A stretch of DNA of 64,000 nucleotides from Chondrosia reniformis (taxonomy: Eukaryota > Porifera > Demospongiae > Chondrillida > Chondrillidae): assembly GCA_947172415.1 (NCBI GenBank), contig OX359196.1, positions 1,056,501 through 1,120,500 on the forward strand, read 5' to 3'. This document shows positions 1-64,000 of the stretch, one piece after another. The position numbers and the translations under genes were made by a program. Below the pieces are notes generated by a model. The model was not told the origin of the DNA. It made no database searches and saw only the letters and a program-made list of their open reading frames with translations. The number at the start of each line of letters is the position of its first letter. Within the stretch, counting starts at the first letter, position 1.

Positions 1-1939
1 GCCATTTTAATATTATTGTTAACTTAATTGTATGAATGCCCATGGTATTAATGTTGCGCTTTGTCTGAAATACGTATGAAGGGATTCCTGTGAATATTTG
101 GATGATTGATTTATATGCGCAAATATCTTATTGTTTACCTATGACCTGCCTGTTGGTTTAGCAGTCTTTGACTCACTATATGTGCTAATTGATTTCTGTG
201 ACCCGGTTGTACACACCTCGGATGGGGTCATACAAAATTATGAGAAGGTCTTTCTGATCAGGTTGTGTTTTTGTTTACTAGTACCATTGCTGGACCTATT
301 TGTATATATACCTGTACCAATGTATTTGTACTATTACCACTCTTAGATGTAATTACGTATAAAGGAGTTTATTGCATAACCTGCATACATATAGAATAGG
401 GTATAGTGCATGCAAAGTAGACACACATTAGATATTATGCAAACCAAGTGTCTGAAGTCCTGTGTCTTCATGGAAGACACAGGACAGGAGGAAAGAGTCT
501 TTGTATTATAGTCTTAGGGAAATATACTCCTTTGTCTTAAGTTTATATATTGTAGTATCAGTTGCATATACATATGTGGACTGTAGCCTATCCGGCTGCT
601 TTGAAGTTCTAATTCCTTGATTTAGGCTCATCAGTATGTCATACTTGAGTGGATGAATGAGATGAGGGTCTCTTATTAATAATATCTTGCAAGAGAGAGG
701 CACTTTGTATGTCATACTTGAGTAGATGAATGAGATGAAGGTCTCTTATTAATAAGATCTTGCAAGAGAGAGGCACTTTGTATGTCATACTTGAGTAGAT
801 GAATGAGATGAAGGTCTCTTATTAATAAGATCTTGCAAGAGAGAGGCACTTTGTAAGAGAGAGGCACTTTGTATGTCATACTTGAGTAGATGAATGAGAT
901 GAAGGTCTCTTATTAATAATATCTTGCAAGAGAGAGGCACTTTGTATGTCATACTTGAGTAGATGAATGAGATGAAGGTCTCTTATTAATAATATCTTGC
1001 AAGAGAGAGGCACTTTGTATGTCATACTTGAGTGGATGAATGAGATGAAGGTCTCTTATTAATAATATCTTGCAAGAGAGAGGCACTTTGTATGTCATAC
1101 TTGAGTAGATGAATGAGATGAAGGTCTCTTATTAATAATATCTTGCAAGAGAGAGGCACTTTGTATGTCATACTTGAGTAGATGAATGAGATGAAGGTCT
1201 CTTATTAATAAGATCTTGCAAGAGAGAGGCACTTGTATTTCATACTCATACTGGTGATCAATCATTATTATACTGGTGATCAATCATTATTATACTGGTG
1301 ATCTCGACTTAAGCCGAAGGATACTTCTCAGGGACCCCAGTGAAATATTGATATTTTGCCAGCTTGGTGACTGGGAGGTGATCGCTGGTTGCCACCACAA
1401 TGTAAATTTCATTCCCCCAGCCTGAAAATGCTTTGGTCTTGAGAATGACAGTTTGTGTCAAACAATTGTATAAAGTTCACTAGTTTATTCAAAAAGCATT
1501 GGCAGCTTTCCTGTGTTAAGGTCTAACTTAGGAGTAAATGTATTCTTAGACTACCCTTTATAGTGAGAATTATACATGCATACATATGTATGTGTGAAAA
1601 AAGGGGAGTTAATTGCACTGAGCCGAGCCGTATCTTTTTCCATCTTGGATGACTGGGAGGCCATCACTGGTCGCCATTTTAATAGGACTTGGATCCCCCA
1701 GCCAAGAGTAGACTTCGGTCACTTGGCTGGTTTGGCGTAATATCTCCCAGTGAATTATTTTGCTTATCATATGTATGTGTATGTGTATGTGATTATTACA
1801 TAGTGAGGTAATACATTTTATAATATGCTTTGTGTAGTAGATGGAATTTTATCAGAAATTAAATTATCATTTTATTACCAAATTTTGATGCCAAGATGTT
1901 TGGATCATATGACAAAGTAATGTATACTTACCTGTACAG
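1..1939. other. intron/upstream DNA of the homeobox gene
   Basis: No coding exon was recognised here; the exon carrying the first 46 homeodomain residues must lie before the window. The stretch holds the 73-bp tandem repeat at 634-1236 and two diverged copies (about 1340-1400 and 1640-1700) of a short element sharing the words GACTGGGAGG and GCCA near a CCCAGCC box. The rest is AT-rich with no open frame worth calling. Confidence 0.6.
634..1236. repeat. 73-bp tandem repeat, about 8 copies
   Basis: Units start GTATGTCATACTTGAGT and end in AGAGAGGCACTTT, at about 634, 707, 780, 871, 944, 1017, 1090 and 1163. Spacing is 73 bp except for an 18-bp partial duplication of the unit end near 853. Copies differ at only a few sites, so the array is young. 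It lies in an intron of the homeobox gene. Confidence 0.93.
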
Positions 1940-3468
1940 GTGTGGTTTCAGAATAGGAGGGCCAAGCTTCGGCGTAAAGAGAGGAGGCGTGTCAATCAGA
2001 CCCCGTACAGCAAGCCCTCAACTCCCAGACCACCTCCATTTTGGCCAGAGGGGCTACCCTTTGACTCCAATCTCACTGGTATGTAGGTAGATACAGAAAG
2101 ATACTTAATTGATTTGTAATCTGTAATAGCAAACAAGAGAGAACCATTTCATGTTGGCTAGTGTTTACAAGTGATTGGATTTCAACAATAGCAAGTCCTT
2201 TACAAATTAAATATATAGACTTGGAATTTATATATTAAAGTAGTTAAGAAATTGAACAGCTTTGACTTGCTAACTCGAATCTTTTGCATTAAATCTTTAG
2301 GATTGTAGGTACACTATGTACTGTACATTATTGTATATACATATGTATGTATACTTCCGTATGTAATGCTACAAGGATACTACAATTAGTGACTTTTGCT
2401 GTCAAAGTGACTTTTTCAGTTGACAATGCTGGGTTTGGGTCAACTGTCAGGTCTACCACCAGACAACCAACTTTCTGGGCCATTTAATCCCCAACCTTTG
2501 CTGCAAACCATGTCTACATATAATAGAATAAGGATTCTTTCTAACTGCAGTGAACTTATCTTTGGGATGGTACATCCTTTTACTTTTTGAGCATTTAGAA
2601 ATGCAGTTTGGTTTTGCTTCTTGGTCAAACATTTCGACCCTGGGGGTCTTCTTCAGTGATGTACCATCCCAAAGACATGTCTACCTACTCAGTAATTCTG
2701 TTTTCTGAAATATACGTACCTACTTATTGTGATATATACATACCCTATATTACTTATGAGTACAATTAGGGCCTTAAATGTTTTAGGTGTAAGGGGTTGT
2801 ATGTTATAGTACATTATGATAATGTGTTAACCTTTTATGCAGACATTGGCAAAGGTAAAAAGACGAGTGATAAAACACCGCAGGAGATAGCACAGGCATT
2901 GCAACAGAAATATCCCTCCCGTAGCCACAGGGGTGGGGGAGGGGAGTCTTCTCCGGATAAGCCATCTGGGTCCTGGCCTACTTCCCAAGCCCAGGCGGTT
3001 CTGCAGGTCAATCCGCCAGAGGCATACAGTCAAATTCTTCATACCAGTTCTGGAAACTTTTACGGTCAATCCGAATTCTTCCAAATAGAAAACATTTCTA
3101 GTGACCCTATAGTGAGTATATTGACCCCAGGGGGAGAGAGTGCAGGGATGCAGGTAGTGCAGGGACAGTCCCGTGCTCCCTCAGAGCAGTTTCAGACAGC
3201 TACTGCTGCAGTCCTTATTCCGGTCCACTCTCAAGGAGGACCCATTCAGCAACCTCAAGCGTCTCAATATGCGCATCAGGTTGCCTACAGTACCCAAGTC
3301 ATTCAACAACCACCTCAGCAACAACAACAACAGCAGGCACAGCATGAAGGATACATGGTGCCTGTGATAGCTAGCCCTTCCCAGCAGCAGCGCCAGCAAC
3401 AGCAGCAAAGCAGCTCTGCCATTCCGCTTCACATTCAATCGCAATACAGACCACCGCTAACTCAATAG
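1940..3468 (+). CDS. paired-like (Q50) homeobox protein, C-terminal two exons
   Basis: Two exons are visible, 1940-2078 and 2843-3468, joined in phase 1. The first opens directly after a CTGTACAG acceptor with VWFQNRRAKLRRKE, which is homeodomain recognition helix residues 47-60; residue 50 is Q. An intron between residues 46 and 47 is the classic position in paired-class homeobox genes. A proline-rich stretch follows, then a 208-residue C-terminal exon rich in Q, S and P with several Q runs, as in many transcription factor activation regions. The helix 1-2 exon and any other N-terminal domain lie outside the window, so the exact family (Prd-like, Arx/Otp-like and so on) cannot be settled. 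Role: DNA-binding nuclear regulator. The stop TAG is at 3466-3468. Confidence 0.88.
2520..2690. repeat. interspersed repeat family A copy (3' splice side of the homeobox intron)
   Basis: Contains the landmarks CTTTTTGAGCATTTAGAAATG, CGACCCTGGGGGTCTTCTTC and AGTGATG. The same landmarks, in the same order, recur near 11205-11290, 17275-17465, 18000-18130, 25000-25145 and, as a long inverted repeat, 41400-41690. Non-coding; probably a MITE or SINE family. Confidence 0.65.
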
Positions 3469-4835
3469 GAAAACCCTACATTTCTAGCCTAATTATATTA
3501 CGAGCAACTACTATTATCCAGGAAACTAGCAAAATAGAGTTTTAGTTGCTCTTTTAAGATAGTTTTTTGTATGTACAAATCAGTTGAGTTATCTTTACTA
3601 TTTATGTAACTTTACACCGAAGCCACCATCTCTTATATATCATTTTTGGACTCTTTTCAAAACTGACACAGTACTATACCAGAATACAACATCACATTTA
3701 TAGAACGACTATTTTATTATTTCATTATTGAAACATGTTGTGTCGCATATGCGGATGTTACCGATCAAACCGATGGAACTAAAATGGACTTCATGCAACT
3801 CTGTTGATTAATTGTGCCATATGTATTTATAATAGTGATTTTAAATATGATGTACATAGTGCTGAAATCAATTGGCCCAAAGAAACATGCACCCCTGGTT
3901 CTATATTTATACAAGTGTGATATAAAACTGTTATATGTCTCTGTCATCATAAACTAATTAACTTCCTGCTAGGATCAGCATGATGCACTTTGTACAAGTA
4001 AAATTAAAAAAAGTTATATTAGAAGCAGGAATTTTGTGTAATTGGGTCTATTGTTGGTTAACCACTTTGCTGATGTTGTATAACATTGAAACACACATTT
4101 AGAAGAGCGTACGTAATGATATAAACGATCGACTGCAAATAGTAGCTCAAAGTTGCAACACCCTGCCAGCAGACTAAGGGAGATTGAGAATATTATAAGC
4201 TATTCCTAATTAATCTCATCATAAGTTGCAATTGTAGACATATACGTACATTTTAGACTCTTTTATTCATATATATCATCATGTTCAGTTTTTATGTGTA
4301 CACTGTGTGTACAGGACTCCCTGAAAGACCAGCCACTGGCTGAAGGGGTTAAAAAAGAAAAAATGATTTATTGATAATACATTGAATATAGGGCAGCCAC
4401 GTTTTTTGGCAAACCCTACTTACTAGGAGACTCACAGGATCAAATTACAGGTTTCATATGGTGTGAAATCTATTTGAAACTTCTTGAACAGCCAGGTTTC
4501 AAAGGGTGCTCAAGAATGTGCTAACAGATTAATTTCACGGGTTTCAAGTTTTAACAGCCCCCTTTCCGAGTTTTATACATACTTTCATACCTGATATTTG
4601 ATCCTGTGACTGTATGTACTATAAGGTTAACACCGAAACTCCAGCAAATGAAGCTATATAATATATACACACATGTACATATAAAAAGATATTTATATAG
4701 TACGTGTGCAAATTGTTAATAACATTAGACATTGTAAAATAAAACTACATGCAGTTTTGGTCAGCACACAGATTAATGAGAATTTAAATTATAATTGTTC
4801 AGTGTACGGATATACCAGTTCATTCCATTTAGATT
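3469..4835. other. convergent 3' intergenic region
   Basis: Lies between the tail-to-tail ends of the homeobox gene and GNL2. AT-rich; holds the 3' UTRs of both and no supported exon. Confidence 0.6.
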
Positions 4836-7800
4836 TTAGATTTCATAAATTTCAACTTCATCAAAATTTGCATCAAGGATATTGCCTTTGGTTCGAGTAG
4901 GCTTTGATTTTTTTGCCCTTTTTCTTTTTGATCTCTTATCTTCTGTTTTCTGGATCCTTGATCGCTTTGTACTCCTTGCTTCCTCCTGAAAAGTGCTCCT
5001 TGCTTCCTCCTGAAAAGTGCTCCTTGCTTCCTCCTGAGAGGTGCTCCTTCCTTCCTCTGGAGAGAGCCCTGAATTTGTTTCATATTTAGATTGTCTTGAT
5101 GGATCAATTTGTAACCTGGCAATTTTTGTAGAAGAATTGTTAATGGGACTTTCTTCCTTGTCTCCATCAGGTACCACCAAGCTTTCATCTGGCAAGTGAG
5201 GACTTTGAGGGGCACCAGAATGGGACTGTGAGGTATTCCCCACTACAAAGCTGTCATCAAATGTACTACGTAAAATGCTTTCATTCGTAGACTTTCGTTT
5301 TCGGTTTCTCTTTTTGGCAGGTAGATTTGAAATTTGTAAAGGAGGATTTGAGACTTCTTCAGTTGAAAATAGTATTTCAACAGAAGTGTTGCCATCGCCA
5401 ATAGGGACAAGAACAGACTGCTCCAGACTTGTTGTTGAACAGTTCAGCTCACTCACCTCTTCCTCACTCTCCTGTGCAGTGGAGTTGTGGCTACTTAATG
5501 AGGTTGAGTCTGATCTCTCAGGATCAATAGTGATCAACAGCTCCTTACTACCCATAGACTTGCCTTCACCGGGTGAAATAAGACCTTCTAAATCAGAAAC
5601 TCTTAACTCTTGGGATATCGTAGCAAAATTATCTCCAATTCTCTCTCCATCTATTGCTCTTTTGTCAGTCTTACCGCATGCAGTGTCATCTTGCTTGCCA
5701 GTTATGATGTTCTCCTTGTCAGTTCTGTTGTCTTCTTCACCAGTTCTGTTATCTTCTTTGCCAGTTCTGTTATCTTCTTGGCTGTTTCTGTTGCCTTCCT
5801 CACCAGTTCTGTTGTCTTCCTCATCAAGTTGAGAAATTCCACTGATTAAATCTTGGTCATCTTTTTCAAAATCTCTCTCTGCAACACTGGCAAGTGCTTC
5901 TGAATCATTTTTGCCGCTTCCTTCGCTGCTTCTATTTGGGTCCTCTGTGGTTCTGTTATTCTTCTCATTACCGCTGTCCACCATACTTCCTTCCTCCATT
6001 TCAGCAGACTCTTCCAACGAGCTATCAATGGACTCATCATCATCATCAGATGCACCATCACCTTCAACTATGTTTTTGTTCAGTACTTCTGCATGTAACC
6101 TTTCTTCATTCAAACCATCACTCTCTCCTTCATCTGCCTCTTTAGTCTAAATACATAAAGATATTAAATGCAGCTACGCACATATATGAACTGGAGCTTG
6201 CCTATAATCTGGTTATCCATGGTGCCCAATTTTTTTGGTTGTATTATAGATTATCAAAATTTAAAAGTATTATTAAAAATAATATTCATTACATTATATG
6301 TCAATTTTGGATTCAACTGAACTAGTTTGAGGATTGAAGTGATCGTTCTAGAATGATGACTGTTTATGCAGGTTTTTCTGTATACAGCTAACCAGCACAT
6401 ACTGTTTTAAGGTAGAACAATATATTCCATACTAAATGTCTTAACCCTTTAGCTTTAAGCTATAAAGCCCCAACCAGACCTACAATCTACTGTATATATG
6501 CAAAACTCGGGGAAATTTAAAACGTTACCTGATATCAAATCAGCTGAAAGGAATGTTTCAAAAATCTTAAGGACAATCTCATAAAAATCTGTCTAAAAAT
6601 TGCTAATCTGCTTAATAAAATTATACAAATCAAGATGTTTCTACACTGAACTACTATAGGCTTACCCCTGGGGGCTTCACAAAGTAAGGGATTTTCCCTC
6701 TGAGCCAATCATTTAGAATCATCTTTGAAACAGTGGTAATATCAGGTTGGTTTCCCTGTAAGACAAAACAGCAAATCTCAGATGACAACATATGAAGACA
6801 AGATAGCCATGGTAGGTTGGCAGGCGGGTCAGGAGGTGTCGGAATATACTGTGTCATATAGCACTAATAGGTGTTTAGGACATGTGGAATTCCTAGACAC
6901 GGGTGTCTGGTCAAATGGAGAAGTGAGGAAAAGGAAACAGGCAAGTACAACAGAATTCTCATCCAAAGCTCTATAGGATTGCCCTAATGAAGCCTGAGAT
7001 GGGTGAAAGGTTGGAAGTTTGATCTACTTGATGGTGTACTAGATTGTCCAGTTAAACAAGTACTATTTCAACATTCAGCATGTGCATACCTAATAATTTT
7101 CCTTATAGCACTAATATGTATTACATATGACATAAAGTAAAGGGTCTTTTACTCACAAAGGGTCTCTTAATCACAAGAGGTCTTAATCACAAGAGGTCTT
7201 ACTCACAAGGGGTCTCTTACTCACAAGGGTCTCTTACTCACAAAGGGTCTCTTACTCACAAAGGGTCTCTTACTCACTTTGTGTAGTTTTCCAGTTTTAG
7301 CTGCCAGCTTTGACAGGAAATCCTCAGTGTCATCCCACTGCTCAATACCATATGTTTTAATAATGTATTCAGACTTTACTCTCTCCAGTAATGCTGGAAT
7401 ATGCTCCGAAGGGTCTTTTACATTTTCTACACGTACCTACACACATAAATGATGGTGAATCATACATACATACATAGGTGGCTTAACACATACCATAAGA
7501 AATTAAATTTTAGTGTAAAAAAGCTTATAAAAACAAAGAATAAATAAGGAAACATTTAAGACAATGACAATTTCAACAGTTTCAAAAATAATGTGAACCT
7601 AGATTGGTTGTCGTGTACAGTACCAAACTGTTACCATGGTAACTTACCACTCCTTTGAGGACAATGTCACTCTCTGAGTCATCAGACGGATAAACCACTC
7701 CAGGACAATCAATGAGGTAAATCCTCTTCATTAAAGTGATATACTGCCACACCTAAGAAGCACAGTATAAGTATAAGGTGAACTATAGGAGATGGAGAGA

Positions 7801-10800
7801 GGAGTGGATTCCATTAGAAGCATGCCAACCTTTGTCTCTCCAGCTATAGGGGCCACACTGCAGACACGTTTTGATCGAAGCGTGTTTATAACGGAACTCT
7901 TCCCAACATTCGGGTACCCAATGAATCCAACACTACATACAGTACATACAAAAGAGTTTGAATACACTTAGTACGTAAATCAAGTAAAAATGCATTCACT
8001 TGAGCACACAGGTTTTGTGAGTAATTGGTTATCAAGCACACTGTAACAGGTAATAACTCTACTCCAATACCCCCCTATATACCAGGGTCTAGCCTCCCCT
8101 AAAGAGGGTCTAGCCTCCCCTAAAGAGGGTCTAGTCTCCCCTAAAGAGGGTCTAGCCTCCCCTAAAGATGGTCTAGCCTCCCCTAAAGATGGTATAGCCT
8201 CCCCTAAAGAGGGCCTAGTCTCCCCTAAAGATGGTCTAGCCTCCCCTAAAGATGGTCTAGCCTCCCCTAAAGATGGTCTAGCCTCCCCTAAAGATGGTCT
8301 AGCCTCCCCTAAAGATGGTATATACATAAATGGTGAAAATCTTCATTCCTGAGATTGGTTGATGGTTAAAGGTTTGCACCAAAGACACTTAGAGAAGGCA
8401 CTCCTGTGCCACGGGGGGGGCAGTACTCCCATGGCACTGGGTGGTACTCCCATGGTACTGGGTGGTACCTTCTGGTAACATGGTTGCTCATTGCTACATG
8501 ATGTTGCTACTTAAAAGAGAATCTGGAACACTCTGACTGTATACTCTCCTAACCTTATCTGCTTCTTGTCCTTGTGGAGCTAATTAGGAAAGAGAAGACA
8601 AAAATGAAGTTTCTCTGGTGATTGTAAATAAAAACAGAATAGGTAACAGTAGACAGTTGCATTATAGCTCTGTAAAGTTGCTCTCTGAAATCCTCAAAAT
8701 CACTTAATTTGCCACAATACACTAGTCTCACATAACCAGACAACTCAGGTTATTTTAAACAGTACTTCAGCTCAAAACCTTAGTGTTATTATAATAGACT
8801 TCCCTACATGTAAGGCACATATTACTTCCCACATAACATGCACTCCTCATCTGATCACCAGAAATGCAACACTTCACAAACTGAATACCTTCAGTAGGTC
8901 CTCAAGTGTCTATATTGCACTATACATACAACATCACCCAGACTTAACAGTTCCATCTGAGATAGTATACACATAAATGCCTTACCTTTCCAAACTGCCT
9001 GAGTAACTGGATAAGAGAGCCTTTACCAAACGGGTTGGTCATACTTGCATGGAAAGCTAGTGTAGGGAACTCAGCAGAGAGAATGGACATCCAACGAGTC
9101 TGGAGGAAGGAGGAAAGATGCAAGAGAAATGAAAGAAGACAAGTACGTTTGTCATGACCCATGCGTAGAATGCAATGCCAGATGAGTGATTGACTTTGAA
9201 ACATATCAATATGGATATTGCATAGTTTTGATGGCTTCAGAAGATTTTTAGCCACAAATGTACAATGCATATGATATTAACTACACACACATGTACATAT
9301 ACAAGTACACACACAGACATAACTTCCATCGTTTGCCATATACTGCATGATGAGTCCTAATAAGGTGCTGTCTATGGTTCAATCTTTTGAAATGGCTAAG
9401 GGGAGACTCTGGTTCCCATTAAGTGAACTTTGGTTCCACCCATTCTCTCATTCAGGGGACATGAGTGGGCGGGGTAATATCCAGACTCAAATGATGATAG
9501 GACATGCACAAGCATACACACATACACAAGTACACAAACACATACATACACAAGTACACAAACACATACATACACAAGTACACAAACACATACATACACA
9601 AGTACACAAACACATACATACACAAGTACACAAACACATACATACACAAGTACACAAACACATACATACACAAGTACACAAACACATACATACACAAGTA
9701 CACAAACACATACATACACAAGTACACAAACACATACATACACAAGTACACAAACACATACATACACAAGTACACAAACACATACATACACAAGTACACA
9801 AACACATACATACACAAGTACACAAACACATACATACACAAGTACACAAACACATACAAGTACACAAGTTAAGGTTTCTTTCAGGAGGGGCAGATGGGGC
9901 AATTTGTCCCTCCTTGAAAATGACAAATGTTATATGCTATATATGTGTTAAAATGAACATTGGTGCACTAAATATGTTTCCCCCCTTCATTTCTATTGTC
10001 ATCATTTTGCCCCCCCTTGCTAAATACTCTGAAAGAAACACTGCAAGTACACATGTACACAAAAGTACACAAACACACACCTGCACAAGTATACTCAAGT
10101 ACACAAACACACACCTGCACAAGTACACACAAGTACACAAACACACACCTGCATAAGTACACACAAGTACACTCAAGTACACAAACACACACCTGCACAA
10201 GTACACTCAAGTACACAAACACACACCTGCACAAGTACACACAAGTACACAAACACACACCTGCACAAGTACACACAAGTACACAAACACACACCTGCAC
10301 AAGTACACACAAGTACACAAACACACACCTGCACAAGTACACTCAAGTACACAAAAGTACACACAAGTACACAAACACACACCTGCACAAGTACACACAA
10401 GTACACTCAAGTACACAAACACACACCTGCACAAGTACACACAAGTACACTCAAGTACACAAACACACACCTGCACAAGTACACTCAAGTACACAAACAC
10501 ACACCTGCACAAGTACACACAAGTACACAAACACACACCTGCACAAGTACACACAAGTACACAAACACACACCTGCACAAGTACACACAAGTACATTCAA
10601 GTACACAAACACACACCTGCACAAGTACACACAAGTACACTCAAGTACACAAACACACACCTGCACAAGTACACACAAGTACATTCAAGTACACAAACAC
10701 ACACCTGCACAAGTACACACAAGTACACTCAAGTACACAAACACACACCTGCACAAGTACACACAAGTACACTCAAGTACACAAACACACACCTGCACAA

Positions 10801-13800
10801 GTACACACAAGTACACACAAGTACACAAACACACACCTGCACAAGTACACACAAGTACACACAAGAACACATGCATACAACTCACTGTGACCCATGTAGG
10901 CACCAGATCACACTTGTTTAGGAGCAGAATAAGATGCTTGTGAGTCTTCTCCTTTCTGAGGTAAGTCTCAATTCTTTTGGATCGTGTTCCCAAAGGATCT
11001 CTGGCATCTAAAATCTAATATATCAATAACAACACAGTTAGTCCTCTGCTCAGTAACTTTCTACAAATAAATCTCCTTAAGAGGACTTTAGTACTACAGA
11101 ATCAGTCATATGAAAATACATATAATTATTGTGCACAACACGCGTTTAATGATATACATGTTTATGCAATAATTAAATGTGATAAAATAAGGATTCCTCT
11201 AATTGCATCAAACGTATCTTTTGGATGGAACGTCTTTCAACTTTTTGAGCGTCTAAAGATGTATGTACCATTGAAAAGACTAAAATTTGCTCTTTTACAA
11301 CTATATTTAAATCTCTGGATTATCATTACGATCTCAACAGACATTCCCTATCGATCATTTTATTATACTAACTGTAACTGATTAAAACCAGCCATATAGG
11401 AGCAGATACGTACGTAAAGGATCTGATTTACAAGATCTTCTTATACTAGAATAACGATTTCTAGTAAACTGTGTTGAACTTCTCTTTAGATAGTTCATGT
11501 TTCAACTCAAATGCAGTTTAGTAGATATTTTGTTGAACGTGTTGACCCAAAGTGTCTTCAGTGACTCGAAGTCAAAACATCAGTTAAATGTCTGACAAAA
11601 GAGCTACTAAACTACATCTTTAGATACTCAAAGAAAGATGAACCTCTGGAAGTGTTGACACCAAGTTACATCTTCATATCTGTGCATCTGCTAGAGTTAC
11701 AGCCCAAAGTGTAACTTGGTGTTAACACTCCCAGACCTCGTATCTATTTATTCCATGAGTTTTAGACATTTGATGAAACTTAAAATGGACAGAGAAGCAG
11801 AACAGCAGGACAATGAACTGACGTACTTGTATAACAACATCTGATGCATCAATGACTTTGTAGAGCTCACTCCATATCCTTCTAGACTGTCCCTTATTGT
11901 ATACACTCTCCCTTGGCTCATCCCTAGGGTGCAAAGGTCAGGTCAACATGAAATAGACAGGTCTTTGTCGGGGCTCTATTTAGAAAATCCTTTAAGAGGA
12001 GGGCTTCTTTGGGGAGGGGGGTTTCTTGGGGGAGGGGGGTTTCTTGGGGGAGGGGGGTTTCTTGGGGGAGGGGGGTTTCTTGGGGGAGGGGGGTTTCTTG
12101 GGGGAGGGGGGTTTCTTGGGGGAGGGGGGTTTCTTGGGGGAGGGGGGTTTCTTGGGGGAGGGGGGTTTCTTGGGGGAGGGGGGTTTCTTGGGGGAGGGAG
12201 GTTTCTTGGGGGAGGGAGGTTTCTTGGGGGAGGGGGTGAAAATCAAGCTGCCAATAATTATTAATTATAGAAGAGGGGAGGGCAAAGCTGAGGTTCCAAG
12301 CAATATAGGGAAGACACGTAAATGTTTTAATGCGTTTGAAAGGTCTAGAATGGTTATCTCAAGCTCTCCATATGTAGTTGAGTTAGTCAGTGGAGTGACT
12401 ACACATATAATCATACAACTGTACACTCTGGAAGAGGGGGAGGGAGAATGCACTCCCAAAGGCACTCCAGTTTGTAGAGGAACACATAGAAGCAATAATT
12501 ATTGGAAAAACTAAACAAATAAGAATAACCTTTCATCTGCTTCCTCCTTTACAAAATTTCTGTCTTTTTCTTCTGAATAACTCTCTACAAGAGCAAGGGG
12601 TTTAGCACACTCAACTTACTTATATTTAGTGTACGTATATGTATGTGATTCTATACTACTGCAACTAGAATAAGTATATATTACACCAGTGGCATAGGAA
12701 GCATATGAAAAGTGGAGAGGCCATGATAGGGCTGCACTTAAAACATGCTTAAGATCGAAGCAGTGACCCGGGAGAGATTTTCTCATTAGAACAAAATGAC
12801 ATCTGGCAGCCCAGATCAATTCCAAGCTTCAAATACCGCATAAAACATGAACGCTATTTATTTTATAAAACAATAAAAAGTTTAGAGGAAGTCATTAGGC
12901 TAGTAATTAGTTGAATGATACATGGGAAATCAAAAAGTGGGCAAAGCTGCCCCACTGCCCCTGTCCCTATGCCTATGTACACACAGTGGTGCAAGTTACA
13001 AAATGTTCTGACTCCGAGGATACATGGAATAGCAATTATATTTCAACACCTAATATATTCTGTAGATCCTATGTGTTACATTAATTACAGAATATCACCA
13101 TTATATATGTCAATTATGTCATTTAGATTATTAGATTATATTGTAACTAGCACTGTGTGTGTAATACACATCACATGCATACCTTGTGACTCCTGCACAG
13201 CCTTAGCCAAGCCCTAGAGTAGAAAGAGGCAAATCAAACATGCCCTCAGTGATCTCAGGTTGTGTACGTGTGAGTGTGTGAGCGTAAGTGTGTGTACGTG
13301 TGAGTGTGTGAGCGTAAGTGTGTGAGCATGTGTGAGTGTGTGAGCGTAAGTGTGTGAGCATGTGTGAGTGTGTGAGCGTAAGTGTGTGAGCATGTGTGAG
13401 TGTGTGAGCGTAAGTGTGTGAGCATGTGTGAGTGTGTGAGCGTAAGTGTGTGAGCATGTGTGAGTGTGTGTGCGTATAAGACTGAAGACCTTTCAAATAA
13501 AGTGCTTCTGTATCATCCTAGGGATCAACATGGTGCGAAACACAGCCATTCTGGAACAGACTGGAGTATCTCCAATTAAAGGGAACTGAGGCTGCAGTGG
13601 TTTGGCCACCTGAGAAGAATGCCTACCTACAGACACCAAAGCCAGATACTGAAGTGCAGACCGGCTGGCAAGAGAAGACCACAAGGCAGAACACCACTGA
13701 GATGGACAGATAGGCTGAGTCGAGACTTAGATGCAATCCCCAGCTGGCAGGAGAAAGTGATGGACCGCAGAGAATGGAAGAGCACAGTCAGAACCTTCAG

Positions 13801-15972
13801 AGATGAGCTGAGAGGACAAGGATATGATCTGCCCAATGTCCCATAGGGCAAGTTGAGAGGAGGAGGAGGAGGAGGAGGAGGGGGGGGGGGGAGGAGGTGT
13901 GTGTGTGTGTGTGTGTGTGCGTGCATGTGTGAGCAGACCCAAGTGTACTAACCTCTATGTCTGCCACCTTGAGGTTCGGGTGCCTTCGCTGTGCTTTTGG
14001 CCCAAAGGTATGGTCAAACGGCTCAGTGTCGAGAACATGCACCCTAGCATTCTGGAATTGATAAAAATTACAACAACATAAACTACATTAACACTTGCAA
14101 CACACATGGGTGCAAGTGCAGCTGGTATTCAGTCAGATAACAATCATAACACACCATATTTCAATATGCTACATCTGCTGTAGAGTAAAAGTCCTATAGA
14201 GAACATGCACAAACTATAGAAATTCCAATAAAAGTAAAGATTGACAATTTTTAACAGGAAGTAAAATATATTATAAACACTGTATACAATTAATTTAACA
14301 AGACAGATTCCCTCTTGAATTGACTCACTTTAGCTTGCTCGCTTAACAAAGAGATTGGCAATGTTGTATCCTTTAGCACAACCTATACATGTATATACGT
14401 ATACACATACATATATAAACGTATATAAACATACACATACATACACATACATACACATACATACACATATATACACATATATACACATATATACACATAC
14501 ATATATAAACATATATAAACATACACATACATACACATATATACACATATATACACATACATATACATATACTACATATGAGTGACTAGAATCACCTTAT
14601 AAGGGTCTTTCATGGCTTTGCCCATTTCTTCCTGAAAACTTTGCAGAGCTTGTTGAGTGATAACACGCGTATTACCTGAGTTCAATAGGTACAGTTATAA
14701 CTATGAAACTAACTGAAAATACGAGAGGTACAGTTGAGGTATACGAGAGGTACAGTTGAGGTATACAAGAGGTACAGTTGAGGTATACGAGAGGTACAGT
14801 TGAGGTATACAAGAGGTACAGTTGAGGTATACGAGAGGTACAGTTGAGGTATACGGGAGGTACAGTTGAGGTATACGAGAGGTACAGTTGAGGTACAGTT
14901 GAGGTATACGAGAGGTACAGTTGAGGTACAGTTGAGGTATACAAGAGGTACAGTTGAGGTATACAAGAGGTACAGTTGAGGTATACAAGAGGTACAGTTG
15001 AGGTATACAAGAGGTACAGTTGAGGTATACAAGAGGTACAGTTGAGGTACAGTTGAGGTATACAAGAGGTACAGTTGAGGTACAGTTGAGGTACAGTTGA
15101 GGTATACAAGAGGTACAGTTGAGGTATACGGGAGGTACAGTTGAGGTATACAAGAGGTACAGTTGAGGTATACAAGAGGTACAGTTGAGGTACAGTTGAG
15201 GTATAGTTGAGGTATACAAGAGATATATTATGCTTGTTAGCTAAATTGAAATAAATTGTTGTACAAAACTGAAAAGAGACACAACATACCAAACCACTTT
15301 TTATTCGGTTCGACTCGAGCTACATCACCAGGTGTTGCGCGAGTTTGAAAAGGAGCAGCCTTGATAATCTTACCCTGCCTATTTCTACAGTGATCCAACA
15401 CCAGATAAGGGTATGGAGAAGCAAACATTCAGGGATGTTTACATATAAAGCACATGAAATAGAAATCATCAAGATATTTCAACAAGAAACGACACTCCAG
15501 CGTGAGAATGCAAATCACAGCAATTGACTAGACTGGATACACAAGCGCTACAATACATAATAAATCGTTCGCTGTACTTAAAGAGCTCTAAATCAACAAC
15601 ATAAGAGGACGTAACAGACAGCGACATGAAGTGGCTTGGCTTCGCTTGTGACCTACCTGATAGCTTTCCCTCCAGACTTGTACATCTGTAGACGCTTGAT
15701 GGTAGCTTTGTCTCTCGCATTGTGAATCTTCTTTTTCCCCTTCAGCTCCCGATCTACAATAAGCAGACACAGTAGATCTTATTATACTTACGTAGGTAGG
15801 TATATAAGATCTATGGTAGAATTGTATAGTATTATAGACTAACTCCGTAGTCTAGCTAGCTAACTCTGGTCCTAGTGCCAATCTAAATAAATGTCATACG
15901 AGTGGCTGCAGACTGCAGCTGGTTGGTACCTGGGTTGGAGCTGCTGGCTGACTTCTTGATCGTTTTGGCCAT
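4836..15972 (-). CDS. GNL2: nucleolar GTP-binding protein 2 (NOG2/GNL2), 17 exons
   Basis: Circularly permuted YlqF/YawG-type GTPase that works in nucleolar 60S ribosome assembly. Exons, 5' to 3': 15930-15972, 15657-15753, 15290-15384, 14596-14675, 14329-14382, 13953-14051, 13183-13213, 12530-12584, 11827-11923, 10886-11014, 8986-9099, 8554-8579, 7830-7932, 7648-7752, 7278-7436, 6666-6755, 4836-6146. They sum to 2,688 nt (895 aa plus stop) with every junction in phase, and follow the human protein nearly end to end. G4 NKCD at about 250-253 comes before the P-loop GYPNVGKSS (about 312-320) and DCPG (about 356-359), the permuted order of the family. [13 protein letters not shown] closes the conserved part. 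The last exon (about 436 codons) is long, acidic and repeat-rich, then basic; it makes the protein longer than the roughly 730-residue vertebrate form. Start: ATG at 15972, followed by MAKTIKKSA. Confidence 0.96.
5700..5825 (-). repeat. coding repeat in the GNL2 acidic tail
   Basis: About nine copies of an 18-21 bp coding unit giving NRTGEED-type heptads or hexads ([35 protein letters not shown]). A second short coding repeat at 4975-5065 gives four ARSTFQEE-type octads. Both are in frame within the last GNL2 exon. Confidence 0.85.
6870..7060. repeat. interspersed repeat family B copy in GNL2 intron 15
   Basis: Shares GGAATTCCTAGA, TGTCTG..CA..TGGAG and CTCATCCAAAGCTCT with copies near 18360-18480, 41930-42070 and 52500-52610. 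Non-coding; candidate SINE. Confidence 0.6.
7141..7277 (-). repeat. tandem array of 5' splice-site sequences after GNL2 exon 15
   Basis: Read on the gene strand, exon 15 ends CACAAA and is followed by GTGAGTAAGAGACCCTTT repeated with small changes. At least five copies keep GTGAGTAAGA; two have decayed to GTGATTAAGA; one more GTGAGTAAAA lies further on. The 18-nt unit begins exactly at the splice donor. Confidence 0.9.
8091..8318 (-). repeat. 21-bp minisatellite in GNL2 intron 12
   Basis: About 11 units of CTAGCCTCCCCTAAAGATGGT (plus strand) with A/G and T/C variants. On the gene strand each unit holds CTTTAGGGGAGGCTAG, two AG-ending words resembling weak 3' splice sites. The open frames seen across it are products of the repeat, not genes. 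Confidence 0.9.
9520..9868 (-). repeat. 24-bp CA-rich minisatellite in GNL2 intron 10
   Basis: About 14 nearly perfect units of CACAAGTACACAAACACATA plus CATA. All six frames stay open, which creates spurious ORFs on both strands. Confidence 0.93.
10043..10866 (-). repeat. higher-order CA-rich minisatellite in GNL2 intron 10
   Basis: Built from ACACACCTGCACAAGTACAC and ACAAGTAC or TCAAGTAC submodules in units of about 34 and 44 bp. It begins about 20 nt inside the intron after the exon 10 donor. On the gene strand each unit includes TGTGCAGGTGTGTG, which resembles both an acceptor and a donor. Confidence 0.9.
12006..12236 (-). repeat. 18-bp G/C-strand-biased minisatellite in GNL2 intron 8
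   Basis: About 12-13 units of GGGGGAGGGGGGTTTCTT (plus strand). Every unit carries two G runs of five or more, so the plus strand is a strong G-quadruplex candidate; on the transcript it is C-rich. It lies about 80 nt upstream of the exon 9 acceptor. Confidence 0.93.
13262..13475 (-). repeat. 30-bp GT-rich minisatellite in GNL2 intron 6
   Basis: Units of GTGAGCATGTGTGAGTGTGT plus GAGCGTAAGT repeat about seven times next to the 3' splice site of exon 7. The antisense open frames here are repeat artefacts. Confidence 0.88.
13500..13846 (+). mobile_element. 3' fragment of a non-LTR retrotransposon in GNL2 intron 6
   Basis: On the plus strand (antisense to GNL2) one frame reads [19 protein letters not shown]; after a 1-nt shift the next reads [13 protein letters not shown], then [20 protein letters not shown], then a W...DR..W motif and a stop near 13846. 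The order LRWFGH - R.G.P..RW.D is the C-terminal tail typical of LINE-type reverse transcriptase polyproteins. It is 5'-truncated and frameshifted, so dead. It is followed by a GGA run and a GT run (13856-13920), perhaps the original 3' tail. Confidence 0.8.
14383..14578. repeat. ACATAT/ACATAC microsatellite cluster in GNL2 intron 4
   Basis: Imperfect (ATACAC)n and (ATATAA)n alternation starting 3' of exon 5's acceptor side; no coding content. Confidence 0.85.
14718..15225 (-). repeat. 22-bp minisatellite in GNL2 intron 3
   Basis: About 24 units of AGAGGTACAGTTGAGGTATAC (plus strand), some lacking the middle so that an 11-bp half unit repeats. On the gene strand the unit AACTGTACCTCTTGTATACC closely resembles the last bases of the intron before exon 4, AACTGTACCTATTGAACTCAG. 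Confidence 0.92.
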
Positions 15973-16383
15973 CTCTAACACGTGGGTATGTTGGATCCAC
16001 GTGACTATAGGGATTTTCCCATTTATATACTGGCCCTGCGGTTGGAAGATATTATGGTTAATGGGCTAATTGGATGCACCACATGAAACACGTCTTGAAA
16101 CTTTACATCCTGAACATGTGCCATATACCTCTCTATGGAGGTTTTCCACAGTTTACATAATTGTATGTATTGTATAAGTACAAAGAGAGTATTCACTATA
16201 CCAGTGCTTTGGAGGCCAATATATGAGAGTAACAGTATTAGTAGAAATAGAGGATTAACAATTGTGTATATAGCAGACCTCTGGTGCACATCTACGTATA
16301 TAAAATAGAACAATTGAAGATATGATCATAATAATAATTTGCTTCAAATTATTCAAGCTTGGCCCAAACTGGCTAAGTGAGTT
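15973..16383. promoter_or_regulatory. GNL2 5' flank and 3' flank of the CARD gene
   Basis: About 410 bp separate the GNL2 start codon (15972) from the stop of the next minus-strand gene (16384). The GNL2 promoter must lie here. No clear core motif was identified. Confidence 0.5.
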
Positions 16384-19173
16384 TCAGTCTAACTGTCTAC
16401 TAGAAATGTCACTCTTTAATCGACTGCTCAAACTCTTGTGGCCGAGCTGGTCAAGAACATGCAGGAGAGAACTCCAGGTGGCATCTGGAGTTAGCTCCAA
16501 CCACTTTGTAAAGACATTTGCACAGCGATCCACAACTCTGTTGTGGTCCCTTTCAATTTGGCTGACGAGATTAGGTGGCTCCAAGAGCATCTCTGCCAGG
16601 CCTTGCCAGAGAGAGGCGGCATGGGGAATGACATGCTTTCTCAGCTGTTTCATTGTTGGCCTGGAGTCAAGAGCTGTGAATGGAAGAGAAGAGATTGGTA
16701 CATTGTCATTAATCCGAAAGGCTGTGTGTGTTATAAAACAACAGTTTCAGCTGTAGCTCTGTCTCAATTGTAAGTTAGTGATTTTAGTGAATACCACTTC
16801 ACTAATTTAGTGCAGTAAATATTTTAGATTTGAATGATTTCTAAATTGTTTTATAAAGCACAATGATTTAAGACTATATTGCAGTACGTATATATCTATG
16901 CATATCTTTCTTAAATGTCTACCACATAATGTTAATATTACATAAGGGGATGTTAATATTACGTAAGGGGATGTTAATATTACGTAAGGGGAGGTGATGC
17001 ATACAAATCATACTTGCTGGTCCACTGGGCTCGTAGTCACTCTCTGGCACTGGGTTATCTATAACATATAACAGATAAGAGAACCACAAGTTTAGATTTC
17101 CAGAGAACCAACTAAACTCTAAAGCATTTCAATTGTTAAAGTCTCCTATAATAAGACTAACATTGAGTCCCTACAGAATGGCTCCTGCTGAATTGGGATC
17201 GTGAAGGATACAGTTGGACTATGTCTGTGAAGAATAGATAACAAGATGAATATCAGTTGGATTAAGAATTTCTTTTAATTACCTCAAACTTAACTTTTGA
17301 ATGTTTCATCTTTCAACTTTTTGAGCATTTTAGGATGATGGAGTTGGTTCAATGGATGTTTTGACCCCAAGGGTCTTTTTCAGCGACTTACTCTGACAAA
17401 CAATTAATCCAACTGCATCCTCAGAAGCTTAAAAAGTCAACAGATGAACATTCCAAAGATCAATTGAATAAGTACAAGTTTGGAAATTTCAAGAAAACGT
17501 ACAGGCAAACGTGCACACTACAACAATCACAACCACTGCTAGTGTAATCAGAGGATGATTTCGAACTTGCTCGATCATTTGATTGAAAACATTCAAAAGG
17601 ACATTCGCTATTGACTCTAAAAGAGAAAAAAGGAATAATTTAAACAGTGAAACAGTGAAAGGTGTCATTGTAAACTGCTTCTATATGCTATTAATGTATA
17701 TAATGGTGTTAAGAGACTTATATCCATGTTGGGTATGTAGTTGTTACCATTGGTTACGGTTTCTCCTTCGGATGGGTCAGAGTTTTGGATGGAGGATCCT
17801 TTTCTTCTCTGTACAAGTGTTCCTCCGACCACAATGGAGTCATTACTACTGATGTCTTCCTCTGGAATTGGGCTAGCAACTTCCTGTGAGACCTTTGGTG
17901 GAATGACCCTTGGCTCTTGCTGAATCTCCTTCATTGCTTCTAAATGACCAACCATACAAGATTTACATACGTACATTGAATTCACCACCTAGTACTCTCG
18001 AAAGGGTTCATCTTTCAATCTTTTTTGAGCATTAAAGAGGCAATTTTGGTTGAAGCTTCTTGTTGGACGTTTTAACCACAGTCTAAGACTCTTCTTCAAC
18101 AACTTATCAAAAGATGAACCCCTTCCAAGATAAGTTAGAAGAAATCCTATCACCAATCACCTCCTAGTCAGATTATACAAGATGATGTAACCTGACTATG
18201 AATAATAATTAGAAATAAGTAATTAAAATATGTAAATATAAAATTATATAATAAAAATATTTAAATAAATGTGGCCAGTGATTGATATAAAATGTTAAAA
18301 CATTTCCAAGAATTTAACATTACTGATTGACAAAAGATCAAGAAAAAAACAGAGATTCCCAGGGTCACTGATGAAGGGTAGAATTCCTAGAAACAGCTGT
18401 CTGTCCCAGTGGAGCAAAAGAAGAAAGAGAAAACTCCTGCATTCTCATCCCAAGCTCTCACCAGTTTTAGTTCCCTATAGAGTTTTTATTTATCCCAGAA
18501 TAGGCATAGCACGTAGGAAAATGGTGTATTAGATTATTCATTAAACACATGATTTCAAAAATATTGGGTAATGGCACATATAAGGAATGGATCACAAATA
18601 TTATGCAATAATGTATCCTCTGGGGTTAGTGTGGGTGCGGCTAGGGTTAGGGCTAGGTTAGGTTTATACTATATTATTGCATAATAATTTCGATCCATCC
18701 TTATATGTGCCATCTACCAAAATATTTTCCTATCTCATATAGGATAAGGCTATTATACCTTAATACCTCGAAGAACTAAACCTGATTAATTGTTTTTAAC
18801 GTAATGTGCATGAACCATATGATTAGTCAGGACACCCAGGTAGACTAGCAACTTTAGCTGATGGGTCCTTCATGTTGAAATATATCACTACTATTCTACC
18901 TTGAAGACTATCATACAGATGCGTCATTCCAGCTGTGTTCACGAGAATATTCTGAAAAGCATAAAAACCATCTCTACTTCCGTTCATCAGAAACTTCAGG
19001 AAGGCTTCGTTCTGCATAAAGCTGACCTTCTCCGACTTAATTTCTTCGTGCGCCTCGAAAGTTATGACTCCCTTGCTGAGTAGTTTGGGTCCAACAGAAT
19101 GATAGTGAAGCTGCTGACGAATATCATCGTAACAACTCTGTAGGGTGCGATATTCCAAATCCGTCGGCAACAT
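16384..19173 (-). CDS. CARD - transmembrane - death domain protein with alternative 3' ends
   Basis: Exons: 18900-19173, 17748-17939, 17503-17616 (or to stop at 17489), 17014-17058, 16384-16673; all junctions are phase 1. Long form 304 aa. Residues 1-91 look like a CARD (LLSKGVITFEAHEEI, then FLKFLMNGSRDGFYAFQNIL). A linker rich in P, E and S follows (exon 2). Exon 3 encodes a hydrophobic helix, PLITLAVVVIVVVCTFA. Exon 5 encodes a death-domain-like fold: LWQGLAEMLL, VVDRCANVFTKWL, DATWSSLLHVLDQL. If the donor GTACGT at 17502 is not used, exon 3 reads on for only four codons to TGA (17489), giving a 197-residue CARD protein whose last residues are the hydrophobic helix, i.e. a tail anchor. Likely an innate-immune or apoptosis adaptor; the function is inferred from domains only. 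Start: ATG at 19173, since the upstream in-frame codon is only TTG. Confidence 0.8.
16927..16995. repeat. 22-bp direct repeat x3 in the CARD gene's last intron
   Basis: Three copies of GATGTTAATATTACGTAAGGG differing at one base. Confidence 0.8.
17275..17465. repeat. interspersed repeat family A copy
   Basis: Holds the family landmarks CATCTTTCAACTTTTTGAGC, TTGACCCCAAGGGTCTTTTT and, near the end, AGATGAACATTCCAAAGATC, which is an inverted partner of the start. Lies in the intron next to the transmembrane exon of the CARD gene. A second copy lies at 18000-18130. Confidence 0.65.
18360..18480. repeat. interspersed repeat family B copy
   Basis: Matches 41930-42070 over CACTGATGAAGGGT.GAATTCC, AGCTGTCTGTCCCAGTGGAG and ..TTTTAGTT..CCTATAG. 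Lies in CARD gene intron 1. Confidence 0.7.
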
Positions 19174-19389
19174 TTTCAATTCTACAAAGACTACCAGTCA
19201 GAACTTAGATTAGGCCAGCACGGACCGGTGAAGAAACCTATAATACGAAGCCATTTTGTTCTATAACAGGAATCACCGGTTTTCCCCTGTTACATTACGT
19301 ATATGATATACTGCTTACTTTAATACAGTCTGTACGTACATTTACAAGAAACTTGATTGGTAGTGTGAAAATAAATACGCACGTATGTA

Positions 19390-21674
19390 CTATTCTGTTG
19401 TATGTCCTCTGTGTGTATGATTAGTACTAATTCCTAGTCCAGTCTTTCCTCGCTTTACATCAACTGGTATTGGATTGATGATGCCATTCTCTTGAAGTCC
19501 AAGGCCTTGCCACGGAACCCATCCCATGTTCAGTAGCATCTTGTGTCCAATATTATCTTCCTCCAATGGAATTGCAGTTTTTTCTTCCAGCCTTTCATTA
19601 CATGAAACTAAATGGAAATGTACAGGAATATAGTAATGGTAGGAGGAAAACAGTAGGGAGGGTGAAGATAGTAGGGAGAGGGTAGGAGAGAGAGGGTAGG
19701 AGAGAGGGGGTAGGGAGAGGGTGGGAGAGGGTAGTAGAGAGGGTAGAAGAGAGAGGGTGGGGAGGGAGAGTAGTAGGGCAAGGAAAGGCATACATGAAGA
19801 TAAGGATGAAAAGCCTTATCATACCAAATAGAAAAGTCAATTCTACCAATGTGACAGGAAAAACGTTTAACATATCAATAACCTATAAAATGCAATCTTT
19901 CAATTTCTACATACGTACACAATTACATGCAGTCCAAGAATATTACAGTAGACAGGTTTAACAATTCTATGTAATACAACTGTGACTGTGTTATCAGCTT
20001 ACTGGGTGGCCAAGGTCACCTCCACAAATTAGTAAACAATCCTTATTACACTACACCTACCAACTGCCCCCAGCATTGAACACATTTCAATCAGCTTTAC
20101 ATAGAGTGCGTACATCATACCCAGTCACACTCTGATACAAACAACACATTTCATATATCCACCTACGTATAGCCTTCAACTCTATTTATACGTACATTTA
20201 AACTCACTATCAACTACGAAATTGGGTTTTATTAATTATTACAAATTGTGTCTCAAAATACTAAAGATGAACCATTTCAAAGATATATAGTTTGAGGAAA
20301 TTCCTGTCATTTGGATTTTATTAATTTGTGACAAAGTAGACTCTATTCATGCATGTGATATGGTATGTGTATGTACTGACCTGGTGGGTTAGTTACATAG
20401 CCACTCAGCAGTTTGCTAACGGCTTCCTTTTCTGGTAGTTGAGTGTCTAGTGTTTTGGTGAGTAGAACTACTCCAAATTTGAGTGTAATGCCTCCATTTT
20501 GAACACAGTCTATGTGATACAATTCAGCTAACTTTGAGGCTAAATTACAGTTAACTCTAGTCATCAGCGGAAGAACCAATCTCTGCTCAGTTGACTGGCA
20601 GAACTTGACAATCTCTTCATTGACATCCTGAGGCGAGAAGCTAGAGGATCTTGTTTGTTGTGGTCTTCTAGAAATAGACTTTCTCGCAGCCACCTTTTTC
20701 TTTTCCCTCCTAAAAACCACCTTTCTTTTATCTCTTCCCATTCTCACCTCACTCACAGAGTCGGTAAACATTTTCCACGAGTCTTCTGTCATTACAGGTC
20801 GTAGGCCTTCAATAATGGTGTCCAAAGAAGATGGATCACTGCCATAAAATGTGTCATCTTCACTGCTGCAAACTCCATCTCTGTCCCACCAAACTTGTGA
20901 GGATGAGGTACAAGGTTCAAAACTGCTTTCTTCGTCATCTCCTTCCTGGCCCAGCTCGTCTGCAGTCTCACTCAGGTCACTTTCGCTGTCTCCATAGCAA
21001 CTGTCCATATAGATTGAGCTCGAATGGGGACCTACTGGAGTGAGAACTGGCGAATCTTCTTCCATATCTTCATCTAGCGTAGGTGTAGCAAAGTCGAGAT
21101 TTCTGGGCGTGTGCTCGCTGGTGTCTGTAAGGTCGCTACTACGAGGCTCTTCGTCGTTGTTGATAAGGTACTGTTGGATATCACTGGTGGAACTGATCAT
21201 GCGAGGAATGCTGCCATTACACTTCCTTCTGTTTGATCTCTTTGTACCGCACGAAGAGCCAATGGGATCGTAACGCTGTCTTCTCATTAAATAACTGCCT
21301 CCCTTTTGCGGCATACTCGTTCTCCGGCTGGAACTAGTTCCAGCTGAAATACAGTATTCCAACTTATCCATTTCTGTGAGCGATAAAGTCTTTCTTCGTT
21401 TTCCACGCTTCTGAAAGCGCTTTGTATTTCTCTTTCGCTGTGTCCTGCACTTGGAGAACCGTATTGGCGAACAAGGAGCTTCGCTGCAGCTGGATACAAG
21501 TGATTTGGAAATCTCAGCCGACTGGAGTAGGTCTGATTCATACGGATGGAAGTGAAATGAATGCAGTCTGCGACACACTTCTTTGTCTAAATCTTCCGAG
21601 GTACCGTCCAACTCCCTGACACCCCTTCGCTTTCCCTTGCTGACTGATTTGACGTTACTCGTTTTTGTACTCAT
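19390..21674 (-). CDS. R3H and G-patch protein, GPATCH2-like
   Basis: Two exons, 20381-21674 and 19390-19607, phase 1, giving 503 aa (human GPATCH2 is about 528). The N-terminal half is basic and S-rich, with an acidic S/D/E block in the middle (about 190-270). An R3H-like segment follows (about 370-432: LPLMTRVNCNLASKLAELYH). The second exon carries a G-patch: MLLNMGWVPWQGLGLQENG, then PIPVDVKRGKTGLG. R3H followed by a C-terminal G-patch is the layout of GPATCH2 and yeast Sqs1, cofactors of the DEAH helicase Prp43/DHX15 in splicing and ribosome biogenesis. Start: ATG at 21674; the in-frame codon upstream is TTG. GPATCH2L is an alternative assignment. Confidence 0.82.
19640..19780. repeat. 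polypurine GGTAGGAGAGAGAGG array
   Basis: Irregular GGGTAGGAGAGAG units in the single GPATCH2-like intron; C/T-rich on the transcript, close upstream of the exon 2 acceptor. Confidence 0.85.
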
Positions 21675-22947
21675 AGTGTACACAAAAGAGGATATTGTTG
21701 ATTGCAAAAGTGGGCGTTACTCGGGCTTAATCCGAGCATCCGGTAGACTCGCTACTTCCGTTTCACCATTGGCCCAAATCAAAGCATGCATAACTGCAAT
21801 TTAAAAGGGCTAGAAAAAAAGCAATTACCATCTATACCTTAAAGCTAATACCTATGTAGCTATAAAGCTAATACCTATGTAGCTATAAAGCTAATACCTA
21901 TGTAGCTATGCTCCCCCTTAAAGCTAAAAGTACTCCATACCTGAGGTATGATTGTCACAGCAACACTTTGATTAGGCTAGCTATCCTCTTTTTAATGATA
22001 GTTACTCATAAGAAAACTATACTACAGATTAATCTAATGTCAAGCTGAAATGTGTGACTAAAATCAGCCAAATGTATAAGATCGGACTTTTTGGAATTCA
22101 AATTCATTCAAGATCTAACTTTACTCTTCACCTTCCAGGCTACACCAGCTTATCCTCTGTCATCTCTTTAATTACTTTGCTCATATAATGATAGCTACTC
22201 ATGTAAAATTCATGCTCAATGATCCATGTATCTATAATGAACAAGCTGACCATCAGCAACTCAGCCCATTTCCGGTGGGAGGAGTCTCCTAAACCAATTG
22301 GTCATTGATCACCATGCATCCACCTCTTAGTAAGCAGTGAAGATTGCAAATAATAATAATAATGATTTTTATTAATGTGACATGCTAATCTGAAAAAAAG
22401 ATCAGTCAGAAATAGCCCAACCCATGGTGGGTTTACAAGTCACTAGCAGGGGGTATACATTTATAATATAACATGAGCCTTGAGATTCATAATTCATACA
22501 GTGTCTATAGTGTCTTGTTTTAATAGCTGTGTAAAGTACGTAGGAAAACAAAGCCTTCACTGAAACTTGAGCTGTTTTAACTGTTATGTACGTATGTAGG
22601 TCGGGAGATAGTGCATATGGTATAATATATATATACAACAATACTGTCATTAATTCTGTTTGCATACATTGAACTCAGTTTAAAATGTTTATGTTAACAA
22701 CTCAAGTACATATTGAGAGCTGTGTATATATCAATAACACCAATGCAGAAAACTTTCATAGTAAGTTAGGACAATAGGAGATGACTTAGTAAAATTTTAA
22801 AGAGTAACACTTCTGCGTAGCATAATTAGAAGAAATTAATTTAATTTGAGGGTTTTACGCTACTGAAACCTTCACGCGGATTGTAATATATACAGGCAGA
22901 GAGCAATTATTCTATCATTGTGGTTGCTTATATCAAACGCAGGCACA
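21675..22947. promoter_or_regulatory. divergent intergenic region, GPATCH2-like / NDUFAF3
   Basis: About 1.27 kb between two head-to-head start codons. It holds three tandem copies of AAAGCTAATACCTATGTAGC (21837-21910). A CACAATGGCGGCTGC context (YY1-like ATGGCGGC) overlaps the NDUFAF3 start. No exon was seen. Confidence 0.55.
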
Positions 22948-24710
22948 ATGGCGGCTGCTTGTTGTAGAACTCGAGGAAGAATTGCACAGAAACAGTTTTC
23001 GAGTAATCTTAGAATACTCACTTCTAGTATATTTAGGTTTGTTTAACATTTCATGTGTGCATAGGCAACATCCAATGTATTCTGTCTGTCCATAGAATGT
23101 CGTCCTTCGGTCCCATGTCACGCCACTACACAATAGAAGCGCCAGATGTAACTACAGTGAGCCGCTTATCCATATCTGGTAATAATGTTGCTCCAGTTGT
23201 AACAAGGTTCAGTACTCAGGGATTTACAGTCAGCGGTAATTTGGTGTATGGATCAGTTGCTTTACTCCCAACAGCCTTTCTACATTGGAAGGTAGACTAT
23301 ACAGTAACAAACGACCTTTACATGCGATTCTTATTAGGACAATGACCTTGTCTTACTATTTTAGTAGGATAAGATTCATTTGCGGTCATGAAGGTGTGTG
23401 TGGTTCCTTTCTCTTCAATCTGACCTAACTGGGCATACTTGGGCAGTATTGTTTATAGGTTATTGAAAGCCAAATTTCAATTGTGAAGGCCCTTTACTTT
23501 GGACACTTTAGCCTCTTTAGTGTACATGCCAATTCCAATTGTTTACTAGGTAAAGAGGTTTGAGGATGTTACTCCAGAGACGCTGGTCCTGTTCTCACTG
23601 CTCCATCCACCTATTGGTGAGTGCAAGCATGTCAAAGCTGTTATATACCACACAATACCACACAGTACATACGAACGAGTCATCAAATACATTTCCAGAT
23701 GACTGTAAGACATGTACACATAAGGTGTAACATTGAGGAGATAGAGAAACTCGATCTTGTATCCTTTTTATGTTCTCTAGTAAACCTTACACCTGTTTCT
23801 GGGAATTCCACCCTCCAACTATACTCTGTAAATATGTAGGTTCATCTTAGTGTACTTGCAGTGTTGTATTTCAAGGGAGGGCAAAAACTGATGATCCCAG
23901 TAACATGGGGGAGGGCAACCATTCATATGGTAACTTAATGTTTTTAGATATTCCAAAGTTCAAGAAGGGAGGAATCCCTCCTCCCCCTAAATGCACCCCT
24001 AATTTACATAGCATGTATCAGTATCTGGGACCTCATTTTCATGAAAAATCTAATTTTTTTTTTATATAAAATTACTGTGTGTTTACTGTAATAGATCTTG
24101 CTATTTAATTTCCATAGAAATGTTGGTATTAGGAGTTGGAGCTGAAATTAAACAAGCTCCTGAGAGTATCAAAGCCTTTCTACGTAGCAAAGCAATATCA
24201 TTAGAAATACAAGATACAGTAAGGAAACTACGTACTCCTACGTATATGACCTTAATTTGTTACCAATTCCTTAACTGTCACCCTTGCTCTCACCAACCTG
24301 CCACCAACACCCTTGCTCTCACCAACCTGCCACCAACACCCTTGCTCACACCAACCTGCCACCAACACCCTTGCTCACACCAACCTGCCACCAACACCCT
24401 TGCTCACACCAACCTGCCACCAACACCCTTGCTCACACCAATCTGTCAGTATTACCCTCACCTTCACTCTCTCCAATCTGTCAGTATTACCCTCACCTTC
24501 ACTCTCTCCAATCTGTCAGTATTACTGTCACTCTCATTCTCACCAACCTTTCACCATCAATCTTAAGTCACGGTCATCAGCCCTGCGGCCATCTTAAAGT
24601 TATCTTACGTTTGTTACTATATATAGCCTAATGCCTGTGCAACCTTTAATTTCCTGCTGGATGAAGGAAGAAGAGTTGGAGGAGCCTTAATCCCACCAGA
24701 GTACCTCTAA
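22948..24710 (+). CDS. NDUFAF3: mitochondrial complex I assembly factor 3
   Basis: Five exons: 22948-23036, 23096-23291, 23550-23616, 24118-24218, 24627-24710; 537 nt in phase, 178 aa (human 184). Residues 1-35, rich in R, S and A with no acidic residues, look like a mitochondrial targeting peptide. The Mth938/DUF498 fold follows: TQGFTVSGNLVYGSVALLP, then ETLVLFSLLHPPIEMLVLGV, then the signature DTPNACATFNFLLDEGRRVG and GALIPPEYL at the end. The protein helps assemble the early Q-module of complex I with NDUFAF4. Start: ATG 22948, in a strong ACAATGG context. The last intron holds a minisatellite. Confidence 0.95.
24275..24548 (+). repeat. 29-bp and 34-bp minisatellites in NDUFAF3 intron 4
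   Basis: About six units of CCTTGCTCACACCAACCTGC plus CACCAACAC, then three units around CAATCTGTCAGTATTACCCT. Pyrimidine-rich on the transcript. Open frames here are artefacts. Confidence 0.9.
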
Positions 24711-26574
24711 TGACAATATTTTGTTCATTACACTTATGTAACTGTCAAACTCACAAATGTATATGTATATACTCTTATATACATTTTATTTTAGTGTATT
24801 GGATTAGTTATTTAATTTTTATGTATGATTTTAGTTTTTGAAATACGAACATGCAGAAATTCATGGGTCTGTTCATATGTAGTGTTTGTATAGTAGGTAT
24901 ATAACTGTATGTACTAACCAGATCCAAGAAGTGTTGCTGTGTTGTGTAGCTGTATGATATACGTAGCTAGTGAGAGAATATTGTTACATAATTCTTTTTA
25001 ACTTCTTGAGCTTCTATAAGCTTTTATTATACTTAATATTGTTTCTTGAATGTTTCAAATCTGGACTTAATGTACTTGTTTGACATCCAAAGAAAAATAA
25101 CTGCCTCTAGACACTCAAATGTTTGAAAGATGTACGATCCATTCAAAGAGACATACGTAAGTTTATAAGACTAAATCTCCTTATTCAATTCATTTCCAGC
25201 ATATATATATATATAGTCAAATTTGGTTATCCAAGAGAAATGGCATGCAGTACATATAGCTTGTGATCAATAGGAGGCAATATAAAGCCTGGACCATGAA
25301 AATGGCCATATAATTATAACTTAAATGGTATGCCACATATGAATATAATTAACAACAATGTTGCCATGACTTTCTTTTTCTGCTGATACATAGATATGGG
25401 GCTAGACAATTAGTTGTAGTCTATATATATGTGTACTATAAACTACTGATATAGTCATCATCAAATCTAGAGATTCCAATCCAATCTGAACACCTTGGTT
25501 GACAAGTGTGAAAAAATAAGGAATAAAGATTTATGCGCTTCAATTAGTAACCAAGCAGATAACCAATAAATGGAATTAAGGTGCTATTATACACTGCAGG
25601 TACCGGTATTACACAGCTTTTAATACTCATAGCAAAATAGGTTTGTGAGAATTAATATTATAAGGTATACGTATCCTTAGCTTTAATATTTTTAAAGTCC
25701 AAGTTATAGTCTAACATATTGTAATGGTTTGCAGTATAGTTTATACATGATCAGTGTAAAATTCAATCATACTTTATACAATTGTTAAACCATCAAGTAT
25801 ATGTACATTTCATGTACTAACACTTTAAAGATGTATACATAAAAAATAAATTGAAAGAGTTCACGAGTACAGCGCTAGCATTAACAGCAAAATGTTCATT
25901 TCAAGATCAAAGCTTTGCTGTACTTCTTTTCGCATCAACCGATCATCTGACAGATGACAATTATCATCTACCTTTTTTTCCTTTTTTCCTTTTTCGTTTT
26001 ACTGTCTTCGAAATTTTTTTCTTTTTTTTCTTTTTCGTGTACTTTGAACGTTAGCCGCAATCTTTTATACTACTTGTTATGCAATAATTTACAAGAGTAT
26101 ACTGAAGGCTTACATAGATGTATACATTTGCGATGAGCTGGATTATATTTTAATGTATATCTTATTATACCAATCTCATTATGAATTTATTATCGCCAAT
26201 TGGTGTATAATAATCACTGCACAAGGATCATTTTTGTTTGACAATTCTGAAAAATACATGTACATGATTGATAATTGAACTGGAAAATATAAATATTATG
26301 TATATATTATTTATTTGTCATAAACAATAAACAATATTACTTATTGATTGCATTGTAAACGTTACTTTTATGTTATATTGTATTTTGATTTTCTGAGATT
26401 AGTTTGCTCTTTTTCTTATTTGTTGTAAAGAAAAAAAATGTACATGGTTTGAAATTAAAAGAAAAAAAACAGTTCAAACAATGTAGTTCTTCATGGTCGT
26501 AAAGAGCTGTTTCTTCTCCTTTGAGTGTTACTGGATCGCTGCTGTTGTACTTCATTTCGCATCACTTTACTGAG

Positions 26575-27420
26575 TGTAAAGATGACCCCAGGGCACACCA
26601 CGAGGAGGTAGAAGTACTTCGTGCCCCAAATGGCCTCCGGTTTCTCAACTCTGTTTGACACTTCCACTACTTGCGTCGTAAGAGAAGTTGCACGGGAGCG
26701 ATCCGGCGTACCTGACCGACCTATGACCAGTTACTAGTCTTGCCCTGCCATGCTACGAACAGAACAAGCCCGACCCTGGCGGACCACAAACTCCCACCAA
26801 TGAGAATCATCATGTGCACACAACGTAGCTTGGGAACACTGTACACAGACTTTAGCTCATTGGGATCGGCCAGGCGCTTTAGAGTAGGGACCCATCAGTT
26901 CAATGAACTATAAGAAAAGAATTGAAAATACATAATAAAAATGCTACATTGATGTATGGATACAAAAACTGAATAATGCAAATGCAAATTCCAAACCAAC
27001 CTGAAGCTGCAGCCTACAACAGGGGTTCCTGACCGACTACGTAGTGGCACTGGACCCACGCTCTTCCAGGTACGGGTCGTATAGTGAGAATCCGCACACT
27101 AGCAGGATTAATAGTGAGATCATCCCCAGGCACTAACCCATATAGATAGAGAGACCACCCCACTATACGAACACCGATGACCCTTTGTCGCATGGTACCA
27201 TGGTCGTGCTCCTACCACGGTTTTCGCATCGATCCACACCAAAGTAGACCTCCAGAGTTGATAGCCCGGAGGCCAAAGACTGAAAATTTCCTTGCCTATT
27301 TATTAGAAATTGTCGGCGGGAAACATCGTGAAAATGGCGCAAATCGCGTGGAAGCAAAATTTTGTTTTTTGTTTTCTGTGTCATGTTCGAGAACAATAGA
27401 CAACATGTAGTACATGACCC
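26575..27420. other. GC-rich, CpG-containing island of unknown nature
   Basis: Clearly richer in G+C and CpG than the surrounding several kilobases, with sharp edges and an AT-rich gap near 26910-26995. No protein family, rRNA or tRNA was recognised in any frame. An AAAATGGCGC word (27332), resembling YY1-type start-site motifs used by other genes here, could mark a promoter. An ancient insertion is the alternative. Confidence 0.45.
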
Positions 27421-28084
27421 GGCCCATTCAGCAACTTATTATTGTGTTTGATTTCAGACTCGAAAACATTCATGGCTATCCAGCGAAACCAATCATGTAC
27501 AGTAACCCCATAAATAGAAGTGCTTAATTAATCAATATCTCCTAATTGTTTCAGCAGTAATCATTTTTATTAAACATATAATTGTATGCTTTCTTGCGAG
27601 CACATGCATGAATTTACATCGTGACTGAAAATCAAGGATATATGTAGTTGTTAACAAATCATAGATTCCTTAATTATTATATGTTATAAAGCGATTGTTT
27701 TTGCACTAATCATTTATTTTACATTTTACATTTTACATGTGCACAATCTTGCCTTTGTGCTATTGCTCAATCAATTAGCGAATTCAAAATGGCCGTTGCT
27801 AATGCACTTAATTGCCTAGCTATAGTTGAGGAACTTTGGCGTTGTACCTAAACTACACTCATTGGTAGGTCATCTTGTTTAGAGAATCAGACAAACTATA
27901 TAGCCGCTTTAAATGAAGTAAGTTATAATATATTGTTTTACTTTCAGCATCACCTCATACACTTACTTGTGAGACTGTTCGTTATGTAATTTGTGCTTCA
28001 AATACAATATATACAAAGTAACATTTGATTACACAAGAATATGGTTTATTGTGCAGCCTATACTTTATTTGCTCTATATTTATC

Positions 28085-29710
28085 TATTTACAGAAGAATT
28101 GTTATGGAAACCAAATGTCAGTTACCTAGCAACATGTCCAATTAAAAAGGAGGACTAAGTGGTAGGAAGTCATCAAAGTTATTGGTCATAAAAGATAGTG
28201 AATAAAGTATTGGGAGATTTGCATGGAATCAGCAGTGAGTATAAAGGATCTGTCCTACATTTGCCCAATTGGACTACCAGTCCCTAGTAACTAGTAACTC
28301 CTAGCTACTGTAGTTCAGCTGGGGAGATGTATAGTACTTGTTTGCCAGGTTCTCTGTATTCTCTTACTTTGTCTTACTAGTCGGATATTAAATATTAAAA
28401 TGTACAATCCCTTTGAGCAAATTGAAGTTTATTGGCTTTGACATTAGTTAGTAGGTAAACTGTAAGTTCTGTAGCTACTTAGATAATCTATTTTTACCCT
28501 TCTTTAGTATATCCATGGTAGCTAGATAGAGGATTACATTTCAATTGACCTACGTAGATTATAAATATATATATATATTATAGTCCAGTTAATGATTATT
28601 AAGACTTGTAATCCACTATTAGAGAGTACTCATTTTCAGAAAAATGTGTGATAATCCTGCCACACTATCTGGGTCTATTGTAGTATTCTTCTATCAATAT
28701 TGTAAGCTGCCTGCTTGTGAAAAGGCTTCAATTTCCACACTAAATGTGCCCTCTAAACTTGCATGTCTGGTTCATCCTTTGGGGTCACAGAGCTAAAGTC
28801 AGTCAGACTGTTACCTAGACAAATGAGAGTAGCTACTAAACAGAAGGGTAGCAGCATTGGGAAGTACGTATATTGCAAGTAGTTTGTGTTAATGTCATGT
28901 ACGTATGTCAAGTGTTTCAGATGACATGTTCTGTACTTAATTAGCTGTTTTGATTGTATCCATGATTATGATACGCTTTGTATTCTTTTCTTTTTTTTAG
29001 CAATTCATCGATGGGGTCCCTATGGATCATAGTGAATCATTAAAGTTATTGGCTTAACACCCATTCGTCATGCAGGTGGGAAAAGATAGTGAAAGAAAGT
29101 ATTGGATGGAGTGAAAATTTTGCATGGAATCAGCAGTGAGTATAACAACTGTAAATTACGTAGACTACATCTGTTCAATAAGACCACCAGATTTAGCACA
29201 CCTACCAGTCCCCATGCAGTAACTAGTAACTCCCAACTACTGTAGTTTAGTTAGGGGAGGTGTGTAGTACAGGTTTTGCAGGTTCTCTGTATCCTAAAGA
29301 TAATTGGCTATGAAACTGTACAAGCAAGATTATTGGCTCTGACATTAGTTAGTACAGTAAGTAAATTGTAAAACTGTTCAGTTTTTTTATTGATTAAGAT
29401 AATCTATTTGTTTTTACTCTTCTTGAGTATCCATGGTAACTAGATAGAGGAATACTTCAAATAACCTAGATTAAATTTGTCCAACTGGTATACCTGATTT
29501 AGGGTCCATTCCAGCCCCTAGTAGCTATGGCTACACTCATTTAGGGAAGTAGTTACAGTACTGGTCCATCTGAGGTGTAAGTGTAGCGATTTTAACTTGT
29601 CTAAATGTGCTTACATTGTACATCTTGTTTCTGTAAAGCCTACCAGTATTTCCTATTGTTTTATGTAGAAACATCTCCATAACAACCAGATGCAGTTCCC
29701 TGGCAACCAT
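28085..29710. repeat. diverged tandem duplication
   Basis: The blocks 28085-28560 and 29000-29470 share, in order, AAAGATAGTGAA..AAGTATTGG, GCATGGAATCAGCAGTGAGT, ACTAGTAACTCC, GCAGGTTCTCTGTAT or a close variant, TTGGCTTTGACATTAGTTAG-like words, and TATCCATGGTA.CTAGATAGA. Partial further copies continue to 29710. Non-coding. Confidence 0.75.
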
Positions 29711-30544
29711 TCAATTGAAGTAGAAATAATCAATTGTTCATATGCCTTGTAGAACAGACTTCACACATGTAAGTCAAGTGGCATCTTCACCTAGTGAAAA
29801 ATGGGAATTAGTCTCTCTCCACCTAGTCAGCTGATCCAAATTGAGACCATGTAGACAGTTTCTCCAAAGTCATTATTAATGGATGCACATGAAAGAAAGA
29901 AACATTAATTTGTTGTATGTAAAGATGATGTAGTGCAGCTCATGTGCATGTCTATTTAACAGGACCTATATATCTGACTGCTACAGGGAGAGAATTATAC
30001 TTTCTTGATTATTAAATTATTCTTGAAGAGATTTTTTTGTCTATTTGTTTCACTGCAACAACACATGACAGTGATTGATTCAATAACATGTTTTGGAAGG
30101 ATTTGTGTCTGCGCATGCACAAATTGAATAACAACCTCTTTGGGGCTTACAATGCCTTCTTGTCATACGTACGTAAGTCTAGTCAAACTCCTTAAACTAT
30201 AGGAATTACAGTGTTCTGTGTGGGGAGAATAGGTATAGCAACATTAACTTACTGCACTATACATTCACTCAAACTAGAGTGCAGTCAAAGTAGAGTGGGA
30301 CACAGCTGTTGCCATGGTTACATGAGTTACTATCGCCCAATATGTCCAGTTTTCCAGTAGCCAAGGCAACACCTATACCTCAAAGCCTCACTTGCTTAAC
30401 CCTTTGACAATAGTGTAGATTACTATTATAAAAGTGAAATCATTGTTATATACAAAGGTCCTCTTACTCCTGGGACAACTAGTTCAGTTAAATATTGAAT
30501 CATGACTACCGGGTATTATTATTGTAATTAAGGCCATGTATTTA

Positions 30545-30665
30545 TTAATAGTCAGTATAGGAGACAACCACAAATGACCCAGTCATGATCACAGCTTGAA
30601 ATGTTATGATTCATTGACTACATCGGATAAGTTATTAGCTTATACAGTATATGCAGATGATGTAT
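30545..30665 (+). pseudogene. decayed copy of the PKD-like exon of the VWA gene
   Basis: TTGAAATGTTATGATTCATT followed by GACTACATC and TTAGCTTATACAG...GCAGAT matches 36168-36225 (TCGAAATGTTGTGATTCATT, CACTACATC, CAGCTTATGCAGAT). The match weakens upstream. It is preceded and followed by non-coding DNA, so it is a relic of a second, upstream copy of that gene. Confidence 0.65.
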
Positions 30666-30687
30666 ACATTAGCAATTTGGTATATTA

Positions 30688-30886
30688 ATTATAGACTGCA
30701 GCTGGACATTATATAATTATGTATAATACATACTGCACGATGGTTTTATAAATCCAGACCTCTTGAGCTTTATTTCCCATTGCATGAAGTGATGTCACTG
30801 CATGAGCTGTACCAACTAGTTGAATAACCAGACTTCTATTTCCTGTACAAGTTCATAATTCTCAGAATTCTGTAACTGGAGGAATA
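30688..30886. repeat. 200-bp repeat, copy 1
   Basis: Matches 31945-32153 almost throughout: CCAGACCTCTTGAGCTTTAT, GTACCAACTAGTTGAATAAC, CTATTTCCTGTACAAGTTC. No coding potential. May be a promoter-side relic of the upstream VWA gene copy, or a dispersed element. Confidence 0.85.
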
Positions 30887-31944
30887 AAGAATTCCTTGAA
30901 AAATTATAAGGAAAAATTAGTAGACAGGAATTACAATATCAGTTGTACATGTAACATTATGTACGTACGTATATATTATATTATTAATGCTACCATCTTT
31001 CAGATTAAGGAGTGTATAATCTATATGTATTTTATAACTCTATCAGAGTATACTGGATTCCTTGCTAGGTATATAATGCTATGTATTCTTATTAAACTTA
31101 GCCTAAGTCCAGGCTATATGTATGCACCATCTATACAGAAAAAGATTTTTCATAGTTTAATTTTCGAGGATTACCCTTATTATATTTAATGAACAACATT
31201 TATTAATATAAATATCTGGATAATAGGCACAATGGAAAATTACATGCATCCCTCTAAAGATGTCTCAATATATGTATCATATATAGTACTTTTAATTTAA
31301 TTTCATTTGCAATATTTAGGAGAATTGCATGTTATGTAAAACACAGATTTTATCTTTCATATAATTTTTATAATATATTCATTCTCTAAACCTCAAACTA
31401 AGAGATTACTTTAAAATCAATTAAATCTGCCAATCATTACTCTACATTTAAGGAAATAGTATAGTTGTATTGTGTAGCATGCTGTCCCTTCTGAAGTGGG
31501 TTAAGTAAGGTGCTGCTCCGTCTGAAGTTGCAATTCCTAGTATTGCATTCAATTTATCCAATGGTATAATAAAACCAGCCCATTACCTATACAAGTTTGA
31601 ATCCTCAGAAATCTGGTTCACAGCTAAATGATCAAAGAATCCTTTAAATACTAACTCAGCATTTTTAAATTATGGAAATAATACTATAGTTATGTAATGT
31701 GCCCTAGCTCTTCCGGTTACTGTATGAGATTATTCAATTTACAGCAAATTGAATCCATATATTCTATTATTTCACAATGTTGTTAAATTTATAAGCATGA
31801 AATGATAATTAATAGATATATAGATAGATATTATTATTTATCAACAGGAGTTCGAAGCTGCATCCATTATGTGGGTTTTCATGGACATTTAATGAAAAAA
31901 GAAAGACAGGATGATTAATTATGACTTATATTAATTATATATAT

Positions 31945-32210
31945 ACAGACTGCAACTGGACATTATACAATTATGTAAAATACATACATGTGTACTGCAC
32001 GATGTGTAGTATTATGTTTTATAAATCCAGACCTCTTGAGCTTTATTTCCCATTGCATTAAGTGATGTCACTACATGAGTTGTACCAACTAGTTGAATAA
32101 CCAGACTTCTATTTCCTGTACAAGTTCTTAATTCTCAGAATTCTGTAACTGGTGGAATAACCAGACTTCTATTTCCTGTACAAGTTCCTAATTCTCAGAA
32201 TTTTTATAAT
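31945..32210. repeat. 200-bp repeat, copy 2, with an internal 50-bp duplication
   Basis: Second copy of the 30688 element. Its 3' end (GAATAACCAGACTTCTATTT...TTCTCAGAATT) is repeated once more in tandem at about 32155-32200. It lies about 300 bp upstream of the VWA gene start. Confidence 0.85.
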
Positions 32211-32506
32211 GGGAAAAATAACAGACTGTATATATATACAGTATATACATCTATTTATTTTGTAATACTCTTGTTATATATATATAATTTTAATTGTAAC
32301 ATGTGTAACATGTATATATATATATATATATACAGTACAAGTTACAATATACTAATATAATTAATATATATTATATACGTATATATAGTCTTTTGTATAA
32401 CAAACATAAACAACCTTTACTATAAATAGAAAGACTTTATAGCAATAAACACAAGAAACGTGTGAGAAATCAAGAAAGCAATTCTAGCAGACTATCGTGT
32501 TTGAAA

Positions 32507-35500
32507 ATGAAGTTCCTTATGATAATACAACTGCTCTTCATTGTAGCAGTCTATGGCAGTGCAACTGATGGTACGTATACACATGCAATGGATATGTGTG
32601 TTCATACATATATAGATATAATACTAGTTACAGCCCGTTTATAGGTACGTATATATAAGCAATAGCTGAAACATCATAGGGGACCAATTAATTGTATTTC
32701 AGCAGAACCAATTATCAGTCCATTGCCATGGCAATGAATGGGATAAGTATATACAATAGACCATGTAATTTCTACTCTTCATATTTAGAATGCCGCTTGC
32801 CAAGATGTGCAGATGTATTCTTCCTGGTAGACGGTTCAGGAAGCCTTGGGGAATTGAACTTTATAAATGAGTTGGTTTTTGTATCAAATGTTATCGACAA
32901 TTTTCATGCCGATGTTAGGAGTGGAATACTGGTATTCAGTGATCTGCATCCTGATGGCAGTAAAACCTTTCAGCTCCCACTAAAAAAGCGTACTAGTACT
33001 GTACCGGATGCAATTGATACGACTACGTTAGATTATGCAGGTGGTCAAACATACATGGTTCCAGCTTTCAAGAGTGCGGAGGAAAAACTTAAGCAAGAAG
33101 GAAGAAAAAACTGTTCATGGCATTTGCTTGTCATTACTGATGGAATACCTAATGATTCAGTAACATCTGCTATAAACAGTGTTAATAAGTCAGGGATTAT
33201 AACATATGCAGTTGGATTTGGGGAGTCTGATAGGGATCAGTTACTAGAGATTGCTGGCAATAATGAATCCAGATTATTCAATCCGAGAAAAGGAATAATT
33301 AGAATAAAACAAAAGGGATTTGCAGAAAAAGTTGAAAGTATGATGGATCTCTACAAGCCTTGTGGTTAGTCTCCTCCAGCTGTGAATTATATATATATAT
33401 ACAGAACATCTGCCACACGTATACAGTACAAGTTACAATATTATATACGTATGTACATATACGTATATATATAGGGGACATGTGTGAAAGTTAGTAATTG
33501 TATCTGAATATAGGCTCTTAAATGATATTCTGACCGCATGTATCATTTGGCATGTAGCTTGCAGTTTAAGCTGCCAGAATGGAGGAACTTTGATAAGCAG
33601 TTCTTGTAGCTGTGATTGTGCTGATTTCTATACTGGGGACATGTGTGAAAGTTAGTAATTGTATCTCAATATAGGCTCTTAAATGATATTCTGACCACAT
33701 GTATCATTTGGCATGTAGCTTGCAGTTTAAGCTGCCAGAATGGAGGAACTTTGATAAGCAGTTCTTGTAGCTGTGATTGTGCGGATTTCTATACTGGGGA
33801 CATGTGTGAAAGTTAGTAATTGTATCTGAATATAGGCTCTTAAATGACATGTATCATTTGGCATGTAGCTTGCAGTTTAAGCTGCCAGAATGGAGGAACT
33901 TTGATAAGCAGTTCTTGTAGCTGTGAATGTGCTGATTTCTATACTGGGGACATGTGTGAAAGTTAGTAATTTGTATCTGAATGTCAGCTCTTAAATGATA
34001 TTCTGACCACATGTATCATTTGGCATGTAGCTTGCAGTTTAAGCTGCCAGAATGGAGGAACTTTGATAAGCAGTTCTTGTAGCTGTGATTGTGCTGATTT
34101 CTATACTGGGGACATGTGTGAAAGTTAGTAATTGTATCTCAATATAGGCTCTTAAATGATATTCTGACCACATGTATCATTTGGCATGTAGCTTGCAGTT
34201 TAAGCTGCCAGAATGGAGGAACTTTGATAAGCAGTTCTTGTAGCTGTGAATGTGCTGATTTCTATACTGGGGACATGTGTGAAAGTTAGTAATTTGTATC
34301 TGAATGTCAGCTCTTAAATGATATTCTGACCGCATGTATCATTTGGCATGTAGCTTGCAGTTTAAGCTGCCAGAATGGAGGAACTTTGATAAGCAGTTCT
34401 TGTAGCTGTGATTGTGCTGATTTCTATACTGGGGACATGTGTGAAAGTTAGTAATTGTTTCTGAATGTCAGCTCTTAAATACGAAGGTATATAGACTTTA
34501 CCTATATTTAACTGAATAGTAATGTTAAATTTCTTGGGCAGGTTTATACATGTATATAATCTATCTGAGGTCTATAGTCCCATGGATCTGTGCCATATAC
34601 TGTATCTTTTCCAATTAATGGCACTATTCACACATATATACAGTACAAGTTACAATATATACAGTACAAGTTACAATATATACTGTGCGAGTTACAATAT
34701 ACTAAGGTAATCTAAATAAATAATGTAATATAATAGATCTTCATCAGTAATACAGGAATGGGAATATCAAGTAGGAAATAAGTAAATTCATGTTGCTGAC
34801 GCTCAACAAGGCTTTATTCTCATAATAGTCTCAACAAACACTCCTAATTCCTACACATGGAAAAGTAAAAATATGAACAAAAAATGTAAGAAGAGAAGAC
34901 AGAGCTTAAATTACCAAAGTTTTAATACGGTCGACTAAACGAATTTCTTTTGCATGAATATAGGGACAATTCTGCCTCAAACTTAACGGGAACGTATACA
35001 AATACGCTTTATCTAACCTTTGCTACAACTCGCTTATTCGGTAGCTCCTTCTCGTAGGAGAGCGTCGACTTGTCATAGCCGCTCCCGAAAGGGTGATCTT
35101 CTTTTGCAATAAGGGGGTGACGTTTTCGCAATCGCCACATGATAATCCATTAAATATGTACGGAGCGACATATGAGAGTGTTGGTGACGCACTAGAAAAA
35201 CATCACAATACATCACTAGATTGCGCAATCGTAAGCTGCATTCTTCATTATATCTTGATTATTTTGCAACTTTAATTAAGCAAAACTTCGCCAGACGTTT
35301 GTCATACACATGTACCATGATATATGTCGGTTTCACAGTGATCTGACCAACTGATAATTTTTATAAATATAACACTTGGTTTCAATATAAATTTTCTATA
35401 GCTTTACTTTAGTCCTATGGCATTTTATATGCAGACTTTGTCCTCCGTTTTCTACCAAACGGAGACCTAAATAAAAAATCCCTTAATTAAAAATGAGTTT

Positions 35501-36225
35501 TATACCCTAAACTTTATGATACTATGCCCATTCTGTTGCTAGGTCCTTTCTTGTAGTCATATGAATTATTTATATTATATTATATTAGATTAGATTAGAT
35601 TAGATTAGATTTCCTTAGTATATTGTAACTTGTACTGTATCTATTATAGTTCAAGAGGCACCACCACCACCACCCTGTTGCAAACCAATCCTCGTTGCTC
35701 CCTGCACTTCCTGTAAGCCTTCAGAATCCAACATTCAAGCATATGGAGCCTGTCATGTACATGCTGCAGTAATGGCTGATTTGGGAACTTGCAGTTCTGA
35801 TGACAAGGGATTCTAGTGGGTTAATTGCATTATTTACATAAAATAGGTGGAGGCTTTTATATTGTGAAAGACATTTTGCTTCAGTATTAATCAATTGGCT
35901 ACATTTTTAGCATATATATAGCTTACCATACATATACGTACGTATACAATGTACATTATAAATTCCCTAATTATTTGTGCATGTGTATATATTCATATAC
36001 AGTTGGGAAGTTAATTGGGGAGATGGTGAAGTAGACGAAGGAAGACAAGAAGTAATCCGATCATTTCTACCAACAAGGCATACGTACAATCCTGAAAATT
36101 GTAAGCTAGGTCAAGGTGAAGCTACTGTGACTGTGACATACTGCCACCACGAACCGCCCAGCCAAGACTCGAAATGTTGTGATTCATTCACTACATCAGT
36201 CCAGCTAACAGCTTATGCAGATTAA
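32507..36225 (+). CDS. secreted VWA - six EGF - Cys-rich - PKD-like protein
   Basis: Exons: 32507-32570, 32789-33364, six EGF exons (33558-33650, 33719-33811, 33869-33961, 34031-34123, 34192-34284, 34354-34446), 35650-35819, 36003-36225. All are phase 1 until the last pair. Residues 1-18 form a signal peptide (MKFLMIIQLLFIVAVYG). A von Willebrand A domain follows with the MIDAS motif DGSGS, GGQTY and TDGIP. Each 31-residue EGF unit has six cysteines (CSLSCQNGGT...CSCDCADFYTGDMCE). The penultimate exon starts with PPPPPCC. The final exon has a PKD-type WEVNWGDG...HTY...VTVTYC. Likely an extracellular adhesion or recognition protein. Oddity: the penultimate exon reaches TAG at 35814 unless one G of the GGG run at 35808-35810 is extra; without that G, its GG/GTTAAT donor joins the PKD exon in frame. 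As given, the ORF closes at 35816 (454 aa). Confidence 0.82.
33490..34470 (+). repeat. tandem amplification of an EGF exon with its introns, 6 copies
   Basis: Unit of about 161 bp: 93-nt exon plus about 68 nt of intron, nearly identical in all six copies. One copy lacks 12 nt of intron (the ATTCTGACC stretch is missing before 33869). Exons are symmetrical (phase 1-1), so copy number can change without breaking the frame. Confidence 0.95.
34920..35240. other. GC-richer insert in the long intron of the VWA gene
   Basis: Between EGF exon 6 and the Cys-rich exon lies a stretch with CpG words (GTCGACTAAACG, CGCTCCCGAAAGGG, GGTGACGTTTTCGCAATCG) unlike the flanking AT-rich intron. No family or RNA was recognised. 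Confidence 0.4.
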
Positions 36226-37254
36226 AAGGATCAAGAGGATTTTTATCCATTTTCAGGACTATATTCTGGCTCATTCATTTCTATAACTAACCAAGAACAA
36301 TTTTTGATAAATGCATTGCATAAAGAAATAAATTGATATAATTTCCTATTAAAAGGATCAAGAGAATTTAGAACAGTTATATACGTACATACGTACATGG
36401 CTCGTCAAATTGTGTTTCATTTATATGACTAATCAAAAAACATTTGCCATAATATAATTGCACATGCAGCCCCATGTATAGACCTTAAAGTATAATTGTG
36501 GTGATTGTATATATGCTGTACGTATACTTACAGGCAATAAATTTTTATTATTTACATTACATGGAAATGTAAGCTATTTTCTTGATGACATGCATGCAAG
36601 CCTATGGCTCTCTATGCTAAATCTAGAGGCCTTATTAAATACACTATTTTGGTGCCAAAAGTTAAATAAGGGGTTAACTAAGACACATGATAAAATTTAA
36701 TGCCAGATTGTAATTAAAGCATGCACAAGAGGATCGATCGAGCTAGACTTAAATTCCATTGTATATATCAGAGAGTACGAACAGTAGTATATATTTTTAG
36801 TGCTATATATAAACATATCAAATGAACAGATTGATATATAAACATGTTATATAACACTTGCAATTGATGCATGTCATAATTAAAAGATTGATCATGAGTT
36901 TTAGAAATGTATTATACATCTCTCTGGCCATACGTAACAGATGAACACCTGGTCTACATGTTTAAATGCAGGGATTCAAACCTCAAAAGATTGAGAAAAT
37001 GTGTGAAACAATGAAATAATTTATAACAAAAACAGTTTTTCGAAATCATCACTCAGCAGTGGATAGTAATATATAAATCTAAATCTAGTAAAATATATAT
37101 ATACACACAATAATAATTCTATTTTAACGTGTATTGTACAAAATTATACATTTCCTAATGGTTTTGCTTAAGTATTTAGTTCAAAGACTAACAATAAATT
37201 AAATTATCAGTTAATATGCACAAGTGAATACACTAGTGAATTCAAGTATGGTAT
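36226..37254. other. convergent 3' intergenic region
   Basis: 3' flanks of the VWA gene and twinfilin. AAGAAATAAATTG near 36323 and CAATAAATTT near 36536 can serve as polyadenylation signals. No exon was seen. Confidence 0.6.
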
Positions 37255-40200
37255 TTATCTTCTTCCGTTAGAAGCAGCTCTTCCAGGTGGTTTAGGTTTT
37301 GGAAACTTTGGTCTAACAATTGTCTTCTTGGGGTGTACTTCACTGTACAGAAAATCTTCATTAATTATATCAGTATCATCCACTTCTATCTGTAGGACAT
37401 CAACAAAATACATTGAGGGTCATCAATTAGAAAGGAAAACACAAGTGGAAATGAAGCTTGGTATATATATTTGGTTAAGAGGCCCCTCCCACAGAAAATG
37501 GGTTGGTCTCTACTTATTAGCTTGTTCTAAAGAATAAATCACCACTAGATGATAAAGGTTTCTTCTGCTGCGCCAGACTGAGACGCTCACAAGACTCAAG
37601 ATGAACCAATCCAAATCACCACTAATTGGTGAGAATGGAGATAACTTATTTAGATTTGTAGCTAGGTGACCTAGTTAACACTGCTATGGAGTGGAGGAGT
37701 ACTAGTGGTCATGGAATGGAGATAACTTATTTAGATTTGTAGCTAGGTGACCTAGTTAACACTGCTATGGAGTGGAGGAGTATTAGTGGTCATGCCAGCT
37801 GTCCTTTGTTCAATTCCCAGCAATTGCTTGTTTTTCCCTTTTCATAATGTTTGTGAATGTTTACTTGTGGCTTGATTATCACTTTTACTAATGTACTTGT
37901 GAAGCATCGATCGGCCATTTGTATATCATATGTGCAGTTTTACAGCATAAATAAGTACACTCTTTAACAACTCGACAGTGAATAATAATAGCATCAGAGG
38001 ATTAAGAAGGTTTATTGGCCTACCTTCTTTACAACTTCTACTCCATTGTCCCCTGCCTGGTCTATGGTGGTGTTCTTACAGGTGGAGTAAAGCATGCGAT
38101 CCTTGACAGACACCTTATAGCCAGCGCAAGAGTATATGAAAACTGTGTGACATAGAAGATTGGAAGCGATCTATACTCCATTATACGTATGAATAATGTA
38201 AGGTTATTATTCTAATCAAATAATACGTATGGAGATACATGTATCTAAAAGAGAATGGATAGGCCATGCTCAGTATAACATTAGACCCTGATCCATTCCT
38301 GATCCAAGTACAAAGCTTTTCATACCAATATATATGTACTGTATGTACATAATATGTTGCTGGGAGCCATTAAGTCTATACTCATTCACATTTTTAAATT
38401 TGAATGAAACAAACATGGTCAAATAGACCAGTATAAACTATTTATATGATTATTGGAAGGGGTTCCCAGTGGCACAACTGTTGTATAGTGGTATGACATT
38501 AGCAGATACTTACTTTGACATATGTATGTAATGAATACACTCTACACTGTGTCTGTGTGAGTTCTGGATAAATCTCGCTTACCAATTGATTCCAAATAGT
38601 CTCCTTCGTGATGGTGTTTGTACAAGAAGAAATGATATCTAGCCTCATCATCCGGTATTTGCCCACCAAGGTCTGCCGCTCCAATTGAGGATTCAGTCTT
38701 AGAAAGAATTATAGTTTCCGTTTCTTTATCAATGGCCTGTAACAGAAAGTGAAATCTCATCATTCTCTGTATATATGTAGGCAGTGTGTTTGACTGAATA
38801 GAGGTACTAAAAATGTTTCAGTAGGTAGATGGTATTTGGAAAATAGGCTAATTATAGCTGCAAATTGTTGTAAAAAAATTATTGAAGCATAGAATAGCTT
38901 ATCAAAGTATACAAATGAACCAATTTTGGAATACAATTACGTATAGAGGCTACAGAAATAGCAGATACTGTACTATATACATACGTATGTATACAAATAC
39001 ATACACATAGAACTATTGGTAAAACATTATTTTTCCTACATACAACCATTATCATAATGTACACACCAACTACAGTACATATAACGGATGAGCTTATGAT
39101 TCTATCTACTGATAAAGAAACCAAAACATGCTTTGATTTATAAGAGTACTTATTGGTACTCAAATACCCATAGTACATCACAAGCATTGATGGGTTCTAA
39201 CAAGACCAGAATACAAGTAACCATCTTTAGAGTGACAAAAAAGGAGAGACTCTAGTTCCTATCACATGAATTACGGATTTATTTAAACTCTTTATACTCC
39301 ACAGGAGGGTTATGAGTGGGTGGGGTAATCCAAAGTCAAATGATCATTTTTTTAGTCTTCCTCCTTCTTACACAGAAACTAATGAATGCACAATATCAAA
39401 CATTCACAAGTAGTACAGAAAACATGGCCGCCATACCAGTTGAAAGTATATATAGTACAGAAAACATGGTCGTACCAGTTGAAAGTATATATAGTACAGA
39501 AAACATGGCCGCCATATCAGTTGAAAGTATATATAGTACAGAAAACATGGCCGTACCAGTTGAAAGTATATATAGTACAGAAAACATGGCCGCCATATCA
39601 GTTGAAAGTATATATAGTACAGAAAACATGGCCGCCATATCAGTTGAAAGTATATATAGTACAGAAAACATGGCCGCACCAGTTGAAAGTATATATAGTA
39701 CAGAAAACATGGCCGTACCAGTTGAAAGTATATATAGTACAGAAAACATGGCCGCCATATCAGTTGAAAGTATATATAGTACAGAAAACATGGCCGCCAT
39801 ATCAGTTGAAAGTATATATAGTACAGAAAACATGGCCGCACCAGTTGAAAGTATATATAGTACAGAAAACATGGCCACACCAGTTGAAAGTATATATAGT
39901 ACAGAAAACATGGCCGTACCAGTTGAAAGTATATATAGTACAGAAAACATGGCCGTACCAGTTGAAAGTATATATAGTACAGAAAACATGGCCGTACCAG
40001 TTAAAAGTATTTATAGTACAGAAAACATGGCCACACCAGTTGAAAGTATATATAGTACAGAAAACATGGCCGTACCAGTTGAAAGTATATATAGTACAGA
40101 AAACATGGCCGTACCAGTTGAACGTATGTCAGCTTGCCCTTGCTCAACTCCACCAGTGCATTGACAGCTTTTTCCATTAGAGGAAAACTCATTCCTTTCA

Positions 40201-43200
40201 TGTGGCTGTGACGTGAAGTCGTTCCTGACATTACTTGTTTCTATGGAAACACCACAGATAATATAACACATATATACTCTGTAAGTACATACAGATTTTC
40301 ATCCAAGGTTCTACATATGCATGCCATACTTTATATTTGTGTACAACTAAAGTCACAGATCTTGGAAAAAATAGGTTCTAATATAATTTGTAAACGTTTG
40401 CATTTCCTAAAAGAGATACACTTACGTAAGTACATTTCAATACTAAAATATTGTTAAGTGAGTTGGTTTATGTTATATTAGCATTATGGAAGAGTGTTAC
40501 AATACAACCTATTCTTGTACCACCGATTATATGCTATGTAGGTGCAGTACTGAAGAAAACAAGTAGTTCGAGTTTAACTCGAACTACTTGGCCGCATCGT
40601 TGGGCTTTAATATATTATTCTTAATCCTAATGATTGAGGACGCTTAAGTGTCCTGAAAATTATAAATAGCGACAGAAAAGCTTCATTAACTAAAGCTTCC
40701 TGAACGCCGCCATTTGCAAAAATGATGTATTGACGTATAAATTAAGTGTTACAATAGTTGCGTATGAACTCGTATTATACATATATCGACGTATAAAATG
40801 TGTTATAATAGTTGCGTATGAACTCGTATTATATCCGTAACATGAAGCCATACATAAATCGCGTTATGAAAACAATATAGGGGCTGCCACAGGCAGCCCC
40901 TAATAATTCATATAATTTATAGTTTATTCATATAACATACGTATGTATGTACATATATCCATACATAATGCACGTTGAGGTATACAAATGTAAGCTACGT
41001 ATGTATATTGAACATGGATACAGTAGATGAAATGAAAGAGACTATTTGTTGCAACCATAACGAGATACGTACTGAGATTATTGAGCAACAGCAACATGTG
41101 AATTCTTTAGATAGAACGTTTTAACCCGAAGGTCTTCATCAGTAATATGATATAAGAGGATAGGGGGTGGTGTTTATATAGGAGTTGGCTGATAGGTGAC
41201 GTCATGGAAAAGGACAGGTATATGTATGTAGATGTGCTTAAATACGTACGTACATACCTCTGCCTCGTTGACCTCCATGAGTTCCTTCTCCTTTATTGTC
41301 AAAGGGGGAGGGGCCTCTGCTGCTGTGATATGCTTTTGATATCCTTTAAAGGACACTTCATTCTGGTACAAATGAATGAAGGCAATGAAGGAATAGAAAT
41401 TGAAGCAAAATCTTTCAACTTTGGGAGCGTCTAGAGACACAGTTTTTCTGATTCTTCTTTCGACCCTGGGGTCGATGACATCACCAATGAGGTAATCAAA
41501 AATGGCGGGGGGAAGATGCCTATAAATGAAGACACCTTGAAGACCAACATCAGTCACTAAAGAAGACCCCCAGGATCGAAACGTCTGGCAGAAAAAAAGA
41601 ATCAGAAAAACTGCGTCTCTAGACGCTCTGAAAGTCGAAAGATGACCCTTTCCAAAGATAAGTTCGACGCAGTTAGAAGAAATCCTTATTCTATTACAAA
41701 ATATATATGTTGACAATATATACTAACATTTTGAAATGGAGCAATACTGTAGGTACGTATGCAAATCATATATTAAATCAATCAATCTACTAGATAGTTT
41801 CCCCTATGTGTGGGGGCTGCCGAAAAGAAAGAATAATTTAAAATTTCAATCCTTTCCTGGTCATATATCACTCTCTAATTCATACATACGGATTCACAGA
41901 AGATCAAGATAAAGAAAAGACAAAGACTCCCAGGATCACTGATGAAGGGTGGAATTCCCAGAAATGGCTGTCTGACCCAGTGGAGAAGAAGATGAAAGAA
42001 GGGAAAAGAAGGAAGAAAAGACTCCTGTATCTTCATCCAAAGCTCTCTTCGGGTTTAGTTCTCCTATAGGCTCTTTCACAGAATAGGCATATAGCATGTA
42101 GGAAAATGGTATCTTAGATTTTTCATACGTATGTACTTGTGTATGTATAACAATAAGCATTAATAGTTCATTCACCACACACCTTCTCAGTTGCATTAAT
42201 GTCGTCCTTAAATGCTCCTCCTGAAAATTCCTTCTTTAGAGTGGCCTTGGTAGCTGAATATAACATCTTATCACGAACCTACAAGTATTCAATGTATGTG
42301 TTTACATACGTACATATACGTACATGTACAGACAAATTATTCACATATATACCATAGGAAAGGAATGTGTTAAATTACATTGTATGTTCTAACAATCATC
42401 TATGTACGTACGTATAATAACAATACTAATAAATATGGAGTAAGGTATGGTGAGCTAGATCAGGTTGGGGACTGGAGTAAGGTATGGTGAGCTAGATCAG
42501 GTTGGGGACTGGAGTAAGGTATGGTGAGCTAGATCAGGTTGGGGACTGGAGTAAGGTATGGTGAGCTAGATCAGGTTGGGGACTGGAGTAAGGTATGGTG
42601 AGCTAAATCAGGTTGGGGACTGGAGTAAGGTATGGTGAGCTAGATTAGGTTGGGGCTGATATATTGCATCTATTAGGTTATTTTTGAGAAGCACTTACGG
42701 GGGCATCATTTGGAGTAAATGAGAAAAAGATCCATTTGTAATTTCCTTGATTGTCCTTTTCGTCCAGACGATACAAAATGTAACATGCACTATTGTCTTG
42801 TAAGAGTGGCTGCACCAATTCAAAATCTTCCAGGGAAAGAAAGAAAAAAATAAACAATGTATGGCTCATTTAATAAAATTACTATGTATTTCAGTATTCA
42901 CTCTGAAAACCTTTGAGAAGATGGATCAAGATGGGTGTGAGGGTTACAGATAAAATCCAGCAACAATGGTTTTCCCAAAAGATGACTGTCTAATCCATAG
43001 GGTCATGGAAGACAGTATAAATCTTCACCTTATTAGGAACACAATAAATGTTAAGACCTTAGCCCCATATTTCAGTGCGTACGTACATACATACAGTAGA
43101 ATCTCATTATAACGAAATTGCTTATTAGTGAATTTCTCAGTATAGTGAAGTACTTTGCTAGCCCCAGCAAAAGTTGTATACTTTTATATACATTCAATAT

Positions 43201-46053
43201 AGTGAATATTTGATATAAGGAACTTATTTTGGTCCCCTTTGAGCTTCACTGTAATGAGATTCCACTGTACGTATATACATACAGAGAGCAACATGCATGT
43301 AAGTATGCTGGTGTAAGTATGGACATGCTATTATATGCAATACTAAGGAACCTGCATATATAAACAGTCACCTACTTACTTATATAATGGTCACTTCAAT
43401 CAAGTTCCACAATCAACACTACAGTACGTATTTCTAAATAAACCAGTCGCTCATCCAATACAGCCAGATTAATTAGTTAGGTCCCATACGTATATATGTA
43501 CATGGGTGACCAGATACTGTATATAACATGTATGCACTAATACAGATGAAGCTATCACCATACAGTAGACAAAGGTAGATGTTACTTGATTTAACTGCTC
43601 AAATAGCTAAAATGGAAAGGATTACAACAATGCTGATAGAAGCAACTCTAAAGTGGACACTGAGAGACAAACTGAAGACTCAACAACATAAAAAAAGTCT
43701 TTATAAAGAGGAGAAGGAACAAACCAGTCAGGGAAGACAACAGGGAAGACAACAGGGAAGACAACAAAGTTGTGACTGTTTACATTGAGTCTGTATTACA
43801 ACTGAATACATGTGTATCGTGGCAAGTGACATGAATTGTGGTATGTATAAGTGACATGTGGCTGGAGCATACATGTACACATTAACATTCCTAATAACAT
43901 GAAAATGGAGTGGAATGCGACCTTATTTAGAGATCCTTTAATCTAGTGTGAGAGCATTACTGGTAAAGAATCATAAAGATACACAACATATAGACCTACA
44001 GTACAAACCAAAAGTAACACTTACACTTGCGAGATTTGAGCGTGAGTCACTCATATATAGTCGAATAACTCAATATCGTCTTGATTCCCGGATGGTGCTT
44101 TCAAGGGGCTCTTGAGTATTTTCGACACCTTTTAATAGTGATATAAAATTGTTAATGCCTTTGATGCCTTGAGCACTCGCTTTACCCCTTGTTATAGTCT
44201 CGATATGACTACCACTCGCAAGCTTGAGGCACTCGACTAATACAGCTTGGATGATATATGTAATATATTCCAGTGATTACACAGTACATAGTAAAACTCT
44301 GGTTATGAGGTATTGGTGTCATTATTTAATCAGACTTATACCAAATATATGTACATTTCTAGTACTCACTGAATATATGTACGTACGTATACAACGCAAC
44401 AGGAAGGTAGTGAGGGAACACTATAAGGAAGGAGGTCGAGGGAACACTATAAGGAAGGAGGTCGGATCAGGCACAGAGCCCAGACAGGAGGCATTGAAGG
44501 AGCAAGATGACTTAATCCTTACAGATGCCAATTGATGAGATAACATGTAAGTGAGTATTTAAGAGTATACTTCACTAATGACAACATGGCATGTTACAAA
44601 CAGAAGACCAGTCATGAACAGATTACTGTAATTATAATTATATCACAATACTTTAAATACCATTCTCTCTCTAGCCAAATTCCAAATGTAAAGACATGTT
44701 GGGCTAGTTCAAACCAGACATCATGTCAAACAGCCCTAAGGCTTCCCTCCATGATAGGCCAAATATATTAGATCCCAAAGGGGACCAGTTTCAGGCTTGC
44801 CTGCACTCAACTTTGAGGAGAGTGTCAACTGTAAAAAGAAATCCATCAAAACTGTGTTCCAATGGTTATGTCCTTATGGGACTATATACTTGCAGAGTTG
44901 ATGTGGGTGTATCACTCCATAGTTAGAGTACAAGCGTGCTATTTTGGACAATGAAACTGTCAATGTCATTTAAACTACGTACATATCAACAAATTGTCCA
45001 CTAGTTACAGGAAAGGTTATAATAAAGACTGTTTTCACCATTCCATTCAAACTTTACAATACATGCATCTACGAAGCTGTATACTTTGAATGTCTCACAT
45101 ACGTATACTCTACTTGTTAAATATACAAACATACACGTGTAATATTTAATATTATACATATGTATGTACGTATATACATACATTATATTCAATTGCTGAT
45201 AAATTGTGTTGCCGTAGCTCATTTAAACTAATACCCTTCTCAACAATCAATCCCTATCAATGTACCTATGTTTCAACCCAGAGGTCTTCATCAGTAATAA
45301 AATGATACATGAAACTATTTATACCATACGTACATACGCATAATGTGTATATATGTATATGTACTTATGCAAGCTACACACATTACAAGGTATATTCAAG
45401 ATACAATCTAATAACACAGTTGGTTCACGCGTGTGTGGGCGTTTGGTCACGCCCAGCACACGCAGTTGGTACAGGTTTTATTTTATATTTACATCAATGG
45501 GCCGATAGTTGTATAATAAAAAGGCAATGTTTATGTAGCAAAGCTGGACTGTATCCACTTAATGTAAAGCTAATTACAACATGAACCTACTTAATTACAC
45601 TACAGGTCATACCAGAACGCGGTAACGCGATCAGGCACACGATTACGATAGGGCGACGCTGGAAAAAATTAACACTCCAAATTATTCAAAGGTCGTAGAA
45701 GCTAGTGACGGCGACGGCGTCGCTAAGTACTTACCCTCTTCCCAGCCACGTTGCGGCTCGAGAGTAACGTCCTTCACCAGCTGTTCATTACGGATGGCTA
45801 CCTTTAACACTCGTAGGTCACCTCGTAAAGCATTCTTGATGGCAGATTTGAGATCTTCATCAGCTTTGGGAAATGGATAAAGAGAGGTTCTGTAAGAATA
45901 ATTCTCTAAAAACCTCGCATAGCAACACTCAATTTTGATACAATATTTTGGGAAATTTGTAGGGAGGCCAAAACAGACAAGGATAATTTATTCCTTATTC
46001 CCGCGCCAATGACACAAAGCTGCCTTACCTTGTATCCCTGTCTGGTGAGCCAT
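37255..46053 (-). CDS. TWF: twinfilin, two ADF-H domains, 9 exons
   Basis: Actin monomer-sequestering and barbed-end regulator with two ADF/cofilin domains. Exons, 5' to 3': 46029-46053, 45735-45863, 42699-42826, 42183-42278, 41258-41362, 40115-40240, 38583-38736, 38024-38142, 37255-37389; 1,017 nt in phase, 338 aa (human about 350). The start MAHQTGIQ is the family signature. First [41 protein letters not shown]. Second [44 protein letters not shown]. Then [10 protein letters not shown] and a basic, P-rich tail ([10 protein letters not shown]) that in the family binds capping protein and phosphoinositides. Introns carry several repeats. Shares a divergent promoter with the gene at 46174. Confidence 0.97.
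37636..37792. repeat. 78-bp tandem duplication in a twinfilin intron
   Basis: Two near-perfect copies from GGAGATAACTTATTTAGATT to GTGGTCATG, differing at one base. Confidence 0.9.
39410..40125 (-). repeat. 39/42-bp minisatellite abutting twinfilin exon 6
   Basis: About 18 units (plus strand: AGTATATATAGTACAGAAAA, CATGGCC, GTACCAGTTGAA). On the gene strand each unit contains ATACTTTCAACTGGTACGG, matching the exon 6 end and its donor (ATACGTTCAACTG/GTACGG) at all but one of the aligned bases. Units of 39 or 42 nt keep frame. The long ORFs on both strands are repeat artefacts. Confidence 0.93.
40561..40901. other. hairpin-bounded block in twinfilin intron 5
   Basis: Begins with a perfect 14-bp-arm palindrome (40561-40589, AAGTAGTTCGAGTT and its inverse around one T). 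It contains two copies of GTTACAATAGTTGCGTATGA-type sequence (about 40748 and 40803). It ends with a perfect 10-bp stem and 3-nt loop (40879-40901, AGGGGCTGCC ACA GGCAGCCCCT). Possibly a small non-autonomous element. Confidence 0.6.
41400..41690. repeat. family A element with long inverted repeats in twinfilin intron 4
   Basis: Arms at about 41405-41480 and 41555-41660 are near-perfect inverse copies (GCGTCTAGAGAC.CAGTTTTT and CTGATTCTT, then CGA.CCTGGGG). The element can fold into one long hairpin. The shorter family A copies elsewhere match single arms. Confidence 0.8.
41930..42070. repeat. interspersed repeat family B copy
   Basis: Best-preserved copy: GATCACTGATGAAGGGTGGA, ATTCCCAGAAATGGCTGTCT, GACCCAGTGGAG, a purine run, then CTCTTCGGGTTTAGTT. 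Other copies: 6870, 18360, 52500. Confidence 0.7.
42437..42657. repeat. 37-bp tandem repeat x6 in twinfilin intron 3
   Basis: Units of GGAGTAAGGTATGGTGAGCT plus AGATCAGGTTGGGGACT, almost identical; the last is truncated. Confidence 0.93.
43094..43267. mobile_element. pogo/Tigger-like MITE in twinfilin intron 2
   Basis: Terminal inverted repeats CAGTAGAATCTCATTATA and, inverted, CAGTGGAATCTCATTACA, flanked on both sides by TA, the target duplication of Tc1/mariner-pogo elements. The 174-bp interior is AT-rich with no ORF. CAGT.GAA.CTC termini are typical of pogo-type MITEs. Confidence 0.85.
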
Positions 46054-46173
46054 TGCTTGCCTACTACTTAACGGATAAGGCACCTCCTCCCAAGAAATGA
46101 CTATAAAAGGCGTGTGTTCTATAGAAACAGGGGAATCCCGGTATAATTAGATAGTGGGCTGGTCTGAAACAAA
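46054..46173. promoter_or_regulatory. bidirectional promoter, twinfilin / C1orf74-like
   Basis: Only 120 bp lie between the two divergent start codons. The plus-strand start sits in CAAAATGGCCG, resembling a YY1-type initiator context. No TATA box is obvious. Confidence 0.7.
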
Positions 46174-47067
46174 ATGGCCGAATGTTTGGATTTGAGCTCC
46201 GTTTTGCGAAAAGAATACGGACTAACTACTGCGAGAAAATGGAAGCGAATTGTGTTTGACATTTCCTCTGTTTTGCTAGGATGGAAGAAAGCTTGGCTGA
46301 TTGACTATTTTAATCCAAGCCCTACCAAGCTTCAAATATTATCTCAAAACATACTTGCAAAGTTGAAATGTCGCTCCAAATGCTACATCTGTATAGTATC
46401 TATTAACGGAGACTGTCTGATTGTTAATATTGAGAATCTCATATTATCCTGTGAACGTCTTCTAAAATCGCATGAACCAGAGGTCGTTGAGACATCTTGT
46501 ATGTTTGTGGCATTAGGAGGATCTACTCCTCATCTTGCAACAGATTCTGAAATGGAACTTATTAAAGGTGAATTAAAAGAAGCAATTTTTCTAATGAATC
46601 CTTCACTTAAGACTATATTTGATGAGGTCCAAGGTAATGGACTACGGTCTACATCAGCTGCACTGGTACACCAGTGTGAGGTACCAATTGTGACCCTCAA
46701 TCTGTCAATTAACATGTGCACCCTGTTTGGCTGGTTGCTAGGATACCCAGTTGTATACTGGTTTCCCCAAGAAGTGACTGATCCCTGTGCCAGTCTAAAG
46801 ATGGTCCCTCTGACGGTTCACAAGCTCAGCGTATGTCCTAAAGACCTTTTCACCTTGTGGGGAACTATGAGCAAAGATACAGCTGATAATAAGGAGTTTA
46901 TGACATTGGTTTCATTTAGTTATCCGACTTCTGTTGGCACTAGTTGTGCAGAGCTGTTGCGCCATGTTGACCAATGGTGCCAGCGGTTGGAGGTAGAACT
47001 GCTATTGGATGGCACAGCATTACACAAGCACTCAGAGATTGTTACTCTCCCACATGTAATTTTATAA
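46174..47067 (+). CDS. DUF4504 / C1orf74-like protein
   Basis: Intronless, 297 aa, no signal peptide. Reads as a soluble protein of the UPF0739 (human C1orf74) family, judged by the pattern of conserved words: LLGWKKAWLIDYFNPSP, CLIVNIENL, VPIVTLNLSINM and LLGYPVVYWFPQ. That family has no established function. The upstream region is a divergent promoter with twinfilin, so the two may be co-expressed. Start: the first ATG after the promoter (46174). The assignment is from memory of the family and should be checked. Confidence 0.65.
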   Translation: MAECLDLSSVLRKEYGLTTARKWKRIVFDISSVLLGWKKAWLIDYFNPSPTKLQILSQNILAKLKCRSKCYICIVSINGDCLIVNIENLILSCERLLKSHEPEVVETSCMFVALGGSTPHLATDSEMELIKGELKEAIFLMNPSLKTIFDEVQGNGLRSTSAALVHQCEVPIVTLNLSINMCTLFGWLLGYPVVYWFPQEVTDPCASLKMVPLTVHKLSVCPKDLFTLWGTMSKDTADNKEFMTLVSFSYPTSVGTSCAELLRHVDQWCQRLEVELLLDGTALHKHSEIVTLPHVIL

Positions 47068-47827
47068 CATCAACTGTCTGAATGCAGTGTGGAATGATGT
47101 GATACAATGCACTAGAATGTGCTTGACTAATAGTAGTAACTCGTTCATTCATCTAAATGTAAATATCACCTACCATTCCTTTTTTGCACATGCATGTTCA
47201 CTTTTTTAATTGTCTATTCACCATATATATATATTCCATAATATTATCATTCTATTTCTGGTTTTTACTTTTGTACATATTTTACTTTGATTGGATTTTC
47301 AACTTATATATATTGAATTAAATCGAATTGAATCAAATCAAATTGTATTGAATGCACTGAATGGATGAAAGATGCACATTTGTAGCCAACAACATCTTCT
47401 CTCTACTTCTTAGTCTTGAAAAGTACATATGAATAGTCCATTTTACTGCAGACACAGTTGACAATATGTGGCAAATGAAAAATTATTAATCAGAGATAAC
47501 CTATAGAGCTTTGGATGCGGATACAGTTTTTTCAGCCATTTTTTTCTCCCTTTTTCCACTAGGACATGCAACTACCTAAATTGTTTACTGAAGTCATACA
47601 CATGTGGTAGATATTATATAGCTGTATTTGTGAAGGAACAGTAGACGTCCATAATACTGATAATTAAACACTAGGGCTATTTCTTGTATATCACTTTGAA
47701 AGTGCGAACATAGACTGAATGCAGTAATAACGATATTCATAGACTTCCTTACAAGGGCGAGTAAAAGGGGCGTATGCTGAGTCACGACTTACAAGATTCC
47801 TGACCTCTCAAATAGAGACAGGACGAC
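47068..47827. promoter_or_regulatory. intergenic, C1orf74-like 3' flank and next gene's promoter
   Basis: 760 bp, AT-rich, with AATTGAATC..ATCAAAT words near 47320; no exon. Confidence 0.55.
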
Positions 47828-49885
47828 ATGGCTTCGAGCGTTTCTATGCCAATTAAAGAGGTTTTCCTTTATGACAACGGTTATGCAGTTTTCCATCGAG
47901 AGGCAGAAATCACCGGAGAAGGCCACATAAATCTCTTCTTCCACAGCAACCACGTGAAGAGCGTCTTGGAGTCGCTCAGATTTTATGGAGACGCGGGAAA
48001 CAAGATTGGAAACATTGCTTACGAGGCCACGAAGCCAAAGGCAAATTTCCGCATTTCATCCGTCAGTCCCTACCAGTCGCTGATTCAGCAAATGGTCGGC
48101 AATGATGTGACGTTGCAAGTCGTGAAGAGAGATGGTACAGGCGAGGAAGAGATCAGCGGAAGAGTACTGGGGATAGATGATCTTTTTGATGGAGCTTCCA
48201 AGGAATCCGTATCTCATGCAATTGTCTTTATAGATTCGACCAAGGTCGTGTCCATCCCTCTCCACTGCTTAACTGGAGTCAAGCTAACTAATGAGAGAAA
48301 GAAGCATGATATTAAGCACGCACTGGATCTTTCCACCACTTCCGAGGAGGACCAAACTCAGAAGCTCTGTGTTTTCTACTCGGATGTGCCTGGCACCAAG
48401 TCTGTCCAGTGCCAGTATGGGCTGGAGGTTGCAGAATGGCAGAGCTCTTATCGCCTAGTCTTTACAACCGAAACCCTTACTGCGTTTGAGCTCGATGGGA
48501 TGGCCATTGTCGAGAATACTCTTGATGAAGATTGGACCAACGTCCAGTTGACCCTGATTGTTGGAGCTCCAGCTCTGCATGCTTCTAAGAGTGCTGTGGA
48601 GAGTGGCCTGTGGCAGCTGACAATTAAGCATTTCCTTGGAGGGGAATACTTTACCATTCGCTGCAACGTAAAAGACTCGGTTATGAGCCTTAAAATGAAA
48701 ATTAACAAAAAGAAGAAGATTGACATTGCTCGTTTTAATCTTGTGTTTGCTGGAAAAGAATTGGATGATGGTCGTCTTGTGTCAGACTACACCATCAGAG
48801 ATCGCTCCACTTTGCATATGGAACCAAAAAAGGCAACCCAGAAAGGAGGCGGAGTCGGAGAAATGTCACAAGGTGAATTTGTAATGTCCTCGCAGGATAG
48901 CCTCTCCTATTACCCAATCAAATCAAGAGTTACTGCTCAACGCAAGCAAAAGGCCGTTGTACCACTGCTACAGGCTAAAATGACATCACAGAGGATTGTC
49001 CTGTATGACGAGACTGTCTTTACCGGAAACCCACTTGCGGCCATTTTGTTTGAAAACACTACTGGTCGCATTTTGGATGGTGGAAAAATTCAAATTTACC
49101 ATGGTACCCGTTTCCTAGGTAACAGTGATCTTCCATGCCTCCACCCGGGTGACGAATGTCCTCCAATTCCATATGCAGTAAAGATGGGTTGTGAAGTCAA
49201 CAAGACCATTGCAACAAAATACCTGGACTGGCATGCTGTTGATGTTATCGAAGGAGAGATTCGATTGATCAGAAAGAGGCATGAAATAACTACGTATGCC
49301 ATTCGCAACAAGACGGAGGATGAGTTGGACTTCCTGCTCAACCACCTCTTCCTTGAGAACTATGACCTCGTGAGGGAGGACCTCATGGATGAAATTGGAG
49401 AGCCTGTAGATATCACCGATAAGGTCTACCAGTTTAGGTTCATTGTCGAACCCAAGGACCAAAAAAAGAAGTTTCTAATCACAGAAGAATGCGAGGACTT
49501 GAGGAAGACTGCCCTCTGCAGCATCACACACAGAGACATCCAGGAGTATGAGGACAAGAAGTGGCTAAACAAGGAGACTATTCAGGTCCTCAGAGAGATA
49601 GCAAACGACTCCAAGGAGATGAACAGTCTTACAAATGCTGTCTACGAGAAGGAGAAGGAGATTCGTGAGATCAAGGACAGACAGCAGGACCTTCGTGATA
49701 ACATCAAAACGGTTGAAAACAGCAAGGTGGATGCAGCCAAGTACATTAAGGCTTTATCTGTAGGCGAGGATAGGATGCACACACTCCAGCAGGCTATAAA
49801 GACCTCTAGGGAGAAGAAGACTGCAATTAGCAAGAAGCAAGGCCAACTTATTAGTGATTTGAAGTATAATGCTAAACTGAATTAA
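47828..49885 (+). CDS. DUF4139-type protein with inserted ubiquitin-like domain
   Basis: Intronless, 685 aa, higher GC than its surroundings. The N-terminal part (IKEVFLYDNGYAVFHREAEI, then VLESLRFYG...GNIAYEATKP) and later WQSSYRLVF...DGMAIVENTLDEDW follow a bacterial (notably planctomycete-type) DUF4139/DUF4140 pattern. Residues about 260-336 are a ubiquitin-like domain: WQLTIKHFLGGEYFTIRC, FNLVFAGKELDDGRLVSDY, IRDRSTLHM; no terminal Gly-Gly, so it is a fixed fold, not a tag. The DUF4139 core then resumes (ILFENTTGRILDGGKIQIYH...LHPGDECPPIPYAV). The last about 95 residues are charged and helical (coiled coil). Function unknown. The ubiquitin fold may recruit partners. Lack of introns plus bacterial-type homology raises transfer or retroposition. 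Start: ATG 47828, in GACATGGCTTC. Confidence 0.75.
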   Translation: MASSVSMPIKEVFLYDNGYAVFHREAEITGEGHINLFFHSNHVKSVLESLRFYGDAGNKIGNIAYEATKPKANFRISSVSPYQSLIQQMVGNDVTLQVVKRDGTGEEEISGRVLGIDDLFDGASKESVSHAIVFIDSTKVVSIPLHCLTGVKLTNERKKHDIKHALDLSTTSEEDQTQKLCVFYSDVPGTKSVQCQYGLEVAEWQSSYRLVFTTETLTAFELDGMAIVENTLDEDWTNVQLTLIVGAPALHASKSAVESGLWQLTIKHFLGGEYFTIRCNVKDSVMSLKMKINKKKKIDIARFNLVFAGKELDDGRLVSDYTIRDRSTLHMEPKKATQKGGGVGEMSQGEFVMSSQDSLSYYPIKSRVTAQRKQKAVVPLLQAKMTSQRIVLYDETVFTGNPLAAILFENTTGRILDGGKIQIYHGTRFLGNSDLPCLHPGDECPPIPYAVKMGCEVNKTIATKYLDWHAVDVIEGEIRLIRKRHEITTYAIRNKTEDELDFLLNHLFLENYDLVREDLMDEIGEPVDITDKVYQFRFIVEPKDQKKKFLITEECEDLRKTALCSITHRDIQEYEDKKWLNKETIQVLREIANDSKEMNSLTNAVYEKEKEIREIKDRQQDLRDNIKTVENSKVDAAKYIKALSVGEDRMHTLQQAIKTSREKKTAISKKQGQLISDLKYNAKLN

Positions 49886-50726
49886 CACACATTTATAGTT
49901 AGAGCTTTGACTTTTGTCTATATAGGATTATACTGTAAGACTGCCTTTTTGAAGTAGGATCATCACAATTGTTTTCTTTGTAAGATTGTGAAATCAATTT
50001 CATTACCTATGACTAATGGTATACAATGTTATGACCATTATATGCTATACACTGGAGCAGGAAATTTCAAGTGAATATATTTCACTAGTACTCTTTACGA
50101 GAATTTTTCTGTTCAAATTGCAAAATTTATATATTCATTTAATTAAATATACATGTAGCAGTTGAAAAATGTTATTCATATAGATATAGAAATAAGAGTT
50201 GGTGTGTCCCTGCAGCGCTAGCGCTCGAGCCATTCCGCATACCCTCTCGATATCCGTGTGTATCACTCCTTGGCATCATTTACAAGATCAGCATCACCTT
50301 TTTATTACTCAAACTGACTGCATGTGCATGAACACAAGTGCATGGACAATTAATTATAACATTTGCATGACAATAATAACTTGCCTTTTACTCCATTTAC
50401 AATTCACTGACATCAACCTATTTTATAATTTTCATTTTCCATGATCTGTCTATTGTATAATAAATAAACAATCCAATCCAATTTACCCAATAACCCTTCC
50501 TCTTAATTGACATACCAAAGTCAAATGTATATACCATATATGCATATACTATTTACAGATGCCACGCTCTGTATAAATTTATATATATATACAGCAATTG
50601 CAAGTATTTACACTGTATGTAACTGGTATTCCCCTAATGCTAGTTTACCATATATATACGTACATATACGTACCCTAAACTCTAGTTTTCAGTTTATATA
50701 TTAAGGGAAGAGTTGAGCTGATCATC
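49886..50726. other. intergenic, 3' flank and promoter of the CARD gene
   Basis: AT-rich; AATAAATAAACAATCC near 50460 can serve as a polyadenylation signal. No exon was seen. Confidence 0.55.
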
Positions 50727-51854
50727 ATGACACAAGTACAAGACTGGCAGTGGATTCTTTATAAATACTGTCATGAAATGACCCACAAACTAGATATGGA
50801 TGATCTTCTAATGGGCCTGATTTCTGAAAACCTGGTCACACACAAGGAAAGAGATGAGATTAAGGCAGCCAAGACCAAAAATGACAAGATCTTGAAAATG
50901 CTAGATGTTTTAAGTCTTAGAGGTCAAAATAAAAAAACCTTTAAGAGGTTTTTAAAGGCTCTGACAGTTGCAGACCAGCACTTGGGCCACGAAATCTTTT
51001 GTGAATCACTTAGACGGGTATATGAACATATAAAGAAAATGAGAAGAGAAGGGAAGCTTGTAAAGGGAGATCCATCTATGGCTACCTATAAAGAGTATGA
51101 AGTAGTGGCTCAACATTTCAGAATGAGGTTGTCCCTTAAGAGTACTAGTTCAGGGTCATCTGAAGAGGAGAACAAGGGCTACACTGATAAGTCACTGGTT
51201 GAGGCAATCAGGGAAGAAATTCTCTGTCAACTGAAAAGTGCAGCTAGCACTCTAACTAAGGATATAGCTCAAGTTGGGGAGGAGATTCAATCTGTTTTTC
51301 AGAAAGTAAAAGAGCAACTTCAAGATCTAATTCAAAATATTCATGAAATGTTTAAAAGACTTCAGAAACTAGAAGAAATTGAATCAGAAACATTTAGGAC
51401 CACAGATGACACAATGCTACCCCAACCCTCCACATTACCGCTCCAATCATCCACATTACCGCTCCAACCATCCACATTACCGCTCCAACCATCCACATTA
51501 CCGTTCCAACCATCCACATTACCGCTCCAACCATCCACATTGCCATCCACATTGCTACCTCAAATCACAGAGCTTGAGAAGAGGGTTAATAAGAAGGAGG
51601 AAGATGAAGAGATTTATCTTAAACTAGAGGATGGCTATGTTAAAGCTAAAGGAGAGGGCGGACCTGAAATGTTGCACAAAACTACAAGCACTGACACACC
51701 TATAATGCCACCTAATCACAACATGTCCTTAGAAAAGCCAAAAAAAGAAGAAAGTGATGAACTGAAACACTGTTCTGTTGAGTCTGGTAAGGTCAGAAAG
51801 GAAGATAGGAGAAAAATTTCTTATGGAAGAAAATGGAGAGACCCCAAGATTTAG
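50727..51854 (+). CDS. CARD and coiled-coil adaptor-like protein
   Basis: Intronless, 375 aa. Residues about 8-95 have the CARD pattern: LDMDDLLMGLISENLVTHKE, RDEIKAAKTKNDKILKMLDV, KKTFKRFLKALTVADQHLG. Residues 155-225 are charged and helical (coiled coil or helical bundle). A tandem motif PSTLPLQ (about 6 copies, 21-bp units at 51419-51545) follows. The C-terminus is basic (RKEDRRKISYGRKWRDPKI). No catalytic domain is present, so it is probably an oligomerising adaptor in innate immunity or cell death. Its 3' end recurs, inverted and decayed, at 62278-62435. Confidence 0.75.
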   Translation: MTQVQDWQWILYKYCHEMTHKLDMDDLLMGLISENLVTHKERDEIKAAKTKNDKILKMLDVLSLRGQNKKTFKRFLKALTVADQHLGHEIFCESLRRVYEHIKKMRREGKLVKGDPSMATYKEYEVVAQHFRMRLSLKSTSSGSSEEENKGYTDKSLVEAIREEILCQLKSAASTLTKDIAQVGEEIQSVFQKVKEQLQDLIQNIHEMFKRLQKLEEIESETFRTTDDTMLPQPSTLPLQSSTLPLQPSTLPLQPSTLPFQPSTLPLQPSTLPSTLLPQITELEKRVNKKEEDEEIYLKLEDGYVKAKGEGGPEMLHKTTSTDTPIMPPNHNMSLEKPKKEESDELKHCSVESGKVRKEDRRKISYGRKWRDPKI

Positions 51855-53073
51855 TATATATAGAAAAAGCTAGATGGTTTGTTGTTTGATTAAGCTTTTA
51901 AATGATATACATTATAAACAGACAAAGTGGCCATGGTATATACGTATATATATATATATATATCCCTAAGTTAATTACGTAAGTGCAGTCATATCATATG
52001 CATAATGCATGTGTGTATGAAATGGTCTGAGGAGGTACTGGATATAACATGAGCCTACTACATTATGATGCAGCTTCCTTTGAATGAGTATAATGTTCTC
52101 TCATACATAAAGGGTTATACGTTTGTGCTTACATATGTATATATATGGATGCAAGTATGCATGTGTATAATACAGTTTACACATGTGTCTATAAATTTCA
52201 AACATTCACTCTTAAATACCATGCATAACTAAACTAGTAGGATTGACCACGTGTTCATATCTTTATCTTTTAAGGTATGAAAGAACATGCAATCACATGA
52301 TCACCTCCTGATAAACTAGATAAGCCCACGTACGTTTGGTTGACTGGTATTTCACGTGGGAAGCTTCGAATTCTGAGTTGTTGGTCTGATCCATCATTTT
52401 GAAGGAACTATAGACTGCATAACTCACATTATGTGAAAGTCTGTAAACATTTAGTTTAGCTGATAAAGGCAGCAGTAATGTTGGCAGCTCAAGTTTTCCC
52501 CAAAACAGTTGTCTGTCCCAGCAGTGGAGCAGAAGAATAAGAAGAAAACTCTTGTATCCTTGATCATCCATATTGTAGCTCTCACTAGGTTTAGTTATCT
52601 ACAGGCCTTTTAATGTAGAATACATAGGTAGGTGTACATAGTATGCTGCATGGAAAATAGAATCAATATTAAATTTATTGTCTTTTAGATATAATGTATT
52701 GGAGCGACAGAGAACGCATTCAAAAACTGGTAAATTAAATTTATTGTTTTTTAGATATAATGTATTGGAATGACAGAGACGAACGCATTCAAAAACTGGT
52801 TATATAACACACATGCACAGGGAGTAAATATTAGTTAATGACACCACACATAATCAATTAGTCTGAATTAGTCACTTTAGGTAGTTTTTAAGTCTATGTA
52901 CGTAGATACTAACAACAATCATTGAAATGAATCTCCATGATTCTTGATTGTCCCTTAAGTTCCAGGCGTACATAGATTATTAGTAACCATATGATTGATT
53001 GATATTAAGGGATGGATCATAAATCCAAAATAAATAACAGTCAATTGCACCTAAATGAGGTATAAATACAAAA
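51855..53073. other. intergenic region with family B repeat and a duplication
   Basis: Holds a family B copy (52500-52610) and two tandem copies of TATAATGTATTGGA.(C/T)GACAGAG..AACGCATTC (52675-52800). Otherwise AT-rich, with no exon. Confidence 0.6.
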
Positions 53074-56000
53074 CTAGAGTTCATCTCTCTTGGTTTCAGT
53101 GTCTTCAGAATTAAAACCCATAAATGCTTTCTCTACGTCTTCTTCCTCACTATCACTTGGGTCACTATCACTGTCATTTTGTGGTAATTGTTTTCCCTTG
53201 TTTATTTTCTCCTTGCCTCCTTTTCCTACATACAGCAAAAGAGGAAAGACTGAGTCTCGGATTCCACTTCAAAATTAACATTGAAAATTTAATTTTAAAG
53301 TAGAAAGAGGAAATGGAGGCAAGTGAAGAGAAAATGGTTTGGATAATTTATTGTTTGAATTTTCAAAATATATTCACTGATAATGTACTAATAACTACAT
53401 AATTCTATGAATAATTTGGCTACCATAAATGTGCAAAAAATATTTTTAATTAAAGCATGTATTTACACACACTTTGATAATGATTCATGTAGTTTATATA
53501 CGTATATTAAATTACCAGTTGATCGCATATATAAGAAAATAGTACAACGTTGATTCTATAATATATATTATACAATAGAATTGGATGGTTGGATATGTGC
53601 CTCTTACTGTATAATCACTGTCATAGCAATGGCTACCATGGAAACTAGTGAAGTCACAATGTTTGGTTTTAGATACTTATAAGTTAGAAAACAGAAAATG
53701 ATTGGAAGAACCGTATTGTACCAAGGGGGAAGAAGGTGCTTGTTTGTCACCAGAGGAGAAGGAGGAGATGTTTCTTTACTTTTAGACTTTTCCTTTTTCT
53801 TCTTCTTCTTTTCTGAAGTCTGTGTCTTCTTTTCTACCGGTTTAACACATTGTCCATCTTGCTGAACCAGACCCTCTTTACAATCACATTTAAAGGAACC
53901 TTGTAGATTTTCACACTTCTCTGTTTCATTATTACACGGATATCCTTCTTCTACAAACTCACACTCATTCAGATCTGCAACATAACAACATTACCAGTCA
54001 CATAGCATACAGATACACACACAAATATGTACATATGACATTACTTAGGTTGAATGTATATATTTAACTATATGGAACATGCGTATGTATGCATTTACTT
54101 ATATATGTACATATGTACACGTATGTAGGCCAAAATTCTAAGTCAGTATCCTTTCAAAAGACATTTGTTTGGAAATATTAAAATGTCGCATTACACACTG
54201 TTCTCCAAGTATCACAGAAGTACGTAGTTGTACTTGGCTCTGTTACAGAGAGGATCAATGGTGACACAATGTGGTCAGTTTTTCTTTAAAGAATCTGGTC
54301 TAAATCTAAGTCACGTTGTTTATAGTTTCTGTCCTCCTGGTTTTATCAGAAAAACAGTAGCAACAGGGAAAATGGAAGCACAGTGTAGTATGAGTGAAAG
54401 ATTTGACTAGACTTCCCATAGGTCATCCTATGGTGGCTAGTCTAACACTGAACTAAATACATTACTGCACATTCAGTTAATAACAGAACTTCTTACAAAT
54501 CGTCAGATATGTAGCTCTTAATTCTCACCTGTACATGTCCCATCCTTCATCTCATATCCGTCAGCACAGTCTATACAGCTGTGAGATCCAGGACCATTAC
54601 ATCCCAGCTGACAGGACACATGACAAGCTGAGGAAGAGAGTGAGGTGCGTGTACGTACACATGAATGAGTGCGTGGGTGGATGGGTGTGTGAGTGGGTGG
54701 TTGGGTGGATGTGTGAGTGGGTAGATAGGTGTGTGTGTGGATGGGTGTGTGAGTGGGCGGATGTGTGAGTGGGTGGATGGGTGTGTGAGTGGGAGGATGT
54801 GCGAGTGGGTGGATGGGTGGGTGGGTGGGTGGATGGATGGGTGAGTGGGTGGATGGATGGGTGAGTGGGTGGATGGATGGGTGAGTGGGTGGATGGATGA
54901 GTGGAAGGATAGATGATGGATGCATTGATGAGAGAGGGTGGATGCTTCAGTTGGATTGTGATGTATGCACTCACTTTCACATCTGTAGGATCCCAGTTTG
55001 TTGGCACAGTACGTTCCTTCTTCACATTCCACTTCTCCTTTTGAACACTCGTCAACATCTTGACAAAAGTGGTGTTCTGACATCTCATACCCACTGGCAC
55101 ATTCAACACACTTTAGAGGTCCAGGCCCTGTGCAGCTATCTTTACAGGAAGTGTCGCAAGCTACGTACGATGAGACAGAACAGACTACTGTAAAATCCTT
55201 AATATTAACGTCCATTATATTTAGCGTTTTACCATACATGACTTATAAGCATCCTTTAAATTTAGTTACAAATACGTGTACCACACTACTGCGCATGCGT
55301 AATAATAAACATTTTAGATGTTAGCGAATGATATCGCATCGCTAATTTCGCTAACATTAATGGTGCGCTAATATTAAGGGTTTTACAGTAGTTGATATAC
55401 AACAGTCCAACACGTATGATAGCACAGTACGTAAGTATGTAATTGTATGCATGGCATGAAGTGATGAACAATCACTGGAAATATTACGTTGACCAGCCAA
55501 GTGACTTACAGTAAGTCTTACCTTGGCTGGAGGACTGAAGTCCTATTGAATGGCAATCAGTACTTGCCTCCAATATATCCAGTGATTATTTTGTCATAGA
55601 ATGTATAGTCTTTAGACACACAAAAAAGATGAACCATCTCAAAAATAAGTTTTGAAGATATCTCTATAATCTAAGGTATATGTAGTCTGTTAATTAGTGC
55701 ATATGTACAGATATGAAATGTGTTAGTATACGTATATGGAAACAGTAGATAATGTAAGGTATGATTCGGTTTGCGACAATGGCTTCCTAAAATGTATGAA
55801 CATGTCCAGGAACTACGTATGTATGTGCTGGTTGATAAAGTGACTCAGTGACTCATTACGCAATACTAGAACCAGGCCTGACATGTGATCATGTAGGTAG
55901 ATGAGGAATGTTGGTTGAGGATTATTATGTAGCCCCTTCACACAGATATTGCACAATCATTTTCATTTTATTTATGGGTTACTGTGTACGTAAGTTCTCA

Positions 56001-56742
56001 AGATAGACACGGTTATGCACTGTGTTGCTATAGCAACCATGTTACACCACCCACCTTGACATTTATAGGATCCTTCAGTGTTGAAACAGAATGTTCCAAT
56101 ACCACAAGAGACATCCTCCGATTCACATTCGTTGACATCTGTAGAGAGGAAGCATCAGAACTACATATGCAGCACAACAGCCCTCCTCCTCCTTCCACAC
56201 CCACCCCCCCTTACAGGAGTCACACCCTCCTGGTCCACCCTCCTTACATTTCAGTTAGCAGGACACATGACAAGCTACAGGAACAAGATGACAGTCATGT
56301 GACAGTCATGTGACAGTCATGTGACAGTCATGTGAAAACATACAAGTTGATGGCATATAGTTCCTAAACATTCCAATAGAAGATATAAAAGAGATAAATA
56401 AGGCATTTATCTAACCATTAATGTACATAACTGTGGACCTCAGGTACACACAGACGTACTTAGTTCAAGTTGGTCAAACGCTGTAGGACACAAATGAATC
56501 TCTTTACACACATCTGTACCTATGCAGGTGTCACTGTCATTATAGTAGCCAGGGAAGCAATCTTCACACATATCTCCATGGTAACCAGTGTCATAGACAC
56601 ATTTTCCACTTCCATCTCTATTCCCTGCTCCTTGAAGCAGAATGGAAACATATCACCTTTGATCTCACATTACTGACTAATATCCAACTCACTTCGCAGT
56701 TGCCATGACTACTGAACACCTGATCAGGACCTCCAGGACATA
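53074..56742 (-). CDS. CRELD: CRELD-like EGF/furin-repeat protein with two alternative last exons; 5' half damaged
   Basis: Cysteine-rich ER protein of the CRELD family. Exons, 5' to 3': 56693-56742 ([16 protein letters not shown]), 56520-56630 ([20 protein letters not shown]), 56176-56274 (furin-like CHVSC...), 56055-56138 ([15 protein letters not shown]), 54975-55160 (furin-like plus DVDECSKGE), 54529-54627 ([13 protein letters not shown]). Then either 53604-53974 (DLNECEF EGF, a basic K-rich linker, and two hydrophobic segments [11 protein letters not shown] and [17 protein letters not shown]) or 53074-53225 (acidic, ending KRDEL). Both last exons fit phase 1. The first corresponds to membrane-anchored CRELD1, the second to soluble ER-retained CRELD2. 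Damage: a phase mismatch between the first two exons, an in-frame TAA in 56176-56274 where the sister exon has Gln, and no CRELD N-terminal domain or signal peptide found upstream. It may be a recent pseudogene or carry assembly errors. Confidence 0.82.
54228..54410 (+). other. unassigned 60-codon open frame in a CRELD intron
   Basis: Plus-strand frame with four cysteines and [20 protein letters not shown], a little like a Cys-rich extracellular module. There is no clear acceptor or donor pair and no recognised family. It may be a relic exon or chance. Confidence 0.25.
54640..54910. repeat. GGTGGATG-rich minisatellite in a CRELD intron
   Basis: Irregular units of GAGTGGGTGGATGGATGGGT and GTGTGTGAGTGGG variants. 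Long antisense P/H/T-rich frames are artefacts of it. Confidence 0.9.
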
Positions 56743-59050
56743 CTATAGAATTAAGCGAAGTCATTTGCTTTCACATACAATCTCTATTCATACATAACCT
56801 CTGTGTTTCACTACTACTGTATATACGTAGGCCTAATTGTTGTAGAATTGAGTCAAATAACTAATTATAAAAAGCTCTGAATAGTGGATAAGCTCTCATG
56901 GCTGTATGCAGAACTTGGGGCCAGAGAGGGCAAAATGAAAATATTTAAAATTTAAGGTGGGCAATGGTATGAGGGTGTTGAAGAAGTTTAGGGGGTTCCC
57001 AAAAGTCTGGGGGGGGGCAAAATCAATCCTAGGGGGTCGCAAATGCCCCCTCCATCTATGCAGCCCTGCTCTTGTACTAAATTTAATTGAAAAACATTGA
57101 TTAATTACTTAAGTAAATCCGAATATTATATAATAATATTGCAGACGTAAATAATTTCAGGTAGATTCGATGATTGTGAATCCCTTAATTGCTCTCACAG
57201 ATGGAACATGGTCTATAAGTTAACTTTTCATCTGTTCAGGGAACGGTATACGTGCGGAAATTCAGTTTCCATTCGAAGTTTCGAACTTCGCTACCACCTA
57301 CGGAGTAACTTCGAAGTTCGGCTGAACTGCCTTCAAATTTCGGTGGAATAACCTTCGCATTTCGGAAGAACTTCAGCAATTCACCTTCCAAATGATGAAG
57401 CGATCCCTATTTAAAATCGGCAGAAATTCACCTTCCAAATCAGGGCTGTAGGAAGCTCCTAAGAGTTGGTCGGGCCATGGCCATTTACTTATCAAAATAT
57501 CGCCGTTGTTTGCAGCGTTTGAACATGACAACATGGTTTTAATTGTATAAAAATACCGGCCACAACGAGTCGATGATCCACTCGTTGTGGCCTTCAAGTT
57601 TACCGAATTGAAGCGCTTCGTCAATTATTTATGCTTGGAGTTGAAGAAGAGGTATAATTGCAGCGCATTACAAGCTTTTTTTTAATCTGACCACAGCTGT
57701 CAGTCACTCTGGGCCAACCTTGACTTGTCCTTCAAGAAAGTTGGTCAGGCCACGGCCTGGGCAACCGGACCGGCTCGTACGGCCCTGCAAATAAAGTCGA
57801 ATCGCTGCCGTATTTAAAAAATTCGGCCAGAAATTCACCTTCCGAATTCAATCGGGTGCGCGTGTAGGCCTGTATGCGCATTTTGTCCCTATAGTTCCGC
57901 TATGAATGGACCTCTTCCGGTTAACTGAGCATGCGCATTTACTACTTGCCTCGTGTTTTTCGGCTCGCTGATCTGCTCTGCTCGATCTTGTGGTTATACT
58001 TGTGCTGTGGTGAACGTTATAGGTAAGCCACAAATATTACACCACCGAATGTTTTATTACGGTAACGTTACATGTGCCTGGTCGCCCGTATTATACTATA
58101 CGACCTACATAGGAATCTGTACATATCTACTAGTACGCTCGTAGCTACCTTATTGCGATAATTGTTAAAAATGTCATACCTTTCCGAGATTCACTTAGTG
58201 TCGAGATTTCTTTAATGTCGAGCTGAAGAATGGTTTAATCGGAAAACGTTAAACAAAGAATTCTTTTCTACCACCGTTTGACTTGAAGCTATACCAAATA
58301 ACGTGATGCAGTAATGAATTATAGAAATGTGCAATAGTTTACACTTAGTTTGTATATCCGTACGTATCCTCCGTCCATTTACGTAGAAAAGCCGAACGTT
58401 TTTTGAAAACACCAGTACTCGTAAACGTACGAGACCCGTACGTTTCCTTGACGCACGATCGGCGAACGGTAACTTGTTTACAATTTGTACCCTACCTGCA
58501 CCCATGCTCGAGCCCTTTTTTCTCCAACTCCTGCCCAATATTTTAATCATGAATTGCTGTGGCATAAGATCAGACATGTGCATGTCGCCTATCTATGAGT
58601 CGCGCGATCGGTTTGCATTTTCCTCTAGAATTTCTCCGAAGCATTCTGGTGTTTTTGAACTGTTCTTGGTTTGCTGATTGCTTGTGCTGTGGTGAACGGT
58701 AAGTTATAAGTAAGTCGCAAATATTTTACCACTGCATGAATGTCCCCTAACTTTGTGTGAATTGTGCAGAGGTGTCCATCCACGATACGTAAATAATTTC
58801 AGGTAGATTCGATGATTGTGAATCCCTTGCTCTCACAGATGGAACATGGGCTATAAATTAACTTTTCATCATTTCAGGGAACGGTAAGTGCAGAAATTCA
58901 GTTTCCATTGGAAGCTTTGAACTTTGCTACTACCTACAGAGTAACTTCGTCGCAGTTGCCTTTGAAGTTTGGCTGAACTGCCTTCGAATTTTGGTAGAAC
59001 TACGTACCTTCGCATTTCGGAAGTACTTCAGCAAAACTTCGATTTAACTT
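56743..59050. other. repeat-rich region between CRELD and the retrotransposon
   Basis: Contains a 235-bp direct repeat at 57158-57392 and 58790-59040 (GGTAGATTCGATGATTGTGA, CTCACAGATGGAACATGG, AATTCAGTTTCCATT, CTTCGCATTTCGGAAG). Inner repeats near 57990-58040 and 58680-58740 share TGTGCTGTGGTGAACG. CpG-rich words such as GGTCAGGCCACGGCC lie near 57740. No gene was supported. Confidence 0.6.
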
Positions 59051-61990
59051 CATGAGACTAAATAGTCACTTCGCTATAGGAATTCAAAGTAATAAATAGA
59101 GGCACCTATCGCAAGGTGTAATATTCATTGAGATTGCAACTGAAATCGTTTCACACCCATTGTTAGTCGTTGTTGTCACTTTGTGTTTATTTCTAGATCG
59201 CATAGGTCCTGGAATGCCTTCACAAATTTTTGGGAAAAAGGCTAACTGCTGTCTAACTTCAAGACAACTTCTTCGCATGGAAACTGCATGAGTTTCCGCA
59301 AGTATATTAATCACTCCTTTCCTCCATTCTTTTGGTGAACATGCCTTTAGGTAACACACATTTAATAACTTTACTAAGAATCTACAAGTTAAATCATTTT
59401 TAATTGCTTCTGCTGGGATTCCATCAAATCCCATTGCCTTATGCTGTTTTAATGTTGCTAATGCCTCCATCACTTCCTCTATTGTGATATCATTATTTAA
59501 TAAGTCATTATCATGCTCTGCCCAATCATGGTTATCACTCGCATTATTCTGAGAGGCTTGGCCTCCTCTGGAGAGCAGTTGTTGGAAATGATCCTTTAGA
59601 CAATCTTTGATTTCCGATATATTTGTCTTCTTATTCTTATTACTATTAAAGTATTTCCAGAATTTCCTTGGATTATTTTGAATCATGTTATTGATGTACC
59701 TATTTCTTCTTATACTATCTAAGAATCTTTGCTTTTTTATTGCTTTTTTGTATATTTGTTTCTAATTTGAATGTAATCACATCTTAATACATTCCTTTCC
59801 TCAACACCCCCTTCACATCTAAGCCATGCCTTTTTACTATTTTTCATTTCCTTCTTTAATCTATATAGGTCCTTATTCCACCATGCTTTACTTGGATTCA
59901 ATCTTGGTCTCTTTAGGGTCCTAATTTGTATTTTAGGGATTTGGTGATCTATTTCTAAACTTTAGGATTTCTATGAATTCCTCATATATTTTATCTACAT
60001 TAGATTGACAGGTTTCCTGATCATGGTACTCCCCTATTACACAGTCTTTGATACAGGCCTGGACTTTACTTACAGTACTATCCTCATTCATAAAACAATC
60101 AGGTATTTGATCAAAGTTGTATCTAAAACTATTTGGGTGATCTCTAATTTTCCTACTTTTCCTTTTCCTGAGATTTTTGGCTGCTATCTTGTTTAGCATT
60201 ATCAAGTAAAACCGTTAGCTGTAATATACTATGATCTGAGGGTATATCATTAATATTATATCTTACTACTAGATCTGACATGGTAATTACCTTAAATTTA
60301 AAATCTTATTGTACATTACTTCATTTCCTATCATATAGTCCACCACTGATCGTCCTCTACCAGATATGCAGGTATATTCACTTCTACTACATTCTATATA
60401 TTCTATCATTAAAAATACCTAAATTATAGAATCTTAAGAAATCAATCAATACTTTATTCCACTTATTTTCTTGGGTGTCAATGTTATTCCTATCAGGAAG
60501 GCACTATTCACTCAATCTGTCCCACTGATTTGCTGTTCTAGCATTAAAGTCACCAGCTATCAACACTGGAGTTGAGATAAGATCCACCTGTCCAATCACT
60601 TTGCCTAGATTATCAAAGGTTGTTTCTATATTACTTGCATATGATGAGCCCTCCAGAGAGATGTAGCATGCACCAACTATGACTCCCTCATTATGATCAT
60701 TACTATTATTAACCCTATTTCGTCTTCTTCTCTTCATTTTAGGTTTAATTTTTATTCACAGTGAGTCCTCTACTTTCAATTCCATAATCTGATAAGTGTA
60801 TTTTATTAAGAATGATTTAGCAATCAACATTTCTACCACCCTGATGCACGCTTTGCTCTCTTATATTTATTTTTCCTGTTATTGCCTATCCATTCATAGC
60901 CATTAATATTACTACAATTGAATCATTTCCCTTCAGCCATGTCTCACACAAAATTGCTATATCGGGCTTAAATCTCTCTAGAATATCTGTCTTATCGTTT
61001 CCTAATTTATTCCACCCACCTATGTTCCATTGGATTATCCTAATTTTATCCTGAACCTCAGCTTGGCCTGTTTCCTAATCTTTATCCCTAAAGTCACGGC
61101 ACACAAGTACCATCTCCCCATCTTTCCACACAATTTTTGCAAATTTCCCTTCTTTCCTTTTCTCTATCATTTCTTTCAACAGGGCATTCCTATATAGTTA
61201 CCCTTTCCTCCCTGGATAAGTCTTCAGCAACAAAGACAGATTTTTCCCTAAGTTTACTTCCATTATTGAGGATTTCAATTTTTTCTCTTAATGTTCCTAA
61301 TGTTACCAGTATCAGCCTATTTTTGCCCTCAATCTTTCTCCCTATCCTTTTTACTTCCTTAATATTGGTGTCTGGACACTCTAGGGCTTCACTTATGATT
61401 GACCTAATCTTATCTAAATCGTTTCCCTTCTCCTCTACATTACCAACAATTAGATTTTCTTTACGATTAACTCTATTCTGAATCTTCTCAATTTTCCTAA
61501 TGGACTCATTAATTATCCCTACCTCCTTAGTTAGACCTCTTTTCAAGACGTCAGAATACTGTTGTGCGACTCTGACACCCTCTTCACTCTCCCCTTCAGA
61601 CACCTGATTGCCTGTCACCTGTTTTTTTTAGGAGGGCATTCTCCTTCAGATGTTCTATCTCCTTTGTGAGGCTGCTGACCGTCTTTATGAGGCATATCGT
61701 ACAGTAGTACGGACACTCGTCATCCATTGTTTCAATTATATACTCCTGCCGTCTGTCCTGCACAACTATAATGGATCCATTTGCCGCAGCCATCATATTG
61801 CACTGCATCTGCATCGGCCTTCTCGCCACAAAAGCACTTCCTCTGCACTCTTCGTGCCCTTTTTGAGTATTCGTCTTGCCAGCTTCTTGCACTGTAGTTG
61901 CACCACCATGATCCTTCGGACGCTTGTTTGTAACCGCCATTTTATATCGCGATACGATATATTACACACACATACCCACATGTTTTATAT
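59050..61990 (-). mobile_element. degenerate non-LTR (LINE) retrotransposon
   Basis: Gene strand, 5' to 3'. ORF1-like frames run 61940-61596 (ends in a coiled coil) and, shifted, 61618-61190 (ENLIVGNVEEKG, RIGRKIEGKNRLILVTL), like ORF1 RNA-binding proteins. APE endonuclease pieces are at about 61060-60890 (IIQWNIGGWNKLG, PDIAILCETWLKG) and 60737-60504 (GACYISLEGS, VLIAGDFNART). A linker lies at 60205-59933. The start of reverse transcriptase is at 59686-59280 (FWKYFN, ALATLKQHKAMGFDGIPAEA, LVKLLNVCYL, WRKGVINIL). RT stops short of its catalytic YxDD region. Several frameshifts and stops show it is inactive. Clade uncertain; ORF1 plus APE suits the CR1/L2/Jockey or L1 groups. Confidence 0.85.
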
Positions 61991-62277
61991 AAGATCTAGA
62001 ATGTTTTAATACATTCGTACTATTATATAATACATATATGATATGATTGCACTTAACTTTGTATATTTTAGGCAATTTTTAGGGATATCAGGGAGTTCGA
62101 TAATATTACATCCCGTATGAATCCTACAAGCAAGGGTGTTGTATGATTCATGCATAGCTATATAATGCTTCACTGTGTAACATCCCTTTCTTGTTTCTGT
62201 GCTTTTTGTACTATCCCTATACATCTTCACTATTTTTGTAAAAACTTTTTATTGTTCTCTAGTACCACTTTGATTGT
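61991..62277. other. spacer 5' of the LINE
   Basis: AT-rich; no exon or repeat recognised. Confidence 0.5.
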
Positions 62278-62597
62278 TTATCATTTAAAAGCTCAATCAA
62301 ACAATTGCAACAAACATCTCTTTCTATATACTAAATCTTGGGGTCTCTCCTTTTTCTTCCACAGGAGATTTTTCTCCTATCTTCCTTTCTGAACTTACCA
62401 GACTAAACAGAACAGTGTTTCAGTTCACCACTTTGTTGACCTGGTTCTTTTTCTATTATTCTAAATATATATTTTGCTTCCTTCTTACTCCACTTTACAG
62501 CTTTACCAAGTAAGAGCCTAACAAATCTGGACACTGCTGATGGTTTTCTTTTCAAACAGTGTGTTCTGGATAGAAGGGTTGATTCACATGCTCCCAA
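62278..62597 (-). pseudogene. inverted, decayed copy of the CARD gene 3' end
   Basis: On the minus strand 62435-62278 reads GELKHCSV, stop, SGKFRKEDRRKISCGRKR.DPKI, matching the C-terminus at 51757-51854 (DELKHCSVESGKVRKEDRRKISYGRKWRDPKI region) plus about 50 nt of its 3' UTR (GTTTGATTGAGCTTTTAAAT against GTTTGATTAAGCTTTTAAAT). GAG has become TAG in this copy. The 55 codons upstream (to 62597, a basic region with no family recognised) are open but do not match the CARD gene. Confidence 0.8.
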
Positions 62598-63257
62598 CCA
62601 GGTTATTGTTTAAGCAGAATAGTAAATTAATTAATCTATAAGTATTAGATAACTATTAGATTGCTATTTTGTAGGTAGCTTTTCAAATCAGAATCTACCA
62701 ATCAGTGTACATATTTTAAATGTATATATATATAGGCTGACTCTGCTAAAATATCCAAATTGTATATGCATAGATAAGGGTTTAAAGTCCACTTACTATC
62801 AGTGATTGCACACACCTGAGCTTTGGAGAATCTAGAGATTCTTTTTTGCTCAATCTTTGGGCAATATTGTTTTGGTCACATTTGTATATAGGCATGCATT
62901 TATATACATCATGTGTACATATGGTTTGTATTGCTGTACGTATATAGAGCAAATATTAACCAGTGCATGATATCGATGAAGAATTTAGACAACAACTGTT
63001 GGAACAAATGACTGAAAAGGAAAGGAAGCAACTACTAAAGTACGTAATTTTATCATTATAAGAGTACAAAGAGACTTTCTCCGTGTGTTGCTATATTAGG
63101 TCGTATTTGAGTGAAAAGTGAGGATGTCATATATGCGTGTAGTGCTGAATGCTAAATTAAACAAAGAGTTTACAATTGAGTGGTTGTTACTTTAAAAATC
63201 ATTTGGAAAACGTTAACTGCTTACTCTATACTGTTATATATTTTGTCTATCTTTGCA
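62598..63257. other. intergenic, AT-rich
   Basis: No supported gene. A short plus-strand open stretch near 62960-63040 (DEEFRQQLLEQMTEKERKQL-like) is too short to call. Confidence 0.45.
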
Positions 63258-64000
63258 TTACTTGAACTTTCTTAGTTCATTTTCAAGTTCTTGAATCTTC
63301 AGTTCCTTTTCTTCTATCTTCAGTTCCTTTTCTTCTAGCTTCAGTTTCCGCTCTTCTAGCTTTTCCTTCAGTAAAGTAACTGGATCTTCTGACAAGAAAT
63401 CTTCACAGTCCCTCTTAGGGACTTGTTTCCCTTTGCCATCATAATCTAAAGTGAGAGTAGCCTTTTTGGGATACAGCATTAAGGCTAAGAGGCACACCAC
63501 ACTTGGAAAAAGGGGGCCTCCTCTTCAAATGTTTGAAATGGTATCCACAATGGATTGACAATAACTTCCCCTTTCTTGTTCTTATATGGAAATATAATCA
63601 AATCAATTTGGCCACAATACAGAACACATAGCACTGGTGGATTAGATAAGGTAGCTCTTACAGCTCCAAAGTAGCTAATAACCTGCATGCAGAGACAAAC
63701 AAAACTTCAATGCATTTAACAGATACAACCCCAACAGGGTATATAAAGCACATACCTGGGCAACGGCATCTGACGGTCTCTTATGTGCTACTTTCTTTGC
63801 TTCCATTATCAGGCATAAAATGTCCTTTGGGCTGTGTATCTGGTACACAGCATAGTCCATTCGACTGCCTGGAGTCACTGAGTCATGAACCACTGCACCA
63901 AATGATGCTCGGTCTTCAGGTCCAACACTCCACTCATTTATTTTGGCCTTCAGGCTGGACTGTGCAAACCAGAAATAAGAATCAAGGACAATGGCATATT
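63258..64000 (-). CDS. partial gene with D...EAK nuclease-like motif and C-terminal coiled coil
   Basis: The 5' end lies beyond the window. Exons: 63756 to beyond 64000 (GSRMDYAVYQ...LCLIMEAKKV) and 63682 down to a stop at 63258. MDYAVY followed about 15 residues later by EAKK recalls the PD-(D/E)XK nuclease core (D, then E-x-K); ISYFGAVRA and VLYCGQIDLIIFPY would be later strands. The C-terminus is a heptad-like coiled coil of KLEEKELKIEEKELKIQELE type. Between FEEE (about 63515) and DYDGKGKQ (about 63445) the frame changes: either a 50-nt intron with a weak donor T/GTGCCT and acceptor CTTTAG, or a 1-nt indel in the CCCCCTTTTT run. Function unknown; nuclease activity is only an inference from the motif. 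Confidence 0.5.

Follow-up and report, generated by a model that had tools for sequence, protein, structure and literature searches.

A candidate gene joining a CARD, a membrane helix and a Death domain through phase-1 exons in the sponge Chondrosia reniformis

A candidate gene in which a CARD, a predicted membrane helix and a Death domain follow one another was delineated on the minus strand, at positions 19173-16384 of the window, i.e. the whole 64,000-nucleotide stretch of Chondrosia reniformis DNA that was analyzed. Its five exons join to encode 304 amino acids. On the sequence evidence, a CARD-TM-Death gene is the simplest supported reading of this DNA. It seems rather probable that we are dealing with a single compact gene for a death-fold signalling adaptor, with a membrane CARD protein among its products.

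Exons, domains and membrane helix of the candidate gene

The exons considered are the following, including an additional candidate, exon X, located in intron 3:

18900-19173, minus strand: exon 1, 274 nt; start codon and CARD; donor AAG/GTAGAA
17748-17939, minus strand: exon 2, 192 nt; P/E/S-containing linker, phase 1-1
17503-17616, minus strand: exon 3, 114 nt; membrane helix, phase 1-1; donor CCT/GTACGT
17162-17224, minus strand: candidate exon X, 63 nt, phase 1-1
17014-17058, minus strand: exon 4, 45 nt; short acidic spacer, phase 1-1
16384-16673, minus strand: exon 5, 290 nt including TGA; Death domain and stop

All five exons show GT/AG borders and every junction falls in phase 1. The coordinates and the phase-1 joins given in a preliminary description of this DNA were thus correct. 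Nevertheless, that set of exons is not unique, since exon X (17224-17162) was absent from it, and the all-phase-1 pattern, while true, is less distinctive than it had appeared: four exons of an EGF-type gene in the same window are also joined in phase 1, so the pattern is no special mark. Between exons 1 and 5, the internal exons (2, 3, X and 4) can be combined in 16 ways, and the frame is open in all of them. The splice pattern is therefore not fixed by the sequence, and intron retention is not singled out by it.

Splice donors were scored with a single donor table. The donors of the candidate gene scored from -0.32 to 0.74, which places them between the 87th and 92nd percentiles of the GT dinucleotides of the window, as against 4.1, 6.1 and 7.1 for three donors of the neighbouring EGF-type gene evaluated with the same table. 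The weakness of the donors, on this one table, makes the exact exon borders uncertain. Among the five donors scored in the gene, that of exon 3 was the strongest and that of exon X the weakest. Concerning the acceptors, exon 3 had the best of the five scored, while those of exons 5 and X stood at the 99.5th and 96th percentiles, respectively.

The codon use of the internal exons was compared with that of 3,000 null stretches, in a background that may include unseen exons. The score of exon 2 exceeded all of them and that of exon 4 was reached by 2.1%, so both look coding by this measure. The scores of exon 3 (matched by 39.5% of the null stretches) and exon X (49% as high) were indistinguishable from background. 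The codon table is slightly diluted, because one of its eight training stretches (19393-19600) was out of frame, with 6 stops in 69 codons. When splice sites and frame alone were considered, pseudo-exons of the quality of exon X occurred in 3 of 48 background blocks, and a threshold admitting both X and exon 4 gave at least one pseudo-exon in 12 of the 48 and at least two in 5. Judged by these two features, neither X nor exon 4 thus exceeds chance expectation.

The CARD profile match covers residues 20-90 (about 19116-18904, in exon 1). With exon 1 alone as the query, PF00619 gave E 3.6e-5 and 24.1 bits, a margin of 0.2 bit over its cut-off of 23.9, whereas the whole 304-residue protein gave 22.0 bits, under the cut-off; the CARD score is marginal. 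Ten matches to solved chains were obtained at E up to 10, nine to Apaf-1 and one to Src. The best were to Apaf-1, at a non-significant E of 0.16, and no MAVS chain was among the ten. The AlphaFold2 single-sequence model of exon 1 was poor (pLDDT 50), and for this reason a structure search with the CARD was dropped. By a count made by eye, 6 of the 64 codons of the exon 2 linker are for proline.

Concerning the Death domain, the match lies at about 16620-16411, in exon 5, and PF00531 surpassed its cut-off of 22.6 bits both with exon 5 alone (E 1.9e-6, 28.3 bits) and with the whole protein (25.3 bits), in agreement with the earlier assignment. The AlphaFold2 model of exon 5 displayed five helices with a pLDDT of 86. 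A Foldseek comparison of this model with the PDB, run to E 10, listed 9 matches, of which none reached 0.001; the Fas-FADD complex came second (E 4.1, prob 0.25, TM 0.49).

The predicted membrane helix, at about 17551-17504 on the minus strand, is the single strong hydrophobic stretch of the protein. Its best 19-residue Kyte-Doolittle mean was 2.28 in the 304-residue form and 2.84 in a short form considered below. As a null set, 4,000 open stretches of 38 codons were drawn, with overlap, from four regions elsewhere in the window; a mean of 2.2 was attained by 13 of them (0.325%) and one of 2.8 by none. The hydrophobic helix is therefore beyond chance, and the single helix previously recognized is borne out. 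Inclusion of exon X makes the hydrophobic stretch longer and places basic residues behind it, and the charge over the 15 residues past the helix window changes from -4 in the 304-residue form to +2 in the form containing X, a change from which no firm conclusion on topology can be drawn.

A region at 17150-17440 on the minus strand contains an imperfect inverted repeat by which, in a predicted RNA fold, the acceptor of exon X becomes base-paired to intron 3 (MFE -68.1, z -2.69, 1 of 200 shuffles as good, for a region picked after the repeat had been seen). According to this fold, the repeat could mask the X acceptor.

Searches for relatives of the candidate gene were negative within their scope. 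Scans of viral, bacterial and archaeal contigs, which reach close relatives only, produced peptide-pattern stretches of which none was confirmed by tblastn: 5 for the 304-residue protein and 7 for exon 1 in the viral_contigs set, and 26 for the protein and 170 for exon 5 in the genome_contigs set. Concerning paralogues in the window, phmmer on its 1,487 frames of at least 25 amino acids found none below E 0.2 besides the query frames. PADLOC gave no family and NCBIfam none for the CARD-TM-Death protein, and there was no Rfam match at gathering scores.

Possible products and putative role of exon 3

The gene can be viewed as a probable series of phase-1 cassette exons, carrying the CARD, the linker, the membrane helix, one or two spacers and the Death domain. 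The candidate exons, their frames, the domains and the helix are read from the sequence itself; transcription as one unit, topology, the kind of membrane, partners and function are inferences. The product containing exon 3 would most likely be a membrane-anchored CARD protein working in the way of MAVS or CARD19, with its CARD in the cytosol, where CARD-CARD contacts would gather partners at the membrane surface and nucleate signalling. One helix between the two domains would leave CARD and Death domain on opposite sides of the membrane, and, by analogy with the orientation of CARD19, the Death domain would be out of reach of partners in the cytosol. To our knowledge, there is no precedent for a Death domain placed across the membrane from its own CARD. 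With the Death domain cut off from the cytosol in the membrane form, the sensible products would be a membrane CARD protein and a soluble CARD-Death protein, and it is on this account that we favour one gene for an adaptor that gives rise to a membrane CARD protein. Since exon 3 is of phase 1-1, it can be skipped in frame, with removal of the helix; leaving it out would give a soluble CARD-Death adaptor with the layout of RAIDD. If the gene has a choice point, exon 3 is the likely one. Neither the placement of the two domains on opposite sides nor this in-frame skipping figured in the preliminary description.

That exon 3 actually serves as a cassette, skipped to give the soluble RAIDD-like adaptor and included to give the membrane CARD form, is a tentative reading that we hold to be somewhat unlikely. 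Its 114 nt in phase 1-1 and the open frame of exons 1, 2, 4 and 5 (266 amino acids) fit it, and skipping would put both domains in the cytosol, as in RAIDD (PMC7290664). However, any exon of phase 1-1 can be skipped in frame, and the acceptor of exon 3 is the best of the five scored.

The preliminary description had placed the switch elsewhere, proposing that a failure to use the exon 3 donor (GTACGT, at 17502) would yield a 197-residue tail-anchored CARD protein, of the MAVS type, beside the Death-domain form; such a product would also call for a poly(A) site in intron 3. Two features are relevant to it:

17489-17502, minus strand: frame continuing beyond the donor of exon 3; C completed, followed by T-F-S and TGA at 17491-17489
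17274-17279, minus strand: ATTAAA, the sole A(A/T)TAAA of intron 3; possible, putative poly(A) signal of the short form

The read-through was as described, C-T-F-S followed by TGA, for a total of 197 amino acids, and judging from these four open codons a tail-anchored form is possible. The frame stays open up to a stop right past the helix, the ATTAAA lies 210 nt downstream of that stop, the exon 3 donor is weak compared with the three of the neighbouring gene, and the topology would be coherent, with a cytosolic CARD and nothing across the membrane. Against this, a stop within four codons, in a phase-1 reading, follows 51 of the 332 GT sites in the window that resemble donors (both strands, score of at least 2, as compared with at most 0.74 for the gene's own donors), and when the 278-nt stretch 17502-17225 was shuffled 5,000 times by single nucleotides, 50% of the shuffles had at least one A(A/T)TAAA hexamer, so the near stop and the hexamer are both at chance level. 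The exon 3 donor, being the strongest of the five in the gene, is not marked as the unused one. Moreover, the short form ends one residue past the helix, and in CARD19 the removal of the residues after the membrane helix led to an ER instead of a mitochondrial location (PMC8997538). The first frame reported for BinCARD was traced to an incompletely spliced mRNA (PMC8997538), the same kind of inference as that behind the short form. We thus do not uphold the MAVS-like splice switch, which we consider improbable. Skipping of exon 3 is the more coherent switch of the two, and equally unproven.

Both ideas can be merged in a switch at exon 3 by which anchor and Death domain become mutually exclusive, an end in intron 3 giving a MAVS- or CARD19-like product and skipping a RAIDD-like one. 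We give this little credence; if true, one invertebrate gene would choose between membrane signalling of the antiviral type and signalling of the caspase type.

It is also quite unlikely that the DNA contains two adjacent genes, one for a CARD-TM protein (exons 1-3) and a separate one for the Death domain. The peptide of exon 5 has an in-frame methionine ahead of the Death match, and the first of the two genes could use the sole A(A/T)TAAA in intron 3. However, the acceptor of exon 5 is good and in the right phase, and exon 4, coding-like in its codon use, joins exon 3 to exon 5 in frame. In addition, a G-patch frame on the same strand ends at 19390 and an ATG-led frame stands at 15972, which leaves scant space for a CARD gene and a Death gene standing apart. 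Concerning the 3′ end, no A(A/T)TAAA was present between the stop at 16384 and position 15305, the nearest, at 16420, being within the last codons. It seems reasonable to retain, as the preferred interpretation, one adaptor gene from which a membrane CARD protein is made.

Other features of the window

A second CARD gene was observed at 50679-51854 on the plus strand, as a 391-residue frame with a PF00619 score of 24.3 bits (cut-off 23.9). Its CARD is followed by a region that matches helical families weakly, in each case under the cut-off, and by a short proline repeat; the gene had no NCBIfam match above cut-off. The two CARDs were not significantly similar by phmmer (E 1 to 3.5). Also on the plus strand, at 47816-49885, a frame of 689 amino acids matches DUF4139 (E 2.6e-8) with an overlapping match to the ubiquitin family (E 2.6e-13), as if a ubiquitin fold were inserted in DUF4139. 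The EGF-type gene used above for comparison is partly contained at 53604-56138 on the minus strand, with an EGF_CA match and four exons joined in phase 1, their borders being set by eye; we take it to resemble CRELD.

In intron 1 of the CARD-TM-Death candidate (18005-18120), AAGATGAACC occurs as an inverted pair, and it is found at five other places in the window. These 7 copies, against 0.24 expected, are perhaps the ends of a small mobile element. Window-wide, TACGTA occurs in 91 copies against 21 expected by base composition, and the observed/expected ratio of CpG is 0.43.

Comparison with known adaptors

The likeness to vertebrate MAVS, i.e. CARD, linker and C-terminal helix, concerns only the hypothetical 197-residue retention form. 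Vertebrate MAVS differs from that form in having a longer linker and more residues after the helix; it is further marked by its place in the outer mitochondrial membrane and by its binding of RIG-I-like receptors. The linker of RAIDD, in turn, is shorter than the long one found here. RAIDD/CRADD combines CARD and Death domain in one adaptor, its Death domain binding PIDD and its CARD binding caspase-2 (PMC7290664), and the 266-residue form without exon 3 has the same layout; the difference is that RAIDD is cytosolic and has no membrane helix.

CARD19 resembles the candidate protein in its N-terminal CARD and in a central membrane helix, beyond which lies a C-terminal tail; its N-terminus is cytosolic and its C-terminus lies in the intermembrane space, the deletions in that work covering residues 147-183 (PMC8997538). 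CARD19 is described without a Death domain, whereas the 304-residue form has a Death match past the helix. The retention form, with one residue past the helix, does not have a tail of the CARD19 kind either. A form of CARD19/BinCARD without the helix has been taken as an isoform, BinCARD1 and BinCARD2 both being considered real (PMC9508095), or as derived from an mRNA whose splicing was incomplete (PMC8997538).

The same parts are united in oyster CgMAVS, an invertebrate death-fold adaptor in which a CARD at the N-terminus is accompanied by a Death domain and a membrane helix, and which was reported in the cytoplasm (PMC5557890). Among the MAVS proteins covered in the literature consulted, it alone carries a Death domain, and MAVS was reported missing in all the cnidarian species of another survey (PMC8260672). 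The earlier statement that no such gene had been described should thus be restricted. The set of parts is not new, and it is their order that differs, CgMAVS being CARD-Death-TM and the sponge candidate CARD-TM-Death. The oyster order can let both domains lie on one side of the membrane. No CARD-TM-Death gene was present among the literature matches listed, which covered titles and the beginnings of abstracts, most subscription journals being outside, and as far as searched this order is new. With CARD, helix and Death domain on separable phase-1 exons, the gene would illustrate how the gain, loss or choice of exons can give rise to adaptors of the MAVS and RAIDD kinds and, if both products exist, it would be a direct test case for the splice control of death-fold signalling.
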